A DNA stretch of 64,000 nucleotides from an uncultured Eubacteriales bacterium (GTDB lineage: Bacteria > Bacillota > Clostridia > Christensenellales > Aristaeellaceae), in NCBI GenBank assembly GCA_900315315.1, contig OMYT01000024.1, positions 1 through 64,000 of the forward strand, given 5' to 3'. A program made the position numbers and the translations under genes. Positions within the stretch are counted from its first letter, which is position 1; each line of letters opens with the position of its first letter. The notes below the pieces were generated by a model that saw only the letters and a list, made by a program, of their open reading frames with translations, was not told the DNA's origin and did no database searches. Positions 1-64,000 of the stretch are shown here, in pieces.

Positions 1-888
1 GTCAGCTTGATCTTTTGTCAGATGCCTGATCGTAACGGTATACAGCGTTTCAGATGGTTCCGGACCAACAGCCTGGTCAAGGGCTCCCCAGGTCATCGGG
101 CCGCATATGCCGTCTGCTTTGAGTCCCTGAGACTGCTGGAATTCCTTGATTCGTGTCGATGTGAGTTTACCGTACTTGCCGTCTGCCCCGTAGGGAGACA
201 GGTCATATCCAAGCTTCAGCAGGTCCTGCTGGCATTCCACGACGTACGGTCCGCTGGACCCAATTCGCAAAGTTGGTTTGTCTGTTGTCGGTGTAGGCAC
301 AGGGACATCTCCTTCCATTCCGACCGGAATGGCATAGTGTGTCCATCCACGGTCTGATGTTTTTCCTCTTTTGACAGTTCCGGAGCAATGAATAATATTT
401 CCGCCGCCGATATGCATTCCGGTGTGGGACATTTTGTCCCCGCTCTTCATAAACACACAGCAGACTTTGTCCATCGGCATCTCGCTGATCGGGCCTTTCT
501 GAACCCAGTTAGATGCCGTGTTCCACTGGCTTGTGGCTCCGGCTCCCTGCAAGGAAATGCCAACCTGTTGCAACAGCCATCTCGTAAATCCTCTGCAATC
601 GAAAAACAATGTGCATCCGCCAGGATACCACTGGCATCCGGAGCATGAGCTCTTACTGCCGTTCAGTATCTGGCATTGGCTGCGAATGACCTTTGCTTCT
701 GCAGCGGGACAGGATGATCTCTTTGCGTAGCTTTCCCGGTTGGACGATGTGCATTTTTGCCCATATCCGCCCCACACATACGGCCATCCGAGACAGTCTT
801 CCGCAGATTTCACAACGATCTCAGCCTTTGAAAGTCCCATGGATTTCCAGTTGTTGATGTCATTCGCAACCTGTGAGTATGTGTTCAT
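1..888 (-). CDS. endolysin, NlpC/P60-like peptidase plus PG-binding domain (partial)
   Basis: Runs off the left edge: 296 codons without a stop. ATG at 888 has AGGAGG about 8 bases upstream. Residues ~25-170 look like an NlpC/P60-type cysteine peptidase: probable nucleophile C98 in FFDCRGFTRW and His155 in MSHTGMHIGGG. A Pro/Thr linker (~195-206) leads to a peptidoglycan-binding repeat (~207-270, LRIGSSGPYVVECQQDLL to ADGICGPMTWGAL). The visible C-terminal start (YTVTIRHLTKDQAD) may open another wall-binding domain. It would cleave peptide cross-links of the host wall at lysis. No holin is visible in the window. It has its own upstream promoter and a terminator-like hairpin. Confidence 0.85.
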   Translation of the reverse strand, partial: MNTYSQVANDINNWKSMGLSKAEIVVKSAEDCLGWPYVWGGYGQKCTSSNRESYAKRSSCPAAEAKVIRSQCQILNGSKSSCSGCQWYPGGCTLFFDCRGFTRWLLQQVGISLQGAGATSQWNTASNWVQKGPISEMPMDKVCCVFMKSGDKMSHTGMHIGGGNIIHCSGTVKRGKTSDRGWTHYAIPVGMEGDVPVPTPTTDKPTLRIGSSGPYVVECQQDLLKLGYDLSPYGADGKYGKLTSTRIKEFQQSQGLKADGICGPMTWGALDQAVGPEPSETLYTVTIRHLTKDQAD

Positions 889-907
889 CCTTCAACCTCC
901 TTTCACG

Positions 908-948
908 AAAAAACACCGAACAGTGAGATGTGTTCTCACCATTCGGTG
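908..948 (-). terminator. intrinsic terminator or attenuator before the endolysin
   Basis: CACCGAA (914-920) pairs with TTCGGTG (942-948), with an inner GTGAGA/TCTCAC stem. On the minus strand it is followed by six T (913-908). It lies between the promoter at 975-1003 and the endolysin ribosome site, so it may gate lysis. Confidence 0.75.
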
Positions 949-974
949 CCTTAAAAATATATATTCCCTTTTGA

Positions 975-1003
975 ATTATACTAAACACAAAACGCAATTG
1001 CAA
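975..1003 (-). promoter_or_regulatory. sigma-A promoter for endolysin
   Basis: Minus strand TTGCAA (1003-998), 17-base spacer, TATAAT (980-975). Transcription would start near 968 and run at once into the hairpin at 908-948. Confidence 0.65.
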
Positions 1004-1023
1004 GAAATTTGTATTTAATCGGT

Positions 1024-1986
1024 TTAATCGGCATATCCTTCCATATACCGGCTCAGATCCAGTTCCTCTCCGTACCCTGGCATGGAAAGAATACCGGTTT
1101 CTTCAAGGAGATTGACGTGCGGAATGAAAAGTTCCTTTGCCATCCGGTTAAGTTCAGGTGAAACGATAACAGGCTCCGCATTTAGCAGTGTATCCAGGCA
1201 CCATTCGCAATCCCCGAAGATTCTCTGGAAGGACTCTCTGGTAAAAACAAATCCGCGTTCCTTCAGCAACTGGATCAACGGTCTTGGGAATTCAAGGTGA
1301 AGCGCAAAGCATTCCGCATCATGAAGCTTGGATGTTTCAACCGGATTCTTTGAGTGTCCAAGATAAATGTGACCAAGTTCAACAGCCAACGCCAGCCGGA
1401 TCTTCCCAATCGGTGCGTCCCGGTTTACCGCAAAGATATAATGTTGCTGTCCTTCTGAGGTCGTATGGATCGTAGACATAACCATATCATTTGCCTGACG
1501 GAATGCGGAAAGATTCGTATTCTGAATCAGCCGGTCCAGTTCTTTTGGTTCTGAAAAGGAAATCATCGTTGCCAGTTGTGACTGTTGAAGGATCTTGTGC
1601 GGATAAATCGGAGCTCTGGATACACCGAACTTAATCAATGCCCGTGTCGCCTGTGTTGCTGCCGTCGTGCAGTCCAGTGCGGACAGCGTCGTTGCCGACC
1701 AGTAATTTCCATTTATATTGCCAGCCTGTTCACGAAGACGCTCCGCAACCATGTCCAGGTTCTCCGACGGATTGGCTTTCCGCTCGTCCGTCCACCCCAT
1801 CAGGTACGGTCTGGAAACCCCGAACAGATTTGCAAGCTGATGAACCCGGTTCGTCGGGATGTTCGCAATCTGTCCGTTTTCATATTTAAGAACCGTCGCC
1901 CGTCCAACCCCGATCTGAGACGCAACGTCCTCAAGGGTCATCTTGTTCTCTTTCCGAAGGGCTTTGATCCGCTCTCCTGTCGTCAT
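1024..1986 (-). CDS. XRE repressor fused to degenerate ImmA/IrrE-like domain
   Basis: 320 aa. Residues 1-65 form an XRE helix-turn-helix (ERIKALRKENKMTLEDVASQ, followed by VGRATVLKYENG). Residues ~130-290 resemble the ImmA/IrrE metalloprotease domain, but the zinc motif reads AVELGHIYLGH where HELGH is usual: the first His is Val, so peptidase activity is doubtful. Phage repressors fused to this domain exist; here it may only sense or dimerise. It faces the small gene at 2141 across three matched inverted repeats, so it probably represses both promoters. It is separate from the CI/Cro pair at 61.6-62.3 kb and could be superinfection immunity or a late switch. Confidence 0.75.
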   Translation of the reverse strand: MTTGERIKALRKENKMTLEDVASQIGVGRATVLKYENGQIANIPTNRVHQLANLFGVSRPYLMGWTDERKANPSENLDMVAERLREQAGNINGNYWSATTLSALDCTTAATQATRALIKFGVSRAPIYPHKILQQSQLATMISFSEPKELDRLIQNTNLSAFRQANDMVMSTIHTTSEGQQHYIFAVNRDAPIGKIRLALAVELGHIYLGHSKNPVETSKLHDAECFALHLEFPRPLIQLLKERGFVFTRESFQRIFGDCEWCLDTLLNAEPVIVSPELNRMAKELFIPHVNLLEETGILSMPGYGEELDLSRYMEGYAD

Positions 1987-2140
1987 CTTTCTTCGCCTCC
2001 TGCCGGAAGTATATCACAAAATTTCCTTTTATGAAACTATTTAACAAAATTTTAATACTTTGTTTCTTTCAATGAAACAATTTATCCGGTATAATTTGTT
2101 TCGTTACATGAAACAAAAGTTGCATGAAAGGAGATGTAAC
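1987..2140. promoter_or_regulatory. divergent promoters with three equal operators
   Basis: Three inverted repeats share 7-base arms and a 7-base spacer: TTTGTTTC/GAAACAAA (2095-2117), TTGTTTC/GAAACAA (2060-2080) and a weaker AAATTTC/GAAACTA (2019-2039). Plus promoter: TTTCAA (2067-2072), 17 bases, TATAAT (2090-2095). Minus promoter: TTTCAT (2036-2031), 17 bases, TATACT (2013-2008). Both -35 boxes lie inside operators. Confidence 0.75.
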
Positions 2141-2410
2141 ATGAGAAGAGCACTTGAAAGGATGGTCAGAGCAGCATCAAAAGCAAAAAGCATGGATGAA
2201 GGATTAATGGCTAAAGGATATCCTTCCAATCCATACGGGGACATCTTCGGAGAAATCGCCGACGCAATTTTTTACCTACTGAATGAAAAAACATGCAGGT
2301 TCGAAGACTCACTGACGTATATTGCATTGAACACAGATGCGATCACAGAGGAAAGCAAAGTCGAAATCCTCATGATGCAATATAAAAAGAATCAGCCCGC
2401 TCTTTTTTGA
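2141..2410 (+). CDS. small protein under the XRE-ImmA switch
   Basis: 89 aa. ATG at 2141 follows GAAAGGAG. The only plus-strand gene in the first 34 kb. Predicted helical, basic N-terminus (MRRALERMVRAASKAKS); no family recognised. Its promoter lies within two perfect operators, so it should be silent while the divergent repressor is made, as expected of a cro-like or antirepressor-type gene; that role is inferred from position only. The stop codon lies inside the terminator hairpin. Confidence 0.65.
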   Translation: MRRALERMVRAASKAKSMDEGLMAKGYPSNPYGDIFGEIADAIFYLLNEKTCRFEDSLTYIALNTDAITEESKVEILMMQYKKNQPALF

Positions 2411-2420
2411 GCGGGCCTTT
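2395..2420. terminator. bidirectional terminator between convergent genes
   Basis: GCCCGCTC (2395-2402) and GAGCGGGC (2409-2416) with T-rich flanks on both sides. It ends the plus gene and closes the minus transcript coming from 2424. Confidence 0.8.
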
Positions 2421-2423
2421 TCA

Positions 2424-2789
2424 TTAGTACCTGGGATACATCGGAGGCATCCAGTCCGGATAATGTCCGGAGTATCCGTCCATATCACGGCTGGTATACC
2501 GACCCATCGCATCCCGTCCACGGGCATAGGATCTTCCGGAACCGCCGCGACCGTAGTAACTACGTCCGCCACGGGGCATCCGTCCTTCTCCGGAACCTTC
2601 CATGTCCTCGTCCCAATCTTCAGCATCCTTCATCGCATGATAGGTTGCCGCAGATTTCAGTGCATGATAAAGGATATCAGCTTTCTCAACGTCCTGTGCA
2701 GACATCTCAGGCACATCGCCTGCATATTTTTTGTCCAGCTTTTCCAGTTCCTTGCACAGCATCTCTTCCAGGTTGTCATAATGTTTCAT
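2424..2789 (-). CDS. conserved phage protein with Gly/Arg/Tyr-rich tail
   Basis: 121 aa. N-terminal ~55 residues are helical (MKHYDNLEEMLCKELEKLDK); the rest is low-complexity RGG/GRY/GYSGHYP sequence ending PPMYPRY. Such tails suggest a disordered structural or nucleic-acid contact. It sits with other small structural genes after the tail block. Function not known. Confidence 0.6.
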   Translation of the reverse strand: MKHYDNLEEMLCKELEKLDKKYAGDVPEMSAQDVEKADILYHALKSAATYHAMKDAEDWDEDMEGSGEGRMPRGGRSYYGRGGSGRSYARGRDAMGRYTSRDMDGYSGHYPDWMPPMYPRY

Positions 2790-2808
2790 CTGCGTGTCCT
2801 CCTTCCCA

Positions 2809-3252
2809 TCAAGCTATTCTGGATACAGTCATGTTGGCATTCTGCACGTTGATCTCCGGTGCAACACCGTCAACAACCGCAGAAGCGTTCTCAACCGCCA
2901 CTGTGAAACAGCATCCGCGCGGCACGGTAATGATCGCCGTGCTTGTCACGTTGCCGTATTCATCCACAGCAGCCGGAGTATAGATGGCTCTGCTGGTTTG
3001 AACAGGTTCTCCGTCAATGGCAAGTGCAACGCTGATCGGGACGATTGCAGTCGCATCCGCAGGCAGGGCAATGTTGCCATTGAAAGTCACCTGATACCTG
3101 GCAAAGCAGTTGTTCGTGATCCCACGTAGAATAACAATCCCTGATTCTTCCCGATGCAGAACATATCCACGACGGCAAGGAATATTGTCATTGAGAATAA
3201 CGTTTTGCCCTGGTTCAACTAATTGCACGGGGTTATATGTATATTCTGACAT
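2809..3252 (-). CDS. probable beta-rich virion protein
   Basis: 147 aa. ATG at 3252 chosen because AGAGGTGAT lies 5-8 bases upstream; a GTG nine bases earlier has no room for a site. The sequence (NPVQLVEPGQNVILNDNIPC, later FTVAVENASAVVDG) alternates hydrophobic and polar residues like a jelly-roll or C1q-like head/tail ornament. It lies downstream of a Gly-rich membrane protein in one small operon. The role is inferred. Confidence 0.5.
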   Translation of the reverse strand: MSEYTYNPVQLVEPGQNVILNDNIPCRRGYVLHREESGIVILRGITNNCFARYQVTFNGNIALPADATAIVPISVALAIDGEPVQTSRAIYTPAAVDEYGNVTSTAIITVPRGCCFTVAVENASAVVDGVAPEINVQNANMTVSRIA

Positions 3253-3264
3253 TGGAATCACCTC

Positions 3265-4083
3265 TTACGCCGCCATACCGCATCCGCAGCTGTTACCGCC
3301 GCAGGTAAAGATAGGAGTTCTGCCGTACACCGGAGTACTCGGTACAGGGCAGTTGTTCAGCCGGTTGTACAGGGCATCCACTTCATTGGAGAAACCCTGC
3401 TGGATGAACGCATTCTGTGCCGTCTGGCTCTCACGCAGAGCCGCCATGTTCAGCTGATTCTGAAGGGAGATATTTTCTCTCTGGGCGGAAGCCAGTTCAG
3501 CCTTCACGCCGTCCAGTTCCAGCTGGCAAAGTTTGTCCATAATCGCCTGGGTATTCGCAGTTCCGGCGGCGCGGGTATTTGCACCTTCCGTTGCGATGGC
3601 ATACTTCACGTCAGCCAGGCCGGCCTGCGTGTTGCATCCGACACCGGTAATGGCAGTCTGGAGACCAAACGTGGACTGCATGTCAGCGATCTGCCGAGCG
3701 TTAGCAGCGATCTCAGCCTGGGCAAAGCCGTTGCTGATGTTGCTGTTCACGGTGCCGAAACCGCTGCACAGAGCGTTCTGCACGTTGCCGAATCCGGTGG
3801 TCACAGCGTTCTGGATTCCGTTCAGCCCAGTAATCACGTAGTTCTGGTCAAATCCGCGCTGAATGTCGTTGTTCGTGTTGCCCTGGCCGGCCATCATCCA
3901 CGGGAACATGCCGTTTCCGCCGCCGAAGCCACCGCCGAAGCCGTTGCCCCATCCGCCAAGGCACAGAAGCAGAAGAATAATCCACCAGCCAGAGGATCCC
4001 ATGTCGCCGAATCCGCCGTTGCTATACCCGCCGCCGTAATACGGTGCAACAGGCATTACCATAGAATTGTTTTCACTGGTCAT
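3265..4083 (-). CDS. Gly-rich protein with one membrane segment and coiled core
   Basis: 272 aa. Residues ~10-70 are Gly/Asn-rich around a hydrophobic stretch (WWIILLLLCLGGWGNGF). Residues ~75-140 carry repeated short motifs of the type GFGNVQNALCSGFGTV. Residues ~160-230 are a long Ala/Gln-rich helix, and the end is Cys-rich (FTCGGNSCGCGMAA). Proteins of this make-up are frequent near tail and lysis genes of Clostridia prophages; no function is established that I know of. Confidence 0.6.
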   Translation of the reverse strand: MTSENNSMVMPVAPYYGGGYSNGGFGDMGSSGWWIILLLLCLGGWGNGFGGGFGGGNGMFPWMMAGQGNTNNDIQRGFDQNYVITGLNGIQNAVTTGFGNVQNALCSGFGTVNSNISNGFAQAEIAANARQIADMQSTFGLQTAITGVGCNTQAGLADVKYAIATEGANTRAAGTANTQAIMDKLCQLELDGVKAELASAQRENISLQNQLNMAALRESQTAQNAFIQQGFSNEVDALYNRLNNCPVPSTPVYGRTPIFTCGGNSCGCGMAA

Positions 4084-4213
4084 TGTTCTTGATTCCTTTC
4101 GTATATATTTCCTAATCGTCTATGCGCATCTCGACGAAAAGAATCAAAACAGATATTTTCATTGGATTCTTTGCAAAAATTCTGCAAATTTTCCATTTAT
4201 ATTGTTATTTCAG

Positions 4214-4256
4214 AACGTTATTTGGAAAAAATGATCGGTTTTTTCCAAGTTAACGT
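4214..4256. terminator. strong stem-loop ahead of the Gly-rich gene
   Basis: TTGGAAAAAA (4222-4231) pairs with TTTTTTCCAA (4239-4248), extended by ACGTTA/TAACGT. It overlaps the 3' end of the upstream minus gene, and the A/T-rich arms could terminate in either direction. The bases up to 4083 hold no gene that I can see. Confidence 0.6.
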
Positions 4257-4534
4257 CCGATCATCTGCCGTGCCATCTGCACCATTTGAGGATTTACCTT
4301 CCCTGTCTGTTGCATCCAAGCCAGCAGTTGTTCTGGATTCCCAGACACTTCAGCCGGTGCATCCGGAAAGTATCTGCTGATTAATTGCTGTGGATTCTGA
4401 AGCGTATTCGCAAGCTGTTGCATTCTGCCAAATAACCCGCCAAATCCAGCGTTTGGCATCACGGTTGGAGAAGAAGTCATTGCGTTTTGTGGTGCGTTAA
4501 AACCGCCTGTCAAAGCCTGAAAAAGAGGATTCAT
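4250..4534 (-). CDS. small Gln/Pro/Met-rich phage protein
   Basis: 94 aa, MNPLFQALTGGFNAPQNAMT to QMARQMIGR. Rich in Asn, Gln, Pro and Met; its end carries QLLAWMQQTGKVNPQMVQ. Its first codon overlaps the stop of the next upstream gene, so the two are translationally coupled. Family not recognised. Confidence 0.55.
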   Translation of the reverse strand: MNPLFQALTGGFNAPQNAMTSSPTVMPNAGFGGLFGRMQQLANTLQNPQQLISRYFPDAPAEVSGNPEQLLAWMQQTGKVNPQMVQMARQMIGR

Positions 4535-5013
4535 TACGACTCTCCTTTCACCGGTCTCCTGTTCGCTCCGCTGGTATTCACGCTGTTAATGGCTTCCATC
4601 AGTTCCTGCTTCATCCGCTCCATGTCTTCCTTCTTCACATAATCCGTCATGACAGGGGCTTCATCACCTGAAGTGTTGCTCATGGCAGGTCCGGTACCAC
4701 GATGCTCTTCCAGCGTGTAATGTGCTTTCTGAAGCGGGTTCGGCATCCCCATCGGGTTCACAGACTTTAGATAGATAATGGTATCGTTCGTGTCCCACAG
4801 GGCAATCGGCTGGTTTGCAGGAAGTCCGGACGGCAGCTGATACGCCTTGGCGCCGACCTCTCCGTCCACCCAGATCAGGCCATGGCTCTGCTGGGTCTGG
4901 CTCGTCTGTGGCATGGTCTGCATAGCATTGCTCTGCGGATACTGCGGATACATCTGCTGTCCGACTCCGCTGTAGTTCCAGTTGTTCTGATAAGGCACAG
5001 GATAGTTAGGCAT
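4534..5013 (-). CDS. proline/glutamine-rich small structural protein
   Basis: 159 aa. ATG at 5013 follows GAAGGAG by 6 bases. The N-terminus is Tyr/Pro/Gln-rich (MPNYPVPYQNNWNYSGVGQQ). The middle (LIWVDGEVGAKAYQLPSGLP, then IALWDTNDTIIYLKSV) is a compact beta-like motif found in small Clostridia-phage proteins. The C-terminus is helical (EDMERMKQELMEAIN). It overlaps the next upstream gene by 8 bases. Confidence 0.55.
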   Translation of the reverse strand: MPNYPVPYQNNWNYSGVGQQMYPQYPQSNAMQTMPQTSQTQQSHGLIWVDGEVGAKAYQLPSGLPANQPIALWDTNDTIIYLKSVNPMGMPNPLQKAHYTLEEHRGTGPAMSNTSGDEAPVMTDYVKKEDMERMKQELMEAINSVNTSGANRRPVKGES

Positions 5014-5395
5014 GTTTGATCTCCTTCTTTCTGAAAAAATAGGTCGGTCGTTCATCTCCGCTGTCCCAGGAATCCATATAATTTCCGGAACGGATACAAA
5101 CAGCATGATGTCCCGTCCCGATCACATAGGTTCCGTGCGGATACTGTTTTGTAAACTCACGGACCGTGACGCATTCCGGGCAGGATTCCGGCAGAAGAAA
5201 CTTTTCAAATCCGCATCGAAACAAGTATTGTTCCCACAGCCAGTTCACACTGGGCATGGTACACATGGCATGGCTCATGACGCACAGATCCCAGTGGACC
5301 TCGTCCCATGTCTGTCCGGTTGCCAGAGCAATGGCACGGACGACACAGTCCGGTTCCTCACTCCTGCACGGGTTTGGGTTGGCGTATATCCACAT
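5006..5395 (-). CDS. papain-like cysteine peptidase fold protein
   Basis: 129 aa. The layout fits small phage papain-like proteins: Cys in EPDCVVRAIALATGQTWDEV (~17), His in GTGHHAVCIRSG (~98) and Asp in YMDSWDSGDE (~109) could form the catalytic set. It starts at the upstream stop (TGATG). It could process a virion protein or wall peptide; no substrate is apparent. Confidence 0.6.
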   Translation of the reverse strand: MWIYANPNPCRSEEPDCVVRAIALATGQTWDEVHWDLCVMSHAMCTMPSVNWLWEQYLFRCGFEKFLLPESCPECVTVREFTKQYPHGTYVIGTGHHAVCIRSGNYMDSWDSGDERPTYFFRKKEIKHA

Positions 5396-5592
5396 CAGGC
5401 AATCTGCTTCGGAAAGATTCCGCAGTCCTCCAAGATAATCTCAACGACCTGGTCATCTTCTGGACGCAGGTCCATTAGGGCGGCGGTCATTAGCATCATG
5501 GCGTATGCGGTTTCAACGCTCATACCGACGGCAGAAACAAGCCGTTTAATCTGCTTCCGGCAATTCTTTGGATAACAGTTCAGAACGTTCAT
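5395..5592 (-). CDS. small helical protein
   Basis: 65 aa, ATG at 5592 with AAGGAGGTG upstream. Helical, acidic C-terminal half (RPEDDQVVEIILEDCGIFPK). No family recognised. Coupled to the peptidase-like gene by a stop-start overlap. Confidence 0.55.
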   Translation of the reverse strand: MNVLNCYPKNCRKQIKRLVSAVGMSVETAYAMMLMTAALMDLRPEDDQVVEIILEDCGIFPKQIA

Positions 5593-5626
5593 ACAACGCA
5601 CCTCCTTGCCTGTATTTTTGCATAAT

Positions 5627-5656
5627 AAAACCCCTTGCAGAAGTGACTGCAAGGGG
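5627..5656 (-). terminator. intrinsic terminator
   Basis: CCCCTTGCAG (5631-5640) and CTGCAAGGGG (5647-5656) form a perfect 10-bp stem followed on the minus strand by TTTTATT. It ends the lipoprotein operon just before the ribosome site of the gene at 5592. Confidence 0.85.
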
Positions 5657-5682
5657 AAGTCTCGTGTATTTTGCGTGTAGTT

Positions 5683-5946
5683 TTAGTGGCTATATTGTTC
5701 CTCGGATTCCTCAATGATGATGACGTTGTTGGCTCCGATGACTACTTTTCGTCCTTCCATGGTGTGCAATGTGACTGTCCCGGATGCGGATGCAAACCAG
5801 CGATCAACTTCAAGTGTGTCCATGGATCCGTCAAAGTACCGGATCTTTGCCGTTGTGATACAGTTTCCTTCAGTGTTTGTATCACTGCAGCTTGTCAGCA
5901 ATGCCAACGCAATTGCCAGGACTAGCAGAACAAGCAATTTCTTCAC
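5683..5946 (-). CDS. small phage lipoprotein
   Basis: 87 aa, GTG start at 5946 right after the previous stop. The signal peptide ends in the lipobox LLTSC, so Cys20 would be lipidated. The mature part is one small beta domain (TAKIRYFDGSMDTLEVDRWF to VVIGANNVIIIEE). An exported lipoprotein beside tail genes could act in superinfection exclusion or lysis (spanin-like); neither is shown. Confidence 0.7.
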   Translation of the reverse strand: MKKLLVLLVLAIALALLTSCSDTNTEGNCITTAKIRYFDGSMDTLEVDRWFASASGTVTLHTMEGRKVVIGANNVIIIEESEEQYSH

Positions 5947-6045
5947 CTAATCATCTCCTCTGTTTGCAGCAATTAATGCGGCAATCCAGAATCCTAATAG
6001 CGTACCGGTCATTACTGCCGGAATCAGTCCCCACCATGGAATCAT
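5947..6045 (-). CDS. 32-aa membrane peptide
   Basis: MIPWWGLIPAVMTGTLLGFW then IAALIAANRGDD: one hydrophobic helix with a charged tail. ATGA overlap with the upstream gene (6042-6045), and the TAG is followed directly by the lipoprotein GTG. A holin-like role is possible on size and topology but unproven. Confidence 0.6.
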   Translation of the reverse strand: MIPWWGLIPAVMTGTLLGFWIAALIAANRGDD

Positions 6046-6299
6046 TCGCCGTCACCTTCCGGTTCGGGTTCAGGTTCCGGAGCAGGAGCAGGATCATGGT
6101 GAATGTATTCTTTATAGCCTTCAACAACATCCAGCTGCTCGTCCGTAATCATGACATAGGCAGTGATTACGTCTTGGGCGTTCCAGAGGGTTTGACAGAG
6201 TCCGTGGAACATGGTCTTTGCAGAAGAGATTTCCGTAATTCCCTCTGCATGGATGAAGAAATTACCATTGATTACCTTTACGATAGCGAGTTTACCCAT
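6042..6299 (-). CDS. small conserved phage protein with Pro/Glu tail
   Basis: 85 aa. A compact N-terminal domain (MGKLAIVKVINGNFFIHAEG) is followed by helix and a PAPAPEPEPEPEGDGE tail. It comes right after the large fibre gene; function unknown. Confidence 0.6.
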   Translation of the reverse strand: MGKLAIVKVINGNFFIHAEGITEISSAKTMFHGLCQTLWNAQDVITAYVMITDEQLDVVEGYKEYIHHDPAPAPEPEPEPEGDGE

Positions 6300-6318
6300 A
6301 GTTCATTCTCCTCTCTTT

Positions 6319-9300
6319 TTATGCCAGAGCAGCGAGTTCATTCGCCACTGTGGTTGCAGTTACGTTCGTACCTACGGTTAATGTTGCACCGTTTGCAATG
6401 GATGCAGTCGCCTTGTAGAGTGTGCCGTTGACGATCAGCAGATTGCCCGTTGAGTAGGCTTTCGTGGCTTTCATTTCGTCTTCGTGGTTTGCCGTGACGA
6501 TCAGTTCCATCAACCGCTGAGAAGCTGACAACTCTTTGGCAATATAGAGCTTGGTATCCGCAGAATACTCGACAGCATTGATTTTGCCCGTATTGGCAAA
6601 GATGTTATTGAGTCCTTTCAGCGTTTTTATGACTTCAAGGGCGGTGAGTTGGTATACGATGGGGTCGGCAAGTAAATATGAAACCTGTGTCGGATTGCTT
6701 GCAAACCATGCCACTGCCGCTTCAGCCGATGTAACATCTGACGGCATATTCAGATAAATGTTTCCGTTCGTGGTTCTTCCATTCAGCATAAATGGTTTTT
6801 GTGCCGGCGCAGGATTTTGGATGTAAAACTTATCAGACATAAGTCCTTCACCCACATCAACGGATGCCGCCCACTTTTTGCTCGGTGTCGGAATATACCT
6901 TGCCTGCATTCCACCGTAGCTCAGCGTTCCGTTGTCTGCAAGTGGTTGCGTTCCGTTTAATGTGTTTATTGCCCTATCCACAACCAGTTCGCCCGTTCCA
7001 TCCCTGTTGATGGTCAATATGCCACCATAGACGGTTCCTGCATCTTGTGGGAAGGTGATGGAGTAGGTGTTAACGTGTCCCGGATGGTACGCCGTATCAG
7101 TTGCAGGATAGTTAATGCTGATGTCGTGGTTGTAGGTTGTGCCGTAATTGCTTGTCATGCCAAACCAAATAAAGTAGCAGTTATCTGGCGTGGTAAAAGG
7201 GCCTGCATTGTATCGCACTCCGGCAAGCTGATTTTTGTCCTTGTCATAGTACTTAATACCATTTGACGGATTCGCAGGTGCACTAAAATAATAAGTCGTG
7301 TTTGGTTTGCATGGGATGAAGTTTTTGCTTCTCACATAAGAACCATTTGTGTCCCACTCTTCATCCCAGATGTTGGTTACCGTCCGTGTGACATTCGCTC
7401 CCGTCCATCCGCTGATGGGGCAGATGTTGCTATAGGGTGTCCATTCAGATTGCGAAGTTTCTGCAACTGTAACTTTGAATTTTATATCAACAGTTTCGCC
7501 TTCTGTCCTGTTTATAGCAATAGCAACATCTTTTTCCGTTGATGTCCTAAATCCATAAATATTGGTAATTGTTCCACCTGTAACATCTTGAGCTTGAACA
7601 ACAAGATTCCTCCCAGAAAGGCTTGTGTCTGCATATTGGAATATCGCAAATGCACCGCTTCCGGGTGTGGTTACGGTTCCATACACTCTGAATATATTGT
7701 CCGTTAATGAATACGAAAGCCCATATGCACCATTAAAAAGTGTCACCTTGCTCAAGTCCAACAGATTCTTCCCACCCCCCGCAGGCCAAGGGTTGTCAAA
7801 TCCATGAAGATCCTGCATAGGTTCAACCGCAACCCTCAACGCCATCGGAATATCGTCCGCTCCATCGCTGAAACTGGCAATGTCTGCAGGCGTATCGATG
7901 GACTCCGTGATCATCCCGGCATAGCGTTCGTCGGATTCTTCCTTGCTGTACTGCCCCAATGTTGGATAGAGCATGGACAGGATATCGCCCGTGTCTGCCC
8001 AGACATTGTTAGTGCCATTGAGCAGTTGCACAACCTGCTGAGAGGAGAGTTCGTAGGTGACGGGGGTGGCGAGTTTAAGAAGTATTTGCAATCCATTTGC
8101 ACTCGCCCATTGCTTAAATTCTCCAACTGTTGACGCTTCGGATGAATACAAACGAACATACAGCGTACTCGCTCCACTTACTGTATATCCCGGTTTCGTT
8201 GCGTTTGCTTGTGACGTTGAGTCATGAGGAAGCAAATTTGTTATAATGTCTTCGGTATAATCAAATTCCAATGGTGATTTGTAATATTTGAAATTAGCAA
8301 TCCCGTGGTCATTGATTGCATTAAGTGTCCATGTGTTTGATTGTGTGTCAACAAATCCATGATCCACTACCAGTTCGCCCGTTCCATCCCTGTTGATGGT
8401 CAATGTGCCGCCATAGACTGTTCCGGCAGAGGACGGGAAGGAGATGGTGTAGGTGGAGCCTTGATACTGCTCAAACGATGATCTATTTGAACCAGCAACA
8501 AGCCATACCCAATATTTCTTATTTGATAAAGAAGCTCCGGAAGTGATTTTGTAGTAAGTATACACTATGCTGTCATGATCGAGTGTGAACGCACTATATT
8601 TATCTAATCCAATTGTCTTTATTGCCTTATCGCTTCCACCTTCAATATGTTCAGCAAGGATTGTTGCAACATTTTGAATTTGTTCGCTTTGCTCTATCAT
8701 ATAAGTTCCGGCTTTAAGCAGAAACATTGGAGAATTTCCTATTCCCCAGAACGTTCCCGTTGCAGTTCCATCGAACGTTACAGAACCATCAGCGTTTTGA
8801 GTTCCCGTAATACCTGATTGTGTTTTTGTAGTACCAACCGGATGCGGAATTATCAGATTCCTCCCCGCACTCCACACGTTCGCATATTCCCACCCTGATA
8901 TCGGGCAGGAGTTTTCGTAAGGTGTCCACGCCGTTGCTGTCGAGCCAGATTCAAGCTGATATTGGACTTTCACGTTATTAAATGCACCATAAGCAGGATA
9001 TGCAAAAAGCCGAATATCAAATGTGCTTGTTCCATCTGCTGATATTTGCATCGCTGATTCTGTATTATATGTCCACGATCCGCTCCCAATCCTGTATCCG
9101 GTTCTCCACGATGATGTCCCTGCTCCCGTCATGCCATTCAATGTATATGTTCCAGCAGGAAGAACGCCACTGAAAAGAATGCAAGAAGCATTTGACGTAG
9201 CAGTCCCGGACATTTTTATATAATTCCCATCTTGAGTAAAAGTGACCCCGTTATCTGTTGCCGTTGTAATCGGTTGAATTAGGTTTTTCCCGCCCCCAGC

Positions 9301-9540
9301 AGGCCACGGGTTCGCATATCCATGCAGGTCTTGAACAGGAGCAATCTCGATCTGCAACTTTTTCACGGCATCGGCAACAGCATCGTCTACCGTAACGATA
9401 GAACCGGAAGTTTCTTTGTATGCATACAGATTGTCAGCATTTGCCTTCTCGCTCAATTCTTCCTTTGTTTTCTTGTCAATCGCAGAAAGCAGCAGTTGCC
9501 CGTCTTCCAGGTTCATGAGTTTGTTGTTCTCATAACTCAT
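6319..9540 (-). CDS. large tail fibre / host-contact protein with duplicated modules
   Basis: 1073 aa. A short helical N-terminus is followed by two copies of a beta-rich module. The signature QDLHGYANPWPAGGGKNL (~73-90) recurs as QDLHGFDNPWPAGGGKNL (~565), and VYGGTLTINRDGTGELVVD (~375) recurs as VYGGILTINRDGTGELVVD (~840). The C-terminal ~90 residues (LMELIVTANHEDEMKATKAY and on) are a trimer-forming-like tip also seen in other Clostridia phage fibres. It is probably the receptor-binding fibre or baseplate arm. The internal duplication probably gives domain-swap variability. Confidence 0.75.
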   Translation of the reverse strand: MSYENNKLMNLEDGQLLLSAIDKKTKEELSEKANADNLYAYKETSGSIVTVDDAVADAVKKLQIEIAPVQDLHGYANPWPAGGGKNLIQPITTATDNGVTFTQDGNYIKMSGTATSNASCILFSGVLPAGTYTLNGMTGAGTSSWRTGYRIGSGSWTYNTESAMQISADGTSTFDIRLFAYPAYGAFNNVKVQYQLESGSTATAWTPYENSCPISGWEYANVWSAGRNLIIPHPVGTTKTQSGITGTQNADGSVTFDGTATGTFWGIGNSPMFLLKAGTYMIEQSEQIQNVATILAEHIEGGSDKAIKTIGLDKYSAFTLDHDSIVYTYYKITSGASLSNKKYWVWLVAGSNRSSFEQYQGSTYTISFPSSAGTVYGGTLTINRDGTGELVVDHGFVDTQSNTWTLNAINDHGIANFKYYKSPLEFDYTEDIITNLLPHDSTSQANATKPGYTVSGASTLYVRLYSSEASTVGEFKQWASANGLQILLKLATPVTYELSSQQVVQLLNGTNNVWADTGDILSMLYPTLGQYSKEESDERYAGMITESIDTPADIASFSDGADDIPMALRVAVEPMQDLHGFDNPWPAGGGKNLLDLSKVTLFNGAYGLSYSLTDNIFRVYGTVTTPGSGAFAIFQYADTSLSGRNLVVQAQDVTGGTITNIYGFRTSTEKDVAIAINRTEGETVDIKFKVTVAETSQSEWTPYSNICPISGWTGANVTRTVTNIWDEEWDTNGSYVRSKNFIPCKPNTTYYFSAPANPSNGIKYYDKDKNQLAGVRYNAGPFTTPDNCYFIWFGMTSNYGTTYNHDISINYPATDTAYHPGHVNTYSITFPQDAGTVYGGILTINRDGTGELVVDRAINTLNGTQPLADNGTLSYGGMQARYIPTPSKKWAASVDVGEGLMSDKFYIQNPAPAQKPFMLNGRTTNGNIYLNMPSDVTSAEAAVAWFASNPTQVSYLLADPIVYQLTALEVIKTLKGLNNIFANTGKINAVEYSADTKLYIAKELSASQRLMELIVTANHEDEMKATKAYSTGNLLIVNGTLYKATASIANGATLTVGTNVTATTVANELAALA

Positions 9541-10277
9541 TAATTACCACCCCCATAGAAATCATTTATCATTGCTTCCATTTCTGAAAGCGTTGCCACA
9601 TCAGAATAAGACAATTCTCCAGGATCTCCCTTTGGGATGCCGATGTTCAATACCGGATTCTCAGCAGTTCCAGTTATTGATATCGTCACATCTGAACCAG
9701 CGGGAAGCGTGCTCGCCTCTCCAGCAGTTAAGTTTGGCGTTGCGCCTGTATCACCCTTTTCCCCAGGATCACCTTTTTCGCCTGTAGCCGGAACATCCGT
9801 TGAGATCCATTCTTCACTTGCTTCATCCCATGTGTACCAAAATCCATCGATAACCTTTGGATAATGCTCAACGTTTGCCTCCGTTTGATCAACTGCATAA
9901 TTCAATGCAGCAATCGCTTGAGTAATGACATCCTGTTGTACCGGAGTTGGTTCCTGATTTGTTGGTTTCGCTCTTTTAATAACAGGAATCATTCCAGTTA
10001 TAACTGTCTCGCCATCATTTTCTCCACTATGCAGAAACAGCCAGATGTAAATATTTTTACCGCTCAACAAGTACTCATCCGGGATATCAATTCCTGTGCT
10101 GTCCCCTATAACAGTTTTTGATTCCTCATAAGTGCCATTGGAAAAATGCACTTCATATGTATTCGGAAGCGGGCAATTATCCAGGATCAATCGTTGCCCA
10201 TAATCATATTGGTACAACGACTCTGTTTTATTAAATTTCCCTGGATAATATTTTAGGACCACAATATTATTTCTCAA
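9540..10277 (-). CDS. baseplate/upper fibre protein with collagen-like segment
   Basis: 245 aa. The N-terminal ~110 residues form a beta domain, followed by a helical linker (PVQQDVITQAIAALNYAVDQ). A short collagen-like run (GEKGDPGEKGDTGATP, ~168-185) precedes GIPKGDPGE and a tip ending EMEAMINDFYGGGN. That last motif matches the end of the next gene (VETQAMINDYYVGG), so both may use one attachment tip. BppU-type function is inferred. Confidence 0.65.
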   Translation of the reverse strand: MRNNIVVLKYYPGKFNKTESLYQYDYGQRLILDNCPLPNTYEVHFSNGTYEESKTVIGDSTGIDIPDEYLLSGKNIYIWLFLHSGENDGETVITGMIPVIKRAKPTNQEPTPVQQDVITQAIAALNYAVDQTEANVEHYPKVIDGFWYTWDEASEEWISTDVPATGEKGDPGEKGDTGATPNLTAGEASTLPAGSDVTISITGTAENPVLNIGIPKGDPGELSYSDVATLSEMEAMINDFYGGGN

Positions 10278-10282
10278 TCAAA

Positions 10283-10990
10283 TCACCCCCCAACATAGTA
10301 ATCATTAATCATTGCCTGGGTTTCTACGAGTGTGGCAATGTTTGCAACAAGAACAAAATCCGCAGCCTTTTTCCCGCTGTCCGTAAGATTCCCACTGGTG
10401 TTCAACCCTGCAAAATTCCCATTCGTTGCATTTGAAACCTTATCTGCTTTTCCGTCTAATGCAGCTTGTTGCAAAGTTGATACCGGCTTATTCTCATCAG
10501 ATGTATTGTCAACGTTTCCAAGTCCAACATCACTTTTGCTAATATCAAAATCATCACTTAAAGCGTGTCCATTAATCTCTCTTGTCACAGGAACGAAATC
10601 AGATACCTTTTTCCCACTATCAGTAAGGTTCCCATTTGCATCAAGTGATGCCAAATCTCCACTGGTCGCATTGTTAACTTTATCTGCTTTTGCCTGGGAT
10701 AGTTCATCAATTTCTCCTTGTAAGGTTGAACCGGAAGGAACTGTACCAAGCTTTGCAGCAACAGCATCACTGATTGGCTTGTTTGCATCAGATGTGTTGT
10801 CAACATTTCCAAGTCCAACATCACCCTTGGTAACCGTGACATCACTAGTCAACGCATGACCATTCACCTTCCGACTATCCGGCACAGCATCGTCAAGGTT
10901 GTCCATGTTGTTGTCAATATCCGTAACAACACTGACAAAATCAGATGGTTCCGGTTTGAACAACCCACGCTTAGTTGTTTGTGTTGACAT
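10283..10990 (-). CDS. tail fibre with GDVGLGNVDNTSD repeats
   Basis: 235 aa. The repeat (K/S)(G/S)DVGLGNVDNTSD(A/E)NKP occurs at ~55 and ~153, together with VNGHAL/INGHAL and GNLTDSGKK copies. This repeat is typical of trimeric phage fibre shafts. Shares its C-terminal motif with the 9540-10277 product. RBS AAAGGGGG precedes the ATG. Confidence 0.75.
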   Translation of the reverse strand: MSTQTTKRGLFKPEPSDFVSVVTDIDNNMDNLDDAVPDSRKVNGHALTSDVTVTKGDVGLGNVDNTSDANKPISDAVAAKLGTVPSGSTLQGEIDELSQAKADKVNNATSGDLASLDANGNLTDSGKKVSDFVPVTREINGHALSDDFDISKSDVGLGNVDNTSDENKPVSTLQQAALDGKADKVSNATNGNFAGLNTSGNLTDSGKKAADFVLVANIATLVETQAMINDYYVGG

Positions 10991-10995
10991 TCTGT

Positions 10996-11745
10996 TTACC
11001 CCCTTTCTAATTCTGCCACTCTTTTGCGGAGATCCTGGATCTCTTTAAGCAGTGCTGGAATTAATTCCACATATGATATTGCCTTATTTGCTTCATCCTG
11101 TATGCAAATCTCTGGCATTATCTCGATAGTGTCCTCATAGATTAATCCCATTTGTTCTTTCTCACTTGTATCATAATCATATATGAATGTTACTGGCGTT
11201 AACTTGTCGAGTTTTTCTCCAACAGACATCATCCTTTGAATTCCATGTTTAACATATTTTGATGAATTTGAAGCAAGCGTTCCATATACTGTCCAGGTAT
11301 TTTTGGATGATCCAAGTGTGCCAGATATATTAGTTGAACTTCCGTTAAGCAAATATGTTGCACTAACATTTACTCTTGGTGGATTCAAACCATTAAGTGC
11401 AGTTATATCAAAAGAGATATCATCAATTGTTGTTCCTGGTTGCCTAATGCCAAACGAGAAAGAACCACCGTATTTAGAATTTATAGTACTTAATACTTGA
11501 GATAAAGAATAAACAATTGGAATGTCTTGTGTCGGAAATGGAATGCCAGTTCTTCCGTACATAAGCATACAATTCGTTTGTTGTGTTGAATTGTAATATT
11601 CCGCTATTAATCCTCTTGATTCAAGCTTCCAATTTCCTGTTTTAACGTATTTATTTGTACTGTCTATTTTGAAATTTGTGGCATCAACATCAAGTGACCC
11701 ACCAGAAGTGATACTTACTTGTTTTGATCCAGTACTCCGTTTGCA
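10996..11745 (-). pseudogene. 3' part of tail protein, out of frame; S74-type chaperone end
   Basis: This frame is open from 11745 to 10996 but has no good start at its 5' end. Read through, it continues the upstream protein in the -1 frame: after ITIDANGV it gives TGSKQVSITSGGSLDVDATN, the usual shape at this point. The end (FIYDYDTSEKEQMGLIYEDT to VELIPALLKEIQDLRKRVAE) resembles the Peptidase_S74 intramolecular chaperone domain of fibres. A one-base deletion (GTAACTGG to GTACTGG) would explain it; a sequence error or recoding cannot be excluded. Confidence 0.6.
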
Positions 11746-13310
11746 TCAATGGTTATCCCACTTTGTCTCTCATAAACCGTATTGTCCGTAACATCGTCCC
11801 ATGTAGTGCCATTCCATTTCTTCCAGATGTTCTTTGGCGTTGATGTTCCAGAGATAACAGATGTATCAACCCAAATAGTCCCTTTCGCAAGTCCAGTTGT
11901 TGAAGGTTGAGTTGCTGAATAAATAATATCCGGCTTACTGGCAACAGCCAAACTGATTGCTTGTGCTGTCTGCTGCCGTGTAGAATAATTCCCTAATTCG
12001 TCCTGGATTTTTTCATAAGATTCATCAACGGTTTGGCGAACAATGTGCATCCGTCCGCCCTGAACCATCTTTGTATTGTTGTATGGGCTTACCGTTTCAC
12101 GCTCGATATTTCCAGTGACCTCATAAACATCAGTGCAGCTACCATTCCAATGCAACTGCCGAACGAAAATCGGCATTCTAATGTGGCTTCCTGCATTGGT
12201 TTCAACACTAATGACATCACCAGGCTCAACAAGCCAATTGCCAACACATTCAACTGTTGATGGGATATATGTATCGAATGCAATGAGACGATTATAAATT
12301 GGAACAAGATAGTCAGTTTCTTCAGTTGAATTAGCCGTTTTAAGAAAAGGATTGTCAACAATAAGATAAATATTTCTATCTGCGTTCGGAGGGATCAGGA
12401 CCCCACTGTCTTCTTCCATTTGCCTAACATTAAGGGCATGAATTTTAAAAGGCTGCTCCATGCCTTCCATTTCTCCCCAGAGATAATCAGAAAGCTGCTC
12501 CCAGGTAAAGCCTTCCAGATCGGCCCATGTCTTTTTTAAACTGTTATTTGTGATATAATCAATTTCAGAAATGTAAATATCAAATTCATGACTTCTTCCA
12601 ACATTATAATCATCCATATGGTCATGAAACCATGTCATGACAATATGACCGCTGGAATTAATCCTGGCATAACATCCACAAGCTTCTGCAATATATGCAA
12701 TAATATCTCTACAAAGAATTCCATTATTATCAAACGGCAGAGCAGTATAAGATCTGCTCATGATATTCGAAAGCTCATCACCTGAATCATAAGTGACTCC
12801 GCAATATGTACATATGCCATGATAAAGATTCGCAACAGTAATTGGATGATCTTCGTCAACTGTCAGCGTTTTTAAGTAATCATCTGCAGGTTTGTCAAAC
12901 AGACTCATTCTGTCAACAAGCATGAATTCAATAACATTGTTTAATACAGATCGTTCTGGTCGTTTCCCAATGTAATATCCAATTGTAACCCAATTAATTG
13001 TGTCAACAATCTGTACACCCATTTCAAGTTTAAATTCACCAGACCAAACAATTTTTTCCGTCTTTTCGTTTCTAAACAGAGAAACTCTTAATTCATCCAT
13101 CACTGCTCTGCCCATTGTCAAATCTATATCACCATTTAAAATGGATGACAATGTAAGGCCGGAAGATTCAATGTCTTCTTCAGTAAAAACAATGGGATCG
13201 TCATGCTCACCATATGTTTGCCCGATAGCAGAGATCTTTACACTTGTCTTGTTTCCGCTCATTAAGGCAGCAATATATTCACTTGTTGTTACTCCTGTCG
13301 GCGTAAGCAT
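11715..13310 (-). CDS. tail endopeptidase/baseplate protein, N-terminal part
   Basis: 531 aa before a TAA that follows an apparent frameshift. The N-terminal ~480 residues resemble siphophage tail-tip proteins of the Gp37/prophage-endopeptidase kind (SGEFKLEMGVQIVDTINWVT). An IWVDTS linker and the signature SGITIDANGV, at which such proteins normally enter a fibre-like C-terminus, follow. Located between the 13325-13741 gene and the fibres, as expected for the tail-associated lysin or tip. Confidence 0.7.
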   Translation of the reverse strand: MLTPTGVTTSEYIAALMSGNKTSVKISAIGQTYGEHDDPIVFTEEDIESSGLTLSSILNGDIDLTMGRAVMDELRVSLFRNEKTEKIVWSGEFKLEMGVQIVDTINWVTIGYYIGKRPERSVLNNVIEFMLVDRMSLFDKPADDYLKTLTVDEDHPITVANLYHGICTYCGVTYDSGDELSNIMSRSYTALPFDNNGILCRDIIAYIAEACGCYARINSSGHIVMTWFHDHMDDYNVGRSHEFDIYISEIDYITNNSLKKTWADLEGFTWEQLSDYLWGEMEGMEQPFKIHALNVRQMEEDSGVLIPPNADRNIYLIVDNPFLKTANSTEETDYLVPIYNRLIAFDTYIPSTVECVGNWLVEPGDVISVETNAGSHIRMPIFVRQLHWNGSCTDVYEVTGNIERETVSPYNNTKMVQGGRMHIVRQTVDESYEKIQDELGNYSTRQQTAQAISLAVASKPDIIYSATQPSTTGLAKGTIWVDTSVISGTSTPKNIWKKWNGTTWDDVTDNTVYERQSGITIDANGVLDQNK

Positions 13311-13324
13311 CTTCTTTCACCACC

Positions 13325-13741
13325 TTAATACTCAATGAATTTAAATGTGATATCCTTGTAATAAACTACGTTCCCATCAATGTGATCAATCTGAAACTTA
13401 ATATCCGGCATATAAAATGTTCCTGTTTTATATTCTCCTGTTTCCATGTCGTAGTATTCCAAATCAAGTTTCCGTTCGATAACACTTGTCCAGGCATTGC
13501 CAAGCAGACCCATGATTGCGTGAACATCCTTGTCTGTTACCACAGGTGTCTTAACCTCTATCTTTGTAGCAGTGTGTTCTGTGGTAGTACGCACTAACAA
13601 TCCTGTTACCGTTCTTTTCGCCTCGGATTCCATCCTCTGGTTTGGCGTGATATCATACCCTTCCAGTTTGATGAATTGCATTGGGAACACAGCGCCACTG
13701 GATCCACCAATCTTAATCAGATATCCGTTATATCCTGGCAT
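13325..13741 (-). CDS. small tail protein, DUF6711-like / distal tail
   Basis: 138 aa. ATG at 13741 chosen since GGAGG is 9 bases upstream; ATG at 13747 would leave only 3. Motifs GYDITPNQRMESEAKRTVTG and KIEVKTPVVTDKDVHAIMG fit the small proteins that follow tape measures in Clostridia siphophages. It overlaps the tape measure stop. Confidence 0.65.
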   Translation of the reverse strand: MPGYNGYLIKIGGSSGAVFPMQFIKLEGYDITPNQRMESEAKRTVTGLLVRTTTEHTATKIEVKTPVVTDKDVHAIMGLLGNAWTSVIERKLDLEYYDMETGEYKTGTFYMPDIKFQIDHIDGNVVYYKDITFKFIEY

Positions 13742-13746
13742 CGTCA

Positions 13747-16700
13747 TCAACCTCCAACCATGTTAGCGTACATATCCATGCTCTGCCTTGTAATCCGTCC
13801 AAGAGCAGCGGATGCATTCAGCCGAACAGAAGTGTCTTTCTCCAGAATACTTCTAAGCAAATCGTTCTGCTGACGGAGCAAACTGTTCTGTTCGCTGTTT
13901 GCCTCCGCAACGCCACGCTGAATACCTTCGATAATCTGCTCCTGGTTAGCAACGGATGTCCGGCCGTTGATGGAACCAACAAGTTCTGCCCCGGCTTCGT
14001 TTGCAATGAAGACATCACCACGGTCGATTCCAAAGGCACCTCCAGCATTCAACAGATTCTTTGCCTTGGCTTTATCATTGCTGCCATTTGTCTTGGACGA
14101 TCCACTCGCAACGGCTTTTGCAATATTCCCAATGTTCTGCACTGCATTCGAAACAGCATTAACAACAGTTGCTCCTTCAATAACCGGAGTAATCGTTACA
14201 GTAGCATCAATCAGAGCAGAGATCGAAGCGGATACAGGGATATCTACGTTTATTCCGTTCAGTTTCGCCTCGATTGAATCCGCAGCGTTTTCAACAGCAT
14301 TTTCAGCAGCTTTGCCATAATCGCTTGGAGCAATAATGTCTGAAAGTTTAACCTCTCCACCGAATATACCTCTCAGTGTGTCCATGAAACCAGTAGCAAT
14401 GCTTTGTTGAATCTGCACGAAGCTTTCCATCGAAACCTTTACATTGTTCATGCCTTCTGTTGGAGGAACAATGCTGTTATTTAAACTGGTTGAAAGATTG
14501 TCACCAGTTTTTGTCCCTGTTGCTGTCCCGGCTTCCGGCAAACCACTGTTGAGGATTTTGTTTTTTAAGTTTGTCAAGAACGTTCCGAAGAATCCAGGCA
14601 CATCTGCACTGTTGACTCCGGTTTTGTATGAGTTTGCAGTATTTGCACCACTGTTTTTTGCGACAGTTGATGTGGAAGGATCGGAAAATTTATTTTTTAT
14701 AGCATCAGTAAGTGCCTGTGCGGAACTCTTTATTGTCGGGATATTCGCTTTTAATCCCGTGTTTAATGCATCCGTAATGTCAATGCCGGATTCTTTAACA
14801 GCACTGATAACTTCATCTGCTCCATAAGCCTGGGTAAGGCTATCAAGCAGATTCATCTTCTGTGCATCTGTAAGATTGTTCCAACCGGAAATATTAATGA
14901 TGTCATTAACATTCAGTTTCAGAAGACTCTTCAATTGTTTGATGGTTGAAGTGTTCAACGTAAGGCTTGAAAGAATCATGGTTTGGAATTCTTCTGTCAG
15001 TGTGTCCCATCCACCAAGGTTGATGAACTCTTCAACGCCAATCGAAGAGATATCAGTTCCTTTTTGCATCAGAATATCAGTTAAAAGTTGCCCGAAATCC
15101 ATTCCACTGCTTTCGTATAGTGATTCAATCCATTCTTTATTGAAATCATCGCTGTTAACAGTTCCTGCATTGTTTTTAATCCACTCTGCAATGATTTCTC
15201 TGCCAGGAGCAGCAAGCTCATCAGCAAAATCATCCAGACCTTTTTCCATTCTTTTTTTTATAACTGCCAATCCTGCTTCTGCTTCTGCCAGTTGTGCTTG
15301 CAATTCTGCACTGTCTGGATTGATTGTAAGCATTTCTTTCAGAACGGCAATCATAGTGGATTTAACTCTGTATTCTTCTTTAGTCAGTTCATCCGCAGCT
15401 TGTGTCATTTGATCTTTGTAAGAAGCATATTCAGCAAGAGCTTGATTAATATTGCTCTGATCAAGATCGCTGAGTTTTAAGTCAAAATCGATTTGTGCAT
15501 TTGTAGCAAAATCCGTTCCTGCCATGATGGATGCAACCTTAGTGGTGAAATTAAGATACGTTTCAAGAAGTTCTGGCTCATTATTCACCAATTCATCGTT
15601 TTGTGCTTTTGTGAACAGATCAGCGAGTTCCTTACCAACTCTTTCCATTTCTTCTTCTATATATTTCCAGCCTTCAGAATCGGATACATACCACGCCTTT
15701 TGTTCTTCTTCAGTATCACCGATAAGTTGAGGCGTGAATTTCAACACAAGCTTCCCAGTCTGTTCTGCTTCTTCAACCCATGAAGTAATCTGCCCGATCA
15801 ATCCACCAGTACCGTCAGAACCAACGATTTGTTCTTTCAGTGTGCTATAATCATCGCTCGTTGCTAAACCAAGATTTACAACGTTAAGTGTACCAATAAT
15901 AGATGAAAGAGTATTTTCAATATCCTTAGATTTTACAGTGATAGATTGAATATTATCACTGGTAACCTTAATCATGATTTCCGGATCAACAGTGAACATA
16001 TGACTACGTACATACTGATTAACTTGTTCTTCTGTCAGATGAATCAGATTATCATCAACTTCAATTTTATTTTTTGATGTAAGTGCCTTTATTCCAAAGT
16101 ATGCCAACAGAACAGCCAAAGCTACGCCACCGGAAATTGCCCATCCTGCCCCTGTCATCCAAAGTCCCAATCCAACAAGTCCGGCAGCATAGAATGCGGA
16201 TTTAACAGATTCGACAGAGAAAAGTTCAACCTCGTCATCAAGAATTGCTTTGATACCAATGGAAGCACCAAGCGTTATTAGTGCAACGCCTCCTGCCTTT
16301 TTAAGTGAAAGCATTGTACTATTGTGAAGAATTGATTTTGATACGATAAATGCTGCTGCACCAAACTTTAAGGCATTTTCAATAGAATCTATTATAGCTT
16401 TTTCACTTAATGCTTTTACATCCGTGTCCTGCATCTGTGCAGTAAGCCCTGCAACAGCACTCAGCGTAAGAGTAATTACAGCTGCCCAGGCTCCAGCATT
16501 ACCACCGATAAAATGATTTGCAATTGCCCAAGCTGCCGTAGAGCCAACAGCAGTTGTGAACAGATCGGCAATAAGCCATCCAATCTTACCCGTCTTCAGA
16601 TATTCATTGTTGAACATCCAGGACAGTTGCGCTGTTATAGCAATTACTGCTCCAGTAGATATTAAACCAAAGAGTTGTGAAAGGATAGGAAGAGATTCAG

Positions 16701-17907
16701 CAAATGCATCTGCAAGTTTCCATGCAAGAATTGCTGCCCCGATAGCAATGGCAATGCCTTCAATGGATGTAAGATTGTCTTTAATGAAATTGACAAGATC
16801 CCGAATCCATCCTTCGAATTCATACATCTCTTCGAACATGTTTTCAAAGTCACTTACGGCTTCGGATGCTCCGCTACCACCACCACTGGATTCAGATGCA
16901 ATCACATTTAATTCATCGAAAGCCGCAAGAGTTTCATTTAATCCTCCACCGCCGCTTCCAGTTTTCTCTACCGCATCTCCAAATTCAGCAACTTGGTTTG
17001 TTGCCTTTGACCAACTGCTCTGACCAGTGAGCAATGCAATCAACTGACTCACTGCATTGAAAGCAGTTGTAGCTGCGCTTGCCAATGCATTAATAACAGG
17101 CAATGCTGCAGAAATAGCAGGAGCAATGGACGCGCCCATCTGATTTTTCAATGTCGCCCAAGATGAAGAGACCTGGTCAAGGCTATTCGCATATTCAAGA
17201 CTGTTAGCCTTTGCATATTCATAATAGTTACTTAGGCCTTCCTTCATGCCCTTAAATACAGCCCGCACTCCAGTACGAATTAACATAGTAGATGCAATTC
17301 GCATTATTCTGCTGAATGTTTGAAGAAACGGAATACTTTCTTTTAAAGTATTTTTGAACGTTTTTAATCCACTTGTAAATTTTGAAAAACCAGATTTCGA
17401 TTTTTCTACATTTCCTTTCGCACTCGTAACATTTTTCGAAAGTTCTCCCATTGAGCTTGAAACATCACTTGCGTTTTCTTTAACACTGGACGTTGTTTCG
17501 GAAAGACCTGCCATCGAGCTACTTGCATTATTTGTCGAAGAACTAAGGTTGTCCATGGATTCCTTACATTCAACAACCCTTGAGTTAGTATTTTCCAGTT
17601 CTTCTGCAACATCGTTCGCCCCACTAACCTTTACGGTCCCGGTGCTTGTTGTAAGCTCACTTTTTAGTTCTGCAAGACTTTCTGTACTTTCGTGTATTTT
17701 TTTTGTCGATGCCTCTAACCCTGTAAACTTAATGCTTTTATTCTTTGACAAAGTCTCAAGTTCTCTGTTTAACGCAGAAAGCTTGGATGTCGTTTGCTGT
17801 ACCTTTGATGACAAAGAAGTCAGGGAGTCCATTAACCGGCTCAACCCTTTTGCAGCACTATCCGCATTTGCGTTTATAGTAAGCTTCAGTGTTTCAAGGT
17901 TTGCCAT
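13747..17907 (-). CDS. tail tape measure protein
   Basis: 1386 aa. ATG at 17907 with GGGAG 9 bases upstream. The N-terminal ~200 residues are Ser/Thr/Lys-rich coiled coil. Several hydrophobic segments follow (for example GIAIAIGAAILAWKLADAF and AGLVGLGLWMTGAGWAISGG), then long mixed helices and an NGRTSVANQEQI motif near the end. At about 0.15 nm per residue it predicts a tail of roughly 200 nm. It directly follows the frameshifted chaperone gene pair. Confidence 0.9.
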   Translation of the reverse strand: MANLETLKLTINANADSAAKGLSRLMDSLTSLSSKVQQTTSKLSALNRELETLSKNKSIKFTGLEASTKKIHESTESLAELKSELTTSTGTVKVSGANDVAEELENTNSRVVECKESMDNLSSSTNNASSSMAGLSETTSSVKENASDVSSSMGELSKNVTSAKGNVEKSKSGFSKFTSGLKTFKNTLKESIPFLQTFSRIMRIASTMLIRTGVRAVFKGMKEGLSNYYEYAKANSLEYANSLDQVSSSWATLKNQMGASIAPAISAALPVINALASAATTAFNAVSQLIALLTGQSSWSKATNQVAEFGDAVEKTGSGGGGLNETLAAFDELNVIASESSGGGSGASEAVSDFENMFEEMYEFEGWIRDLVNFIKDNLTSIEGIAIAIGAAILAWKLADAFAESLPILSQLFGLISTGAVIAITAQLSWMFNNEYLKTGKIGWLIADLFTTAVGSTAAWAIANHFIGGNAGAWAAVITLTLSAVAGLTAQMQDTDVKALSEKAIIDSIENALKFGAAAFIVSKSILHNSTMLSLKKAGGVALITLGASIGIKAILDDEVELFSVESVKSAFYAAGLVGLGLWMTGAGWAISGGVALAVLLAYFGIKALTSKNKIEVDDNLIHLTEEQVNQYVRSHMFTVDPEIMIKVTSDNIQSITVKSKDIENTLSSIIGTLNVVNLGLATSDDYSTLKEQIVGSDGTGGLIGQITSWVEEAEQTGKLVLKFTPQLIGDTEEEQKAWYVSDSEGWKYIEEEMERVGKELADLFTKAQNDELVNNEPELLETYLNFTTKVASIMAGTDFATNAQIDFDLKLSDLDQSNINQALAEYASYKDQMTQAADELTKEEYRVKSTMIAVLKEMLTINPDSAELQAQLAEAEAGLAVIKKRMEKGLDDFADELAAPGREIIAEWIKNNAGTVNSDDFNKEWIESLYESSGMDFGQLLTDILMQKGTDISSIGVEEFINLGGWDTLTEEFQTMILSSLTLNTSTIKQLKSLLKLNVNDIINISGWNNLTDAQKMNLLDSLTQAYGADEVISAVKESGIDITDALNTGLKANIPTIKSSAQALTDAIKNKFSDPSTSTVAKNSGANTANSYKTGVNSADVPGFFGTFLTNLKNKILNSGLPEAGTATGTKTGDNLSTSLNNSIVPPTEGMNNVKVSMESFVQIQQSIATGFMDTLRGIFGGEVKLSDIIAPSDYGKAAENAVENAADSIEAKLNGINVDIPVSASISALIDATVTITPVIEGATVVNAVSNAVQNIGNIAKAVASGSSKTNGSNDKAKAKNLLNAGGAFGIDRGDVFIANEAGAELVGSINGRTSVANQEQIIEGIQRGVAEANSEQNSLLRQQNDLLRSILEKDTSVRLNASAALGRITRQSMDMYANMVGG

Positions 17908-17908
17908 G

Positions 17909-18669
17909 TTAATCAACTCCCTGCTTCTTGTTCGAAAACTGCTTCAGATGATTCAGCCAGTCAATCAGTTTCTGCCGTTCCTTACGAATCTCATGTTGTT
18001 TCTCTGCTTCAGTCTTCTCGAATATATCAAGCGGCTTTTCGAGATATTTCAGTTTCCTTTTACTGAATGCGTTCCCCAATACTGTTTGGAATGCATTGGC
18101 GACGTAGATCCCATTGAGCCACAGTTCCTCATTCATCTGCCTGCGTTTAAGCAAATAGTACTGTGCGTATGTCTTTGCCATCCATGGATCTCCATACCAG
18201 AATTGGTCGTACGTCATTCCATACAGCATATATATGGGGCACAAATCATTAAAAACTTCTGTATAAGTAACCCGCTGTGACGGTGCCTGTTCCTCGCTGT
18301 CGCTTAGAACTCCACCGTCATCTTGGAGTTTTTTGCCTGCTTACCCTCCGAATTCGTCAGTGCTTCGAACGGAGCGGCATACAATGCGCCAAGCCGTTCA
18401 GCCATACCGGACGGCATACCGCCCAGATCGTCGAACAGAATCCGGTCCGTTTTTTCCCGGGAAACGTTTTTATGATGCATGCGGAACGAATAGTAAAACA
18501 GTTCCGGAAGTTTGCTCATCGGAAACCGGCTGACATCGTCAATGTCAAATCCCCTGGCTTCCGCAAACCTGATCGTTTCTCGGTTAAATTCAAGCGTGTA
18601 GTCAATTCCATTCTCTTCGTCGTGAATAATAATGGGTTTTACCTGTTCATTGATTTCCTTGTTTGCCAT
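17909..18669 (-). CDS. tail assembly chaperone fusion made by -1 frameshift
   Basis: Joins the 121-aa chaperone frame to the downstream -1 frame at A-AAA-AAC (18334-18328). Codons 1-114 in frame 0, then CTC CAA GAT in -1, giving about 253 aa. The second frame has no credible start of its own (first candidate TTG at 18244 lacks a site) but is open back to the slip site. It contains LCPIYMLYGMTYDQFWYGDP and a Lys/Glu-rich helical end. This matches the G/GT arrangement of siphophages, where the long form binds the tape measure during tail assembly. Confidence 0.85.
18304..18669 (-). CDS. tail assembly chaperone, short form (DUF5055-like)
   Basis: 121 aa. ATG at 18669 follows GGGAGGT. LEFNRETIRFAEARGFDIDD and FPMSKLPELFYYSFRMHHK fit the DUF5055-type chaperone. 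Lies between tail tube and tape measure. Most ribosomes should end at 18304; a minority shift to make the long form. Confidence 0.85.
   Translation of the reverse strand: MANKEINEQVKPIIIHDEENGIDYTLEFNRETIRFAEARGFDIDDVSRFPMSKLPELFYYSFRMHHKNVSREKTDRILFDDLGGMPSGMAERLGALYAAPFEALTNSEGKQAKNSKMTVEF
18328..18334 (-). promoter_or_regulatory. -1 ribosomal frameshift heptamer
   Basis: AAAAAAC on the minus strand, phased A AAA AAC relative to the ATG at 18669. It is the classic slippery sequence, about 20 bases before the frame-0 stop. Confidence 0.85.
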
Positions 18670-18783
18670 TGTTTTTTACCTCCCGTATCGGTTGATTCAT
18701 TTATGTAATGGGCAGTAATCTGATGATACGGGCACCAGAAACGGACATGCCGCTGTCCTGCCTCATTACAAGCGGATAAATAA

Positions 18784-19245
18784 TTAGGTCGTGGACTTTG
18801 TCGCCCAGCCGGCAATCTGATTGGGAATAATATGCAGGCTAGCTTCGGCAACAGCATCGACACCCATTTCGTTGAAGCCCATCTCCGACGGGATTCCAGC
18901 AAAATAGAAGGAATCAAAATTCGGAATAGAAACTTCAAACCAGGTAGACTTTCCGGACGACCAGGCAGACGAAGCAGCGGACACCAGCGCTGCCCAGATG
19001 GTCTTCAGGGAAGCCGTCAGGTTTGCGACGACGTTAATATCATCGCCCGCGTCCATCACGCCGCTAATGTACCTTTTGTAACGATCGACCAAATTTGTTA
19101 CGTCCAGTCTGGACGGCGTCAGTTCGACCGCAGGGATGCTCTTGATATCCGGAATGTTCGTATAGCCGGACGTCGGACGAGTTCCGGCAGTTGCTTCCAC
19201 CGCGTACCCCAGCTTGACACCAATCGTGTTAAACTCAAGCGCCAT
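18784..19245 (-). CDS. major tail (tube) protein
   Basis: 153 aa. Starts MALEFNTIGVKLGYAVEATA, followed by TRPTSGYTNIPDIKS; ends IIPNQIAGWATKSTT. Size, beta-rich character, GGAG site and position before the tail chaperone fit a siphophage tube protein. The 114-base gap downstream holds GGACA/TGTCC hairpin sequence but no gene. Confidence 0.8.
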   Translation of the reverse strand: MALEFNTIGVKLGYAVEATAGTRPTSGYTNIPDIKSIPAVELTPSRLDVTNLVDRYKRYISGVMDAGDDINVVANLTASLKTIWAALVSAASSAWSSGKSTWFEVSIPNFDSFYFAGIPSEMGFNEMGVDAVAEASLHIIPNQIAGWATKSTT

Positions 19246-19249
19246 ATGA

Positions 19250-19408
19250 TCAACTCCTTATTCGTTTTCTCGAAACATGAATCTGTTCTTCCTGAACTTC
19301 TTCATGTTTTGATTCATCTTCTTTGGGCTCCATAAGCCCGGCACAGCAACGTCCGCAATTTGCAGCGTTGTCTTCATTTTCCAAACCACAGTAAGGACAC
19401 TTTTTCAT
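19250..19408 (-). CDS. zinc-ribbon micro-protein
   Basis: 52 aa, ATG at 19408 with CGGAGG upstream. CPYCGLENEDNAANCGRC is a four-Cys ribbon followed by an acidic/His/Arg tail. Inserted between tail terminator and tube genes, an unusual place. Function unknown. Confidence 0.65.
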   Translation of the reverse strand: MKKCPYCGLENEDNAANCGRCCAGLMEPKEDESKHEEVQEEQIHVSRKRIRS

Positions 19409-19413
19409 GCCGC

Positions 19414-19839
19414 TTACCTCCGATACATCTGATATATGATGTTGTCTCCATCGACGATGGCTTTCCCAACGATGACTTCCCACCTGCCGTACTGTTTGAA
19501 AATGGTTCTGGCAATGTTCATTGGTTTGTTTTTTCGTACCCGGCGAAATTTAAGGCCTTGCATAGCATCATCCACCGCTGCAAGAATTGCCTTCCCTTCT
19601 GACTTTGCAGAGTCCATGCTGTTGGCATACACGCTGACTTCATACGTAAGCCTCGTATAATTCTCCGCGCAGTCATCCGTGTTAAATCTCTGCACAGGTG
19701 TGTTATCCGTTTCCTCCACTACAACACAAGGGAAAATGGCAGTTGTCTCGTCAAAACCAGTTGTAACGTCTGCATCAGGATAGATTGCGGTAACGGCATT
19801 GAAAATCGTGTCAACGATTTTGCTTTCAATGTCAATCAA
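19414..19839 (-). CDS. tail terminator / completion protein
   Basis: 141 aa. TTG start at 19839 preceded by AGGAGGTGAT. YTRLTYEVSVYANSMDSAKS and KFRRVRKNKPMNIARTIFKQ fit the fold of tail-terminator proteins (lambda gpU / SPP1 gp17 like). Order gp10-like, this gene, tube protein supports it. Confidence 0.7.
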   Translation of the reverse strand: MIDIESKIVDTIFNAVTAIYPDADVTTGFDETTAIFPCVVVEETDNTPVQRFNTDDCAENYTRLTYEVSVYANSMDSAKSEGKAILAAVDDAMQGLKFRRVRKNKPMNIARTIFKQYGRWEVIVGKAIVDGDNIIYQMYRR

Positions 19840-20341
19840 ACCGAATCACCTCCTGCGCAACCTGGACCGCATTCTCAACAATGTATGTATAAGCGTCCAG
19901 CAATCCATGTCTTGGCTCCACACTGCTCATTTTTTTGCCGCCGAATTCCCAAAAACCGCCGCCAGGATTCATGCTGTCAGTAAGGAAAAACATACCGCCA
20001 TGCATGTCGCCAACATGCTCTTCCGAATAGGATCCAACATGTACCGGTACCGGAGCAGCCCCTGCAAACGGATGCTCTTCCATCGTTGCGTATCCAGCGC
20101 CGAACTCAGCTATAATGGCCTTGTCTCCGCCGCTTACATACACAATCGCTTCATTTCCGTGTGCTTCAGACTCAGCCGAAACCATGTTTCCATATGCGCT
20201 ATTTGCTACGTCTTCCGCTTCACGCGCAATGATTTCAACCGTTTCGTTTGTTTTGATCTCAAGGATATCCTTGATGGTCTGGAGCTCAATCAGTGCGGCC
20301 TCAATGGATTCCGTCGAAAGTAAAATGTCAATATTGATCAT
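19832..20341 (-). CDS. HK97 gp10-like head-tail protein
   Basis: 169 aa. AIIAEFGAGYATMEEHPF and a C-terminal DAYTYIVENAVQVAQEVI are typical of the gp10/tail-component family. Overlaps genes on both sides by a few bases, showing coupling. Confidence 0.75.
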   Translation of the reverse strand: MINIDILLSTESIEAALIELQTIKDILEIKTNETVEIIAREAEDVANSAYGNMVSAESEAHGNEAIVYVSGGDKAIIAEFGAGYATMEEHPFAGAAPVPVHVGSYSEEHVGDMHGGMFFLTDSMNPGGGFWEFGGKKMSSVEPRHGLLDAYTYIVENAVQVAQEVIRFD

Positions 20342-20757
20342 TTGACATCCACTTCCTTCAGGTAGTAAATCAGATGATTCAGTCCAGCCGTCTTGTAGAC
20401 AACCTCATAGTTATGAGGAACATGTTCTTCACGCTCAACTCCGTCTTCTATGACGGTAATTGTCGGCGTAATTCCATACCATACTCTGGACTCTTCGCTC
20501 ATAGAGCATTTCATGTCCGTCGTAAAGGCTCGGTGTGTGTATCCGGTAACCATTCCGTAAGGTTCAATGGTGGCCAGGCTTTGTGTTCCAAAACTGTTTG
20601 TTCCAAGAGAAGGCGCCACAGACATTCTCACCTTAACTGGCTCGCTGTAGGAAACCTCCTTGTCCCCTGTTTTGAAACCATTTGCATCCTGCGCATATGT
20701 CCATCCGGTTGGATTCGCATAGTACACATCCTGCAAATTCCTCAACAGAAGCCTCAT
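20338..20757 (-). CDS. head-tail joining / head closure protein
   Basis: 139 aa. MRLLLRNLQDVYYANPTGWT opens a beta-rich protein with VKVRMSVAPSLGTNSFGTQS and HNYEVVYKTAGLNHLIYYLK. Position between connector and gp10-like genes supports head closure (SPP1 gp16-like). Not related by eye to other genes here. Confidence 0.65.
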   Translation of the reverse strand: MRLLLRNLQDVYYANPTGWTYAQDANGFKTGDKEVSYSEPVKVRMSVAPSLGTNSFGTQSLATIEPYGMVTGYTHRAFTTDMKCSMSEESRVWYGITPTITVIEDGVEREEHVPHNYEVVYKTAGLNHLIYYLKEVDVK

Positions 20758-20782
20758 TCTTAACCACCAACCTTTGCGGATA

Positions 20783-21787
20783 TCACACGCCTTGCTCCTC
20801 TACAGGAATCGGTTGAACATCACGCATGATGTGCTCAATCCATTCCATTAATGTTTCTGATTCCATAATCATGGTCTTCTTCATAACGTTCCTGGCCCTG
20901 GCTACGTTTGCAATCTCGCCGATCTGCCGGACATCTGCCTGCATGTAGTACAGCGCAAACCGTTTCAGATAAGCGCAGAACCATCGTTCGGCTTTTTCTT
21001 TCCTGGCGCGGTTCTTTGGAAGCCACCATTCATGCTGCTGAAAGTCGTAATAAGCATCAACAATGCTTTTAATCACGGCTATCGTTGTTTCTTCTGCCAT
21101 TCCTCTGCTGATAAAAGCATCGGTCAAAGCAATGCGCTGGCGGATCAGATGATCATATGTATCAAGTACATAGTCATCAGTCTGTCCCTTGCGCACCACG
21201 CTTTCCTCATTCCACGCCCAGAGATAAATCGACGTCTGGATCTTTTTATCCCGGCTTTTTGCCAAGGAATACACCAGTATGTTGAAATACCCGTCCTCGT
21301 GAATGGTCAGCGCATCATGAAATCTCAAGCCATTTGCTTTCAGGAACTCTTTCCGCATGACCTTCCCGTGAACAAACACGGTATCGTCATCATGGGCAAC
21401 CAAGTGAATCGTTCCGTTATCGTCTTTTGTTTCTTCTGTAAACGCGCATCGGATCAAATCATATTTGTCTTCAGCGATCTCGCAGAAGATCAGATACAAT
21501 CCGAACAGTGATTGGAAACAATCGTCAAAATCACAGAACATCACCCAGCTGGCATCGGATACATCAAGCCCTGCGTTTCGTGCCCTGGAGACGCCGCCTT
21601 TCGGAATGCTGATCTGATGGATTTCATATGGATAACCCTCAAAACATTCCTCCGGAAGTCTGTTCTCCTCCCCGTCATTTACGAGAATCACACGCACATC
21701 ATCAAACTGAATGCTTCGTTGAAGAGCAATCGAATCAAAAAGCTTTTTCCCAACGCTCCATGGTTCCTGATAGTGTGTAACAATCAG
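20783..21787 (-). CDS. GT-A glycosyltransferase family 2
   Basis: About 334 aa. Catalytic features: VILVNDGEENRLP, GVSRARNAGLDVSDASWVMF and the acidic FCDFDDCF. The first canonical start (GTG at 21697) would remove the N-terminal strand, yet the frame upstream still reads LIVTHYQEPWSVGKKLFDSI, plainly family 2. No ATG, GTG or TTG exists between the TAA at 21841 and 21697, so initiation may be at CTG (21787) or ATT (21808, just after AAGGGGAG). It sits inside the head-tail connector genes and may modify virion proteins. Confidence 0.75.
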   Translation of the reverse strand: MIVTHYQEPWSVGKKLFDSIALQRSIQFDDVRVILVNDGEENRLPEECFEGYPYEIHQISIPKGGVSRARNAGLDVSDASWVMFCDFDDCFQSLFGLYLIFCEIAEDKYDLIRCAFTEETKDDNGTIHLVAHDDDTVFVHGKVMRKEFLKANGLRFHDALTIHEDGYFNILVYSLAKSRDKKIQTSIYLWAWNEESVVRKGQTDDYVLDTYDHLIRQRIALTDAFISRGMAEETTIAVIKSIVDAYYDFQQHEWWLPKNRARKEKAERWFCAYLKRFALYYMQADVRQIGEIANVARARNVMKKTMIMESETLMEWIEHIMRDVQPIPVEEQGV

Positions 21788-21830
21788 ATCGAGATTTCCC
21801 GTATAAATCTCCCCTTCTTGTTTTGCCCGC

Positions 21831-22166
21831 TTACCGGATTACCCGGGCAAACGGGACAACGTCGTTCAGCATTGTTTCCGGAATATCGGCAGAGCCGTAA
21901 TTCCGATGTATGCCGTTTTCAATGTGCTGAATCTCGCCCTCCGCTCCACGCTTATTCAGCATGTAGCACGCCATGTTCAGCTGGATTGCAACGTATCTGT
22001 CCGGAACATCAACGTCCCCGTCATATTCATAATCATCCGGGAACTGGTACATCCGGTTGAGAATCTTGTGCTTTGCAAGGTCCAGATAAACAGTCAGAAT
22101 GTCGTCTGAATCTTCGATATCACCCATCATGGTTCGAAGCAATTCAATCTTTTTGTCCATCGTCAT
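21831..22166 (-). CDS. head-tail connector (gp6-like)
   Basis: 111 aa. ATG at 22166 (GGAG 9 bases upstream) preferred over ATG at 22175, which touches the site. DILTVYLDLAKHKILNRMYQ and YVAIQLNMACYMLNKRGAEG match the small helical connector family adjoining the capsid gene. Confidence 0.75.
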   Translation of the reverse strand: MTMDKKIELLRTMMGDIEDSDDILTVYLDLAKHKILNRMYQFPDDYEYDGDVDVPDRYVAIQLNMACYMLNKRGAEGEIQHIENGIHRNYGSADIPETMLNDVVPFARVIR

Positions 22167-22184
22167 TCTGACCATCTCCTTTCC

Positions 22185-22436
22185 TTACTTTCCGTTCTTG
22201 CGCCTTCCGGAATTCCGCTGCCGAACAGGTTCTTCCGCCTTCTCTTCAGGCTCATTTTCATGAACTTCTTCTGCTACAGTTTCCACTACAGGTTCTTCTT
22301 TCGGAGCAGAACGTTTGGTTTTCCCAGAGCTCAAAATCTCAACACATTCACCAAGCGTTTCGCTTGTCTCAAAAACCTCTCCAGGTTTATGCCATCCATT
22401 TGCATCTTTCACGTTCCATCTGGCCTTTACCAACAT
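22185..22436 (-). CDS. small virion-associ. protein with acidic tail (HeH/Rho-N-like)
   Basis: 83 aa. ATG at 22436 with AAAGGGG 8 bases upstream. N-terminal MLVKARWNVKDANGWHKPGE is a small beta motif; the rest is Glu/Val-rich then Arg/Lys-rich (PVRQRNSGRRKNGK). Lies between capsid and connector. Function not known. Confidence 0.55.
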   Translation of the reverse strand: MLVKARWNVKDANGWHKPGEVFETSETLGECVEILSSGKTKRSAPKEEPVVETVAEEVHENEPEEKAEEPVRQRNSGRRKNGK

Positions 22437-22458
22437 GATGGTTTCCCCTTTCTGTTGG

Positions 22459-22497
22459 ATTCCAGGCGACGGCATGACCTCTACCGCCGCCTGGAAT
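22459..22497 (-). other. stem-loop after the capsid gene
   Basis: ATTCCAGGCG (22459-22468) and CGCCTGGAAT (22488-22497), a perfect 10-bp stem with a 19-base loop and no T-run, so more likely an RNA-stability or processing hairpin than a terminator. Confidence 0.6.
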
Positions 22498-22501
22498 GTC
22501 A

Positions 22502-23575
22502 TTACTTCACCTTAATCAGGGCGACCTCGTTCATCCGCTCAAAGGACGGCAGAACGATTTCAGAAGCAAAGGTATTGATGTTCACGGGATGCGGATCCAC
22601 GATCTGGGTCAGTGCGATACCGTTATTCACGATGACCACGTCCGCCTGGCCACTGCCCATCAGGTCAGCTTCCTCGGGAGTGGTTCCGCGCCAGGTGTTG
22701 CCCAGTGCGCCATTCGGGATCACGGACACATAATTGTCCGGAACGAACTTATGGGTCACGCCATCTTCGTCCTTGTACTGTTTGTCATACACGACGATGC
22801 CAGCCAGGCCCAGGGCGTCCTTCAGCACGGTAATGATCTGCGCGTCGGTCAGATAACCAACCGCAAGTCCGTTCGTGGTTAGGAACAGGTCCTTAATGGC
22901 CTTAATGCTACGGAACAGTTTGAAGGTCTCATTGTTCATAATGATCAGAGTGCCTTCGCCGCCCTGGGCACGAATCGCATCCTGCGCAGTACGGATGTCC
23001 GTCAGCGGGTCAGCAGCATTCGGCTTGTCCCAGGTATAGGAACTGTTCACTTCAAAGTAGTTGGTAGCTTTCCATGCGCCATTGGGGTCATAGTTGTAGG
23101 TGTAATTCACGCCGTTCGCCTCAATGGTAATGCCGGCATTGCCACTATCCGCAAACAGCAGCTGCATAATCATCCGTTCCGGAACGACCAGGGCGCCTTC
23201 CAGCAGGTTGCTCGCATCATCAAACACCTTGTTCAGCGCGTCGTTCATATACGGATCATTCTTTTCCTTAATCCGCAGGATTTCCTGACGATCCTTTTCC
23301 TTGATCTTGAAGCCCTCCCGGAAGAAAGGCATCTCAGTCTCCAGCATCTTGACGCCTTCCCGGCTGCGGAACGTAGCTTTCGCATCAAAGGCGCTGGGCA
23401 TCAGGGATACCGGAACACCCTTGCTGCCTTTAATCCACTTCAGGTCGAGACCGGCCTTCTGCTTGGATGGGAACAGGGTTTCGCCAAGATAGGGAATCTT
23501 GTTGCTCTGGGCTTCCGTCCAGTTTGCAGCGATAACAGTAGGCGTTACCAGCTTACGAAACTCGGTAAGATTCAT
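22502..23575 (-). CDS. major capsid protein (GpE/HK97 fold)
   Basis: 357 aa. ATG with AAAGGAG upstream. Motifs GETLFPSKQKAGLDLKWIKG and IVNNGIALTQIVDPHPVNIN with SEIVLPSFERM at the end are typical of the phage major capsid protein E family. It is flanked by scaffold/decoration genes upstream and connector genes downstream, with glycosyltransferase genes on both sides. Confidence 0.9.
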   Translation of the reverse strand: MNLTEFRKLVTPTVIAANWTEAQSNKIPYLGETLFPSKQKAGLDLKWIKGSKGVPVSLMPSAFDAKATFRSREGVKMLETEMPFFREGFKIKEKDRQEILRIKEKNDPYMNDALNKVFDDASNLLEGALVVPERMIMQLLFADSGNAGITIEANGVNYTYNYDPNGAWKATNYFEVNSSYTWDKPNAADPLTDIRTAQDAIRAQGGEGTLIIMNNETFKLFRSIKAIKDLFLTTNGLAVGYLTDAQIITVLKDALGLAGIVVYDKQYKDEDGVTHKFVPDNYVSVIPNGALGNTWRGTTPEEADLMGSGQADVVIVNNGIALTQIVDPHPVNINTFASEIVLPSFERMNEVALIKVK

Positions 23576-23613
23576 AATTTTTGTCTCCTTTCGCTTGTTA
23601 TTGTGTTTCCTGT

Positions 23614-23628
23614 ATCACGTATCGTGAT
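23614..23628. promoter_or_regulatory. palindrome upstream of the capsid gene
   Basis: ATCACGTATCGTGAT, 6-bp perfect arms. Its complement differs by one base from the palindrome inside the FtsK promoter at 37117-37131. Candidate operator. Confidence 0.5.
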
Positions 23629-23631
23629 TCT

Positions 23632-23660
23632 CCGGTCTAAAAAAATTATTTTTAGTCCGG
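23632..23660 (-). other. A/T stem-loop at the end of the upstream glycosyltransferase
   Basis: CCGG-TCTAAAAA / TTTTTAG-CCGG surrounds the TAA at 23652. No T-run follows on the minus strand. It may partly uncouple capsid from the upstream genes. Confidence 0.5.
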
Positions 23661-24299
23661 CCACTGTACATGCCGAAGCAAATGTCCACATCCGACACGT
23701 ACGTCCGCATAGATCGAAATTCCGCATGTTCGGCAAAGACTGCAAAAGTACAGATCTTCGCTAAGCATTCCTTTGTTCGCATCTCCGTAATTGACCCAGT
23801 CATACCACGGATGCGACGCTTTCCGAAACACTTCTGTCCGGATCAATGCACATCCCATGCCGCCGCCATGGACCTCAATCTTGCTGCCCCCAGCCTCCGC
23901 CATGGCGTGCATTTCTGTTGCGGAATACACACTCTCCAACGGATAGTGGTAATACTCTTTGCCTTCCGAATCCTTGAGCCTGCATATACAGGTGTTACCC
24001 CTGTAAATGTTGTCCGTTCCCCTGTGAGCATAATACCCAAGGTTTACGTCGCGGGCATCTTCCATCAAAAGCTTCAGCGCATTCTGAGGAATCACAACAT
24101 CGTTATCGACCATCAGCACAAAGTCTGTTTCAAGATCCATAGCTTTCTGGGCGATTTTGTTCCTTGCCGTTGCGACATCATAGCCGCGAACAGATTCAAA
24201 CGGTGTTTCATGCCCGCATTTATCCAGGTCCCACAAGCTTTTGTAAGTGTCCGGATAAATCGTTTCAAAGGTTGGAACCGCAATGAGTATCTTAGCCAT
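23652..24299 (-). CDS. glycosyltransferase, GT-A fold
   Basis: 215 aa. MAKILIAVPTFETIYPDTYK, the substrate-loop VATARNKIAQKAMDLETDFV and the metal motif LMVDNDVVIP (DxD-like) define a GT-A enzyme; a Cys/His-rich end (YFCSLCRTCG, then GCGHLLRH) resembles other phage/wall-polymer transferases. Overlaps the GT8-like gene by 8 bases, so the two form a unit directly upstream of the capsid gene. Confidence 0.8.
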   Translation of the reverse strand: MAKILIAVPTFETIYPDTYKSLWDLDKCGHETPFESVRGYDVATARNKIAQKAMDLETDFVLMVDNDVVIPQNALKLLMEDARDVNLGYYAHRGTDNIYRGNTCICRLKDSEGKEYYHYPLESVYSATEMHAMAEAGGSKIEVHGGGMGCALIRTEVFRKASHPWYDWVNYGDANKGMLSEDLYFCSLCRTCGISIYADVRVGCGHLLRHVQWPD

Positions 24300-25008
24300 G
24301 CAGTACTTCCTTCCACGTTAGTTTCCGCGCTTCTTCCAGATACTCAACCCGATCAATCTGCGGATCGTTCTGCCAGTTTTTAATCCCGGCGTAATGAACC
24401 ACCGCAGGACGATCAGAAAGGTGCGTTACGCGGCTTTCATTGAACCGACCTGGAATCTGTACAGCTTTTGTCTGCCAGTACATATTCCACGCATCCTGGT
24501 CGATATACGGCATCTTGCGCGTATTCAGCGTGTAGATCATCAGATCATCCGCAAAGTCCTCACGAATCTGTTTCAGGTTAAACATCGTTACGCCGATGTT
24601 ATAGTACACAGGCCCGAACGGTTTATATGTGGACTTATCCTCCACAACTGCCGCGAACCACTTCCCTTCCAGATCCACGTCCCACAGTTCGTCTATATCA
24701 TCCGTTACAATAGTGTCCACATCCAGCTGGAGAATCTTATCAATGCTCTCCGGAAGGATTTTTGTGTAGCACACCCGCAACAGACTCATATAGGAAAACG
24801 GGGTTAGGAAGTTTACTCCCCTTTGCGGGAAAAACTGCTGGCCGCTGACATTGATGGTTTCGACAATGGATGGCAGCTTTTCGGGGAATGTATCATCCTC
24901 AATCAGGAAGTAAATCTTCTCAACGGAACTGTGTTTTACAAGCGTTTTCGCTGCTGTAACCATATCCGGATACAGGTTTCTTGTTCCTGAGTAAACAGCT
25001 GTCTTCAT
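24292..25008 (-). CDS. GT8-family glycosyltransferase
   Basis: 238 aa. ATG at 25008 chosen (GGTGG 6 bases upstream); a TTG lies 12 bases earlier. KILQLDVDTIVTDDIDELWD carries the DxD metal motif and GT8 signature; YYNIGVTMFNLKQIR and the late VVHYAGIKNWQND (HxxGxxKPW-like) support it. It transfers a hexose from a nucleotide sugar. Lies between decoration-like and capsid genes. Confidence 0.85.
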   Translation of the reverse strand: MKTAVYSGTRNLYPDMVTAAKTLVKHSSVEKIYFLIEDDTFPEKLPSIVETINVSGQQFFPQRGVNFLTPFSYMSLLRVCYTKILPESIDKILQLDVDTIVTDDIDELWDVDLEGKWFAAVVEDKSTYKPFGPVYYNIGVTMFNLKQIREDFADDLMIYTLNTRKMPYIDQDAWNMYWQTKAVQIPGRFNESRVTHLSDRPAVVHYAGIKNWQNDPQIDRVEYLEEARKLTWKEVLHG

Positions 25009-25028
25009 GCCGGCCACCAATTGTCAAA

Positions 25029-25391
25029 TTAGGTCTCGCCGGTCTCGCCTGTCTGGCCGTTCACGCCGATGTTCGTCCGGAATACAATCCCGGGCAGCGC
25101 AGAGTACAGTGCAGACACATAAGTCACGCCACTATGCGCCTGGGCAACCTTGGCATTGATGATGCCCTGCACAACCGCAGCACCATTGGGATTCTCGGCA
25201 GTGTCCACATCATACAGCAGAACACCGACAGCGCCAGCGCCAGTGGTCGAAGCGCCAGCAGCAGTCAGAGGCGTACCAGCCTTCACAACCGTTCCGCTAC
25301 CAGGCGCAGCAACAGTCACAGGAATCGCCTGGAAGTCTTTGCTGGCAAGGATTTCAACGCCGCCGCCAACCGCAGTTTCAGTATACTTCAT
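25029..25391 (-). CDS. head decoration-like protein
   Basis: 120 aa. Small, Gly/Ala/Thr/Val-rich (PLTAAGASTTGAGAVGVLLY), with the size and place of a decoration or stabilising protein between scaffold and capsid. C-terminus GQTGETGET is short, repetitive and Thr-rich, a conceivable glycan acceptor beside two glycosyltransferase genes (inference). Confidence 0.65.
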   Translation of the reverse strand: MKYTETAVGGGVEILASKDFQAIPVTVAAPGSGTVVKAGTPLTAAGASTTGAGAVGVLLYDVDTAENPNGAAVVQGIINAKVAQAHSGVTYVSALYSALPGIVFRTNIGVNGQTGETGET

Positions 25392-25463
25392 ACCTTTTCT
25401 CTCCTTTCAAAAGAGTAATAATATTGTCCATCGGTCCAAGCCTTCAGGCCGAACCTTCCAGCT

Positions 25464-26153
25464 TTACCGGATGTACCCTTTCAATCCTTCGGTAATAGAC
25501 TTATCAGCCTCCGCCCGGCTGCGCCCAAGACGTTTTGCAATCTCGATTGCTGCCTTTTCTTCGGCATCCTCTTCATTGCTTCCGCCGGCACCAGGTCCCG
25601 GGATCTTACCGAACTCAATACGAATCGCTTTCTCTTTGGCTTCCCACGCTTTCTGAATCAGCAGCAGTGCATTGTCAACGTCCTCGCACCCAGCAAGACA
25701 TTCAGCAATCTTTCCTGCCGCCTCTTCATCCACCGAAAGCTTCGCCATAACAGACTTTGTGGACTTTGCCCTGGCAACCTCTCGCTCAAGCTCTGCAAGC
25801 CTTGCCGCAGCTTTCTCTTCCGCTTCCTTTTTGTTGGCCGCGTCAATCTCTTCCTGCGTCTGCTTTGCCCTGAGCTCTTTCTTGTACTTCCCGGCCTCGC
25901 TCGTTGCCGCGTCTAGCGCTGCTTTTTGCTTGGCCATGTCCGCCTTCAGTTGCTCAATAACAGCTGCAAGTGACTTCGTATCCTCTGCGCCTTTCCCATC
26001 CGGGTTATCGCCGCCAGGATTGTTTTCTCCGCCACTCGGATCGCCACCAGCAGGATCTCCGCCGGCCGGATCGTCTCCACCGTTTCCGCCTCCGTCATCC
26101 GGCGCAAACATGAACTTCGGGCTCATCCAGAAACCATTGCGATTGCGTACCAT
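25464..26153 (-). CDS. capsid scaffolding protein
   Basis: 229 aa. After a Gly/Asp/Pro-rich start (DPAGGDPAGGDPSGG) comes a long charged coiled coil (~60-150), then a helical end (NEEDAEEKAAIEIAKRLGRS). This matches phage scaffolds of the GP20/DUF4355 kind just upstream of the capsid gene. ATG has AAAGGAG 9 bases upstream. Confidence 0.8.
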   Translation of the reverse strand: MVRNRNGFWMSPKFMFAPDDGGGNGGDDPAGGDPAGGDPSGGENNPGGDNPDGKGAEDTKSLAAVIEQLKADMAKQKAALDAATSEAGKYKKELRAKQTQEEIDAANKKEAEEKAAARLAELEREVARAKSTKSVMAKLSVDEEAAGKIAECLAGCEDVDNALLLIQKAWEAKEKAIRIEFGKIPGPGAGGSNEEDAEEKAAIEIAKRLGRSRAEADKSITEGLKGYIR

Positions 26154-26284
26154 AAACCATTTCTCCTTTGCGTTTTAACGTCTTCTCTGACACTTTGTTT
26201 TGCGATTATAGCCTTCTCTGGCTTTTTGCGTTTTAACGTCTTCTCTGACAATCTATTTCAAACAGCTTTCGCTGTTGAAAGCAA
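26154..26284. repeat. 23-bp direct repeat and hairpin before the scaffold gene
   Basis: GCGTTTTAACGTCTTCTCTG plus ACA occurs at 26170-26192 and 26228-26250, 58 bases apart. TTTCAAACAGC / GCTGTTGAAA (26256-26280) forms a hairpin. No gene. The second copy duplicates the leader of the scaffold ribosome site. Confidence 0.7.
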
Positions 26285-26944
26285 TCACTCTTTTACTTCG
26301 TCATCCAGAACAGGAACCCATGTGCACCTGCATTTCGGATGTGGCTTCACTGGCAATTCATCAATCTTGAACTTCTTCCCGTCGAGCGACATGCACTCCC
26401 GGCAAACCCGTTCATCCGCCTCGCTTTCCCACTCAACCACCTCAATCTTTGCGTCCAGGAACGCATCAATCAAAGCATAGTCCGTTGCGTTGATCGCGTA
26501 TTGACCCAGCTGCTGACTCCACAGTTTCAGTGCTTTATCGATCTCCAGCGCTTTATCCTGTGCCACTTCCAGCGCTTCCGCAAGCTTGTACGCTTTGCGC
26601 TCCATTTCTGTATCAAACCGATACAGCGTCATGAAGTCCGTATCATGCAGCATCTTGCGAACCCACTCTTCTGTGATCGCCTTCTCTGCCATAGCATGTG
26701 CCTTCTTCGGTTCTATTCTGCACAATGCCATGGCCAGCAGGTACGCCTCAAACGCCACCTCGTAATAGCGTTTCTGGGCTCGCTTTGCGGACTTCTCGTA
26801 CACTTCTTTCACAGTCCGGATGATATTAATTCTGTCAAAGTTCGCTGTCTTCAGGCGCCAAAACGCTTCCACGTTTTCTCTGTTCATCGCCTGAATGGCC
26901 TTATCACAAGCGGCGTAGACGTTTATTCTCTTCACGTCCGTCAC
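26285..26944 (-). CDS. minor head protein (SPP1 gp7 / Mu gpF-like)
   Basis: 219 aa, GTG start overlapping the portal stop (GTGA). The C-terminal signature ADERVCRECMSLDGKKF then KPHPKCRCTWVP is typical of the gp7/MuF head morphogenesis family, which enters the head with DNA. Slightly short for the family, with a helical N-terminus. Confidence 0.8.
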   Translation of the reverse strand: MTDVKRINVYAACDKAIQAMNRENVEAFWRLKTANFDRINIIRTVKEVYEKSAKRAQKRYYEVAFEAYLLAMALCRIEPKKAHAMAEKAITEEWVRKMLHDTDFMTLYRFDTEMERKAYKLAEALEVAQDKALEIDKALKLWSQQLGQYAINATDYALIDAFLDAKIEVVEWESEADERVCRECMSLDGKKFKIDELPVKPHPKCRCTWVPVLDDEVKE

Positions 26945-28695
26945 CGCCCAACGCTAACGCCATTTCCACGTCTCGCACGGTTGGAGCAGGACAAAGAGTC
27001 ATAAATCTGGTTACTCTCCTTCTTCAGGAAACGCTTTCCACACACCGGGCAGATCGCCCACTGTCCGCTTCTTTCCTGCTTCTCGCCGCCGCCAGATCCG
27101 CCGCCGCCTTCAGCTTCTGCTTGAGCCTGAATGCCATCCGATGACACCGGATTGGTCGTGTCATTCTCCTTCAGCGGGAGCTCTCCGTCATCCAGAACAC
27201 CGTTCATCCGGTCCAGTTCGTCTGCCAGCATCTGCTGATAATCGTCATACACAATCGCGTCACTCTCAGGATCACGACTCAGATGGCTGAACTTAAACGC
27301 CTGAATGGACGGCATACCGCTTGTTCTCAGTGTTGCAAACGCCTGTGTCTTTACCATCAGATCTTCGTAGCTCTGCCGCCAGAATCTCGGCTCAAGGTCA
27401 CTGATCTTCAGTCCTGTCAGCTTGTTTGTGTCATTGCAGATCTTCAGCACCACTTTCAGAAAATCCGTCTCCGCTTTCTTCCACATGTTCTGTGTCTGAA
27501 GCGCCCGGCCTTCCGCATGCCACCAGCCATTTCGCATGATCACCGCGCCGTTATTGCTGCTGTCTCCCGTGCTGCCATCGCTCATCCCAGGCATACCAAC
27601 AATCTGCAGGATCGTCTGCTTCATGTCGTTCACCAGCGTCTGCGTCTGGCTCTGATCCAGCTGCTCCGTCAGGTAATACAGTTTCTTTCCACTGCTGTTC
27701 CCGCCATTCTGCGTTGCCGGCAGCTTAATCGCTCCCAGATCTTTCAGTTCCAGGAAATCCTCCCGGCTGATATCCACGCCGTCAAACACCATCAGTGCCT
27801 GGATGAACTGCTCAATCCCGTCCAGCCTGTTCGACTGGCACAGGTTCAGCGCGTCCAGCAGCGGAATCACCGGCTCAAAGGCACCCATATAGTCCGGATT
27901 GCACGGGTACTCAATCAGACTGACCATCCCGAAGTTATGCCGCTTCTCGTCCGTGATCTTCAGCCCACTATCCGTGCCGACCACATATGGCATCCCTTCA
28001 ATCGTGTACGTTACGTTCTTTGTGTATACGGTATATTCAACGCTGTTGTCCGGCGGGTCCCTATAAACATAAGTAACACCCATAACTACCGGTTTCTTTG
28101 CGTTGTTGTACCGCACGACAAACGTGTTCTCCACGTCCGGGATTGCGATCTCAAACGGAGCCTCGTCAAGATATTCATTTCCTTTAGTCGCGTCATCCTG
28201 ATAAACCAGTCGATACGCAACCCCATTAATGAACATCTTATGTGCAAGCTCAAGGTCCAGCGTCTGCTTCCCTTCGGAAAGCATCATGTCATTAACCTCT
28301 GCAACCTTTTCCGGAACATCCCGCTTATCATTCTCAACGCCTTTATTGCCTTTCCGACTCACATATTGAATCGGCTCTCCGGCAAACTCAGACTCCTTGA
28401 ACGTAACAATCGAGCTCGCAAGATTTACAACAATCCTGTTGTTAATCTCCGCATTGTACATCTTCGTACGTTCCAGAATCGGCTGGATCCCGCGCTCATA
28501 CTTCTGAAGATACAGGATCTCTCTCCGGTTCTTATCATGAACAGACAGCGCCTTCATCAGCACGTCAATCACGTTCTTCCGGGTAATCTCTTTCTCTCCT
28601 GTATAAATCACGCGACGACCATGTAAGTCTTTGGAGATATCCAGCTGGTTATTCTCCGCCGTGGTCACGTCATAAACCTCCAGGCTTTTTCCCAA
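26941..28695 (-). CDS. portal protein with C-terminal zinc ribbon
   Basis: 584 aa. TTG start at 28695 with GGAGGG upstream. SPP1 gp6-like portal: ILYLQKYERGIQPILERTKM, ANNRIVV-type NNRIVVNLASSIVTFKESEF, and LDGIEQFIQALMVFDGVDIS. The C-terminus after residue ~550 (CPVCGKRFLKKESNQIYDSL, CSNRARRG) is a four-Cys ribbon not usual on portals. Follows the terminase after a separate promoter-sRNA-terminator unit. Confidence 0.9.
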   Translation of the reverse strand: MGKSLEVYDVTTAENNQLDISKDLHGRRVIYTGEKEITRKNVIDVLMKALSVHDKNRREILYLQKYERGIQPILERTKMYNAEINNRIVVNLASSIVTFKESEFAGEPIQYVSRKGNKGVENDKRDVPEKVAEVNDMMLSEGKQTLDLELAHKMFINGVAYRLVYQDDATKGNEYLDEAPFEIAIPDVENTFVVRYNNAKKPVVMGVTYVYRDPPDNSVEYTVYTKNVTYTIEGMPYVVGTDSGLKITDEKRHNFGMVSLIEYPCNPDYMGAFEPVIPLLDALNLCQSNRLDGIEQFIQALMVFDGVDISREDFLELKDLGAIKLPATQNGGNSSGKKLYYLTEQLDQSQTQTLVNDMKQTILQIVGMPGMSDGSTGDSSNNGAVIMRNGWWHAEGRALQTQNMWKKAETDFLKVVLKICNDTNKLTGLKISDLEPRFWRQSYEDLMVKTQAFATLRTSGMPSIQAFKFSHLSRDPESDAIVYDDYQQMLADELDRMNGVLDDGELPLKENDTTNPVSSDGIQAQAEAEGGGGSGGGEKQERSGQWAICPVCGKRFLKKESNQIYDSLSCSNRARRGNGVSVGR

Positions 28696-28721
28696 ACCGG
28701 ACCCTCCTCTCTTTTCTCTGT

Positions 28722-28837
28722 AAAAAAAGGCACTGAATAGCGGCTCTCCTCGCTATTCAGCGCCTTCGTACTGTTCTTCTTGGTGATTGTCCTTGTCCCA
28801 TTAATGGGTCGTAAAGAAAAGAAGAACAGTGTTCATC
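28722..28837 (-). ncRNA. candidate phage small RNA with own promoter and terminator
   Basis: A start near 28837 and seven T at 28728-28722 would give about 115 nt. It folds as ACTGTTCTTCTT (28830-28819) with AAGAAGAACAGT (28781-28770), a 12-bp stem enclosing CCCATT/AATGGG. Then GGCGCTGAATAGCG (28764-28751) pairs with CGCTATTCAGTGCC (28742-28729), one mismatch, as the terminator. No reading frame with a ribosome site inside. Could act in trans or attenuate portal. Confidence 0.65.
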
Positions 28838-28843
28838 AAGCAC

Positions 28844-28872
28844 ATTATATAGTTCAATCCGTTAATTGTCAA
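28844..28872 (-). promoter_or_regulatory. perfect sigma-A promoter
   Basis: TTGACA (28872-28867), 17-base spacer, TATAAT (28849-28844) on the minus strand. Confidence 0.85.
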
Positions 28873-28912
28873 CACGTTTCGCGTTTTTATTATCTCTTTT
28901 TGATATTTCCAT

Positions 28913-31639
28913 CTAAAATGGTCTCCGAATGACCTCAACCTTTCCCCCACTCATCGTCCGGATCATCTCAGATAACTGCGCTAGCCCATCCGGCGCGTCA
29001 TCATGCGGCACCTTCCCAGACCGCGTATATGTACACAACTCCTTTATAAACGCCCCATACTCATCGCCTGGCTTGTACAGCGACCTATCTAGAAAGTAAA
29101 AATGTTTCAAAATAAAATCACTCTCTACCTCAATCCGCGTCGTCTTTCTCGCCAGGGACCGCTTCAGCCGGATGCTCGTCTTCCCGCCTTGCTTCTTCAT
29201 CAGATCCTCAACGTCCCGGGCATAATACTCTCCGGCACTGTTGCTTTCAAACTGCGCAAGCCCAACCTTATGCTTCACAAGCTTCATCGCACACTCCGGC
29301 TTTGTGTGCTCAGGCGTCCCATTATTGAACACCACATCCGCAATCATCACCTCATCCCCATAAACATACCCAATCGGCATGCTCACACTGTCACTGCCCT
29401 TTTCAGCTGTATCGCACGCCGCCATGATCGCATCAGGCGCTCTCTCCGGTAACTGAAAAAACCGATTCAGCTGGTCCTCCGGAAACAGCCGCCCCTTCGA
29501 TTCAAAAGGATGCTGCTGAAACTGGCTCTCCCACTGCATCTCCGTCACCAGTTCCCGCTCATGCTGATAATACGCACTCGTAAACATCTTCTTCCCATTC
29601 AACTCAATCTCAAAATTGCTCTTGTCATCCTCTCCCAACGCCGGAATCTCCAGTACCTTCGTCCGCCAACCCATCTCCGGCGCGACTTCCTGCAGCCTCC
29701 CTATCGGATCGTACAAACTGTACCTCGTACCCTGCGCTACAATCGGGCATCCTTCCAGCCGCCGGCCCAGGATGTCGCCGCGCACCTTGTCCCACAGGAA
29801 ATCTAGCCGGTCCCGGTTCACCGCTTCTTCCTCATTCTTAACCGTATCATCCAGGTAAATCAGCCCGTCTGGCGTGGCTTCCGTAGATCCTGTGATCTGT
29901 CCGTCAATCGGCCTGCACGTTACCGTCGCAAACCGCTTCCGCTCCTTCAAGTTAAACGTCTTATCATCCGCGTTCGTACTTACCAGCTTCGCTTCCGGAA
30001 AAATATCATAGTACGCATACTTGTCCTTTTGCTGCAACACCTCCAGCATCCCCGCATAGAAACTCTTTACCAGCATATCACCAGCTCCAGAACATACCGA
30101 CGACCCATTTGGCGCCTGCCCCGCACGAAACAATACAAACCACGTGCCAACCGTTGTATTGTGCGTCGGAATCATGCTGTCACCGATAATATATTGCTTT
30201 GACTCGTCCGCAACGGAAATGCACACCATCTCTTTATATTCGTCTGTTGGCTCAATTGAATCAATAAAATGATGCAGCTTCGTCATTTTTGAATTACAAG
30301 CTTTGGCTTTCCGATGAATATAGAACGGATTGATTGTGTTCAGAAATTTGCAGAATACCCTGAAATTTAAACGGGTTTCTTTTCTTTCTCCGTTAACTTT
30401 ATAACTTCCAATCCGGCTTGTTATTCTGCATCTTCCGCCGAGACTCCTGACCAGGAAACAAACGTCTTTCGCAAGTTGTTCGGATGTAGTGGAATACTCG
30501 CACCCATTGCTGACCGCACTTCCATCCGAATCAAACAAACCACGCATTAATTCTATCCTGTCATCAATCGGCGCGTACAAATATTCTTTCGGAATATGCT
30601 TTTCGTATGCATATTTCTCCCACAGTCCGTATTTCACCAGTGCCTGTCCAGTATATGACTTGACAGGATATCCGTGCTCGTCCGTTCTTTTCTCTTTGCT
30701 GGCAACGGCATAGTCGTACTTCCCAACGTTCTTTACAATGTCTGGCAGTTCATGCGTAACACGGGAAACAATCAGTTCGTCACCCATTGAAATGCGGATG
30801 CTGCCACCTGTAAAGCCACCTTCCGCAATAAGTACGCCCATCGTGTATGGCTTGATTAAAAGTTCTCCGAACGGCTCAAACTGCACTGGCTGAACATAGT
30901 CAACAGAATAGTTCCTATGTCTGTCATGGCCCCTGTACATAGTGCCATTCAACATATCTTCCGTTGAAATTACACGATGCTTCCCGCTTGCACGGTCTTC
31001 TTCTGTTTGCACGGTCCACAAATGATCCTTGCAACACTCAACCGTTGTAAACTCGCGACACTTGCCCGTTTCACCAAACGTGACCTTGTACACCTGTTTC
31101 TTCCCCTGCGGGTATACGCCAGTCACAGTTGTGCTGTTTCCGCTAACAGATATGACTTGATCACCTACAGACAGATCGCCTATCCGAACAAACCCGTTCG
31201 GAGTCAGCACTTTCGTGTCTACAGGCACAGCCTTCCCTGTCCGCTTCGGCTGGCTCACTGTCAGCAAGTCCAGTTTGCCATCCGATACCTCCTGAAACGC
31301 CTCCACAATCGGCCGCAATACCTTCCGCCTCGGAACGTAAAACTTGTCCGCTGGCTTTCTATTCCTCTCCAGGTACAGCATAAACGCATCAAAATCTACC
31401 GGCGCGTCCACCAGCAAACTCTTGTAATACGTGTCATTCAGTTCCTCTGCATCCTTTAGCTTCAGATTCTCAGCCCGCATCCTCGCAGAGATCCTTCTCC
31501 GCAACTCCTTGTTCACTTCTCGCAGTTCCGTCTTCCCACGCTGTATCCCGTCATACACCACAGCAACAGCATCCATATACACCCTGGGATCGTCCGGATG
31601 CATCGCCAGATTCCGCTCTATCAGTTCACGCTCCGTCAT
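28913..31639 (-). CDS. terL: terminase large subunit interrupted by an intein
   Basis: 908 aa with ATG at 31639 (ATGA overlap with the upstream gene; AAGGGTGA 8 bases before). Terminase parts are residues 1-136 and 495-908. Removal of the intein restores SQPKRTGK-TTVGTWF, the Walker A loop. Walker B is GLIYLDDTV; the nuclease domain shows AACDTAEKGSDS, AQFESNSAGE and HDDAPDGLAQL. It translocates DNA into the head and cuts it. The small subunit is 9 kb away at 40885-41448 rather than adjacent. Confidence 0.92.
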   Translation of the reverse strand: MTERELIERNLAMHPDDPRVYMDAVAVVYDGIQRGKTELREVNKELRRRISARMRAENLKLKDAEELNDTYYKSLLVDAPVDFDAFMLYLERNRKPADKFYVPRRKVLRPIVEAFQEVSDGKLDLLTVSQPKRTGKAVPVDTKVLTPNGFVRIGDLSVGDQVISVSGNSTTVTGVYPQGKKQVYKVTFGETGKCREFTTVECCKDHLWTVQTEEDRASGKHRVISTEDMLNGTMYRGHDRHRNYSVDYVQPVQFEPFGELLIKPYTMGVLIAEGGFTGGSIRISMGDELIVSRVTHELPDIVKNVGKYDYAVASKEKRTDEHGYPVKSYTGQALVKYGLWEKYAYEKHIPKEYLYAPIDDRIELMRGLFDSDGSAVSNGCEYSTTSEQLAKDVCFLVRSLGGRCRITSRIGSYKVNGERKETRLNFRVFCKFLNTINPFYIHRKAKACNSKMTKLHHFIDSIEPTDEYKEMVCISVADESKQYIIGDSMIPTHNTTVGTWFVLFRAGQAPNGSSVCSGAGDMLVKSFYAGMLEVLQQKDKYAYYDIFPEAKLVSTNADDKTFNLKERKRFATVTCRPIDGQITGSTEATPDGLIYLDDTVKNEEEAVNRDRLDFLWDKVRGDILGRRLEGCPIVAQGTRYSLYDPIGRLQEVAPEMGWRTKVLEIPALGEDDKSNFEIELNGKKMFTSAYYQHERELVTEMQWESQFQQHPFESKGRLFPEDQLNRFFQLPERAPDAIMAACDTAEKGSDSVSMPIGYVYGDEVMIADVVFNNGTPEHTKPECAMKLVKHKVGLAQFESNSAGEYYARDVEDLMKKQGGKTSIRLKRSLARKTTRIEVESDFILKHFYFLDRSLYKPGDEYGAFIKELCTYTRSGKVPHDDAPDGLAQLSEMIRTMSGGKVEVIRRPF
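30158..31231 (-). mobile_element. Ala1 intein with LAGLIDADG endonuclease in terL
   Basis: 358 codons. Starts AVPVDTKVLTPNGFVRIGDL after Lys and ends SMIPTHN before Thr, so it is an Ala-start intein with a Thr +1 residue. Hint motifs: VGDQVISV, FTTVECCKDHLW, KQYIIGDSMIPTHN. Two endonuclease motifs, YTMGVLIAEGGF and LMRGLFDSDGSA, keep acidic residues, so homing may be active. Inserted within the Walker A codons, the most conserved target in the gene. Confidence 0.92.
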
Positions 31640-31875
31640 GCTCTCATCACCCTTCTCCGCTGATTCCATGCCTCCAGTGCTTCATCTGGATCATGACGCA
31701 GCCCGCCTTCAGCGCCACATCCGCCAGCGTCATAATCACAAATCACGCAATACTGATCTCTGAATCCGTCCTGTCCGCCAATAACCCGCAGGTATGGATT
31801 ATCATTTCCACAAAACGGACACTTCTTTGGGTGAAACTTTTCAACAACCCACTTGTTAAACTCCCTGCTAGTCAT
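31636..31875 (-). CDS. Lar-like zinc protein (restriction alleviation family)
   Basis: 79 aa, ATG at 31875 with GGGGAGG upstream. KKCPFCGNDNPYLRVIGG, CVICDYDAGGCGA and EALEAWNQRR match the Lar family pattern (two CxxC and an EAxxAWN helix). Lar relieves type I restriction in Rac; here this is by family only. Coupled to terL by ATGA. Confidence 0.75.
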   Translation of the reverse strand: MTSREFNKWVVEKFHPKKCPFCGNDNPYLRVIGGQDGFRDQYCVICDYDAGGCGAEGGLRHDPDEALEAWNQRRRVMRA

Positions 31876-31890
31876 ATTTTTCCTCCCCAA

Positions 31891-31924
31891 TAAAAAACGG
31901 GAACAAGCCTTCCGGCTCATCCCC
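31891..31924 (-). terminator. intrinsic terminator before Lar-terL
   Basis: GGGATGAGCC / GGCTTGTTCCC stem (31898-31924) and TTTTTT (31897-31892). It stops the upstream unit directly before the Lar ribosome site, so Lar-terL needs read-through. Confidence 0.8.
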
Positions 31925-31952
31925 GCAATACTGCGTCTCGTTACTTCTCGAC

Positions 31953-32399
31953 TTATTCCGCACTCAACGTGACATCCACTAACGACATCAGCAGCTCTAG
32001 AAACTCTTCTCTCGTCTTCTTCCCTTCCGTCCAGTCCTTAAAACTGTTCCCTAACGTCTCATAGATCAGCAACGAGCCCCTTTCACTTTCTCCAATAGAT
32101 CCCTTATCAACAATAACTGCTCCGCCAGCCGCCATCTTCGCTTTGTATACTTTCGCTGCATACAGTACATCCTGCAACGCCATGTCAGTCTTGCAGATCG
32201 TGTACGTCAAATAAATATAATCATCGTCAAATTTCTCCGGCGAAAAACTGTATACCGTCTTCAAACCTTCCAGACTGCTCTTGCAATACTCATGAATAGT
32301 ACTAAATCCTTCATCCATGCTCTCCCCGTATGCGCAAACCACCGAGCACATCAACACAATCACTAACAGAATCCCTACAAACCTACGCAATCCATTCAT
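31953..32399 (-). CDS. small secreted protein
   Basis: 148 aa. Signal peptide MNGLRRFVGILLVIVLMCSV ending VCAYG/ES; the mature part is helical with KAKMAAGGAVIVDKGSIGES. No known family. A secreted orphan set between a regulator, a PAPS-reductase-like gene and a terminator looks like lysogenic-conversion cargo. Confidence 0.6.
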   Translation of the reverse strand: MNGLRRFVGILLVIVLMCSVVCAYGESMDEGFSTIHEYCKSSLEGLKTVYSFSPEKFDDDYIYLTYTICKTDMALQDVLYAAKVYKAKMAAGGAVIVDKGSIGESERGSLLIYETLGNSFKDWTEGKKTREEFLELLMSLVDVTLSAE

Positions 32400-32410
32400 C
32401 TCCTCTCTAC

Positions 32411-32596
32411 TCAGTTCTTCAGTGTCTTCTCCATCCCCGCCTGAACTTCTCTGATCCGCCGGTCACACGCATCCCTGCATATCCGCAAGATCTCAACCAT
32501 GTCCTCCCGCCGCAATACGTCCTGCATTACCGCATCCGCAACACTCCTGACAAGTAAATCCTTCTCGCCTTGGGTTAATGGTCCTGTTCCATTCAT
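32411..32596 (-). CDS. small helical protein
   Basis: 61 aa, MNGTGPLTQGEKDLLVRSVA to REVQAGMEKTLKN. All helical, no family recognised; 11 bases upstream of the secreted protein and probably co-expressed. Confidence 0.5.
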   Translation of the reverse strand: MNGTGPLTQGEKDLLVRSVADAVMQDVLRREDMVEILRICRDACDRRIREVQAGMEKTLKN

Positions 32597-32612
32597 ATCA
32601 GTTATAACCTCA

Positions 32613-33737
32613 TTACTCGTATTTTATTGTGTCCTTGCCATAAATTGCATTCACATCATCAAACACCTTCTTCATCCCTAATCCTTTTTTAGATGGAACC
32701 CAAATCTTTTTCGGATTCCAGTTCTTCCACTCTCCGTCATACTCTGGCGCAAAAGGATCATAAGATGGATTATCGATCCATTCTCCGCCATACATCAAAT
32801 ACTCATATTGTCTTGGATGAGTCTTCGCAAGATTCTTGAACTTTTCACCGCCATTCCTTAAATGCGCACCAAATCCACAAAATATGCATCCGGTTCTTTC
32901 ACACCCAGTGCATTTCATTTTGCATTTTACTCCAGGCATTGGAGCATGCTCCATTCCATCTTCATCAACACAAACTATTTCGCCATAAACACTCGCTATT
33001 TCAATGTCGTTTTCAACAATATACATCAAAACATCCTGCTCTGTCCAGAAACTCATTGGCTGGCTGCTCTTGTGCTTACCTTCAAACACATTACATCCGC
33101 CTCGTATCCAGGCTTGCTCTCTTAACTTGCTCTCTTCCGCCAATGTCCCAACATACGCCTGTGTCCCTTTCGCCTTCTTATACGCTGCAAATGGATACTT
33201 TTTCATCTCGTAACAGCATTTATTAGATATTTGAAACCCAGTCTCCATACATAAGGCCAACCACTTTGTCTTGTTATATGCACTCCTGCGCTCTTCTTTC
33301 CCAAGTAGTTCAGATCTCTTTCTGTCAATCCACGAAACTTTTGAACCTTTCTTCTCCTTCTGCTTTGTACTTCCGTTTCTTATCCTCCTGGCAACACTTA
33401 TTGCCTCGGATACTTCCTTGCTTATAATCGGATATCCATATGTCCTTATCACTTCTGGAAACATTATTTTCGGAGATATAATTTCTGCTCCATTCTTTTC
33501 AGCAAATTGCCTAATCTCTGGATATTCAAGACCAGTATTGCTAAATACAATCGGAACATCCGGATAATACTCATGTACTAAATGCGCAAGAACAGTGCTA
33601 TCCTTACCTCCACTGAAACTAATAAACACTTCTCCATCCCAGTGATTATACCATTCCCTGATCCGGGCTTGGCTCATGCTTACCTTCGCCTTCAAAGGCA
33701 ATGCTTGATATTGCTTTAATACGTATCTTTCAGGCAT
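32613..33737 (-). CDS. PAPS reductase-like PP-loop protein
   Basis: 374 aa. PP-loop FISFSGGKDSTVLAHLV (~38-54) binds ATP/adenylate. Cysteines in CKMKCTGCERTGCIFCGFGA suggest an Fe-S cluster. The family spans sulfate assimilation, tRNA and DNA thio-modification (DndC); phage copies beside terminases are common and unassigned. No dnd partners are here, so DNA or nucleotide modification is only a guess. Confidence 0.75.
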   Translation of the reverse strand: MPERYVLKQYQALPLKAKVSMSQARIREWYNHWDGEVFISFSGGKDSTVLAHLVHEYYPDVPIVFSNTGLEYPEIRQFAEKNGAEIISPKIMFPEVIRTYGYPIISKEVSEAISVARRIRNGSTKQKEKKGSKVSWIDRKRSELLGKEERRSAYNKTKWLALCMETGFQISNKCCYEMKKYPFAAYKKAKGTQAYVGTLAEESKLREQAWIRGGCNVFEGKHKSSQPMSFWTEQDVLMYIVENDIEIASVYGEIVCVDEDGMEHAPMPGVKCKMKCTGCERTGCIFCGFGAHLRNGGEKFKNLAKTHPRQYEYLMYGGEWIDNPSYDPFAPEYDGEWKNWNPKKIWVPSKKGLGMKKVFDDVNAIYGKDTIKYE

Positions 33738-33850
33738 TTTCCCTCTCCATTTATGTTTTTATTATCACGCTTTGTGTTATTAATGTGTTCACAAAAACGC
33801 CTTTTTTATTTTTTCGCGATTTTTTAAAATTCACATTTTATGTATGCCTT

Positions 33851-34174
33851 TTATTGCTTCGTCGCTATTTTTGCTAGCTCTTCCGCTACAATCGCCCTGA
33901 TCGCATTCGATACGTCAGGATCAACTTTTATATTCTCCGCTTGCACTCCTTCCTTCCCGTCAATGACATACTCCGAGCCCTTCCCGTTTCCTTTCCTAAC
34001 AACTAACTCGTACCCGCATGCATTCAGAATCATTAGCAAACTGTCAACCCTCATGCTCTTGCTCTTCAAAAACATGCCAATAGAACTCTGTCCGACACCG
34101 CACTTATTCGCGACGTCCGTTTGCGTCATCCCAGCATCCTTCATAACCTTCTTGGCAACCTCTTGTACAGTCAT
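33851..34174 (-). CDS. XRE-family regulator
   Basis: 107 aa. ATG at 34174 with GGAG 9 bases upstream. HTH: AKKVMKDAGMTQTDVANKCG, then VGQSSIGMFLKSKSMRVDSL. First gene of the late-side block after a consensus promoter; may control it. The 113-base gap after it (33738-33850) contains TTTGTG/CACAAA inverted repeats but no gene. Confidence 0.75.
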   Translation of the reverse strand: MTVQEVAKKVMKDAGMTQTDVANKCGVGQSSIGMFLKSKSMRVDSLLMILNACGYELVVRKGNGKGSEYVIDGKEGVQAENIKVDPDVSNAIRAIVAEELAKIATKQ

Positions 34175-34208
34175 TTCATCTATCTCCAATCGTTATCATG
34201 TTTTCTAG

Positions 34209-34237
34209 ATAATAACACACGTTTTGTTGATTGTAAA
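34209..34237 (-). promoter_or_regulatory. promoter of the late-side block
   Basis: TTTACA (34237-34232), 17-base spacer, TATTAT (34214-34209), about 35 bases before the ATG at 34174. Confidence 0.65.
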
Positions 34238-34337
34238 GCTTTTTTTATTTTTTCGGGGCGGATGGGGGTAACGCGGCAAAATCGGCCAGGCTGATTTTCC
34301 CCCGGGCCCCCTTCGGCCGCAGCCATGGCCGAAAACT

Positions 34338-34365
34338 ATACCCGGGACAATTTTGTCCCGGGTAT
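34338..34365. terminator. 13-bp perfect hairpin
   Basis: ATACCCGGGACAA (34338-34350) and TTGTCCCGGGTAT (34353-34365), followed on plus by TTTT. Isolates the repeat array from the regulator gene. The stretch 34238-34337 holds only GC-rich inverted repeats. Confidence 0.6.
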
Positions 34366-34392
34366 TTTCCCGGATCTGGAACAAAAAACAAC

Positions 34393-34790
34393 AGGCAGGC
34401 AGCAGGCAGGAGGCGGCAGGAGGCAGGCAGCAGGCAGGCAGGAGGCGGCAGGAGGCAGGCAGGAGGCGGCAGGAGGCAGCAGGAGGCAGCAGGAGGCAGC
34501 AGCAGGCAGCAGCAGACAGCAGCAGGCGGCAGGAGGCAGCTGCAGGCAGCAGCAGGCAGCAGCAGGCAGCAGCAGGCAGCAGCAGGCAGCAGGAGGCAGC
34601 AGGAGGCAGCTGCAGGCAGCAGCAGGCAGCAGTAGGCAGCAGCAGGCGGCAGGAGGCAGCTGCAGGCAGCAGCAGGCAGCAGCAGGCAGCAGCAGGCAGC
34701 AGGAGGCAGCAGGAGGCAGCAGGAGGCAGCTGCAGGCAGCAGCAGGCAGCAGTAGGCAGCAGCAGGCGGCAGGAGGCAGCTGGAGGCAGC
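34393..34790. repeat. decamer array with 120-bp higher-order period
   Basis: Units of the form AGCAGGCAGC, AGGAGGCAGC, TGCAGGCAGC, AGTAGGCAGC and AGCAGGCGGC follow at exact 10-base steps from about 34481 to 34790. Blocks beginning at 34501, 34621 and 34741 repeat the same unit order, a 120-bp (12-unit) super-repeat. The first ~90 bases are less regular. Open frames on both strands give only Gln/Gly/Arg or Leu/Pro/Cys runs without start signals, so it is read as non-coding. Confidence 0.85.
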
Positions 34791-34908
34791 AAAAAAGAAT
34801 ATTTTTTTGATAAAAAATCAAAATTATTTTTCCCGTTTTCATCGAAAAACGGCTGGAAGCGTTGATTTTACTGCGTTTTAACCATTTTAAAAAATATCAA
34901 ATAAACTG

Positions 34909-34937
34909 TTGACATTATCAATAAAACATGATAGACT
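34909..34937 (+). promoter_or_regulatory. promoter of the plus module
   Basis: TTGACA (34909-34914), 17-base spacer, TAGACT (34932-34937). Confidence 0.75.
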
Positions 34938-34944
34938 ATAACCG

Positions 34945-35297
34945 TCGAAAGGAACACAGCAAGCCGAGCCGGTTAACCCGGCGGGCGGGGGGGAAGCCCC
35001 CGCGAGCGTACCTTGAAAATTGAACAGCAAACGCGGGAAAGTGTACAGGGCCCGGCGCGTTTAGAGTCGACGCGCATAAACGGGAGCCGCGACACAGGCC
35101 GGATCATAGGCCCTATGCAGGGCCGGCGGGCATTCTTGCCCTGCTGATGTAACAATCTCGAACGACTGTACAAACGCCGCGAAAATCCTGCTTTTTTCCT
35201 CCGCCTGCCATGCTCTGCATGGCAGGCGTCCCGGGAATATGCGCAGCATGGATCCGGGACGCCTGCCAAGGGCGAACAATGAAAGGTGGATAAGAAA
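34945..35297 (+). promoter_or_regulatory. structured 350-nt leader with alternative hairpins
   Basis: GCCTGCCATGC/GCATGGCAGGC (35203-35227, 11 bp) and GGCAGGCGTCCCGG/CCGGGACGCCTGCC (35221-35267, 14 bp) share GGCAGGC (35221-35227), so they exclude each other. Farther up, GCCGG/CCGGC and GGGGG/CCCCC hairpins precede CCTTGAAAATTGAACAGC (35011-35028), like the rRNA-leader boxA region of Firmicutes. Looks like an attenuation or antitermination leader; no open frame. Confidence 0.65.
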
Positions 35298-35990
35298 ATG
35301 AAGCATTCAGTTGAAAGCATCAAAAAGGCCATGGACAACCTGAAAACAGCGATTGATAAGTACATGAAGACGCAATACACGGAATTGAGATTGCATATAT
35401 CCGCCGGAAATAAAAAGATCGGCCGCGTATACAATTTCAGCATGGCGCCCGGAATCACTTGCCCTAACTGTGCAGGTTGTCTCCCGTATTGTTACGACGT
35501 GAAGGCTGTTCTTCAGTATAAGAACGTCGTAAACGCGCGGGCGGAAAATACTGCCATGATGTTCATGAACATGGACGACACGTTTGCACAGATTGACGCC
35601 TTTATCACGCACACACACCGCAGGAACAAGTTTTTCAGGTGGCACGTGTCCGGCGACATTATCAATTATGAGTACCTTTGCAATATGGTATGGATCGCAA
35701 AAAGGCATCCAGACTGGACATTCTGGACGTACACAAAAGCGTATACCATCGTCAACCGGTTCATGGAAATCAATGGCGCGGATGCAATCCCGGCGAACCT
35801 GTCAATCATGTTTAGCGTATGGAATGGCATGGACTGCCCGAACCCGTTCCAGATGCCCACTTTTACATGCATTCAGGAAGGCATGGAACCCGCTCCTGGT
35901 GAATGGAAATGCCCCGGGAATTGTGATATCTGCCTCCGCTCCGGCCATGGCTGCCCGTTCCGTGAATCTGCTCACGTGAATGAGCACTGA
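35298..35990 (+). CDS. GP88-family Cys-rich protein
   Basis: 230 aa, ATG at 35298 with AAAGGTGG upstream. Cys pattern CPNCAGCLPYCYD near residue 55, RWHVSGDI and YTKAY in the middle, and CPGNCDICLRSGHGCPF at the end match the GP88 (L5 gp88-like) family, thought to bind a metal or Fe-S centre. Function unproven. First gene of the plus module. Confidence 0.75.
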   Translation: MKHSVESIKKAMDNLKTAIDKYMKTQYTELRLHISAGNKKIGRVYNFSMAPGITCPNCAGCLPYCYDVKAVLQYKNVVNARAENTAMMFMNMDDTFAQIDAFITHTHRRNKFFRWHVSGDIINYEYLCNMVWIAKRHPDWTFWTYTKAYTIVNRFMEINGADAIPANLSIMFSVWNGMDCPNPFQMPTFTCIQEGMEPAPGEWKCPGNCDICLRSGHGCPFRESAHVNEH

Positions 35991-36086
35991 CCCGCTCCGG
36001 CCGCTCCGGCGGCCGCTCCGGCTCTGCACCCGCTCCGGCGGATGCAGACCCGGGGCCCGACCCCGAAAATAAAGGAGGAAAAAAAC
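35991..36086 (+). promoter_or_regulatory. two-stem spacer element 1
   Basis: Stem I: CTGCA (36024-36028)/TGCAG (36043-36047) over CCGC/GCGG. Stem II: CGGGG (36051-36055)/CCCCG (36061-36065), loop CCCGA, then AAAGGAGG. Confidence 0.7.
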
Positions 36087-36359
36087 ATGGAAAACCGCGA
36101 GATGATCGAAAAAATCAGCGAGCTTCAGGAGCTGAAGCGCATGCGCGACGACCTAGATGCAGCTATTGAATCCGCTTCGGATGCAATCAAAGCCGCAATG
36201 GGCGCCACTGAATCCGCCGTATACGGACCGTACAAGGTCACCTATAGGGAAGTGACCAGCACCCGCCTGGATACAACCGGAATCAAGAAGGCTTTCCCGG
36301 CGGAGGCTCTCGCTCCGTACCTGAAGACCAGTACCAGCCGCCCACTGAAGATCACCTAA
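36087..36359 (+). CDS. stand-alone YqaJ C-terminal-like protein
   Basis: 90 aa, ATG with AAAGGAGG upstream. Helical start (ISELQELKRMRDDLDAAIES) then VYGPYKVTYREVTSTRLDTT and LKTSTSRPLKIT. This is the pattern found at the C-terminus of YqaJ/lambda-exo-type phage nucleases, here without the nuclease domain. It may be a DNA-contact accessory. Confidence 0.6.
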   Translation: MENREMIEKISELQELKRMRDDLDAAIESASDAIKAAMGATESAVYGPYKVTYREVTSTRLDTTGIKKAFPAEALAPYLKTSTSRPLKIT

Positions 36360-36457
36360 CAGGACCAGCCCGCTCCGGCGGGCCTCCTGACCTGCACCCG
36401 CTCCGGCGGATGTAGGTCAGGGGCTACGGCCCCAACAAAAAGCAGGAGGACAGAACA
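36360..36457 (+). promoter_or_regulatory. two-stem spacer element 2
   Basis: Stem I: CCTGACCT (36386-36393)/AGGTCAGG (36414-36421). Stem II: GGGGC/GCCCC (36420-36433), loop TACG. Ribosome site GCAGGAGG follows. Confidence 0.7.
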
Positions 36458-36628
36458 ATGGAAGATTGGACCTATGAGGACCGTCTGAGCTTCACCGACG
36501 CGCTCCGGTTCCTTCCGGTGGATGAGATCGCAGACAATGCGGAACTGTCCCGGCTGGACGAACGCGCAGAAGTGTACGCAACGCTGCAGGATGCCGGCAT
36601 GCTCCGGTACCGGCTGCAGATTGCCTGA
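36458..36628 (+). CDS. 56-aa protein
   Basis: MEDWTYEDRLSFTDALRFLP to MLRYRLQIA. ATG at 36458 after GCAGGAGG. Acidic, one predicted helix-turn segment (DERAEVYATLQDAG). Unknown family; has the same leader element as its neighbours. Confidence 0.65.
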   Translation: MEDWTYEDRLSFTDALRFLPVDEIADNAELSRLDERAEVYATLQDAGMLRYRLQIA

Positions 36629-36702
36629 CATTGACAGACAGCACCCGGACCCGCTCCGGATGCTGTAGTCAGGGCCAGGCCCTGAAGAAGGAGGAAAAAA
36701 GA
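36629..36702 (+). promoter_or_regulatory. two-stem spacer element 3
   Basis: Stem I: TGAC/GTCA (36632-36671) over ACAGCA/TGCTGT. Stem II: CAGGGC (36670-36675)/GCCCTG (36679-36684), loop CAG. AAGGAGG follows. Confidence 0.75.
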
Positions 36703-37035
36703 ATGAGAGCACCAATCAAAGATCTCCCGCTCTCTGGGATTGTAAGAGTGTTCGACACTATATCAGAAACCGTTATGTATTCCGGAACAGAGGATCTAAT
36801 CTCGCTCAAGATCGGCCTCCAGATCCCGAAATTGATATATAGCGTGAATGATATCACATATATCGATATCGAGTATCAAAAAGTGTACTACGATGCAGAG
36901 GCTGAATGGTACTACTATGAAAGCTTCTTCCGCTCAATCTATGACGAAGAAACAGAAGAATACCGGTCTTCTCAAACATTCGAACAATTCATGCAATACC
37001 AACTAAAATGCGAACCAATCTGGGAAATAACCTGA
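36703..37035 (+). CDS. small acidic Tyr-rich protein
   Basis: 110 aa, start after AAGGAGG. Beta-like first half (YSVNDITYIDIEYQKVYYDA), then EAEWYYYESFFRSIYDEETE. Highly acidic and aromatic, which is common among inhibitor-type phage proteins; no family recognised. Confidence 0.65.
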   Translation: MRAPIKDLPLSGIVRVFDTISETVMYSGTEDLISLKIGLQIPKLIYSVNDITYIDIEYQKVYYDAEAEWYYYESFFRSIYDEETEEYRSSQTFEQFMQYQLKCEPIWEIT

Positions 37036-37097
37036 CCTCGACACACGGGACCCGCTCTGGCGGATCTCGCAGTCGGTGCCAGGCACCGAAAAAAGCA
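37036..37097 (+). promoter_or_regulatory. two-stem spacer element 4
   Basis: Stem I: CGAC (37039-37042)/GTCG (37072-37075). Stem II: CGGTGC (37074-37079)/GCACCG (37083-37088), loop CAG; then AAAAAAGCAGG, with no gene directly following: the FtsK promoter intervenes. Confidence 0.7.
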
Positions 37098-37164
37098 GGA
37101 ATAGGTGTTGACAGATATCACAATACGTGATATCCTATCCTTGTGATAGGTGCCTACCTATTCC
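37098..37164 (+). promoter_or_regulatory. FtsK promoter with nested palindromes
   Basis: TTGACA (37108-37113), 17 bases, TATCCT (37131-37136). GATATCAC/GTGATATC (37114-37134) lies across the spacer. An outer pair GGAATAGGT (37098-37106)/ACCTATTCC (37156-37164) encloses all. ATAGGT/ACCTAT also makes a hairpin before the ribosome site. Confidence 0.75.
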
Positions 37165-37181
37165 AAGAAGGAGGGAAAAAC

Positions 37182-37934
37182 ATGTTTCGTTCGGTTCCGA
37201 AAGCTTACCGGACGCCTGCAGGAAAGTTCTACAGGCCATTCCTGAGACTGGCTGATCGGCCGCACCTGCTGATCGCAGGGGCCACCGGCTCCGGGAAATC
37301 CGTAGCATTGAACGGGATTATCCACTCGCTCCTGATGACGAAGGCCCCGTCCGAATGCCGGTTCGTCCTGATCGACCCCAAGAAGGTCGAGCTTGTCCAG
37401 TACGCAGACGTTCCTCACACCGTCCGGTACGCATCCGAGCACGCCGAGATCGTCGATGCTCTGAACTGGGCCGCGCAGGAAACTGACCGCAGGTTCGCCC
37501 TGATGCAGAAGAACAGGATCAGAGAGTACAACGGATCGCATATCTACGTCATCATCGACGAGCTCGCTGATCTGATGGTTTCGCTGAAGAAGCAGACACT
37601 CCCCAACCTCCAACATCTCGCCCAGGTTGGCCGAGCCGCTCGTGTCCATGTGATCGCATGCAGCCAGAACATCCTGGCCGAAACGATCCCGACCCCGCTC
37701 AAGTGCAACTTCTCCACGATCCTGGGCCTCCGCACAGCGAACGCGCAGCAATCCAGATTCCTGATCTCAGCGACCGGATGCGAGCAACTCCCTGATCCGA
37801 AGCGTGAAGGCGTCGGTTACGGATACCTTCGCGACGGAGCCGATCTCGAGCGGCTGCTGATCTACAAGTACCCGAGCAGCGAGATCGACAGAGCGATTGA
37901 CTGGTGGACATCCTCCGCCTGCATCGCCGGCTAA
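37182..37934 (+). CDS. FtsK/SpoIIIE-type ATPase
   Basis: 250 aa, only the motor domain. Walker A IAGATGSGKSVALNG (~32-46), FVLIDPKKVELVQY, Walker B YVIIDELADLMV, and QVGRAARVHVIACSQ. No membrane or gamma domain. Could move DNA or resolve concatemers, or interfere with host segregation; a conjugation-like role has no partners here. Has its own promoter and operator. Confidence 0.85.
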   Translation: MFRSVPKAYRTPAGKFYRPFLRLADRPHLLIAGATGSGKSVALNGIIHSLLMTKAPSECRFVLIDPKKVELVQYADVPHTVRYASEHAEIVDALNWAAQETDRRFALMQKNRIREYNGSHIYVIIDELADLMVSLKKQTLPNLQHLAQVGRAARVHVIACSQNILAETIPTPLKCNFSTILGLRTANAQQSRFLISATGCEQLPDPKREGVGYGYLRDGADLERLLIYKYPSSEIDRAIDWWTSSACIAG

Positions 37935-38013
37935 CCCAAGTGACATTGACAGACGGCACCCGGTCATCACGGATGCCGTAGTCAGTGCCATCGCACTGAA
38001 GAAGGAGGAAAAT
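37935..38013 (+). promoter_or_regulatory. two-stem spacer element 5
   Basis: Stem I: TGAC/GTCA (37947-37984) over ACGGCA/TGCCGT. Stem II: CAGTGC (37983-37988)/GCACTG (37993-37998), loop CATC. AAGGAGG follows. Confidence 0.75.
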
Positions 38014-38277
38014 ATGAGCAAGACAACCTACACCGACCTGTTCGAAGACGAGGTGGCGGAGGTTCTCCGGGATGCAACCCGCTCCGGTGGAATCATCCTG
38101 GAAGGCTGCAACGAATGGTATCCGGCCCATATGATCAATGAGGACGGGATCTACTCCTCCGGTTCCGGGATGTTCACACAGTACATCAACGGGACAAGAT
38201 GCGGATACGTCAGCGCAAGCTACCTCATCAGCCTGCTGGCCCACAAGCCATTCACGGTCGTAGCAAACCGTTCCTGA
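38014..38277 (+). CDS. small protein, plus module
   Basis: 87 aa. MSKTTYTDLFEDEVAEVLRD, later GNEW-type GCNEWYPAHMINEDGIYSSG and YISASYL-like YVSASYLISLLAHKPF. Compact mixed fold; not recognised. Same leader element as neighbours. Confidence 0.6.
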   Translation: MSKTTYTDLFEDEVAEVLRDATRSGGIILEGCNEWYPAHMINEDGIYSSGSGMFTQYINGTRCGYVSASYLISLLAHKPFTVVANRS

Positions 38278-38347
38278 CCCTGACACTCGGTACCTCCGCC
38301 GGAGATCCCGCAGTCAGCGCCAGACGCTGAAAAAAGGAGGAAAAAAC
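38278..38347 (+). promoter_or_regulatory. two-stem spacer element 6
   Basis: Stem I: CTGAC (38280-38284)/GTCAG (38313-38317) over CTCC/GGAG. Stem II: CAGCG (38315-38319)/CGCTG (38325-38329), loop CCAGA. AAAAAAGGAGG follows. Confidence 0.75.
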
Positions 38348-38647
38348 ATGAAGATCTACTGCGTAACGTTCGACGTCCAGTCCTTCGCTTTCCGGGAAAC
38401 AAAGGATTATATCTTCCATTGTATGGCTAATACCGCGAAGGAAGCCAAGGACCTCTGTAAAGCAGAATGGCCAAAGCTGTTCAACGCTCCGAACGCAAAG
38501 GTACCGCATCAGTTCCACCTCTACGCCCGCGCTTCCAAGATCCAGGACGACGAGCTTCTCGGATGCAGGACCTGGTTCGGCGCTCCGATCCGTGAAAAAG
38601 ACTGCTTCGGCTTCATCTGTACCGCAGCCAGACGGTGGCAGAAGTGA
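38348..38647 (+). CDS. small protein, plus module
   Basis: 99 aa. MKIYCVTFDVQSFAFRETKD, KEAKDLCKAEWPKLFNAPNA and C-terminal CFGFICTAARRWQK. A mixed alpha/beta layout resembling small phage DUFs; function unknown. Confidence 0.6.
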   Translation: MKIYCVTFDVQSFAFRETKDYIFHCMANTAKEAKDLCKAEWPKLFNAPNAKVPHQFHLYARASKIQDDELLGCRTWFGAPIREKDCFGFICTAARRWQK

Positions 38648-38732
38648 CCGGTAATCGCTGACATTGGCACTCGGGGCCTCCGCTGGAGACCCCGCCGCCA
38701 GCGCCAGCTGGAGAAAAAAGGAGGAAGAAGTT
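38648..38732 (+). promoter_or_regulatory. two-stem spacer element 7
   Basis: Stem I: TGGC/GCCA (38665-38700) over GGGG/CCCC and CTCC/GGAG. Stem II: CCAGC (38698-38702)/GCTGG (38707-38711), loop GCCA. AAAAAAGGAGG follows. Confidence 0.75.
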
Positions 38733-39047
38733 ATGGAAGGCATCAAGATCGAGACCAAGACAAACGGTTATGAAGCCGAGGCGCTTCAGGAAATGATCGA
38801 AAGATTTAACAATGTCGCCGCAGACATGTTTCCAGGTTGCACAGTCTATCATTTCTACTATGGAAATCGCTGCGATATGGCGGATATTGAAATCGGCTCA
38901 GGAAACTACGCTCACTTCAATATCTACCCCAACCGAGTAAGCCTGTGCGGCTACACCGGCGAAAACGAGGACGTTAGAAAGTGGGAGCATATGACCCACA
39001 ACGATGAACTGTACGACGGGAAACTGATTGAGCTTGCTGGTTTCTGA
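38733..39047 (+). CDS. small acidic protein, plus module
   Basis: 104 aa. MEGIKIETKTNGYEAEALQE, then CTVYHFYYGNRCDMADIEIG and VRKWEHMTHNDELYDGK. Acidic, aromatic; no family recognised. Confidence 0.6.
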   Translation: MEGIKIETKTNGYEAEALQEMIERFNNVAADMFPGCTVYHFYYGNRCDMADIEIGSGNYAHFNIYPNRVSLCGYTGENEDVRKWEHMTHNDELYDGKLIELAGF

Positions 39048-39119
39048 CATTGGCACATGGGAGCCGGGCCCCGGCTCTCATAGCCAGCGCCAGACGCTGG
39101 GGAAAAAGGAGGAGATTAA
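39048..39119 (+). promoter_or_regulatory. two-stem spacer element 8
   Basis: Stem I: TGGC/GCCA (39051-39086) over GAGCCGG/CCGGCTC. Stem II: CAGCG (39085-39089)/CGCTG (39095-39099), loop CCAGA. AAAAAGGAGG follows. Confidence 0.75.
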
Positions 39120-39338
39120 ATGAGGTACAACAACAAGTTCTTCAGCACCGAGGCGGAGGCTAAAGCTTTCCGTAAAGAGCATGGCGGCGTCCTGCTCCAC
39201 TGTACGCCTCGAAGCCACTCAAGCACCAAGATGGAGTTCCACGCTGAGATGATGGTAGCTATGGACGCAAGAGGAGAACAGGTAGATCCAGAAAAGACTC
39301 CATATTGCGTAGCCTGGAACGAAGGAACACCAGACTGA
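39120..39338 (+). CDS. small protein, plus module
   Basis: 72 aa. MRYNNKFFSTEAEAKAFRKE, HGGVLLHCTPRSHSSTKMEF and TPYCVAWNEGTPD. Small alpha/beta protein of the type often encoded in Clostridia phage accessory loci; unknown role. Confidence 0.6.
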   Translation: MRYNNKFFSTEAEAKAFRKEHGGVLLHCTPRSHSSTKMEFHAEMMVAMDARGEQVDPEKTPYCVAWNEGTPD

Positions 39339-39405
39339 TCCCGGCACCCGGGAGCCGCTCCGGCGGCTCTCGTAGCCGGCACCAGACCGGAGAAGGAGGA
39401 TCATC
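39339..39405 (+). promoter_or_regulatory. two-stem spacer element 9
   Basis: Stem I: CCGGC (39341-39345)/GCCGG (39375-39379) over GAGCCGC/GCGGCTC. Stem II: CCGG (39376-39379)/CCGG (39387-39390), loop CACCAGA. AAGGAGG follows. Confidence 0.7.
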
Positions 39406-39597
39406 ATGAAACGCTACTTCCGCGATTTCTACGGATGCACAGCAAGCATCCGCACCCACCGCAACGGGCAGTCCGACCTGGTCATTCGCACCGGACAGGG
39501 CGGGCTGGTCCTCCGCCGGACCTACAACTCCGAGCGCGGTGCCCGCATTGCCCTGGGTCAGTACAGCGACCGCTGGACCGAAACGACGAGGAGGTGA
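39406..39597 (+). CDS. small basic protein, plus module
   Basis: 63 aa, Arg-rich (MKRYFRDFYGCTASIRTHRN, LVLRRTYNSERGARIALGQY). A beta-hairpin plus helix arrangement could bind nucleic acid. The next gene starts 4 bases after its stop, using GAGGAGGTG inside this frame. Confidence 0.6.
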   Translation: MKRYFRDFYGCTASIRTHRNGQSDLVIRTGQGGLVLRRTYNSERGARIALGQYSDRWTETTRR

Positions 39598-39601
39598 AAA
39601 G

Positions 39602-39931
39602 ATGGACCCGTTCGAAGATGTCCGGCGCGAGTACGTCAACCGCTACCGTGAAACCCATGGCATTCTCCTGGCAAACGACTACGACTCGTTCGTAAATAAG
39701 ATGTTGGACGCCATCCAGATCACGATGAACGAATCCGACGTCGGCCAAGAGATCATCGATGAAGCACTCGGTGTTGCGCTCGCTCGGAATCTCACTCCGG
39801 AACAATGGAGCCTGCAGAAAGCAAACCTCATGATTGTTTTGTTCTGCATGGCGCTGGATGCCTGCCCGTTCCTGAAACACGAGATGGCGCATCACCTGTA
39901 CAACGAGCTCAGAAAGGAGGCGAACGATTGA
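39602..39931 (+). CDS. small helical protein, plus module
   Basis: 109 aa. MDPFEDVRREYVNRYRETHG, ITMNESDVGQEIIDEALGVA and FCMALDACPFLKHEMAHHLY. All helical; no leader element of its own, translated with the previous gene. Confidence 0.6.
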   Translation: MDPFEDVRREYVNRYRETHGILLANDYDSFVNKMLDAIQITMNESDVGQEIIDEALGVALARNLTPEQWSLQKANLMIVLFCMALDACPFLKHEMAHHLYNELRKEAND

Positions 39932-39990
39932 CCGGATCCGCTCCAGGAGATTATAATAAGTCTCCACCCATCGCACGAGGAGGACGCACA

Positions 39991-40362
39991 ATGCCAAAGA
40001 GCAGCACCCTGGCGCAGCGCAAGTACGACGCTGCAAACTGTAAGTTCTATCACCTGAAGTTTAACCTACGCACCGACGCGGACGTCATTGCAAAGCTCGA
40101 ATCCGTCCGTTCAAAACAAGACTACATCCGGAAACTTATCCGGAAAGATAATGAGGAGGAAGCAACTATGGAAAAGACGCTGTATACTGCCATCATCGAG
40201 AACGACGAAGGTATCCACCTGATCCGGAAGGCCATTGCTGATCCGACCGCTGAGTACGAAGACTTCGAATACGCCATGCAGAACAAGGCGGAGGAGCTCG
40301 GCGGCGAACTGTACTGCATCTACGATCAGGCCGACATCGTCGAGGACATCACCCTGGATTAA
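39991..40362 (+). CDS. RHH-type regulator fused to a second small domain
   Basis: 123 aa. Residues 1-52 match ribbon-helix-helix phage proteins: KFYHLKFNLRTDADVIAKLE then VRSKQDYIRKLIRKD. Residues 60-123 (MEKTLYTAIIENDEGIHLIR and on) look like a separate protein. The linker codons still hold a good ribosome site, GAGGAGG before ATG at 40168, so both the fusion and the short second product may be made. Last gene of the plus module. Confidence 0.65.
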   Translation: MPKSSTLAQRKYDAANCKFYHLKFNLRTDADVIAKLESVRSKQDYIRKLIRKDNEEEATMEKTLYTAIIENDEGIHLIRKAIADPTAEYEDFEYAMQNKAEELGGELYCIYDQADIVEDITLD

Positions 40363-40375
40363 TGGATCGTTCACT

Positions 40376-40411
40376 ACCCGCTCCGGCTTCGGCCGGACGG
40401 GCTTTTTTTTT
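40376..40411 (+). terminator. terminator of the plus module
   Basis: CCCGCTCCGGC / GCCGGACGGG around a TTCG loop, followed by eight T (to 40411). Confidence 0.85.
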
Positions 40412-40884
40412 GCCCATTTTTATATGCAATTCCGGTCAGACCACGCATGCATATATGCACCCAATCCACCCAGGAAAATGAATATCTTCAATCTTTTATG
40501 CGCATTAATATTCAAAATGGATTATATAGTACCTCTCCTATTGAGGTACACAATATATAGTGTTTCAACTATTCGCTAAACATACGTTTTACGAATAGTT
40601 GTGCAGCATGGCCATAATCCGCTCCGCATTTTCGTGCAGGATCTGCATTGTTTCATCCGGTTAAGCAGAATCCTATGCTTCGTCTGCTTTTCCGGAATGA
40701 GTAGCCCATACACAGCTCCTTCCCTTTCGGACCAGCTGCCTTCCAAAACAAATTCATCACACAAGAGAGCAACCTGTCACGTCGTTAAGGTAATATATAT
40801 ATAATATTCGTACATAATATATATTATATAGATTATAGATATATATAAAACAAGCGTAGAACTATATCTACGCCTGCATGTATG
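40412..40884. other. AT-rich convergent gap with palindromes
   Basis: No supported gene. GTACCTC/GAGGTAC (40529-40549) and AACTATTCG/CGAATAGTT (40567-40600) are perfect inverted repeats; 40785-40855 is alternating A/T with stems. Fragments of a decayed frame near 40600-40760 lack a consistent reading frame. Could terminate the minus operon or be a second replication site. Confidence 0.5.
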
Positions 40885-41448
40885 TCATTCGTCGTCATCT
40901 TCTACCGGTATAGCGTCCACGAGTCGTTTACGTGCATCCTCCGCATCCAGGTCCTGCATCGGATTGGTAGGTGTGATAACGTGTTCCACCTGATCCACGT
41001 ATCCGAAGTTATTCTTCCCCAGGAAGATCCCGTTAGGCGGAGATACCTTACCATTTTGCATGTAATACTCCCACATTTCTTCCAGCAAAACGTACGCTTT
41101 TTTTATCGTGTCTGTTAGTGCCGCATTAGGCACTGCCCTTTTATCGCCACTCTTCCACTCCCACAACGTCCGTCTATCCACGCCCAGAGCGTTAGCGAGA
41201 CCGACGACACCGGGTTTCATGTCGTTGTCGAAGCAGCGCTGGAAATACCACTGGATACGTTCTTGTACGGCAGGGATATTGTTGTAATCAAGCTTAGGCA
41301 TTTTAAATGATTCGAGAGCGAACGCGATGCCACGTGCGTTATCGCCTGGTTCGCATAGGTCTGCGCCGAAGTTAGCGAGATCAGGGCGGTTACGTTTTTT
41401 CTTTTGAGTTGAGATAATTTGTTCGTTAGAGATAGGTTGTTTATTCAT
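40885..41448 (-). CDS. terS: terminase small subunit
   Basis: 187 aa, ATG at 41448 with AAAGGAG upstream. VVGLANALGVDRRTLWEWKS is the DNA-binding HTH; AYVLLEEMWEYYMQNGKVSP and NGIFLGKNNFGYVDQ match small terminases of Clostridia phages. It recognises the packaging site and feeds TerL. It is the last gene of the early operon, 9.2 kb from terL, with the plus module between. Confidence 0.8.
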   Translation of the reverse strand: MNKQPISNEQIISTQKKKRNRPDLANFGADLCEPGDNARGIAFALESFKMPKLDYNNIPAVQERIQWYFQRCFDNDMKPGVVGLANALGVDRRTLWEWKSGDKRAVPNAALTDTIKKAYVLLEEMWEYYMQNGKVSPPNGIFLGKNNFGYVDQVEHVITPTNPMQDLDAEDARKRLVDAIPVEDDDE

Positions 41449-41794
41449 TGTTAGACTCCTTTCTGTCGAGAAGGCCAAGTTCTTCTATTGCGGTACGGTT
41501 AGCGCGTTTAATGATCATCCAGATTATTTTAGGGTTAATGTTATGAGTAGCTGCATAGTTAGAGACGTATGTGCGGTCGTCGCCCCAAGGTGAAGTAAAG
41601 TACATGCGGAGGATATCCTGGTCGTGAGGAGAGAACTTAGATGAGAAGATATTGTGGCATGTGGTATAGAATTTACGATCAGGGGGAGAGAGTGTGTTAA
41701 TGTCTGCGTTATCGAGGAGGAGAGTGAAGTATGTACGCCACATGTGGGTAGCGATACCGCGCCACCAATCAGGTTGTTTTTGTTTGTCGATCAA
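41441..41794 (-). CDS. sigma-like / RinA-like transcription regulator
   Basis: 117 aa. TTG at 41794 fits GGAGGTGAT better than the GTG nine bases earlier, which touches it. QDILRMYFTSPWGDDRTYVS and NYAATHNINPKIIWMIIKRA resemble sigma region 4-like phage late regulators. It overlaps terS by 8 bases. A late-activator role is inferred. Confidence 0.55.
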   Translation of the reverse strand: MIDKQKQPDWWRGIATHMWRTYFTLLLDNADINTLSPPDRKFYTTCHNIFSSKFSPHDQDILRMYFTSPWGDDRTYVSNYAATHNINPKIIWMIIKRANRTAIEELGLLDRKESNNE

Positions 41795-41984
41795 TCGGAT
41801 CACCTCCAGAGTTATAATCTAATTCTGACATAATAGCGACGCGTTCATCGAGTTCTTCGAGGCGGTCAGCGGATTCGATGAGAGTTTTAATACGGTCGCG
41901 AGTGAGTACGCCGCCAGCGTCAGCCATGAGGCGAACGCGGTGGATAAGTTTGTCAGTGGGTGTACGTTGGCCAAGACCTTTCAT
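41769..41984 (-). CDS. small phage protein next to the origin repeats
   Basis: 71 aa, ATG after GAGGTGAT. MKGLGQRTPTDKLIHRVRLM, RDRIKTLIESADRLEELDER. Helical, common in Clostridia phage early operons, function unknown. Confidence 0.6.
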   Translation of the reverse strand: MKGLGQRTPTDKLIHRVRLMADAGGVLTRDRIKTLIESADRLEELDERVAIMSELDYNSGGDPIDRQTKTT

Positions 41985-42011
41985 TGTGTATCACCTCAAT
42001 TCTGTGTTTCG

Positions 42012-42303
42012 TGTACGGTGCGTGTACGGAAAAAACGTGATTTTCAATTTTCCGTACATGTCTACGAGCGTTGATTTATAAGGGTTTCAGGCATGTCGTG
42101 TACGGAATGTACGGAATGTACGGAAAGTTTTTTCTCTTACGCGCGCGAGCACGCGTACTTTTTCTACATTTTTGAAAAAAATATACTCCATATATATAGT
42201 GTGTGTCTAAACACCGTACATTCCGTACAAGGACCCTCTAAGCCTTATGGCATAAGGGTTTGACCGTGTACGGTCGGAAAAGTGCCACCGTACATTCCGT
42301 ACA
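42012..42303. other. candidate replication origin: 11 TGTACGG repeats
   Basis: Direct copies at 42012, 42023, 42099, 42108, 42117 and 42267; inverse (CCGTACA) at 42052, 42214, 42223, 42288 and 42297. Three stand in tandem at 9-base steps (TGTACGGAA). Between the groups, 42150-42210 is A/T-rich. It abuts the helicase-primase gene, as iteron origins usually do. Could also be operators for its regulator. Confidence 0.7.
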
Positions 42304-42309
42304 TCTGGA

Positions 42310-44202
42310 TTAGAAAGGCATGTCATCACCTGGATCCACCTCCACGTATTCTTTATATTTTTCCTGCTCAGATTTTTCATCTTCGGGAAGCTTAATTGCG
42401 TAATGTGGGATGCCTTTAACGCGGCGAGTAAGGCGGTTATTTTTGTTTCCGTGGCCGTATGATTCAGGCATGAGAATGTCTTTACGTTTAGCCCAGTCAA
42501 TGAAGGCTCCGGGGGAATAGCCGTTGTTCTTGAGGATGTTTTCGAATGACGTACGGTTGATGAACAGGCAGTCAAAGCCGTCCACGCGGTCATACTTACC
42601 CCAGATTTCGCCGTTTGCCTGGTCCTCGCTGTCAAAGCGGCGTGGGTTAGCGGCGCAGAAACCGATGAGCCACTGATAGCAGCGGAGGTTGATATCTGTC
42701 TCTGCCCTGCTTACGAGGTAGCCTTTAATGTCATCAACGGATAGAGCGCGTTTGTCCTTAAAGATTCCTTTTGTAGCGAGAGCATCTGCCGCGAGGAGAA
42801 TTGAAGCTGAGAGCACCTGTTTATCCTGGACATCTTCCTGCATCAGTTCAGCATAGAACTTTTTCTGTAAGGCTTTAAGGGCATCGATCACGCCATCTTT
42901 GTGAAGCATTTTTATGAACTCATTGCCGGCAAATCCGTAGTGTTCCTTTAGGAGGTTAGCTGTTCCCCTGGCATCTGAGAAGAGCGGTATTCCGCCGAAG
43001 TTTACCTCAACGATACGGGCCACAGCGCCACCGCCGGAGTTGCCCTGGGTAATAGGCATTTCTCCTGTTGTGATGATGCAAGAGGACCAGCGTTTCTGGA
43101 CCTGTAGCCCGCCTTCCTTTGCTCCGCGACCTTTACTAACGCCTTCGCAAAGCATATAGACGATATCGTCGAATGTCTTGCGGTCGGAGATCACCTGGAG
43201 CTCGTCGAATAAGATTGGCAGGTTGCAGCAGAAAGCGGCGTACAACTCCATGCTGACCTTTGTGCCGGAGAAAGTCTTGATGTACCGGCCGACGTCCGGA
43301 TTGCCCCATACAGACGCTGCCAGCATCAACGCGACAGTCTTTCCGCATCCGGTTTCACCCCAGAAGTGAACGAAGAAAGGCAAGCCTCCGAGAATCTGTA
43401 CGAGCGGTGCTGCAAAGGAAGCAGCCAGGGCGATCCGAGCGGGAACGGAGTCTGCTGCGCGGATGGACTTAGCACAGTCAAGCCAGGTTTGTCTGTCTCC
43501 GGTAGGCTTGAATTCATCGTACATGCGAAGGAACTCAGGGCTATCGCCGTCGTAGGATACATCCTTCACATATGGCATAAACTGTCCATCTGCGAGCCAG
43601 CCCATGTGTGATACGGAATCCTGCCTGGGGAGACTGTCGTAGTTTAGTGACTCTAAACTTCCCATGTATCGGACAACTTCTTTTGCGTTCTCAGAGTTAA
43701 CTGCGATTCCCTGACGAGAGAGCCCGATGATTTTCTGAGCGGAAGCCAGCTGTTCCCGTGAGACTGTAAGAAATTTCCATGGATCTTGGCCTCTGCAGTA
43801 AGCAATTTCAAGCTTTTCCTCGAACGTTTCGATATTAGTTACACGGCGAACTGGCATCAGTGGATGTGATATAACCTCAACATCTGCGCCCATTTCATTC
43901 ATCCTGGTAACGCCGTATTCATCAGCAATGTATGTTCCGCAATCAAGCTGGGATGGTTGCTTTGGGAACATGGTTTGGTTATTGCCGAGGATGGTTGCTT
44001 TCGGGGATTTGCTTTCAACATAAGCGTTCCAAGTTTTTATAAACCCAGTGAATTTAAGTTCCTTAGCTACGGCCTGCATTTTTGAAAGCAGGATCTGGAG
44101 CATAAACTTATTATCCTTTTGTGAATACAGCCATTCATATGGTCGTTCAGAAAGAAAGTCATCGTACGTCCAGTTAGGGATTAATTGTTTTGCTTCTGAC
44201 AC
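42310..44202 (-). CDS. DUF927-type helicase-primase
   Basis: 630 aa, GTG start with AAGGAGGTG. DUF927 region ~95-560: Walker A FWGETGCGKTVALMLAASVW (~283), Walker B NLPILFDELQV, sensor SSCIITTGEMPI. Replicative helicase for the phage, next to the repeat origin. The last residues DPGDDMPF copy the acidic tip of SSB proteins (compare MDGELPF in the 54846 gene), so it may compete for SSB-tip partners. Confidence 0.8.
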   Translation of the reverse strand: MSEAKQLIPNWTYDDFLSERPYEWLYSQKDNKFMLQILLSKMQAVAKELKFTGFIKTWNAYVESKSPKATILGNNQTMFPKQPSQLDCGTYIADEYGVTRMNEMGADVEVISHPLMPVRRVTNIETFEEKLEIAYCRGQDPWKFLTVSREQLASAQKIIGLSRQGIAVNSENAKEVVRYMGSLESLNYDSLPRQDSVSHMGWLADGQFMPYVKDVSYDGDSPEFLRMYDEFKPTGDRQTWLDCAKSIRAADSVPARIALAASFAAPLVQILGGLPFFVHFWGETGCGKTVALMLAASVWGNPDVGRYIKTFSGTKVSMELYAAFCCNLPILFDELQVISDRKTFDDIVYMLCEGVSKGRGAKEGGLQVQKRWSSCIITTGEMPITQGNSGGGAVARIVEVNFGGIPLFSDARGTANLLKEHYGFAGNEFIKMLHKDGVIDALKALQKKFYAELMQEDVQDKQVLSASILLAADALATKGIFKDKRALSVDDIKGYLVSRAETDINLRCYQWLIGFCAANPRRFDSEDQANGEIWGKYDRVDGFDCLFINRTSFENILKNNGYSPGAFIDWAKRKDILMPESYGHGNKNNRLTRRVKGIPHYAIKLPEDEKSEQEKYKEYVEVDPGDDMPF

Positions 44203-44220
44203 ATGAACTCACCTCCTTTT

Positions 44221-44280
44221 TCAAAATTGAAAAACCGCCTTCTGATTTTCCTCATGAGCGGTAGCGTTGGTTTTGATCAT
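44221..44280 (-). CDS. 19-aa leader peptide before the helicase
   Basis: MIKTNATAHEENQKAVFQF; ATG at 44280 after AAGGGGGAAG. Its codons overlap ACCGC...GCGGT followed by TTTTT, a weak terminator-like stem, so translation could tune helicase expression. Confidence 0.5.
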   Translation of the reverse strand: MIKTNATAHEENQKAVFQF

Positions 44281-44320
44281 TGTCTTCCCCCTTACTAAAG
44301 GTCTAATAGTTATTGATGTA

Positions 44321-44349
44321 AGTTTATCACGAAACGTTGTTTAATTCAA
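44321..44349 (-). promoter_or_regulatory. promoter of the helicase leader
   Basis: TTGAAT (44349-44344), 17 bases, TAAACT (44326-44321). The spacer contains ACGTTTCGTGA, related to the palindrome in the FtsK promoter spacer. Confidence 0.6.
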
Positions 44350-44370
44350 TAAATGAAAAACGGCAATAGG

Positions 44371-44682
44371 TTATGTGTTGTGAAAATTATCTGATTTGCT
44401 GCAGCCCCACCAGCAGTAATTATTATCATAGGTTTTGATACTGTGTAGGATGCATGTATTCCATGTTTCACCTGGATTTTTAACGTAGAATTGGCAGTCA
44501 TTGCAGATCACTATCGGCTGCATTTTTAGCTGGAATTCTTTTCTCTGTGTCTCGATCAGTTCAAGCGCATCCTTAGCAAGATTCTGAGCACAAAACTTTC
44601 CCATGTATGGGCAGTCTTCACAGTGAACATTTTTGATATTGGAGCATATTTCAAGGCCTTTCATTGTTTTTTCTGTATCCAT
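44371..44682 (-). CDS. Cys-rich small protein
   Basis: 103 aa, ATG at 44682 after AAAGGAG. CEDCPYMGKFCAQN, CNDCQFYVKNPGETWNTC and YCWWGCSKSD suggest metal binding. CxxCPY motif is shared with the 45529 gene. Function unknown. Confidence 0.6.
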   Translation of the reverse strand: MDTEKTMKGLEICSNIKNVHCEDCPYMGKFCAQNLAKDALELIETQRKEFQLKMQPIVICNDCQFYVKNPGETWNTCILHSIKTYDNNYCWWGCSKSDNFHNT

Positions 44683-44695
44683 TGTGTTGCTCCTT

Positions 44696-44923
44696 TCATC
44701 GATCATCTATAATCATCAAACTCTTCCCGAGTGCCTGGCATATCTTCTGAAGGTTCCGAAGCTTTGGAGGTCTTGCATTGCTCAGATAGTTTGCCAGCGT
44801 ACTATCCGACACGCCGGATTCGAAGGACAGATCATAAATATTCCAATCCAATTTATGCATTTCATTTTTCATCCACGTGCCAAACTGAAACGATTCATCT
44901 GTGATATCAATCTGTTTGCTCAT
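44696..44923 (-). CDS. XRE-family small regulator
   Basis: 75 aa, ATG at 44923. NIYDLSFESGVSDSTLANYL then PPKLRNLQKICQALG is a clear HTH with typical recognition helix. Overlaps the previous gene by 17 bases. Confidence 0.7.
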   Translation of the reverse strand: MSKQIDITDESFQFGTWMKNEMHKLDWNIYDLSFESGVSDSTLANYLSNARPPKLRNLQKICQALGKSLMIIDDR

Positions 44924-45389
44924 TATCATCATCTCCAGTTATATTTGGATTAAATCCGCAATGGTCGCACCATGGTTCCAGCTCTCCATTGTCATTTACA
45001 ATGTAATCATCTCCAAGCCCACGGCATTCATAACACCTGTCATACTCATCCCAATACTTTTGATCTTCCAGATATTCTTCATAAGCTGCGCAGTATTCTT
45101 TTGCGGAACAGCCATTGCATTCATCCGGATCGAAACTATCTTCGTCACATCTGAAGCCGGCATCACGTACCATTGCAAGTCGATCCTCAGCGTTGTACCA
45201 ATCCATCTCAGTCTGCCCACGATAGTACTTGTCAAGCTCAGGAACACGCCGGACATGTATGTCTTTAAACTCCAGGTCTTCACCAATTAACTCAGATCTC
45301 ATGACAATGTATCGTGCTTTGCTGGCTGTTTCTGCGAACACAATCGTTGAACACATGTCAATGTCCTGCCTGCAGCAATACGCCTTCAT
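44907..45389 (-). CDS. Cys-rich acidic protein
   Basis: 160 aa, ATG at 45389 (GGTGGGTG upstream). Three Cys clusters: CRCDEDS-type FRCDEDSFDPDECNGCSA, CYECRGLGDDY and PWCDHCGFNPN. Acidic end. Possibly a zinc protein; unknown role. Confidence 0.6.
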   Translation of the reverse strand: MKAYCCRQDIDMCSTIVFAETASKARYIVMRSELIGEDLEFKDIHVRRVPELDKYYRGQTEMDWYNAEDRLAMVRDAGFRCDEDSFDPDECNGCSAKEYCAAYEEYLEDQKYWDEYDRCYECRGLGDDYIVNDNGELEPWCDHCGFNPNITGDDDNEQTD

Positions 45390-45493
45390 TTCAGTTTCAC
45401 CCACCTTGTCCAACCACAGCAGTCAATTGGTCTGTTGTCGATCCGAACAAAAATGTGCCGGCCGATTTTGTCTGTGTAAACAAGATATCTCAT
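45386..45493 (-). CDS. 35-aa protein
   Basis: MRYLVYTDKIGRHIFVRIDN then RPIDCCGWTRWVKLK; ATG at 45493 after GGCGGTG; stop overlaps the next start (ATGA). Beta-like; unknown. Confidence 0.55.
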   Translation of the reverse strand: MRYLVYTDKIGRHIFVRIDNRPIDCCGWTRWVKLK

Positions 45494-45528
45494 TTAAGTT
45501 TCACCGCCATCGAATTCTTTTTACAAAT

Positions 45529-45735
45529 TTACATCGTAACTATATTTCCAAGAGTTTCCTTTGCAAACCGCCTGATGTCTTCTACCATTTCAATCGGCAA
45601 TCTCACCGCAGCATAATGTTTGTGACAATCATTGGTATACGGGCATGTTTCACAACTCATCATTGATTCTGTTACAGTTTCAGGCAGACAATGAGCCAGG
45701 CCATCAATGATCTTTCTTGCTCTTACTATTTCCAT
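45529..45735 (-). CDS. Cys/His small protein
   Basis: 68 aa. MMSCETCPYTNDCHKHYAAV is a compact Cys/His motif; rest helical. Part of the chain of overlapping small early genes. Confidence 0.55.
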   Translation of the reverse strand: MEIVRARKIIDGLAHCLPETVTESMMSCETCPYTNDCHKHYAAVRLPIEMVEDIRRFAKETLGNIVTM

Positions 45736-45943
45736 TATCTTCTCCTTTCGAAAAGAACGATTTTAAATCGCCATCATAGCGTGCCTCCTTGCAAGCATTT
45801 TTTTCTTTTTCTTCAATTGCGTTTACGTACTCTTCAAATTCATTAACTGTCAAAGTCCTTTTCCCAAGTTCTACAATCCTGTTGTTCAGTTTGAGTATGG
45901 CCTCTGAAATTTGTTCAAACGCTTTCTGATAAGGATCTTTCAT
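45704..45943 (-). CDS. small coiled-coil protein
   Basis: 79 aa, helical, Lys/Glu-rich (QISEAILKLNNRIVELGKRT, NAIEEKEKNACKEARYDG). Overlaps the 45529 gene by 32 bases. Unknown. Confidence 0.5.
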   Translation of the reverse strand: MKDPYQKAFEQISEAILKLNNRIVELGKRTLTVNEFEEYVNAIEEKEKNACKEARYDGDLKSFFSKGEDNGNSKSKKDH

Positions 45944-45968
45944 TTTTTATAACACCCCAATTCATAAA

Positions 45969-46373
45969 TTACTGCTGTTCAAAATGTTCGCAGGTTTCAT
46001 GCCTATGCATCAGGCAACTTTTAATCAAACTGCACGTACCATATGGAGAATCCTTCTTGTTTTCTGGTGTCCAGTTTTTACAGTTTAGGCAATACGCATT
46101 TGATATGCCAAATGAATCCAGAACTTCTTTTCTGATTTCAGCTAGGTATTTTTCAATGCGTTCATCTCTGCTGTGCTTACCGAACCACTTCTTCTTGAAC
46201 GCATCTCGTGCTTCGACCCAGGCACCTTCACCTGTATCAGATGACAGGAACCATTCCCGATCATGGAACAGATTTGCCAGATCCTTTACGAGTTCGTCCA
46301 GTTCCCTATCACCAAAGTCTCCAACGTGACTATCAAGATCACTGTAAAAATACTGCAAACTTCCTCCACTCAT
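45969..46373 (-). CDS. phage protein with C-terminal Cys motif
   Basis: 134 aa. MSGGSLQYFYSDLDSHVGDF and DLANLFHDREWFLSSDTGEG then YCLNCKNWTPENK and HRHETCEHFEQQ. The N-terminal SGGSxxY start is frequent among phage DUFs. Function unknown. Confidence 0.6.
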   Translation of the reverse strand: MSGGSLQYFYSDLDSHVGDFGDRELDELVKDLANLFHDREWFLSSDTGEGAWVEARDAFKKKWFGKHSRDERIEKYLAEIRKEVLDSFGISNAYCLNCKNWTPENKKDSPYGTCSLIKSCLMHRHETCEHFEQQ

Positions 46374-46404
46374 CTTTCACGATACGCTCCTTTTACAAAA
46401 TTGC

Positions 46405-47344
46405 TTACTTGTCCCTTGTCGGGATATAATCCTCAAATCGAGGACAAGATTTGAATACTATCTTGTTATTGCACCATCGTTGCAAATCTTTGATTTCAAT
46501 CGGAGCATCCGGCTTGTTGTAAATCATCACATAAGGGTCATACCCAAGATCCCGAAGCGTATAGATTCTGTACAAGTTTTCTTCCATCGTGCTGTTATAG
46601 TTCGTAAGGCAGTACACCATTCCGATATTGCTCTTCCGTCTGAAACCTTGTGCAAAATTCCGAAACCGTCCTTCCAGATCGTCCTTTGGGTTGTCCCATG
46701 CAAAATGCAATGTTCTCAATCTCATATGGTTGATATCGTCAATGTCTGCATCATTAAGGCATCTGATATCTAACCCTTGAGTAAAATCAAGCAATGCCCC
46801 TGTTTCCCGATACTGTGCCATCAAATCACGCTTTTCTCTGCAAGCTGTGATATTTGGGTCAAGGATTCGGATCTCTTTCTGTCCGTTCCAGAAATCCTTC
46901 ACATCCGCAACCTTCACGGCACATCTGCCTTCCTTTGCAGCTACATCTCTAATGGCAAAAACTACAGCCACGGGGACATCCTCGACTCGTCATACTGACC
47001 GCAAAATCGAATTGCGGATAGATACTGTAATCGGGAAACATCCTTTCAATCTCTGGAGGAAGGCTTTTGTTTTTGCTCTGGTCAAACACCTCCTTCCCGT
47101 CTTCACCCAAACTGATGCAGTATCCGGTTCCACCCTTAATCACTTTGTCAGCGTTCATCGGCTCCGGCACATCTGGAGAATAAGCATCAGAAAAGATTTT
47201 GCTCATATAGACGATGTCATAATGAACCAGATCCGACCACCACCATTCCACCAAGTCACCCTGTGCCTTGTGCCATGCTGATATCCGCATCAGAGCAAGA
47301 TTTGGGAAATTGTGACCGTCTACATCAATCAATCCGATATCCAT
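46405..47344 (-). pseudogene. radical SAM protein broken by a frameshift
   Basis: The first frame (47344-46949, 131 aa) begins MDIGLIDVDGHNFPNLALMR and reaches the cluster motif GCPRGCSFCH, then stops at TAG. The second frame (46971-46405) resumes with VAAKEGRCAVKVADVKDFWN, DPNITACREKRDL and FTQGLDIRCLNDADID. Joined, they make a complete ~310-aa radical SAM enzyme of a phage-borne kind; seven bases (TAGAGAT) sit in excess between FCH and VAAKEG. Either an inactivating insertion or a sequence error. Confidence 0.75.
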
Positions 47345-47397
47345 TTATTTCGCAATACTCCTTTTTATTCAAAGTTGTATTTAAGTCACTTGCACAA

Positions 47398-47415
47398 ACT
47401 TGCACTCGTGCAAGT
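47398..47415. repeat. perfect 18-bp palindrome
   Basis: ACTTGCAC TC GTGCAAGT, with a further ACTTGCAC copy at 47388. It ends at the stop codon of the 47415 gene. Operator or terminator core. Confidence 0.5.
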
Positions 47416-47600
47416 TATGTCCATTGAACGTTGCTCCCGTGCGAGTAAGGTATCCGTCTACATTTCTTCTGTTCTTCTGACATAGTAGATACAAGTCCTA
47501 TTGCCATGTCATAATATTCCGTTTCTTCTTTTGACATTTCTGTTCGTTCTGCTATATTGCAAAGAGTTTCTATAATCTTTGCTATTGTTTGATTGTCCAT
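47415..47600 (-). CDS. small helical protein
   Basis: 61 aa. MDNQTIAKIIETLCNIAERT, EYYDMAIGLVSTMSEEQKKC. Helical and acidic; unknown. Confidence 0.5.
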   Translation of the reverse strand: MDNQTIAKIIETLCNIAERTEMSKEETEYYDMAIGLVSTMSEEQKKCRRIPYSHGSNVQWT

Positions 47601-47646
47601 ATTATTCCCTCACTTGAATCGTCATTTACTTCGCAATACTCCCCTT

Positions 47647-47874
47647 TTATTTACTATCATCCTGGCCCACAAGCTTGTTGTAAATGGCTCCGCATATATC
47701 CACAAGCAAACCAAGACTAACACTGATATCCATGAGCAGAACATTACGTTCAACGTTTTTATCCAGGAGTCCATTGTTCTCTTTGTTTGTTTTGTGGAGT
47801 CTTTCAATAGAAATATTGATCTCATCTGTTCTACTTTCTGGTTTTTTTTCGCCTGTTTTCTCATCAAATTTCAC
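47647..47874 (-). CDS. small protein with one membrane-like helix
   Basis: 75 aa, GTG at 47874 with AAGGAG 9 bases upstream. Charged N-terminus, then NVLLMDISVSLGLLVDICGA. Possibly membrane-associated. Confidence 0.5.
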   Translation of the reverse strand: MKFDEKTGEKKPESRTDEINISIERLHKTNKENNGLLDKNVERNVLLMDISVSLGLLVDICGAIYNKLVGQDDSK

Positions 47875-48106
47875 TTTTTATTTCTCCTTTTATTCTTCCA
47901 AACGTCTTTCCGGTTATAGGGTTAAAGAGAACCTCTGTACCACCAGCCATCCGGGCAATCATCCTTGCATCAGAACGTGAACTGAATTGTGCAGCATCAT
48001 ATGGACTGTCTGACAATCGGCATACACCGGTGTCTTCATAAGGAATACCAACCAGAAACACGTTCTTGATTTGCACAATGTAAACGTCATATTCCTTAAT
48101 GTTCAT
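47864..48106 (-). CDS. small protein
   Basis: 80 aa. MNIKEYDVYIVQIKNVFLVG, DAAQFSSRSDARMIARMAGG. Beta-rich with a helix. Upstream at 48126-48140 lies a 13/15 match to the FtsK/capsid palindrome. Confidence 0.55.
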   Translation of the reverse strand: MNIKEYDVYIVQIKNVFLVGIPYEDTGVCRLSDSPYDAAQFSSRSDARMIARMAGGTEVLFNPITGKTFGRIKGEIKSEI

Positions 48107-48156
48107 CTCGTTTGGCGTACTCCTTATTGCGTATCGTGATTCGATTAAGTAAAAAA

Positions 48157-48408
48157 TTAATCGCATGATTTCCCAATGTTCATATATGCCGCTTCATTAT
48201 CAAACCACATGCCGTACACACCGTATCCACATCTCCAGGCTGTACCGATGTTTCCGTTTCTGTAATTAAGCATATCGATCAGCGCATCCATTGCTTCATT
48301 ATGTTCCATGCTTTTAAGCTCGCTTAATTCTGCGTCGGTAAAGCCAGTAATCTTCATTGTATCAAGCCCCGAGTTTCCGTAGTTTGTTCTCTCAATCGTG
48401 AGTTTCAT
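48157..48408 (-). CDS. small protein
   Basis: 83 aa, ATG at 48408 preferred for spacing to AAGGAGAG. TNYGNSGLDTMKITGFTDAE and GTAWRCGYGVYGMWFDNEAA. Unknown family. Confidence 0.55.
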   Translation of the reverse strand: MKLTIERTNYGNSGLDTMKITGFTDAELSELKSMEHNEAMDALIDMLNYRNGNIGTAWRCGYGVYGMWFDNEAAYMNIGKSCD

Positions 48409-48664
48409 GCTCATCTCTCCTTTTCTTATATTCCTCATCGAGGTAATCACTGATAGCGGAAAGCATCCCGTTTACAAGAGGTCCACCTTTTGCTTTGGTA
48501 TAAGCTTTTTCAACGTCTTCAGCATAATGTATCCACCATTCTTTATTTTCACCAGGTGGAAAATGATCGTTCAAAAAGTCAAACATTAATCTGAATACCA
48601 TTTTATGATATGTAGCATACTCTTCTGGTTTCCAGATTTCCTGATCCGTGTACGTTTTTCTCAC
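48392..48664 (-). CDS. small phage protein
   Basis: 90 aa. MVFRLMFDFLNDHFPPGENK, EWWIHYAEDVEKAYTKAKGG. This helical aromatic pattern recurs in Clostridia phage early regions; role unknown. Confidence 0.6.
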   Translation of the reverse strand: MRKTYTDQEIWKPEEYATYHKMVFRLMFDFLNDHFPPGENKEWWIHYAEDVEKAYTKAKGGPLVNGMLSAISDYLDEEYKKRRDEHETHD

Positions 48665-48700
48665 CGCCTTCAGATAATACTTCCTTTAAATTTTTAGTCT

Positions 48701-49285
48701 TCAACGTATATGATCCAGAAATGGTTTAACGTCAACATGTTTGCCTGTTTTTACTGGATAATTAACATCATCCGGTGTCATTTCATAGAATCGTACTGTG
48801 CCATCTGAAGCAATACCGCCAATGCAACAAGTTTCATCCAAATCCGTAACAATAAATACTGCTCCAGTTTTTGGGTCTTGTACTTCATCGCCAATTTCTA
48901 TTTGATCCGACGCAATGGTAAGTTTTGCAATATTGTTGTTTCGATTTTTTCTTATTTCTTCTGCTTTTTCTATAATCTCTTTTGCATCCTTCAGAAGAAA
49001 ATCCACAGTTCCGCAATCAGGAAATACAGATTCTATTTCCTCCGATGTAAAAGCAGTAAACAATACTTTTTGTGACAATGAGAAGTGCCTGATAGCATCA
49101 AGCATTTCTTCTGCTCCAATATTAAATGCTTGCTCATCATGCGTTTTTTCTCCTTCACGTTTGCCTTCGTTGTAAGCATGGAAGATCATTCCATACAGGA
49201 TGTTCTTAACCTTCTGACTGTATTTTTCAATACATATGTCAAAATTTTTTGTTGCGTTATCGTAAAGTCTGTCTTTAGAATCCAT
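48701..49285 (-). CDS. phage protein, helical N-terminus and small beta domain
   Basis: 194 aa. N-terminal ~140 residues helical with a coiled coil (DAKEIIEKAEEIRKNRNNNI). The C-terminus (IEIGDEVQDPKTGAVFIVTD, CCIGGIASDGTVRFYEMT) looks like an SH3-type fold. Unknown role. Confidence 0.6.
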   Translation of the reverse strand: MDSKDRLYDNATKNFDICIEKYSQKVKNILYGMIFHAYNEGKREGEKTHDEQAFNIGAEEMLDAIRHFSLSQKVLFTAFTSEEIESVFPDCGTVDFLLKDAKEIIEKAEEIRKNRNNNIAKLTIASDQIEIGDEVQDPKTGAVFIVTDLDETCCIGGIASDGTVRFYEMTPDDVNYPVKTGKHVDVKPFLDHIR

Positions 49286-49483
49286 TCACTCCTCCGTCCT
49301 TTCTTTTTCCGGCCTACTATCGTACCATTTGCCGCCCTTTTTATAATTTTCATGCAGTCTCCATGCTTTGCATTTCACTGGCTCTTGGCAGTACAGATAA
49401 CCAATAGTTGCCTCATTTAAAGTGCAGTAGTATGGTTCATAGTGCTTGCAGGTAATACACATCCTTGGAACTCGTTCTTTCAT
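49286..49483 (-). CDS. Cys-rich small protein
   Basis: 65 aa, ATG at 49483 in the repeated junction GGTGAAGTGGGAATG. CITCKHYEPYYCTLNE and YCQEPVKCKAWR bind metal probably. The 100-base gap upstream has CCCCG/CGGGG with a GAAA loop (about 49510-49524). Confidence 0.6.
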   Translation of the reverse strand: MKERVPRMCITCKHYEPYYCTLNEATIGYLYCQEPVKCKAWRLHENYKKGGKWYDSRPEKERTEE

Positions 49484-49584
49484 TCCCACTTCACCTACCT
49501 TTAAACATCAACCCCGTTTCCGGGGCAACATATCTGAGGTACACTCCAACGTTTATCAAACGTATCAGTTACGGTCATTCGGCA

Positions 49585-49836
49585 TCACCTGCCGTTATCT
49601 ATGTGCGTATCATTTGCACGAATTTCAGTCCAGTTTCCGTCTGGATTAAGTTTCACACCGACAACAGGATTTTCTACGATGCATTGATACTGTTCTCCAT
49701 CCCTAAATCGTCTGAACTCCTTTTTCAGTTCATACACTTCGTAATAGATTCTGTTGACGATTACAAACACGGAAATGCACAGCGCAATAATGAAAGCACT
49801 GACCAAGCCGAAAAAGATAAAGTATTGCTGGCTCAT
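49585..49836 (-). CDS. small membrane protein
   Basis: 83 aa, ATG in GGTGAAGTGGGAATG. One transmembrane segment (YFIFFGLVSAFIIALCISVF), then a charged helix (YELKKEFRRFRDGEQYQCIV). Cytosolic tail; role unknown. Confidence 0.65.
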   Translation of the reverse strand: MSQQYFIFFGLVSAFIIALCISVFVIVNRIYYEVYELKKEFRRFRDGEQYQCIVENPVVGVKLNPDGNWTEIRANDTHIDNGR

Positions 49837-50180
49837 TCCCACTTCACCGCCTGTTCACACTTACTGCAAAACCGGATGGCATCAAGTTTTTTCCTTTGGC
49901 TAATCATGTACTCACATTTTGGACAATGATAATTTCCTCTGTATTCCATTACCATCTGTGGTTCATCATGTTTAATTGCCATCAATTTTTCCTTTGGCTC
50001 GATTCGGAACTGCCCATGTTCCCAATCAAAACCCATGCCAACATACCTTACATTCATACACGGGCGTTGACCGCAAGTCATGTACGGTAATTCCGTTGAG
50101 ATAACAACATCAATGTTCTCTGGATTCTTTTCAAATTGTAAGGCTGTATCAATCGCATTTTTGAGTTCACGCAATGTCAT
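49833..50180 (-). CDS. zinc-ribbon protein
   Basis: 115 aa, ATG in GGTGAAGTGGGAATG. IDVVISTELPYMTCGQRPCM then HCPKCEYMISQRKK and FCSKCEQAVKWE. Ends in the KWE module shared with two neighbours. Confidence 0.6.
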   Translation of the reverse strand: MTLRELKNAIDTALQFEKNPENIDVVISTELPYMTCGQRPCMNVRYVGMGFDWEHGQFRIEPKEKLMAIKHDEPQMVMEYRGNYHCPKCEYMISQRKKLDAIRFCSKCEQAVKWE

Positions 50181-50187
50181 TCCCACT

Positions 50188-50463
50188 TCACCGACCTTCC
50201 CATTCAATACGTTTCCCACAGCAACGGCAGAAATTGTCCTCACGAATCAACTGAACACCGCACAAATCACAACAACAATCCGTGATGTAAGTCATTACGC
50301 ATGACGATTCTGGGTGAACAACCACATCCTGCTCTTTCAGCAGTTCAAGAGCATCCGTCAAAATGTTCTGATACGCTTCAAATACTGGCGTTTGGCTCGG
50401 TAATCCGAATCCGAAGAACTCACGCATTGCTTCCAGCCCTTCTATAACATTCTCCCTGCCCAT
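50188..50463 (-). CDS. zinc-ribbon protein
   Basis: 91 aa. Helical start (MGRENVIEGLEAMREFFGFG, LTDALELLKEQDVVVHP), then CCCDLCGVQLIRED and FCRCCGKRIEWEGR. Paralogous layout to the 51191 gene. Confidence 0.6.
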   Translation of the reverse strand: MGRENVIEGLEAMREFFGFGLPSQTPVFEAYQNILTDALELLKEQDVVVHPESSCVMTYITDCCCDLCGVQLIREDNFCRCCGKRIEWEGR

Positions 50464-50505
50464 TTCATCAACTCCTGCGTTATCTTTAAGTCAGATAATG
50501 GCACT

Positions 50506-50754
50506 TTAAGTCTTGTACCCATTTTTGACGGCATCATAATAATTCTGATTCCACTTACGGATTGCACCTCTGATAGTCATGGCTCTCGTTGTTGTCCAGT
50601 GACAAGTTTCACATTCGCAATAATACTTATTGAACCGTCTGGTTAATGACTCATTAAGTCCGACAATGCCACCACAGGCACAACGGTGTAGATTTGGTTT
50701 GAGCCGCAACCATTTTTGATGAATGCGATTGTGATGCCGGTCTACTTCAGCCAC
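50506..50754 (-). CDS. Lar-like zinc protein
   Basis: 82 aa. CACGGIVGLNES, YYCECETCHWTTTRAMT and GAIRKWNQNYYDAV follow the Lar restriction-alleviation pattern. Second such gene in the window. Confidence 0.65.
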   Translation of the reverse strand: MAEVDRHHNRIHQKWLRLKPNLHRCACGGIVGLNESLTRRFNKYYCECETCHWTTTRAMTIRGAIRKWNQNYYDAVKNGYKT

Positions 50755-50756
50755 TT

Positions 50757-51194
50757 TTAATCATCTCCCCATAGAGATTGAAATGCTTTATTCAATCTTT
50801 CCCCGTTTTCATCGGACAGAAAAGCATCCCGCTTATCCATTGCTTCTTCGTCTGGATGAACCATTTCTTTCCATCCAATAGTTGCCTGATTCGTGATATC
50901 CTTACCGCATTTCTGGCAGAACGGAGGAAACGGTTTCTCTTCCCACCAACTATGTCCGCAGAACGGACAGGTCAGATGAAATTTCTGATCTGTTGATATG
51001 TAATACGAATCGGACTGAAACTCTTTTTCTTCCTGCTCTTTCAGCGGGCACCGAATGTCACGCCGACCTGTCCGAAAAGCGCATCCAACGTTTATCCCGA
51101 TTCCGTCATATTCTGATGCAACACAGTTGCAGCTATCACCGCAGAAAATGCAATCCTCACATTTCTCCGGCATCGGCATATCAATCTGAATCAT
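50757..51194 (-). CDS. Cys-rich protein
   Basis: 145 aa, ATGA overlap with the upstream stop. Two ribbons: CEDCIFCGDSCNCVASEYDG and HLTCPFCGHSWWEEKPFPPF with FCQKCGKDI. Probably zinc-binding; unknown role. Confidence 0.6.
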   Translation of the reverse strand: MIQIDMPMPEKCEDCIFCGDSCNCVASEYDGIGINVGCAFRTGRRDIRCPLKEQEEKEFQSDSYYISTDQKFHLTCPFCGHSWWEEKPFPPFCQKCGKDITNQATIGWKEMVHPDEEAMDKRDAFLSDENGERLNKAFQSLWGDD

Positions 51195-51424
51195 TCCCAC
51201 TTCACCGGCTTTCCGCAAACACAACAAAACAAATCTGGGTTCATTATGCTCTGCAACTTATAACCACAATTACCGCACCGTTTGTTACCGTATTCGTCTG
51301 TTGTCGGTTCAATCCCTTTCTGCGCTTGCAGCATGGCAATGGCATCGTCTATCGGTTCCCACATGGTTGATGGGAGAAAACGTTTAAGTTCAATCAGCCC
51401 TTTGCTTACATTTTCAATGTCCAT
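51191..51424 (-). CDS. zinc-ribbon protein
   Basis: 77 aa. VSKGLIELKRFLPSTMWEPI then RCGNCGYKLQSIMNP and FCCVCGKPVKWE. The end codons plus the following start form the repeated junction GGTGAAGTGGGAATG. Confidence 0.6.
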   Translation of the reverse strand: MDIENVSKGLIELKRFLPSTMWEPIDDAIAMLQAQKGIEPTTDEYGNKRCGNCGYKLQSIMNPDLFCCVCGKPVKWE

Positions 51425-51446
51425 TTTTTCAACACTCCCACAACAA

Positions 51447-51641
51447 TTAATAAGGCCACATTGCTCTCATACATCTTGTAATTGCTTCCGTAATTTCTTT
51501 TCCGCATACTTTCACCGTTTTATCCCCAATCGTTATTCTTACCATATCACTATCTGGCCCTGAATCTCTGACTACTACACGAGGATTTTCAAATGCTTTA
51601 TCTCTTTCCTCATAGTCCATCAACTCAATTCGTACATCCAT
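51447..51641 (-). CDS. small protein
   Basis: 64 aa. MDVRIELMDYEERDKAFENP, VRITIGDKTVKVCGKEITEA. Beta-rich; overlaps the primase-like gene by 17 bases. Confidence 0.55.
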   Translation of the reverse strand: MDVRIELMDYEERDKAFENPRVVVRDSGPDSDMVRITIGDKTVKVCGKEITEAITRCMRAMWPY

Positions 51642-52194
51642 GCTTGCAACACTCCATTAAACAGTTTTCAACGAATCGCTTTGCAGCTGGTATGGTTTTT
51701 ATTGCCTGGCAAAACTGCTCGTTCCACGCTTCATCCGGCGTCTGCGGCACATTTCTGTCCCTTTGTTCTTCAAGCTTACAAAGAATTTCATCCGCAACCA
51801 GGAACAAATCAAATTTCATCTTGTCCTTCCATGCTTCCGCCTCAATAGCTTCCTTTCGCATTTTAACAGCCATTTCAGCGCGTCTTGATTCTTCCGGATC
51901 GATCTTGCCGTCAAGATCCAGACCAAGGTGGAAGGCACTGTTTATCCACGCTACGGTATCTTTGAACGACGTTTTGTGATATTCCTGGGCAAACTTAATA
52001 ACATCCCCACCGGACTTACAAACGTGGCAGTAGTATCCACGGTCGCCTTTATAAAGGACACAATTGAAATCTTTTCCGCCGTGAATTGGGCACTGACATC
52101 TTCCGTGTCGGATTTCAAGGCCAAGCGCCTGGCCTATGTCCAGCGCAGACACAGATGATTTAATCTTGTCAACCGCTAACACTAATGCATTCAT
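51625..52194 (-). CDS. CHC2 zinc-finger primase fragment-like protein
   Basis: 189 aa. Zinc finger CQCPIHGGKDFNCVLYKGDR, YYCHVCKSGGDVIKFAQE (C-H-C-C) is the DnaG-type CHC2 fold; the rest is helical. No TOPRIM domain, so it probably supplies DNA recognition while catalysis lies in the DUF927 protein or the host. Confidence 0.8.
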   Translation of the reverse strand: MNALVLAVDKIKSSVSALDIGQALGLEIRHGRCQCPIHGGKDFNCVLYKGDRGYYCHVCKSGGDVIKFAQEYHKTSFKDTVAWINSAFHLGLDLDGKIDPEESRRAEMAVKMRKEAIEAEAWKDKMKFDLFLVADEILCKLEEQRDRNVPQTPDEAWNEQFCQAIKTIPAAKRFVENCLMECCKHGCTN

Positions 52195-52381
52195 ATCTTT
52201 GCTGCGAACGGATATGTTCGATGATGTCGTTTATTGTTCCTTTAACATACAAACATCCACCAACAAAACTAATTGTCGTTATCGGATTGTCCGGATCATC
52301 ATCGTCTGTAATCCATCGAATAAGATCTGGATTAATATAAACAAACTTTCCACTAGTATCCATCAACCTTACAAGATTCAT
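52169..52381 (-). CDS. small protein
   Basis: 70 aa, ATG at 52381 with AAAGGGG 8 bases upstream. MNLVRLMDTSGKFVYINPDL and ISFVGGCLYVKGTINDIIEH. Small beta domain often found with phage replication genes. Confidence 0.6.
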   Translation of the reverse strand: MNLVRLMDTSGKFVYINPDLIRWITDDDDPDNPITTISFVGGCLYVKGTINDIIEHIRSQQRYECISVSG

Positions 52382-52382
52382 A

Positions 52383-53783
52383 TTAAAACCCCTTTGCAAT
52401 AACTGCTCCAATTTTCCTGTAGCTGCGGCGTCTTTCTTTATAGGCTTTCATACAATAGTCAATGTCTTCATCCACAAAATCCATCACGATTGGCATATCT
52501 TTTCCTTCAGCCGTACGACGGATCCGACCAACTGCCTGTTCAATTACGGTGCTGTATTTTGCCGGGCTTGCAAGAAACAATCTATCCAAGCATGGAATAT
52601 CAAGTCCTTCCTTTGCCAGACTGTATGACGCGAACAAATACTTATACTTCCCTGTTCGCATATTCTCAATTGCCTGTTCACGTTTAGCTTTTGCTTCTTT
52701 GCTGGTCATCTTTCCGTTGATAAATGCGCTCTCCTCTTGCATTTCGTACGGCAACAGCATCCGTATCGCTTCAAGCTGATTGAGACGGTCTGAAAGAATT
52801 AAACAGCTATGCCCTTTGCAATTCATAATCTCACGAGCGATCTGCCTATTTCGGTCAGGATGTGTTGTAATGTATTCAATCAACTTTGCGTAGCTCTTTG
52901 TGCCATCTGGATTCAGACACTTATCCTCGTCAAGCTTAATCCCTGTCGTTTTTTCATACACCTTAACATTCATAACGCGATCCGCAATGGCTGCATCCGG
53001 CACCTCATAAGCGACTTTCCCGATCAATGCAAATGTTGCGCGAATCAAGCCATCACTTCGAGCCGGTGTAGCCGTTAATCCGATCTTGTGCCTGGCAGAC
53101 AGATGGTTTAGAACCTTCTCGTACCTGGTAAAAGACGTTGCAGAACTACTTACGCGATGGCATTCATCTACGATCACAACATCCCAGTAATCTCGGTACT
53201 GTGTAAGTTCCAGGTTTGCCATGGTCTGTACAGTCGCAAACGTAACGCCTGAGCCAACGTTTACTTTCCCTTCCGTAATGGTCCCGATCAAGTTCTCGTC
53301 CATGTATTGCAGTGCTCGGTCGCGGCTCTGGTTCAGCAGATCTGCCGTATGGCATAGCCACAATGCGCGGCGGCGAAAGGCCTTGATCAGTGCAATCCCC
53401 ATTTGCGTCTTTCCTGATCCAGTTGTCGCTTTCAGGATTCCGTACTTTGCTTCGATCATCCGAATGACAGCTTCTTTTTGATAGTCATACAACGCCATGC
53501 TTTTACCGCCATAGCTGATGATCGTATCCTGTCTGAAGTCAGTGTAAAGTGTAGTTCCTTTAAGCAGAGGCATGATCTCTCGGCAAACACCAAACGGAAG
53601 GATCAGCGTGTTCCCGTTCCATTCAAAAAGCCGTAGCTCCTTCGGCGTCCGTCCAACCCAGTATCCCATACGCTGTTTCTTTTCATATTCAGGATTTGGG
53701 AATCGCAGGTTTTCTTTTACCCAGGACACAACCTCATCCGAAGGATCTTCAATGAAAATTCGGTTTGCTATTGTTGTGTTCAT
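52383..53783 (-). CDS. SF2 DEAD/DEAH helicase (UvsW-like)
   Basis: 466 aa. ATG at 53783 overlaps the upstream stop (ATGA). Q-like YDYQKEAV, Walker A LKATTGSGKTQMG, DECH box VVIVDECHRVSS, motif III GLTATPARSDG, motif VI IEQAVGRIRRTAEG. Acts in branch migration or replication restart in phages of this type. Confidence 0.88.
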   Translation of the reverse strand: MNTTIANRIFIEDPSDEVVSWVKENLRFPNPEYEKKQRMGYWVGRTPKELRLFEWNGNTLILPFGVCREIMPLLKGTTLYTDFRQDTIISYGGKSMALYDYQKEAVIRMIEAKYGILKATTGSGKTQMGIALIKAFRRRALWLCHTADLLNQSRDRALQYMDENLIGTITEGKVNVGSGVTFATVQTMANLELTQYRDYWDVVIVDECHRVSSSATSFTRYEKVLNHLSARHKIGLTATPARSDGLIRATFALIGKVAYEVPDAAIADRVMNVKVYEKTTGIKLDEDKCLNPDGTKSYAKLIEYITTHPDRNRQIAREIMNCKGHSCLILSDRLNQLEAIRMLLPYEMQEESAFINGKMTSKEAKAKREQAIENMRTGKYKYLFASYSLAKEGLDIPCLDRLFLASPAKYSTVIEQAVGRIRRTAEGKDMPIVMDFVDEDIDYCMKAYKERRRSYRKIGAVIAKGF

Positions 53784-54220
53784 ACATCGTCTCCCCATAC
53801 GTCGCTGGAATCCAGCCACTTTTCCAGTGACCATGTCTGTTGTTCAAAATCTTTTTCTGTCAACTGAGTTCTGCCACGATGCTTTAACGTCTCAATACGT
53901 TCAATATTAATCATCCGAATTTCATCAGTGCCTGAAATGTTTACTTTCAAAGCAAAGTAGCAAAGCTCTCCGGTCCTCCTGGTGAACATTCGCATAGCGT
54001 ACTTTTGGTTCTCTTCTACGCGCCTAAAAGGAAAAGTATTATTCTCACAAACCTTGCAATCGATCAGCGTATGGAACTTTCCTTTCACTGCGATAATGTC
54101 TGCTGGCTGACCGGATTTGTTCTGCTGCATAACATGGCACCAGAACCCGTTTTGATAAAGAATCTCGGCAAGTTCCTGCTCAAATCTTCCACCAACGGTC
54201 CGGTTATCTGTCTTCTGCAC
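53780..54220 (-). CDS. RecU/Hjc-like Holliday junction resolvase
   Basis: 146 aa. GTG at 54220, AGGAG 7 bases upstream. GGRFEQELAEILYQNGFWCH, SGQPADIIAVKG and HTLIDCKVCEN give the E-(D)-ExK-like resolvase core (K in CKV). Would resolve recombination intermediates before packaging. Confidence 0.75.
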   Translation of the reverse strand: MQKTDNRTVGGRFEQELAEILYQNGFWCHVMQQNKSGQPADIIAVKGKFHTLIDCKVCENNTFPFRRVEENQKYAMRMFTRRTGELCYFALKVNISGTDEIRMINIERIETLKHRGRTQLTEKDFEQQTWSLEKWLDSSDVWGDDV

Positions 54221-54224
54221 AGGA

Positions 54225-54509
54225 TCACTCCTCTTCCAGCTTGTCGTAGAACATCTCAATTTCCATCTTTCCGACAACCGGCTTCAGATCCTTGAATGTC
54301 CGGCCATAAAAGTTCAAAAGCTGTTCCTCGTTGATCCAGAACGCAGGAGTAATGCACCGCCCGATTTCATTATTGCTTTTCTTTGTCTTGCACAGGACAT
54401 AATCACCAATATGAAGCGGAACACCTTCCGGTGCCCGGAAGGTATACTGAACGCCACAATTCGGGTGTTTAATGAGTACGATTTTGATTTCCTTCATGAT
54501 TTCCTCCAT
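54225..54509 (-). CDS. small protein
   Basis: 94 aa, ATG at 54509 after AAAGGAG. PNCGVQYTFRAPEGVPLHIG and DYVLCKTKKSNNEIGRCITP look like an SH3/OB-type beta barrel. Set among recombination genes; possibly nucleic-acid binding. Confidence 0.6.
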   Translation of the reverse strand: MEEIMKEIKIVLIKHPNCGVQYTFRAPEGVPLHIGDYVLCKTKKSNNEIGRCITPAFWINEEQLLNFYGRTFKDLKPVVGKMEIEMFYDKLEEE

Positions 54510-54581
54510 GGTTTTCTCCTTTCTGTTTCGTCTTCGGATGCTGTGTCTCTGCACCATCCTTAATCCGAAGTAAATATTCAT

Positions 54582-54840
54582 GATGCGGGTGAGGATTTGC
54601 ACCTCACATGGCTATTACGTATGTTGGTTTTATCCTGCCGCCAGCCAACAAGCTGCGTCTACTATTGTCTTCCTGGCTTACCTGTCCAGTGCTGCCATGG
54701 TCAGCCGACTTTACCATGTTTCTGATCTCACCGGTTACTTCGGCATCTTGATTTTCACATGTCTATTCCGCCACCGCATCATGCTATATCACAGGACGTT
54801 CCTGGATCGGTTTCCAATCTTCAGAACACATGTGGCATCA
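54582..54840 (-). ncRNA. candidate structured RNA with tRNA-like ends
   Basis: No convincing gene in 54510-54845. GATGCGG (54780-54774) pairs with CCGCATC (54588-54582), extendable to 10 bp. It is abutted by a hairpin GTGAGG-TGCAAAT-CCTCAC (54607-54589) whose loop is T-loop like. A D-arm-like GGCGGAATAGACATG follows the 5' strand. Further hairpins (GATTGG/CCGATC, CATGG/CCATG, CTGG/CCAG) fill the ~165 nt insert. A 37-codon frame inside (MVKSADHGSTGQ...) has a weak site. Confidence 0.4.
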
Positions 54841-54845
54841 CCTCC

Positions 54846-55238
54846 TCAAAAAGGAAGTTCTCCGTCCATGTTTACAGGTGTCATGTTTGGCTGCACGTCT
54901 CCGGAAGAAGACTGCTTTGAACCACAAAAATGAGTATTAGATACGAGCAAAACAATCTTGCTGCGTTTCTGCCCGTCCTGATTTTCCCATTCTTCAGTGT
55001 TTAGTTTTCCTTCAACGGCAATCTCCTGCCCCTTCTTGAAGTACTTGCTGATAAATTCTGCCTGTCCTGAAAAAGTTTTGCATTCAAGAAAACATTTGTT
55101 TTCCTTCTCATTGTTTTCACGGTCCTTATACTTTTCACTCCAGGCAATCCGGAAATTAAGCACCTTTGCTCCAGAGTTTGTTTCCTTCAGTTCAGGATCT
55201 GCTACCATACGTCCCTGCATAACCAGATGATTAACCAT
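54846..55238 (-). CDS. ssb: single-stranded DNA-binding protein
   Basis: 130 aa. OB fold: MVNHLVMQGRMVADPELKET, LNFRIAWSEKYKDRENNEKE, FSGQAEFISKYFKKGQEIAV. Ends in the canonical acidic tip MDGELPF. Coats ssDNA and recruits partners. Confidence 0.92.
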   Translation of the reverse strand: MVNHLVMQGRMVADPELKETNSGAKVLNFRIAWSEKYKDRENNEKENKCFLECKTFSGQAEFISKYFKKGQEIAVEGKLNTEEWENQDGQKRSKIVLLVSNTHFCGSKQSSSGDVQPNMTPVNMDGELPF

Positions 55239-55253
55239 TTCTTTTCCTCCTTG

Positions 55254-55874
55254 TTACTCGGCATCAGCCATAAGTTCCGCAGCCAGGTTGTCCTGCTGTT
55301 CTTCGTGAGATTCCTGAGCGGCTTCCATTTCTGCCTTTTTCTTCTGTCCACAATCCACACAGAGTTGCTTCCCGTATTTCTGCTTGCTTGCGGCAACGAT
55401 CTGTTCTGCCGTAAAGTTACTGACACCAACGATTTCTTTGCCACATTCGGCACACTTGAAAGTCTTTGGTGCCTTTCCGTCTTTCGGGATAAAATCGCGA
55501 ATACGGATTCCATCCGTCAATTCATTCTTGCTTGGATTTCTTACGCCGTGCTCAATCCATAGCTGGATCTTTTTCCCTTCTAGTGCATTAGCAGTTACCT
55601 GCTTGTACAGCCGCTTCAGCGTCTGGCGATTTGTGCTGTTAACAATCAGCGGGCGAACCTCACTGATCCCTGGAACAGACTCTTCCGCAAACGTCAACAC
55701 GTTTTTGATCTCTTTTCCTCTGGACAGGGTAACCTTGCCACGATAAATGTTTTTAATCGTCAGCACCGGTTCAATGCCTTCAGCAATATCATCCGCGCCC
55801 ATGTATTCACTGTCTCGCTGAAGGTACTCGTCTCCTTTAAGCGGCCGCATGTGTTCAAGGTCCTTCGTAATCAT
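55254..55874 (-). CDS. zinc-ribbon protein of the recombination cluster
   Basis: 206 aa. N-terminal ~130 residues are beta-rich (PVLTIKNIYRGKVTLSRGKE, IQLWIEHGVRNPSKNELTDG); then CAECGKEIVGVSNF and CVDCGQKKK. Fixed neighbour of SSB and RecE-like genes in Clostridia phages, so a DNA-metabolism role is likely. Confidence 0.65.
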   Translation of the reverse strand: MITKDLEHMRPLKGDEYLQRDSEYMGADDIAEGIEPVLTIKNIYRGKVTLSRGKEIKNVLTFAEESVPGISEVRPLIVNSTNRQTLKRLYKQVTANALEGKKIQLWIEHGVRNPSKNELTDGIRIRDFIPKDGKAPKTFKCAECGKEIVGVSNFTAEQIVAASKQKYGKQLCVDCGQKKKAEMEAAQESHEEQQDNLAAELMADAE

Positions 55875-55876
55875 CT

Positions 55877-56689
55877 TTAAATCTCCTCTCCTAATTCATT
55901 CAACATCCACCCGGGAACAAATGCATCATTCGGTACATCGCTGACGTATCCCGGGTACATATCCAGTACTTTGCAGTTATGATACTTGCCAAGCAATTCA
56001 TGGAACTTCGTCACGCCAGCATTCATAACTTCCTCACTGACCTCAATCACATTCACGCTGTATGGCGCCTTCTTTTCCTGGGCAACAAACAAGAATCCAG
56101 GGCGCTTCCGCAGCTTCTTTGCATGCATCACGCCTTCCGTATACATGCCGGCCTGAAAGTAATATCCCATCTTCCAGATATCGCTGTTAAACCGGAAAGT
56201 ATCTGCGCACTGTGTTGTCTTGTAATCCACAACGTACCAGCGACGATTATACTTCACCAGTCTGTCCGTCTTGATCTTGCATTTTTCTCCTGTCTCCGGA
56301 TCCGTCCAGAAAAATGCCTGTTCAGTTTCGCCTTTCCCATAAATCAGCTTGTTCGCGAGCTTGCATTGTTCAATAGCGTTTGCCATTTCACGCATAATTT
56401 CAACATCTTCAGCGCTTACAATGGTTTTACCGGCCGTTGCTTCCTGATATTCTTCCCAGGCTTTTTTCCCTTCTTTTGTCCGGCGGTCAATCTGTGGTGC
56501 AATCGCGTACTCTGCACCAAAGTCCTTCGGTTCCAGGACCATCTTATGGCAAGCGCTACCGAAAACCATTGCAGGCGTTTGTTCTACAGGATGTTCTAGA
56601 AAATATTTAAACTTTTCCGGGCTGTCCTCCATCTTCCAAAGATCGCTTCTACGAATTCCTTCTGCAATGTTGTACTCTTGTTCATTCAT
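55877..56689 (-). CDS. RecE-like exonuclease (DUF3799, PD-(D/E)XK)
   Basis: 270 aa, ATG at 56689 with GGAGG 11 bases upstream; an ATG 18 bases earlier has no site. Motifs: MVFGSACHKMVLEP, CKIKTDRLVKYNRRWYVVDY then KTT (D...DYK). Acts as 5'-3' exonuclease supplying ssDNA for annealing. Confidence 0.82.
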   Translation of the reverse strand: MNEQEYNIAEGIRRSDLWKMEDSPEKFKYFLEHPVEQTPAMVFGSACHKMVLEPKDFGAEYAIAPQIDRRTKEGKKAWEEYQEATAGKTIVSAEDVEIMREMANAIEQCKLANKLIYGKGETEQAFFWTDPETGEKCKIKTDRLVKYNRRWYVVDYKTTQCADTFRFNSDIWKMGYYFQAGMYTEGVMHAKKLRKRPGFLFVAQEKKAPYSVNVIEVSEEVMNAGVTKFHELLGKYHNCKVLDMYPGYVSDVPNDAFVPGWMLNELGEEI

Positions 56690-56907
56690 AACTTCTGTGT
56701 CCTCCATAAAATAGGATTGAATAACATCAATGTGCCACCATATTCATCTGCGACCTGCAACGCCTTTTCCTTGTCCCTTGTTGTCCATGCATTGCTCAGA
56801 TGATCGTCCCATCGAACCGTGCCAAGAAACGTTCCGTAACCGGCCAGATATTTGCCGTCCTTTTCAATCACCAGGCACGTCTTTGTCCGAATGATGTCCA
56901 GTTTCAT
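56686..56907 (-). CDS. small protein
   Basis: 73 aa. MKLDIIRTKTCLVIEKDGKY, AWTTRDKEKALQVADEYGGT. Small alpha/beta fold. Overlaps the nuclease start by 4 bases. Confidence 0.6.
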   Translation of the reverse strand: MKLDIIRTKTCLVIEKDGKYLAGYGTFLGTVRWDDHLSNAWTTRDKEKALQVADEYGGTLMLFNPILWRTQKL

Positions 56908-57034
56908 TTTTCTGTTTCTTCATCTCCTCTAACTTTACATGTATACTTTCCGAATATCTTTCGGACCACCATCCTGCGAACATCACCGTACCAACAACAC
57001 CGGATACCCATCCGGCCAGGAAATACCAGATCAA
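56864..57034 (-). CDS. small membrane protein, TTG start
   Basis: 56 aa: (M)IWYFLAGWVSGVVGTVMFAGWW then charged SERYSESIHVKLEEMKKQKN. TTG at 57034, GGAG 8 bases upstream. One transmembrane helix at the extreme N-terminus. Overlaps the next gene by 44 bases. Confidence 0.65.
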   Translation of the reverse strand: MIWYFLAGWVSGVVGTVMFAGWWSERYSESIHVKLEEMKKQKNETGHHSDKDVPGD

Positions 57035-57046
57035 TGCATCATCTCC

Positions 57047-57175
57047 TTACAAATTCCATAAGTCCCGAATAATCAAAACCGCAAAGAAAATCGTGACAAG
57101 AGCTACAGCAATCAATGAATATCCTTGCCATGGTTGTAAAACAAATCCATTTATGTTCCACACATTAGCTGACAT
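57047..57175 (-). CDS. 42-aa membrane peptide
   Basis: MSANVWNINGFVLQPWQGYS then LIAVALVTIFFAVLIIRD. ATG at 57175 with GGAG 8 bases upstream; an in-frame ATG at 57262 (site AAGGGG) would add 29 residues. The palindrome ATCACGTTACGTAAT (57189-57203) lies just upstream. The gap 57278-57398 shows no gene. Confidence 0.6.
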   Translation of the reverse strand: MSANVWNINGFVLQPWQGYSLIAVALVTIFFAVLIIRDLWNL

Positions 57176-57398
57176 TTCTGTTTCTCCTATCACGTTACGT
57201 AATATTGATGGGGATTTAAAAAGCCGATTAACGGCTCCGGCTGCTCCCCGACCGGTTGGCATAGTTCCCCTTTCCATTATGTCCCATTAGAAGAAAGTTG
57301 AAAAAGAAGGAAGCTTTCGAGGGGAACGCACGAGAGGTTTTGTGCTCTGGCTTATAGCCATTGCCTTATTATGGTTTATCGGCATTGCCGATGATCAA

Positions 57399-57632
57399 TC
57401 ATATTCTGGATCTCCTGTTCTTGTACCGTTGCTTATACCAGATCTGACGAAGCTTTGCGTCGCTGACGGTACCGTACTTTGCATTCTCCTTTTGTATCAG
57501 TTCCCTGCGTTCTTTATTCTTCGCTTCAAACGCAAGATATTTTTCGCATTTACCATGACAGTCGCTGGAACGGTCCTGGCAATCTGGCAAGCACGGGTTG
57601 TCCTTTGACGGCGCATGATTGAATCTGTTCAT
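57399..57632 (-). CDS. Cys/His phage protein
   Basis: 77 aa. CLPDCQDRSSDCHGKCEKYL motif then a basic helix (KLRQIWYKQRYKNRRSR). Family common in Bacillota phages; likely metal-binding. Confidence 0.65.
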   Translation of the reverse strand: MNRFNHAPSKDNPCLPDCQDRSSDCHGKCEKYLAFEAKNKERRELIQKENAKYGTVSDAKLRQIWYKQRYKNRRSRI

Positions 57633-57635
57633 CTG

Positions 57636-58136
57636 TCAGTTCCCCCACTTTCCAAGATTATACGGGCAAAGGAACTGCCCTTTGTAATCTTCAAGCGGGA
57701 GAATCACTGTAAGTAACTGGAATAACCCGCAGCTTTCACAATCCGTATCGTCCAGTGTACAATCCTTGCACGTTGCTCTCGCGTAATCCACAAGTTCCCG
57801 AAACTCTTCCTTCTGCATCACAACGTTCGTGGTGCTCGGCGTAGCTTTCGGTGTCAGTCGCATTTCAAAATCCATCGCCGTGTTCTGAAGCTGCTTTCTC
57901 TGATTCAGCGGGATCGTCCGCCTGATCTCATTCAGCAGTTCATCCGACTTGTCAGCAAGTTCCTTCATTCTTTCAGAACCGTTCACCACCATTTCAAGAC
58001 GATCTGAAAGTTCTTCCCGCAGGTCACTCAGAACAGTCGCGGCATAGGACATCAGAATCATGCTCATCTTCTCTGAACGGGTAAGCTTCACCGCATCGTC
58101 ATTCGACGGTTCCCTGAGTTTTTTCACAATCACCAT
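57636..58136 (-). CDS. DUF5651-like protein
   Basis: 166 aa. Long helices (~10-90), then CKDCTLDDTDCESCGLFQLL, typical of the DUF5651 C-terminal Cys block. Overlaps the upstream gene by 7 bases. Function unknown. Confidence 0.65.
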   Translation of the reverse strand: MVIVKKLREPSNDDAVKLTRSEKMSMILMSYAATVLSDLREELSDRLEMVVNGSERMKELADKSDELLNEIRRTIPLNQRKQLQNTAMDFEMRLTPKATPSTTNVVMQKEEFRELVDYARATCKDCTLDDTDCESCGLFQLLTVILPLEDYKGQFLCPYNLGKWGN

Positions 58137-58654
58137 CCGTAATCACCTACCCATTCCAAGTAATCTGTCATGACATACCCATAATTTGTCATGCACCATT
58201 CACTGCTGTAGATCGTGATGGTCACTTCCGTCATCGGCTTCAGCCAGGTTCTCACCTTCCCGCCGATTCCTTTCCTTGCCGCCAGCCGTCCGTTGCTGAC
58301 GACAATGGCTTTCTGGTTCATCCGGACTGGTTCGTCGTACACAATATGCTGTGCGCTGATCCATCCTTCTGTTTCCTCTGCCGGAACATTAATGACGTGA
58401 ATGTATCCGTTCTTTTCCTTCCCGTCTGTTTCAAGTTTGGTCCCGAGAATCGATCCGCCGAAACCGTCTGAAGTTTTCTTTGGCTTTTCCCGGATGCAGA
58501 CGTACGATTCCGGATCGCACATCACCCAGCAGTCCTCCGCCAGGCCAATATCAGTCAGTAAGAGTAATACGCCGACCACGATTAGTGATATAATAAAGAA
58601 TTCAAAAAGTGCAATGAGCAGCCTACCCTTGTTAGACCGGGAAAAAATTTTCAT
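58130..58654 (-). CDS. membrane-anchored double SH3-like protein
   Basis: 174 aa. One transmembrane helix (~11-38, LLIALFEFFIISLIVVGVLL); two SH3b-like units (YVCIREKPKKTSDGFGG and LAARKGIGGKVRTWLKPMTE). The outer part should face the wall. Unexpected within a recombination operon; may be a superinfection-exclusion or wall-sensing factor. Confidence 0.65.
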   Translation of the reverse strand: MKIFSRSNKGRLLIALFEFFIISLIVVGVLLLLTDIGLAEDCWVMCDPESYVCIREKPKKTSDGFGGSILGTKLETDGKEKNGYIHVINVPAEETEGWISAQHIVYDEPVRMNQKAIVVSNGRLAARKGIGGKVRTWLKPMTEVTITIYSSEWCMTNYGYVMTDYLEWVGDYGW

Positions 58655-58675
58655 CGTAAATAGCTCCTCATATTT

Positions 58676-59155
58676 TCATGCTTCATTTTCCTGGAGAATC
58701 TCAAGTGCTTTTTCAATTTCTACTTTCGCCCCTGTCCATTCAAGAACATTCCTATATTTGCCCATGTAGCTATTCAATTCTTTCTGCGCCTGCTCACGCA
58801 ATGCGTCTCTTCCGTTCTGTGTGCGAATTAACACCGCTGTGCTTTCATACTGTGAATTGTCTACCTGGGCCACTTTGAAAAAAGCACGGATTGGTTCTTT
58901 TTCCTTTAAACTGGTTTCTTCCGGAATCATCAGAAGGCTGTTAATCATGCATCTGCCCTGCTGTTTCCGCCAGTTCTCTGCTGCCTTTGTATCGTCCCAT
59001 TCAAAGTCATCATGAAGAGGTGCATTCTTCGGACGACTGACTTCAACCAGGTTTTCAGCGTTCAACTGTCCTGTTTTTGCAAGCTTGTTCATAACCTTCG
59101 CAGCTTTTTCCGGATCGGCTTTAAAGTTGTATCCAATCCGCCATTTGTAAACCAT
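58676..59155 (-). CDS. phage protein, basic helical
   Basis: 159 aa. ATG at 59155 with AAAGGAGG upstream; the frame is open farther up through the repeat array but that part is not protein-like. MVYKWRIGYNFKADPEKAAK, VMNKLAKTGQLNAENLVEVS then TALIRTQ-like VLIRTQNGRDALREQAQKEL. Found with the next gene's family; unknown role. Confidence 0.65.
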   Translation of the reverse strand: MVYKWRIGYNFKADPEKAAKVMNKLAKTGQLNAENLVEVSRPKNAPLHDDFEWDDTKAAENWRKQQGRCMINSLLMIPEETSLKEKEPIRAFFKVAQVDNSQYESTAVLIRTQNGRDALREQAQKELNSYMGKYRNVLEWTGAKVEIEKALEILQENEA

Positions 59156-59184
59156 TCCATTTCCTCCTTTATTCTTGTGAATCC

Positions 59185-60042
59185 ACACCTGCCACGCCAT
59201 TCCTTGCCTTACCGGTCCGCGCCTCGCCAATCCGGGCCACGCCCTTCCTAACCACACCATTCCTCGCCCCGCCTGCCATGCCTTACCTTGCCCCACCGGT
59301 CCACGCCATGCCCAACCCGACCGAACCTCGCCAGCCATTCCACGCCTTACCAAGCCTCGCCCATCCACACCGAACCTGTCCGCTCCTCGCCGTGCCCCAC
59401 CTCGCCTCGCCTGCCTTGCCTCGCCAATCCATGCCACGCCAATCCTCACCCAGCCCGGACATACCGTGCCTTGCCTGCCATACCTTACCGCTCCTGTCCG
59501 CTCCATACCATACCACGCCACGCCTTTCCATTCCCCGCCTGCCAAACCTTGCCTAACCGTACCTATCCCGACCTTGACCCGCCGTACCAAGCCATTCCAC
59601 GCATTGCCATTCCTGCCATTCCACGCCAAGCCTTACCTATCCTGACCGTTCCAAGCCACGCCTCTCCATGCAGGACCTTACCTTGCCTGCCATGCCACAC
59701 CTTACCTATCCTCGCCCATCCACACCGCACCTGTCCGCTCCTCGCCGTGCCCCGCCTCGCCTGCCAAGCCAAGCCATACCGTGCCCAAACGCACCATTCC
59801 TCGCCCGACCGAGCCATGCCCTGCCTGCCATACCTCGCCAGTCCAAGCCAAACCCGTCCGCTCCGCGCCCGACCTCGCCTTGCCATGCCTGCCACACCAA
59901 ACCTATCCAGTCCACACCTGACCTAACCTTGCCAGACCGAACCCTGCCTTGCCCCACCAAGCCTGCCAAGCCGTACCGCGCCTTGCCAATCCGCACCCAA
60001 CCTTTCCGTACCACGCCCCGCCACGCCTGCCTCGACGGAGGA
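59185..60042. repeat. 850-bp pentamer-periodic array (GGNNN on minus)
   Basis: On the minus strand GG recurs nearly every five bases with three varying bases between (for example GGCGT GGCGG GGCGT GGTAC). On plus it reads CCNNN. All minus frames are open for long spans but give Trp/Arg/Gly-rich nonsense without start sites. It separates two co-oriented early genes. Confidence 0.85.
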
Positions 60043-60085
60043 AGGAGAAGAAATCCCCTTCCTCCAGCCTGCCACGATTGTTGAA

Positions 60086-60784
60086 TTAACCTTCAACTTC
60101 AGTCTTGCTTTCAACGGCGAAAGTGCCAAAACTTCCATCTTTTTCCGGTCGCCATTCGCCAACACCCCCACAGAAACCACTCAGATTAATGAGGTTGATA
60201 ATCTGTTCCAGGCTAATCGCGCCGCCCTTGTTATAACGGATGCGAAGATCAGCATACCAGTCATCGAACTGTGCCCTATGTCGGATATCGGCGGCTTTTG
60301 ATATTCCGCCAACACGAACCATATCCTCGCGGATATGTGGTACACTTCCCTTGATTTCAACCAACTGATCTGGTCCTTCACCTTCAATAAAGAAGGAAGC
60401 ACGGATTTGTGTGCCTTTCAGATCAAGTCCATTCCGGCTGGCTGCCATAATCGCTGCTTGTTTAAATGCTGTGGCCGGGAATCCCCATCTGGCTCCGTTC
60501 TTCACGGCTTCTTCAAAATTGGCAATGCACTCTTCGTCAGTTTCTCCGGTCGGTTCCGGCGTCAGCCAGTAAGCGGAATTGATGAAGTCACGGGCCGGGA
60601 TCTTTTTCTCACGCTTGGAGTCCACCTTGGTTTCCTGGGTCTGTGTATCCAGGATCATCTTCTTTGCCTTTTCAGACCACTTGTGGCTGATCAACGGGGC
60701 GGTTCCACGAATCCGTACGTCAACTGTCCGGATGTCAAAAGATTTGATTTCTACAACTTCCTGCGCATTCTTCTTAGTAGCCAT
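60086..60784 (-). CDS. conserved phage recombination-region protein
   Basis: 232 aa, ATG at 60784 with AAAGGA 8 bases upstream. VRIRGTAPLISHKWSEKAKK, MILDTQTQ, PARDFINSAYWLTPEPTGET, HIREDMVRVGGISKAADIRH. A family I recognise as frequent in Clostridia phage early operons but without known function; possibly ssDNA annealing given its place beside SSB, RecE-like and Hjc-like genes. Confidence 0.65.
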   Translation of the reverse strand: MATKKNAQEVVEIKSFDIRTVDVRIRGTAPLISHKWSEKAKKMILDTQTQETKVDSKREKKIPARDFINSAYWLTPEPTGETDEECIANFEEAVKNGARWGFPATAFKQAAIMAASRNGLDLKGTQIRASFFIEGEGPDQLVEIKGSVPHIREDMVRVGGISKAADIRHRAQFDDWYADLRIRYNKGGAISLEQIINLINLSGFCGGVGEWRPEKDGSFGTFAVESKTEVEG

Positions 60785-60818
60785 TTCAATTTCCTTTCTC
60801 CGCATATGCGGCCTTGAT

Positions 60819-60848
60819 TTATTTTCTTTTTTGATTTACAATGAACAT
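60819..60848 (-). CDS. possible 9-aa leader peptide with upstream hairpin
   Basis: MFIVNQKRK at ATG 60848 after AGAGGTGAT. Directly upstream, GAACCG-CTGAC / GTCAG-CGGTTC (60864-60893) is an 11-bp stem. Could couple or regulate the next gene; weak. Confidence 0.3.
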   Translation of the reverse strand: MFIVNQKRK

Positions 60849-60903
60849 ACTGTATCACCTCTGGAACCGTCTGACCTCGCACGTCAGCGGTTCTTTCTTT
60901 TTG

Positions 60904-61179
60904 TCACAAGCAATCACATACACCCCTTTCAATCAGTTCTTTCATTTGGTCATATGTCCATGGCCATTTCACAATTGGGATCTGGCCTTTGACCCAGTTG
61001 ATAAACGCAAGTCTCGGAATCTTATAGGAATGTCCAATCTTTGTAATCATGAATCCGAGATACTTTGGATTCTTTGCCGCTTCATCTCTGACTAATTGAG
61101 GATCGCATCCAATGAATTCCGAAACCTGCTTGACTGTCAGCATATTGCAATCCATTGCTTCAAGCTCTGCCAACGTCAT
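60904..61179 (-). CDS. excisionase-like / MerR-type HTH protein
   Basis: 91 aa, ATG at 61179 (ATGA overlap). LTVKQVSEFIGCDPQLVRDE then IPRLAFINWVKGQI fits helix-turn-helix excisionase or anti-repressor proteins. It is the third gene of the early operon, near int; recombination directionality factor is a guess. Confidence 0.6.
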   Translation of the reverse strand: MTLAELEAMDCNMLTVKQVSEFIGCDPQLVRDEAAKNPKYLGFMITKIGHSYKIPRLAFINWVKGQIPIVKWPWTYDQMKELIERGVCDCL

Positions 61180-61577
61180 TTCCAATCTCCTTCCGGCGAT
61201 TGATATCCGCCGTTCTCGTTAAACATTTTGAAGATTTCAGCTGTAGTACAAATGTTCGGCTTCGGCATCCGCACTTCAACTTTTCCATCCAGTCTATTCC
61301 GAATCCGATCCTTCAAAACAAACCAGTCCGCAACAGCTTCATCGCTCATATCCCCTGTCAAAACCATCATGGTTGCGGAGTCTTTGAAGAAATCCTGACC
61401 AGATTCCAGTTTTTCTCCACTGATTTCAAACAGTGCGTCTGCCAGCTGACCTGCAATCTCATCTGCCCATGACCAGCACTTACCATCAACCAACAGTTTG
61501 TTCATGTTCTCTGCTAACCGGATCGATGCACGCGCTGCTTTAACTACACACAATAATGCGTCTCTCTGAATATCCAT
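61176..61577 (-). CDS. early protein, unknown
   Basis: 133 aa. MDIQRDALLCVVKAARASIR, LADALFEISGEKLESGQDFF, VADWFVLKDRIRNRLDGKVE. Helical; reminiscent of small early phage DUFs. No function. Confidence 0.6.
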   Translation of the reverse strand: MDIQRDALLCVVKAARASIRLAENMNKLLVDGKCWSWADEIAGQLADALFEISGEKLESGQDFFKDSATMMVLTGDMSDEAVADWFVLKDRIRNRLDGKVEVRMPKPNICTTAEIFKMFNENGGYQSPEGDWK

Positions 61578-61594
61578 AACATTTCTCCTTTAGC

Positions 61595-61819
61595 TTATCT
61601 CGTTTCGTTATTGCCTTCTGCAAAAAAAAGATCTCCAACCGTTGTTCCAAAGAAATCCGCCAGGATAACTTTATTCTGATCGCTTGGGGCTCTTTCCCCA
61701 TATTCATAAGAGCAAAGCGTCCGGTAATTAATTTTAGTTTTCTTTGCAACAAATCGTTTTGTCATTCCACGCTCTTCCCGCATGGACTTTAAACGCTCTC
61801 CGATTTTTTCCTTAGTCAT
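61595..61819 (-). CDS. Cro-like XRE regulator
   Basis: 74 aa, first early gene, divergent from the CI-like gene. HTH: ERLKSMREERGMTKRFVAKK, then INYRTLCSYEYGERAPS. AGGAGGTGAG precedes the ATG. Would repress the CI promoter on lytic entry. Confidence 0.75.
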   Translation of the reverse strand: MTKEKIGERLKSMREERGMTKRFVAKKTKINYRTLCSYEYGERAPSDQNKVILADFFGTTVGDLFFAEGNNETR

Positions 61820-61987
61820 TGTTTGTGTCTCACCTCCTGTGCATTATATTATCACTTTTCACGATAAAATCAATATGATTCGAGATTAATTTATTATTAC
61901 AAAAATATGTTGACTTTGTAATACTTTGTGTGATAACATTATTTACGGTTAACACGCATTGTGGTAACATTAGAAAGGAGAATAATA
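61820..61987. promoter_or_regulatory. CI/Cro operator-promoter region
   Basis: Early minus promoter: TATAAT at 61848-61843 with TTGATT upstream (19-base gap). Plus promoter: TTGACT (61910-61915) with ATAACA or TAACAT about 17-18 bases on. Half-sites related to GTGATAAC recur: ATTATCAC (61847-61854), CACGATAA, GTGATAAC (61930), GTTAACAC (61949), GTGGTAAC (61961). Confidence 0.65.
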
Positions 61988-62338
61988 ATGACATTCGGAG
62001 AAAAACTCAGAAATTTAAGGCAGTCCAGGTTTATTTCCCAGCAAAAACTTGCCGATGCTATTGGTCTGAGTCAAGCGGCAATCGCCAGTTATGAGACTGG
62101 TGTCAGAGAGCCTGCTTTCAGCGTCATTGAGAAATTTGCAAAATATTTTAATGTTCCTTTTTCATCTTTAACACCTTCTAACATAGAATCAGATGATGAT
62201 TTTCTGATTCGGCTGAGTGAAAGCCTGCAAACAAATCCGAAGCTAAAGGATTTGTTTAAAATTTCAATGACACTTGATAATGATAAAATCGATACATTAC
62301 TTGTTGTTGCAAAATCTCTGGATATAAAGGCTGAATAA
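61988..62338 (+). CDS. CI-like XRE repressor
   Basis: 116 aa, ATG after AAAGGAG. HTH: KLRNLRQSRFISQQKLADAI, LSQAAIASYETGVREP. Short C-terminus without a LexA-type peptidase, so induction would not be by self-cleavage. Followed five bases later by int. Confidence 0.8.
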   Translation: MTFGEKLRNLRQSRFISQQKLADAIGLSQAAIASYETGVREPAFSVIEKFAKYFNVPFSSLTPSNIESDDDFLIRLSESLQTNPKLKDLFKISMTLDNDKIDTLLVVAKSLDIKAE

Positions 62339-62343
62339 TAATT

Positions 62344-63516
62344 ATGGGTGAAAACAAACGCAAACCAAAGTCCCGTGGCAATGGGCAAGGTACGGCATAT
62401 CGACGACCTGGGCAAACTGAATGGACCGTGGAAGTTGTCGTTGGCTGGAAATACGTGGACGGAGATCCGACAAGGCCAAAGCGTCCTGTTAGAAAAACAA
62501 AGGGCGGTTTTAAAACAAAAAAAGATGCACTTGCCTATGCACCGACTCTGTTGTTGCAAGGAGATAAACGTGTCCGCATGTCCATGGAAGAAGTATGGCT
62601 TGCCTGGAAGACATTCTATTCTTCCAGAATCATACCTTCTACCATGGATGGGTACTACTATGCCTACAAGCATTTTGCTCCACTTCATGGCACATACATG
62701 GATCTTATAACAGCAGATGATTTGCAGAAATGCATGGATGATTGCCAGTCCGGGAAACGCACACATGAAAACATGCGGTGCATTGCAAACCTCTTGTGGA
62801 AATATGCCATTGATAAGAACATTATAGACCGAAATGTTGCAGCAAACCTCTTCACAGGTAAAGGTGTGTCAGTTCAGCGGGAAGCACTTACAGATCAGGA
62901 AGAAGCAGCTATAAAATCTGCTATTGGAAATGAACGTTATGCGGAATATGTTTACTGCCTTTGCTGGCTTGGATACCGCCCTGGCGAAATGCTTCAGCTT
63001 CGAAAGGATCAGCTGTTCTGTGCACCGGTAAAGACAGAAGATGAAACACTAAACATATGGTATTTTGTTAACGGGAAAAAGACAGATGCAGGGCGTGACC
63101 GGATTGTTATTGTGCCGGATGAAATTCTCCAGTTTATTCTGGAACGTTTGTATATTCCCGGAACGGATCTTATCTTTCCACAGTACCAATTTAACAGAAA
63201 AAAAGAACCAACGTTTGTTGGCTTTAAAGAAATGACTGATGCATACTTCCGTGTTGAGATTTTCAAACCGATGATGGCAAGACTCGGAATTGCATCCGGA
63301 AAAGTTCCGTATGCCGGGCGGCATTCCTATGCAGATAAACTAAAATCTGCATCCGGAGCTGAAAAAGATAAAGCCGCATTGATCGGTCATAGCAACTATC
63401 TGTTCACGCAAAACAAGTATCAAAGCACCCACTTAAAAGACCTTTACGACCTCGTAAACAGCTTTTCTACTCCCATCTTACTCCCATCATCAAACGCTGA
63501 AACCGTTGAAAAATAA
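62344..63516 (+). CDS. int: tyrosine integrase
   Basis: 390 aa. N-terminal arm-binding part (SRGNGQGTAYRRPGQTEWTV), SAM-like core (~80-190), catalytic domain: R in CWLGYRPGEMLQLRK, RH in VPYAGRHSYADKL, GH in ALIGHSNY and Tyr in LFTQNKYQSTHL. The usual His of HxxR is Tyr. Its 3' codons contain the left arm repeats of att. Confidence 0.92.
   Translation: MGENKRKPKSRGNGQGTAYRRPGQTEWTVEVVVGWKYVDGDPTRPKRPVRKTKGGFKTKKDALAYAPTLLLQGDKRVRMSMEEVWLAWKTFYSSRIIPSTMDGYYYAYKHFAPLHGTYMDLITADDLQKCMDDCQSGKRTHENMRCIANLLWKYAIDKNIIDRNVAANLFTGKGVSVQREALTDQEEAAIKSAIGNERYAEYVYCLCWLGYRPGEMLQLRKDQLFCAPVKTEDETLNIWYFVNGKKTDAGRDRIVIVPDEILQFILERLYIPGTDLIFPQYQFNRKKEPTFVGFKEMTDAYFRVEIFKPMMARLGIASGKVPYAGRHSYADKLKSASGAEKDKAALIGHSNYLFTQNKYQSTHLKDLYDLVNSFSTPILLPSSNAETVEK
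63468..63488. repeat. left arm-type repeats
   Basis: TACTCCCATC at 63468-63477 and 63479-63488, same orientation, 11 bases apart, inside the end of int. Confidence 0.65.
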
Positions 63517-63526
63517 GGCTTGCACT

Positions 63527-63573
63527 TTTGAATGGGGTTCAAGAGGCCGGAGGTTCGAATCCTCTCACCCAGA
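63527..63573 (+). other. att core: 3' half of tRNA-Pro(GGG)
   Basis: Anticodon stem TTTGA/TCAAG around ATGGGGT (anticodon GGG at 63534-63536), variable AGGCC, T arm GGAGG-TTCGAAT-CCTCT and acceptor strand CACCCAG with discriminator A. No 5' half precedes it (int does). So the phage integrates at, or carries, a tRNA-Pro 3' end. Confidence 0.8.
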
Positions 63574-63576
63574 CTT

Positions 63577-63614
63577 CCCGGAAGCCAATAAAATCAAGGC
63601 TTCCGGGATTTTTT
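63577..63614 (+). terminator. terminator after the tRNA segment
   Basis: CCCGGAAGCC (63577-63586) and GGCTTCCGGG (63598-63607), then ATTTTTT. Would end the tRNA or int transcript. Confidence 0.85.
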
Positions 63615-63666
63615 GTTCCGTGATATATTTATAACGTAACATGATAAATGGCGATAAATTGTGTTC

Positions 63667-63688
63667 TACTCCCATCACTACTCCCATC
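63667..63688. repeat. right arm-type repeats
   Basis: TACTCCCATC at 63667-63676 and 63679-63688, same orientation as the left pair, 12 bases apart. Confidence 0.65.
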
Positions 63689-63695
63689 ATTATTT

Positions 63696-63746
63696 GCAAA
63701 AAGGAAACCGCCGATGATGCGGGCATCTCCGGCGGCGGACGTTTCC
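63696..63746 (-). terminator. terminator of the right-edge gene
   Basis: GGAAAC/GTTTCC and CGCCG/CGGCG (63703-63746) with TTTTT following on the minus strand. Confidence 0.7.
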
Positions 63747-63755
63747 GTCCTGATA

Positions 63756-64000
63756 TCATATGTGTTTGAAAAGTTCTTCTTTCCTTTTTCGGACAACCTT
63801 CTTGATCTGGTCAATGCTTAATCCGTACTTCGGAGCGTTCAGTTCCCGTGACATCTGGTCAAGCCGTCTTTGCATCCTCTCATAAGTGATACCATCGAAC
63901 AGATACATCCGCAGGATGTGCCTGTCTCTTTCAGCATTCCGTCCGAGGATCCATTGGTCAATCGCATGGTCGTACTGATCCCGGTTCAGACGTTTGTTAT
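63756..64000 (-). CDS. sigma-like/HTH phage regulator (partial)
   Basis: At least 80 codons entering from the right edge. RDRHILRMYLFDGITYERMQ then YGLSIDQIKKVVRKRKEELF resembles sigma region 4-like phage regulators of Clostridia. Its start is outside the window. If the genome is circular here it would be the last gene downstream of lysis; otherwise it belongs to a neighbouring element. Confidence 0.65.
   Translation of the reverse strand, partial: NKRLNRDQYDHAIDQWILGRNAERDRHILRMYLFDGITYERMQRRLDQMSRELNAPKYGLSIDQIKKVVRKRKEELFKHI

Follow-up and report, generated by a model that had tools for sequence, protein, structure and literature searches.

A family of fold-conserved, apparently two-state RNA elements at the gene junctions of related phages

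In phage T7, RNase III sites between the early genes are repeated hairpins within one transcript; alternative pairing and stop-codon spacing are not known to be part of that system. In the attC sites of integron cassettes structure is kept above sequence, and small exchangeable genes lie between the copies. Cluster K mycobacteriophages carry the SAS, 13 bp of fixed sequence (GGGATAGGAGCCC) located at the ribosome-binding site, and the ESAS, a 17-bp imperfect inverted-repeat consensus, one per subcluster (PMC3203893). In the cases of RNA unfolding treated in a review of translational coupling, a hairpin hides the next start (PMC12548453).

The window analyzed here is a stretch of 64,000 nucleotides (contig OMYT01000024.1, positions 1 to 64,000) from an uncultured Eubacteriales bacterium, and contains a plus-strand module of small genes. 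The elements at its gene junctions, known from sequence alone, are like the T7 sites in being repeated hairpins between genes. They share with attC the conservation of structure over sequence and the small exchangeable genes between copies, but inspection by eye shows no attC core triplets, and the junction copies stand at a fixed distance from the start codon. Like SAS and ESAS (PMC3203893), they occur in many copies per phage, before different gene families, just upstream of the start and restricted to the non-structural half, and the ESAS also has an inverted repeat; unlike SAS and ESAS as described there, their stems vary while pairing is kept, and they combine alternative pairing with a TGA at constant spacing. 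A search of the window for the SAS, tolerating up to 2 mismatches, gave no match, and the ESAS, compared by its published description, was rejected, the junction arms differing between copies with pairing kept. Coupling by RNA unfolding or attenuation is similar in that the ribosome of the upstream gene would decide which hairpin forms, whereas, unlike in the reviewed unfolding cases, neither junction fold consistently hides the next start (PMC12548453). The initial annotation had known no named RNA family of such form, and this was borne out: Rfam 15 gave no hits at gathering score over the whole window, and the 4 hits obtained in 34800-40500 at E up to 5 were all far under gathering score, 3 of them on the opposite strand. 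No title or abstract opening found in the open-licence PMC literature describes the junction element.

The module and its elements are reported in Table 1. Of the nine spacers initially described as folding in one way, e3 to e9 (36626-39390) follow a single model, with e1 and e2 as a looser variant; the eight sequences given for stem II at that time are all present, as are the closing pairs given for stem I.

Table 1. Genes and junction elements of the module (window positions)
Feature	Position	Strand	Characteristics
Gp88-family gene, first of the module, upstream of e1	35286..35990	+	PF17338 E 1.1e-27
e1, type B variant	36015..36065 (approx.)	+	TCTGCA/TGCAGA hairpin with C.A mismatch
e2, type B variant	36387..36433 (approx.)	+	CTGACCTGCA/TGTAGGTCAG hairpin with C.A mismatch
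e3	36626..36685	+	R1 58.8 bits
e4	37033..37089	+	TGA, X CGAC, Y GTCG, P3 end CACCGA; R1 65.1 bits
FtsK/SpoIIIE-like gene within the module	37182..37934	+	PF01580 E 3.4e-35 (frame from 37143); phrog_1358 E 2.4e-51
e5	37941..37999	+	TGA, X TGAC, Y GTCA, P3 end GCACTGA; R1 57.2 bits
e6	38275..38330	+	TGA, X TGAC, Y GTCA, P3 TCAGCG/CGCTGA; R1 60.1 bits
e7	38659..38711	+	TGA, X TGGC, Y GCCA, P3 CCAGC/GCTGG; R1 61.6 bits
e8	39045..39100	+	TGA, X TGGC, Y GCCA, P3 CCAGCG/CGCTGG; R1 67.5 bits
e9	39336..39390	+	TGA, X CGGC, Y GCCG, P3 CCGG/CCGG; R1 61.9 bits

In elements of the e3-e9 type a middle segment, Y (consensus GYCR), can pair either with an upstream segment, X (YGRY), to give P1, or with a downstream segment, Z (YGR), to give P3. 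A single strand serves as the 3' side of stem I and as the 5' side of stem II, and the full stems are mutually exclusive because both use the bases of Y. In e3, for instance, the TGA is followed by X (TGAC, 36632-36635), the hairpin P2, Y (GTCA, 36668-36671) and P3 (36669-36685). P2 is a hairpin of standard size, closed by P1. All three segments covary in swap tests, which ignore relatedness, and the computed energies of the two folds are close, a balance for which there is no null model. Seven of 54 copies have a broken P1, five of them through A.C mismatches, and a single one of the 54 has a short P3 under a scoring that left the position of P3 free. One segment thus has two conserved partners that exclude each other, as expected of an alternative-pairing (switch-type) RNA, and on the sequences the spacers look like carriers of a family of two-state RNA elements that act in cis where genes meet. 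The competition of both stems for the same bases had been missed in the initial annotation.

Copies were collected with a covariance model, R1, built from 22 copies on a shorter alignment (A2) with P2 as the only structure, because in short copies the full-length alignment (A1) put the 3' strand of stem II in the wrong place. The FtsK/SpoIIIE-like gene of the module served as bait for related phages. Across the window plus 94 viral loci, R1 gave 67 matches; removal of the 3 weakest left 64, all of at least 24 bits. These contain repeats of one contig (e.g. L024, L025, L405, L415) and correspond to 55 distinct cores, or 54 after the misaligned L016:2034 was removed. The best control scores were 25.5 and 23.1 bits, and one kept match (L015, 24.4 bits) scores under the best control. 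Two scans of viral contigs with loose patterns had yielded at least 240 loci (L163-L402), 239 of which (L192, which is part of the L005 contig, being omitted) were scanned with R1; none scored above 23.1 bits, and they were therefore taken as chance matches and used as second control. Tighter patterns brought useful loci, including L421. A single phage record contains up to ten copies. The module DNA matched no phage among the phage records, and 4 plasmids among the plasmid records, through the FtsK gene only. Weak copies were possibly missed, because in the genome searches 150 of 2745 first-look candidates were scored in the genome to which the window belongs, and in the large genome sets 15-19 candidates per genome, under stricter filters.

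The covariation was evaluated on an alignment (A4) of 59 rows, 56 of them distinct, and 14 pairs. Paired cells amounted to 92.7%, against 68.1% in shuffles (0/500), and the covariation score was 0.665, against 0.225 in shuffles (0/500) and at most 0.143 when the alignment was slid. Coarser measures gave a weaker separation, with 13 pairs changed on both sides against 10.3 (6/500) and 29 further pair types against 25.6 (34/500). Covariation is seen in stem I, in the hairpin and also in stem II, the 3' strand of which the model does not include. Single sequences folded with unusual stability in 6 of the 9 spacers, where at most 1 in 200 shuffles was equally stable (z -2.5 to -5.3), whereas the folding energy was unremarkable for e4 (z -1.56, 15/200 shuffles), e6 (z -1.22, 29/200) and e7 (z -0.74, 42/200). 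The claim of a conserved fold rests on covariation rather than on folding energy. Selection on the fold, as originally proposed, is supported by this alignment beyond the window, and the first observation is confirmed as real and stronger than first stated. On the gene strand, G.U cells outnumber A.C cells 34 to 8 excluding column 20 and stand at 35 to 42 including it; as this column reverses the balance, the strand is not settled by these counts.

The position of the elements relative to genes is also constrained. X begins exactly 3 nt past a TGA, which is the stop of the upstream gene in 41 of 54 copies; in 12 the real stop precedes the TGA position by 5-49 nt (in frame in 4), and one copy showed no stop. 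In the module, the in-frame stop of the FtsK-like gene is 9 nt before the TGA of e5, and the true upstream stop at e7 is 14 nt before the TGA of that element, in a different frame. P3 adjoins the downstream ribosome-binding site, and stem II finishes 14-22 nt short of the following start in 42 of 48 copies. By rough gene calls, 40 of 53 elements are placed at a called gene junction. The description of the elements as spacers between genes has an exception in e4, which is followed by a promoter-like sequence (37108-37136) and no gene start, the ATG of the FtsK-like gene being about 90 nt further. This element is kept before the FtsK gene in four phages despite the intervening promoter-like sequence, P3 being seemingly lost in one of them (L421); in L008 an element directly precedes the FtsK gene.

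The accessibility of the next start was predicted for 48 of the 54 copies, the rest being without a called start or having a P3 under 4 bp. For the stretch between -13 and +14 of the start, the two folds have similar opening energies on the whole (medians of 5.68 and 5.30 kcal/mol), and the energies differ by more than 0.5 in 21 copies one way and 13 the other. The suggested translational operator, in its classic form of hiding the ribosome-binding site, was accordingly rejected at the level of prediction, since neither fold consistently hides that site. A simple insulator also failed its test, as foreign upstream tails shift start opening as much as in element-free genes (median variation of 1.32 versus 1.14 kcal/mol without the element, p 0.67). 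Compared with the other starts of these phages, those behind the element are nevertheless slightly easier to open (6.54 versus 7.82 kcal/mol, p 0.014; 40 element junctions versus 45 sampled from element-free ones). An intrinsic terminator was rejected, the sole plus-strand terminator-like site in 34800-40500 being at 40382, outside the elements.

The reading preferred here, tentatively and at somewhat less than an even chance, is a ribosome-sensitive two-state RNA that would separate initiation of the next gene from termination of the previous one. A ribosome terminating at the TGA would cover X and the 3-nt linker, leaving P2 free; with X covered, P1 would open and P3 form, while P1 and P3 would exchange when no ribosome is terminating. 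The next start would be left open in both states, and the element would block the terminated ribosome from running on. Initiation would thereby be uncoupled from the previous termination, which is the least certain step. Against this reading speak the similar start accessibility in the two folds, the failure of the simple insulator, the copies whose real stop is displaced from the TGA or whose P1 is broken, and the retention of an element that a promoter-like sequence parts from the FtsK gene.

The main rival, RNA processing or stability, appears somewhat unlikely. The P1/P2 stem would be cut, or would block decay, and the freed Y would fold P3, capping the 5' end of the downstream message. 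Such a role fits a P3 at fixed short distance before the start codon, a P2 kept imperfect, and an element which, standing between the upstream gene and the pre-ftsK promoter-like sequence, can serve the upstream message only; the constant TGA-X spacing is left unexplained by it, and this stem is short as an RNase III substrate. Joint control of translation by a phage or host protein, reading the C.A mismatch, the ANN/YA internal loop and the CCA loop, seems improbable. Unpaired positions are indeed strongly kept (A at column 12 in 51/56 rows, CC at columns 76-77 in 54/56 and 56/56), and C.A is found at the mismatch position in 34/56, but that position is Watson-Crick in 21/56 and wobble in 1/56, and a bound hairpin would not need a second competing partner.

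A DNA-level joint, either a recombination linker or a cassette boundary for the exchange of accessory genes, is very improbable. In its favour, among 25 copy pairs that have a homologous gene on one side or the other, just 1 has homologues on both, and neighbour order is kept in 2 of 174 comparisons at element junctions versus 36 of 791 at element-free ones, but the latter are almost equally shuffled, gene calls are rough and the comparisons non-independent, and the orientation to the gene, the TGA spacing and the start spacing suit RNA. That template switching in replication keeps the hairpin arms alike without selection is hardly credible, even if the arms do change together between phages, in a count that covered 13 of the 17 pairs with homologous downstream genes; e9 and the L005 copy preceding a homologous gene, for example, differ in two compensated pairs. 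Template switching would erase a C.A mismatch, yet this mismatch is retained, as are the asymmetric loop and the CCA loop, in copies with changed arms, and the X-Y-Z triple would require two different arms to be copied at once.

If the ribosome-sensitive two-state reading holds, the elements might form a new class, ribosome-gated junction RNA, in which Y would be handed from X to Z at each ribosome stop. They would serve as interchangeable connectors of many unrelated accessory genes in related phages, so that neighbours could be swapped without retuning translation; this extension is unlikely as it stands. Were the two-state reading right, an undescribed RNA family with a built-in switch, variable in sequence and conserved in fold, would explain how small foreign genes are combined by phages in one operon, each still readable, and would offer a ready-made part for operon building.

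The e1 and e2 variants have neither the ANN/YA internal loop nor the TGA, and did not match R1 at E up to 1. They have in common with e3-e9 a hairpin with a C.A mismatch and a small hairpin before the ribosome-binding site. In e2 the mismatch hairpin is followed by a GGGGC-TACG-GCCCC hairpin and then AGGAGG. In e1, by sequence and folds, an outer stem (GCTCCGG/CCGGGGC) overlaps the small hairpin (CGGGG/CCCCG) which precedes AGGAGG, and spacers resembling it are found in L005, L019 and L421.

The spacers and stem sequences listed in the initial annotation are present in the window as described. Its statement that all nine spacers fold alike holds for e3 to e9, which share one layout, and fails for e1 and e2, where only a hairpin with a C.A position and a small hairpin before AGGAGG are found as in the others, the remaining layout being absent. 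In e3-e9, 5' to 3', YTGAY is followed by two nucleotides, segment X (YGRY), a 3-nt linker beginning with A, a stem of 5 bp, a site with C.A in the majority of copies, a stem of 3-4 bp with its loop, and the 3' halves; then come a 2-nt linker (mostly YA), segment Y (GYCR), three nucleotides, CCA, and segment Z, which closes hairpin P3 with Y. AGAA and a ribosome-binding site usually lie downstream. X and Y form stem P1, around the GC hairpin P2. Single-sequence folding gave weak evidence in three of the nine spacers.

Viral loci were found through the FtsK-like protein (80, the best of 210), and a covariance model, R1, was built from 22 copies taken after reading L005 and L019 by eye. P2 is the sole structure of R1, so that neither P1 nor P3 pairing was fitted; R1 does not include the 3' strand of P3. 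Scanning the window and 94 viral loci with E values allowed up to 1 yielded 67 matches, 64 of them at 24 bits or more. Four matches, the best at 25.5 bits, came from 80 genomic FtsK loci, and none above 23.1 bits from 239 viral loci chosen solely for sequence that fits the X, Y and CCAG pattern; two host-genus loci scanned alongside the latter matched, as expected. Against these control maxima, 63 matches are clearly set apart by scores above 25.5 bits, the majority by a wide margin.

Pairing was evaluated on an alignment with 59 rows, 56 of them distinct, in which P1, P2 and the C.A position were specified as paired, and compared with shuffles that ignore kinship among copies. Changes on both sides occur in 13 of 14 pairs, versus 10.3 in shuffles (6/500); 92.7% of cells are paired, versus 68.1% (0/500); further pair types number 29, versus 25.6 (34/500); and the covariation score is 0.665, versus 0.225 (0/500) and at most 0.143 with partners slid. 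All four P1 pairs are present in 47 of 55 copies. Swapping partners, likewise ignoring kinship, lowers the mean from 3.82 to 3.32 pairs for P1 and from 5.62 to 3.96 for the P3 helix, the observed values being reached by 0 of 20,000 permutations in either case. Copies upstream of homologous genes, perhaps not orthologous, were also compared across phages: in the 13 counted of 17 such pairs, 44 cells show two-sided and 3 one-sided changes still paired, 8 are broken by one-sided and 3 by two-sided changes, and 111 are the same. The RNA family and its fold are very probably real. P2 itself is hardly ever perfect: at columns 17/64 (mostly G.U), 20/61 (mostly C.A) or both, Watson-Crick pairing is missing in 54 of 56 rows, and the two irregularities tend not to occur together (Fisher p 6e-6, kinship ignored).

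P1 and P3 have three bases of Y in common. In 54 copies X, Y and Z vary jointly (CGGC/GCCG/CGG 17, TGAC/GTCA/TGA 12, TGGC/GCCA/TGG 8, CGAC/GTCG/CGA 4, others thirteen), and copies with T as the shared base have a longer P3. P1 is broken in seven copies, five through A.C, all retaining P3. A single copy, L013:1975, has a short P3, and the one scored for L421:10512 is probably spurious, given the promoter-like sequence directly after it. Computed energies of the two states are close (median difference 1.3 kcal/mol), P1 being better by more than 0.5 kcal/mol in 32 copies and P3 in 19, a raw, uncalibrated balance. Two mutually exclusive states are a likely target of selection.

In none of 56 rows does a gap separate X from the TGA position, where T is present in 53 rows and GA in 56. 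TGA is the true upstream stop in 41 of 54 copies; another 12 have their stop 5-49 nt before it (4 in frame), and in one none was found. By toeprint distance, a ribosome whose A site is at TGA reaches about 12 nt beyond the T and would therefore cover X and the linker, not P2. Masking this stretch, which forbids P1 by construction, raises the mean computed P3 probability from 0.34 to 0.90. In 42 of 48 copies, 14-22 nt separate the end of P3 from the called start downstream, which places that end near the edge of an initiating ribosome; from these spacings, P2 and P3 would fit between two ribosomes.

The reading in which a terminating ribosome is the trigger and the two genes are separated as a result is tentative, somewhat short of even chances; its best rival is that RNA processing explains the elements. 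By computation, the P1 and P3 folds leave the start region open to about the same degree, single copies differing either way, and insulation of the start from foreign upstream sequence tested negative; starts that follow an element are more open than the rest by a small margin (p 0.014). The closest published system found is the SAS/ESAS of cluster K mycobacteriophages (PMC3203893), which conserve sequence and not just a fold.

The 50 called downstream genes form 38 groups at E 1e-4 (8 of 2-4 members, 30 single). A gene common to two phages usually lies across the element from a neighbour that the two do not share: homologous upstream genes occur in 9 copy pairs, homologous downstream genes in 17, and both in 1. 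Neighbour order is kept in 2 of 174 comparisons at element junctions versus 36 of 791 at element-free ones; as the latter are also poorly kept, the region is a mosaic and does not by itself prove a cassette system. Median gaps are 76.5 nt at element junctions and 14 nt at the others.

Copies occur in 16 of 20 whole viral records, within one 3.5-5.6 kb stretch in the four richest (10, 7, 7, 4). With part of the candidates scored in each genome search, the own genome has 7, all on the window's contig; 3 of 308 genomes of the family have copies, the other two from the same genus, and 1 of 391 in the class sample, the own genome. As far as seen, the element is associated with phages rather than with the host. 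The window is a tailed phage, since portal, major head, terminase, tape measure and primase families were found by profile matches; its FtsK-like gene is identical to that of a 65,253-base IMG/VR record (L003). Clear matches in Pfam or PHROG were obtained for three of ten module genes tested.

Coordinates of the module and of additional features (window unless a locus is named)
Feature	Position	Strand	Remarks
Plus-strand module	35286-40362	+	Gp88-family gene, FtsK-like gene, small genes
Tandem array of CAGGCAGCAG	34392-34791		10-bp unit repeated about 40 times, with a higher order of 60 bp; shortly upstream of module
9-mer CCGCTCCGG	35936-40386		11 occurrences, 0.36 expected
Large terminase open frame	28913-31669	-	918 aa; helicase-loader (126-281) and primase (107-390) profile matches
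Promoter-like TTGAC	37108-37136 (region 37100-37165)		between element and FtsK-like gene
Promoter-like TTGAC with repeats	L005 about 5919-5985; L019 about 5755-5810		
R1-negative GC-rich hairpin spacers (gene starts)	L010 1282, 1662; L017 1674, 2835; L021 1682, 3176		

The additional matches in the terminase frame are perhaps an inserted domain. The 9-mer is also found within two genes and at a terminator-like hairpin near 40382. AATAGGT/ACCTATT-type repeats flank the promoter-like sequence, and the combination, placed between the element and the FtsK-like gene, is seen in several phages. In L024:1746, L009:3039 and L009:3969, GGA replaces TGA, X, Y and Z pairing still being kept.

L005, L019 and L421 each have two spacers resembling e1 and e2; on visual comparison, the C.A position is kept in all eight while the stems change in step. 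The gene downstream of e1 has homologues in L019 and L421. GC-rich hairpins without a match to R1 also lie upstream of the ribosome-binding site in other spacers of related phages.
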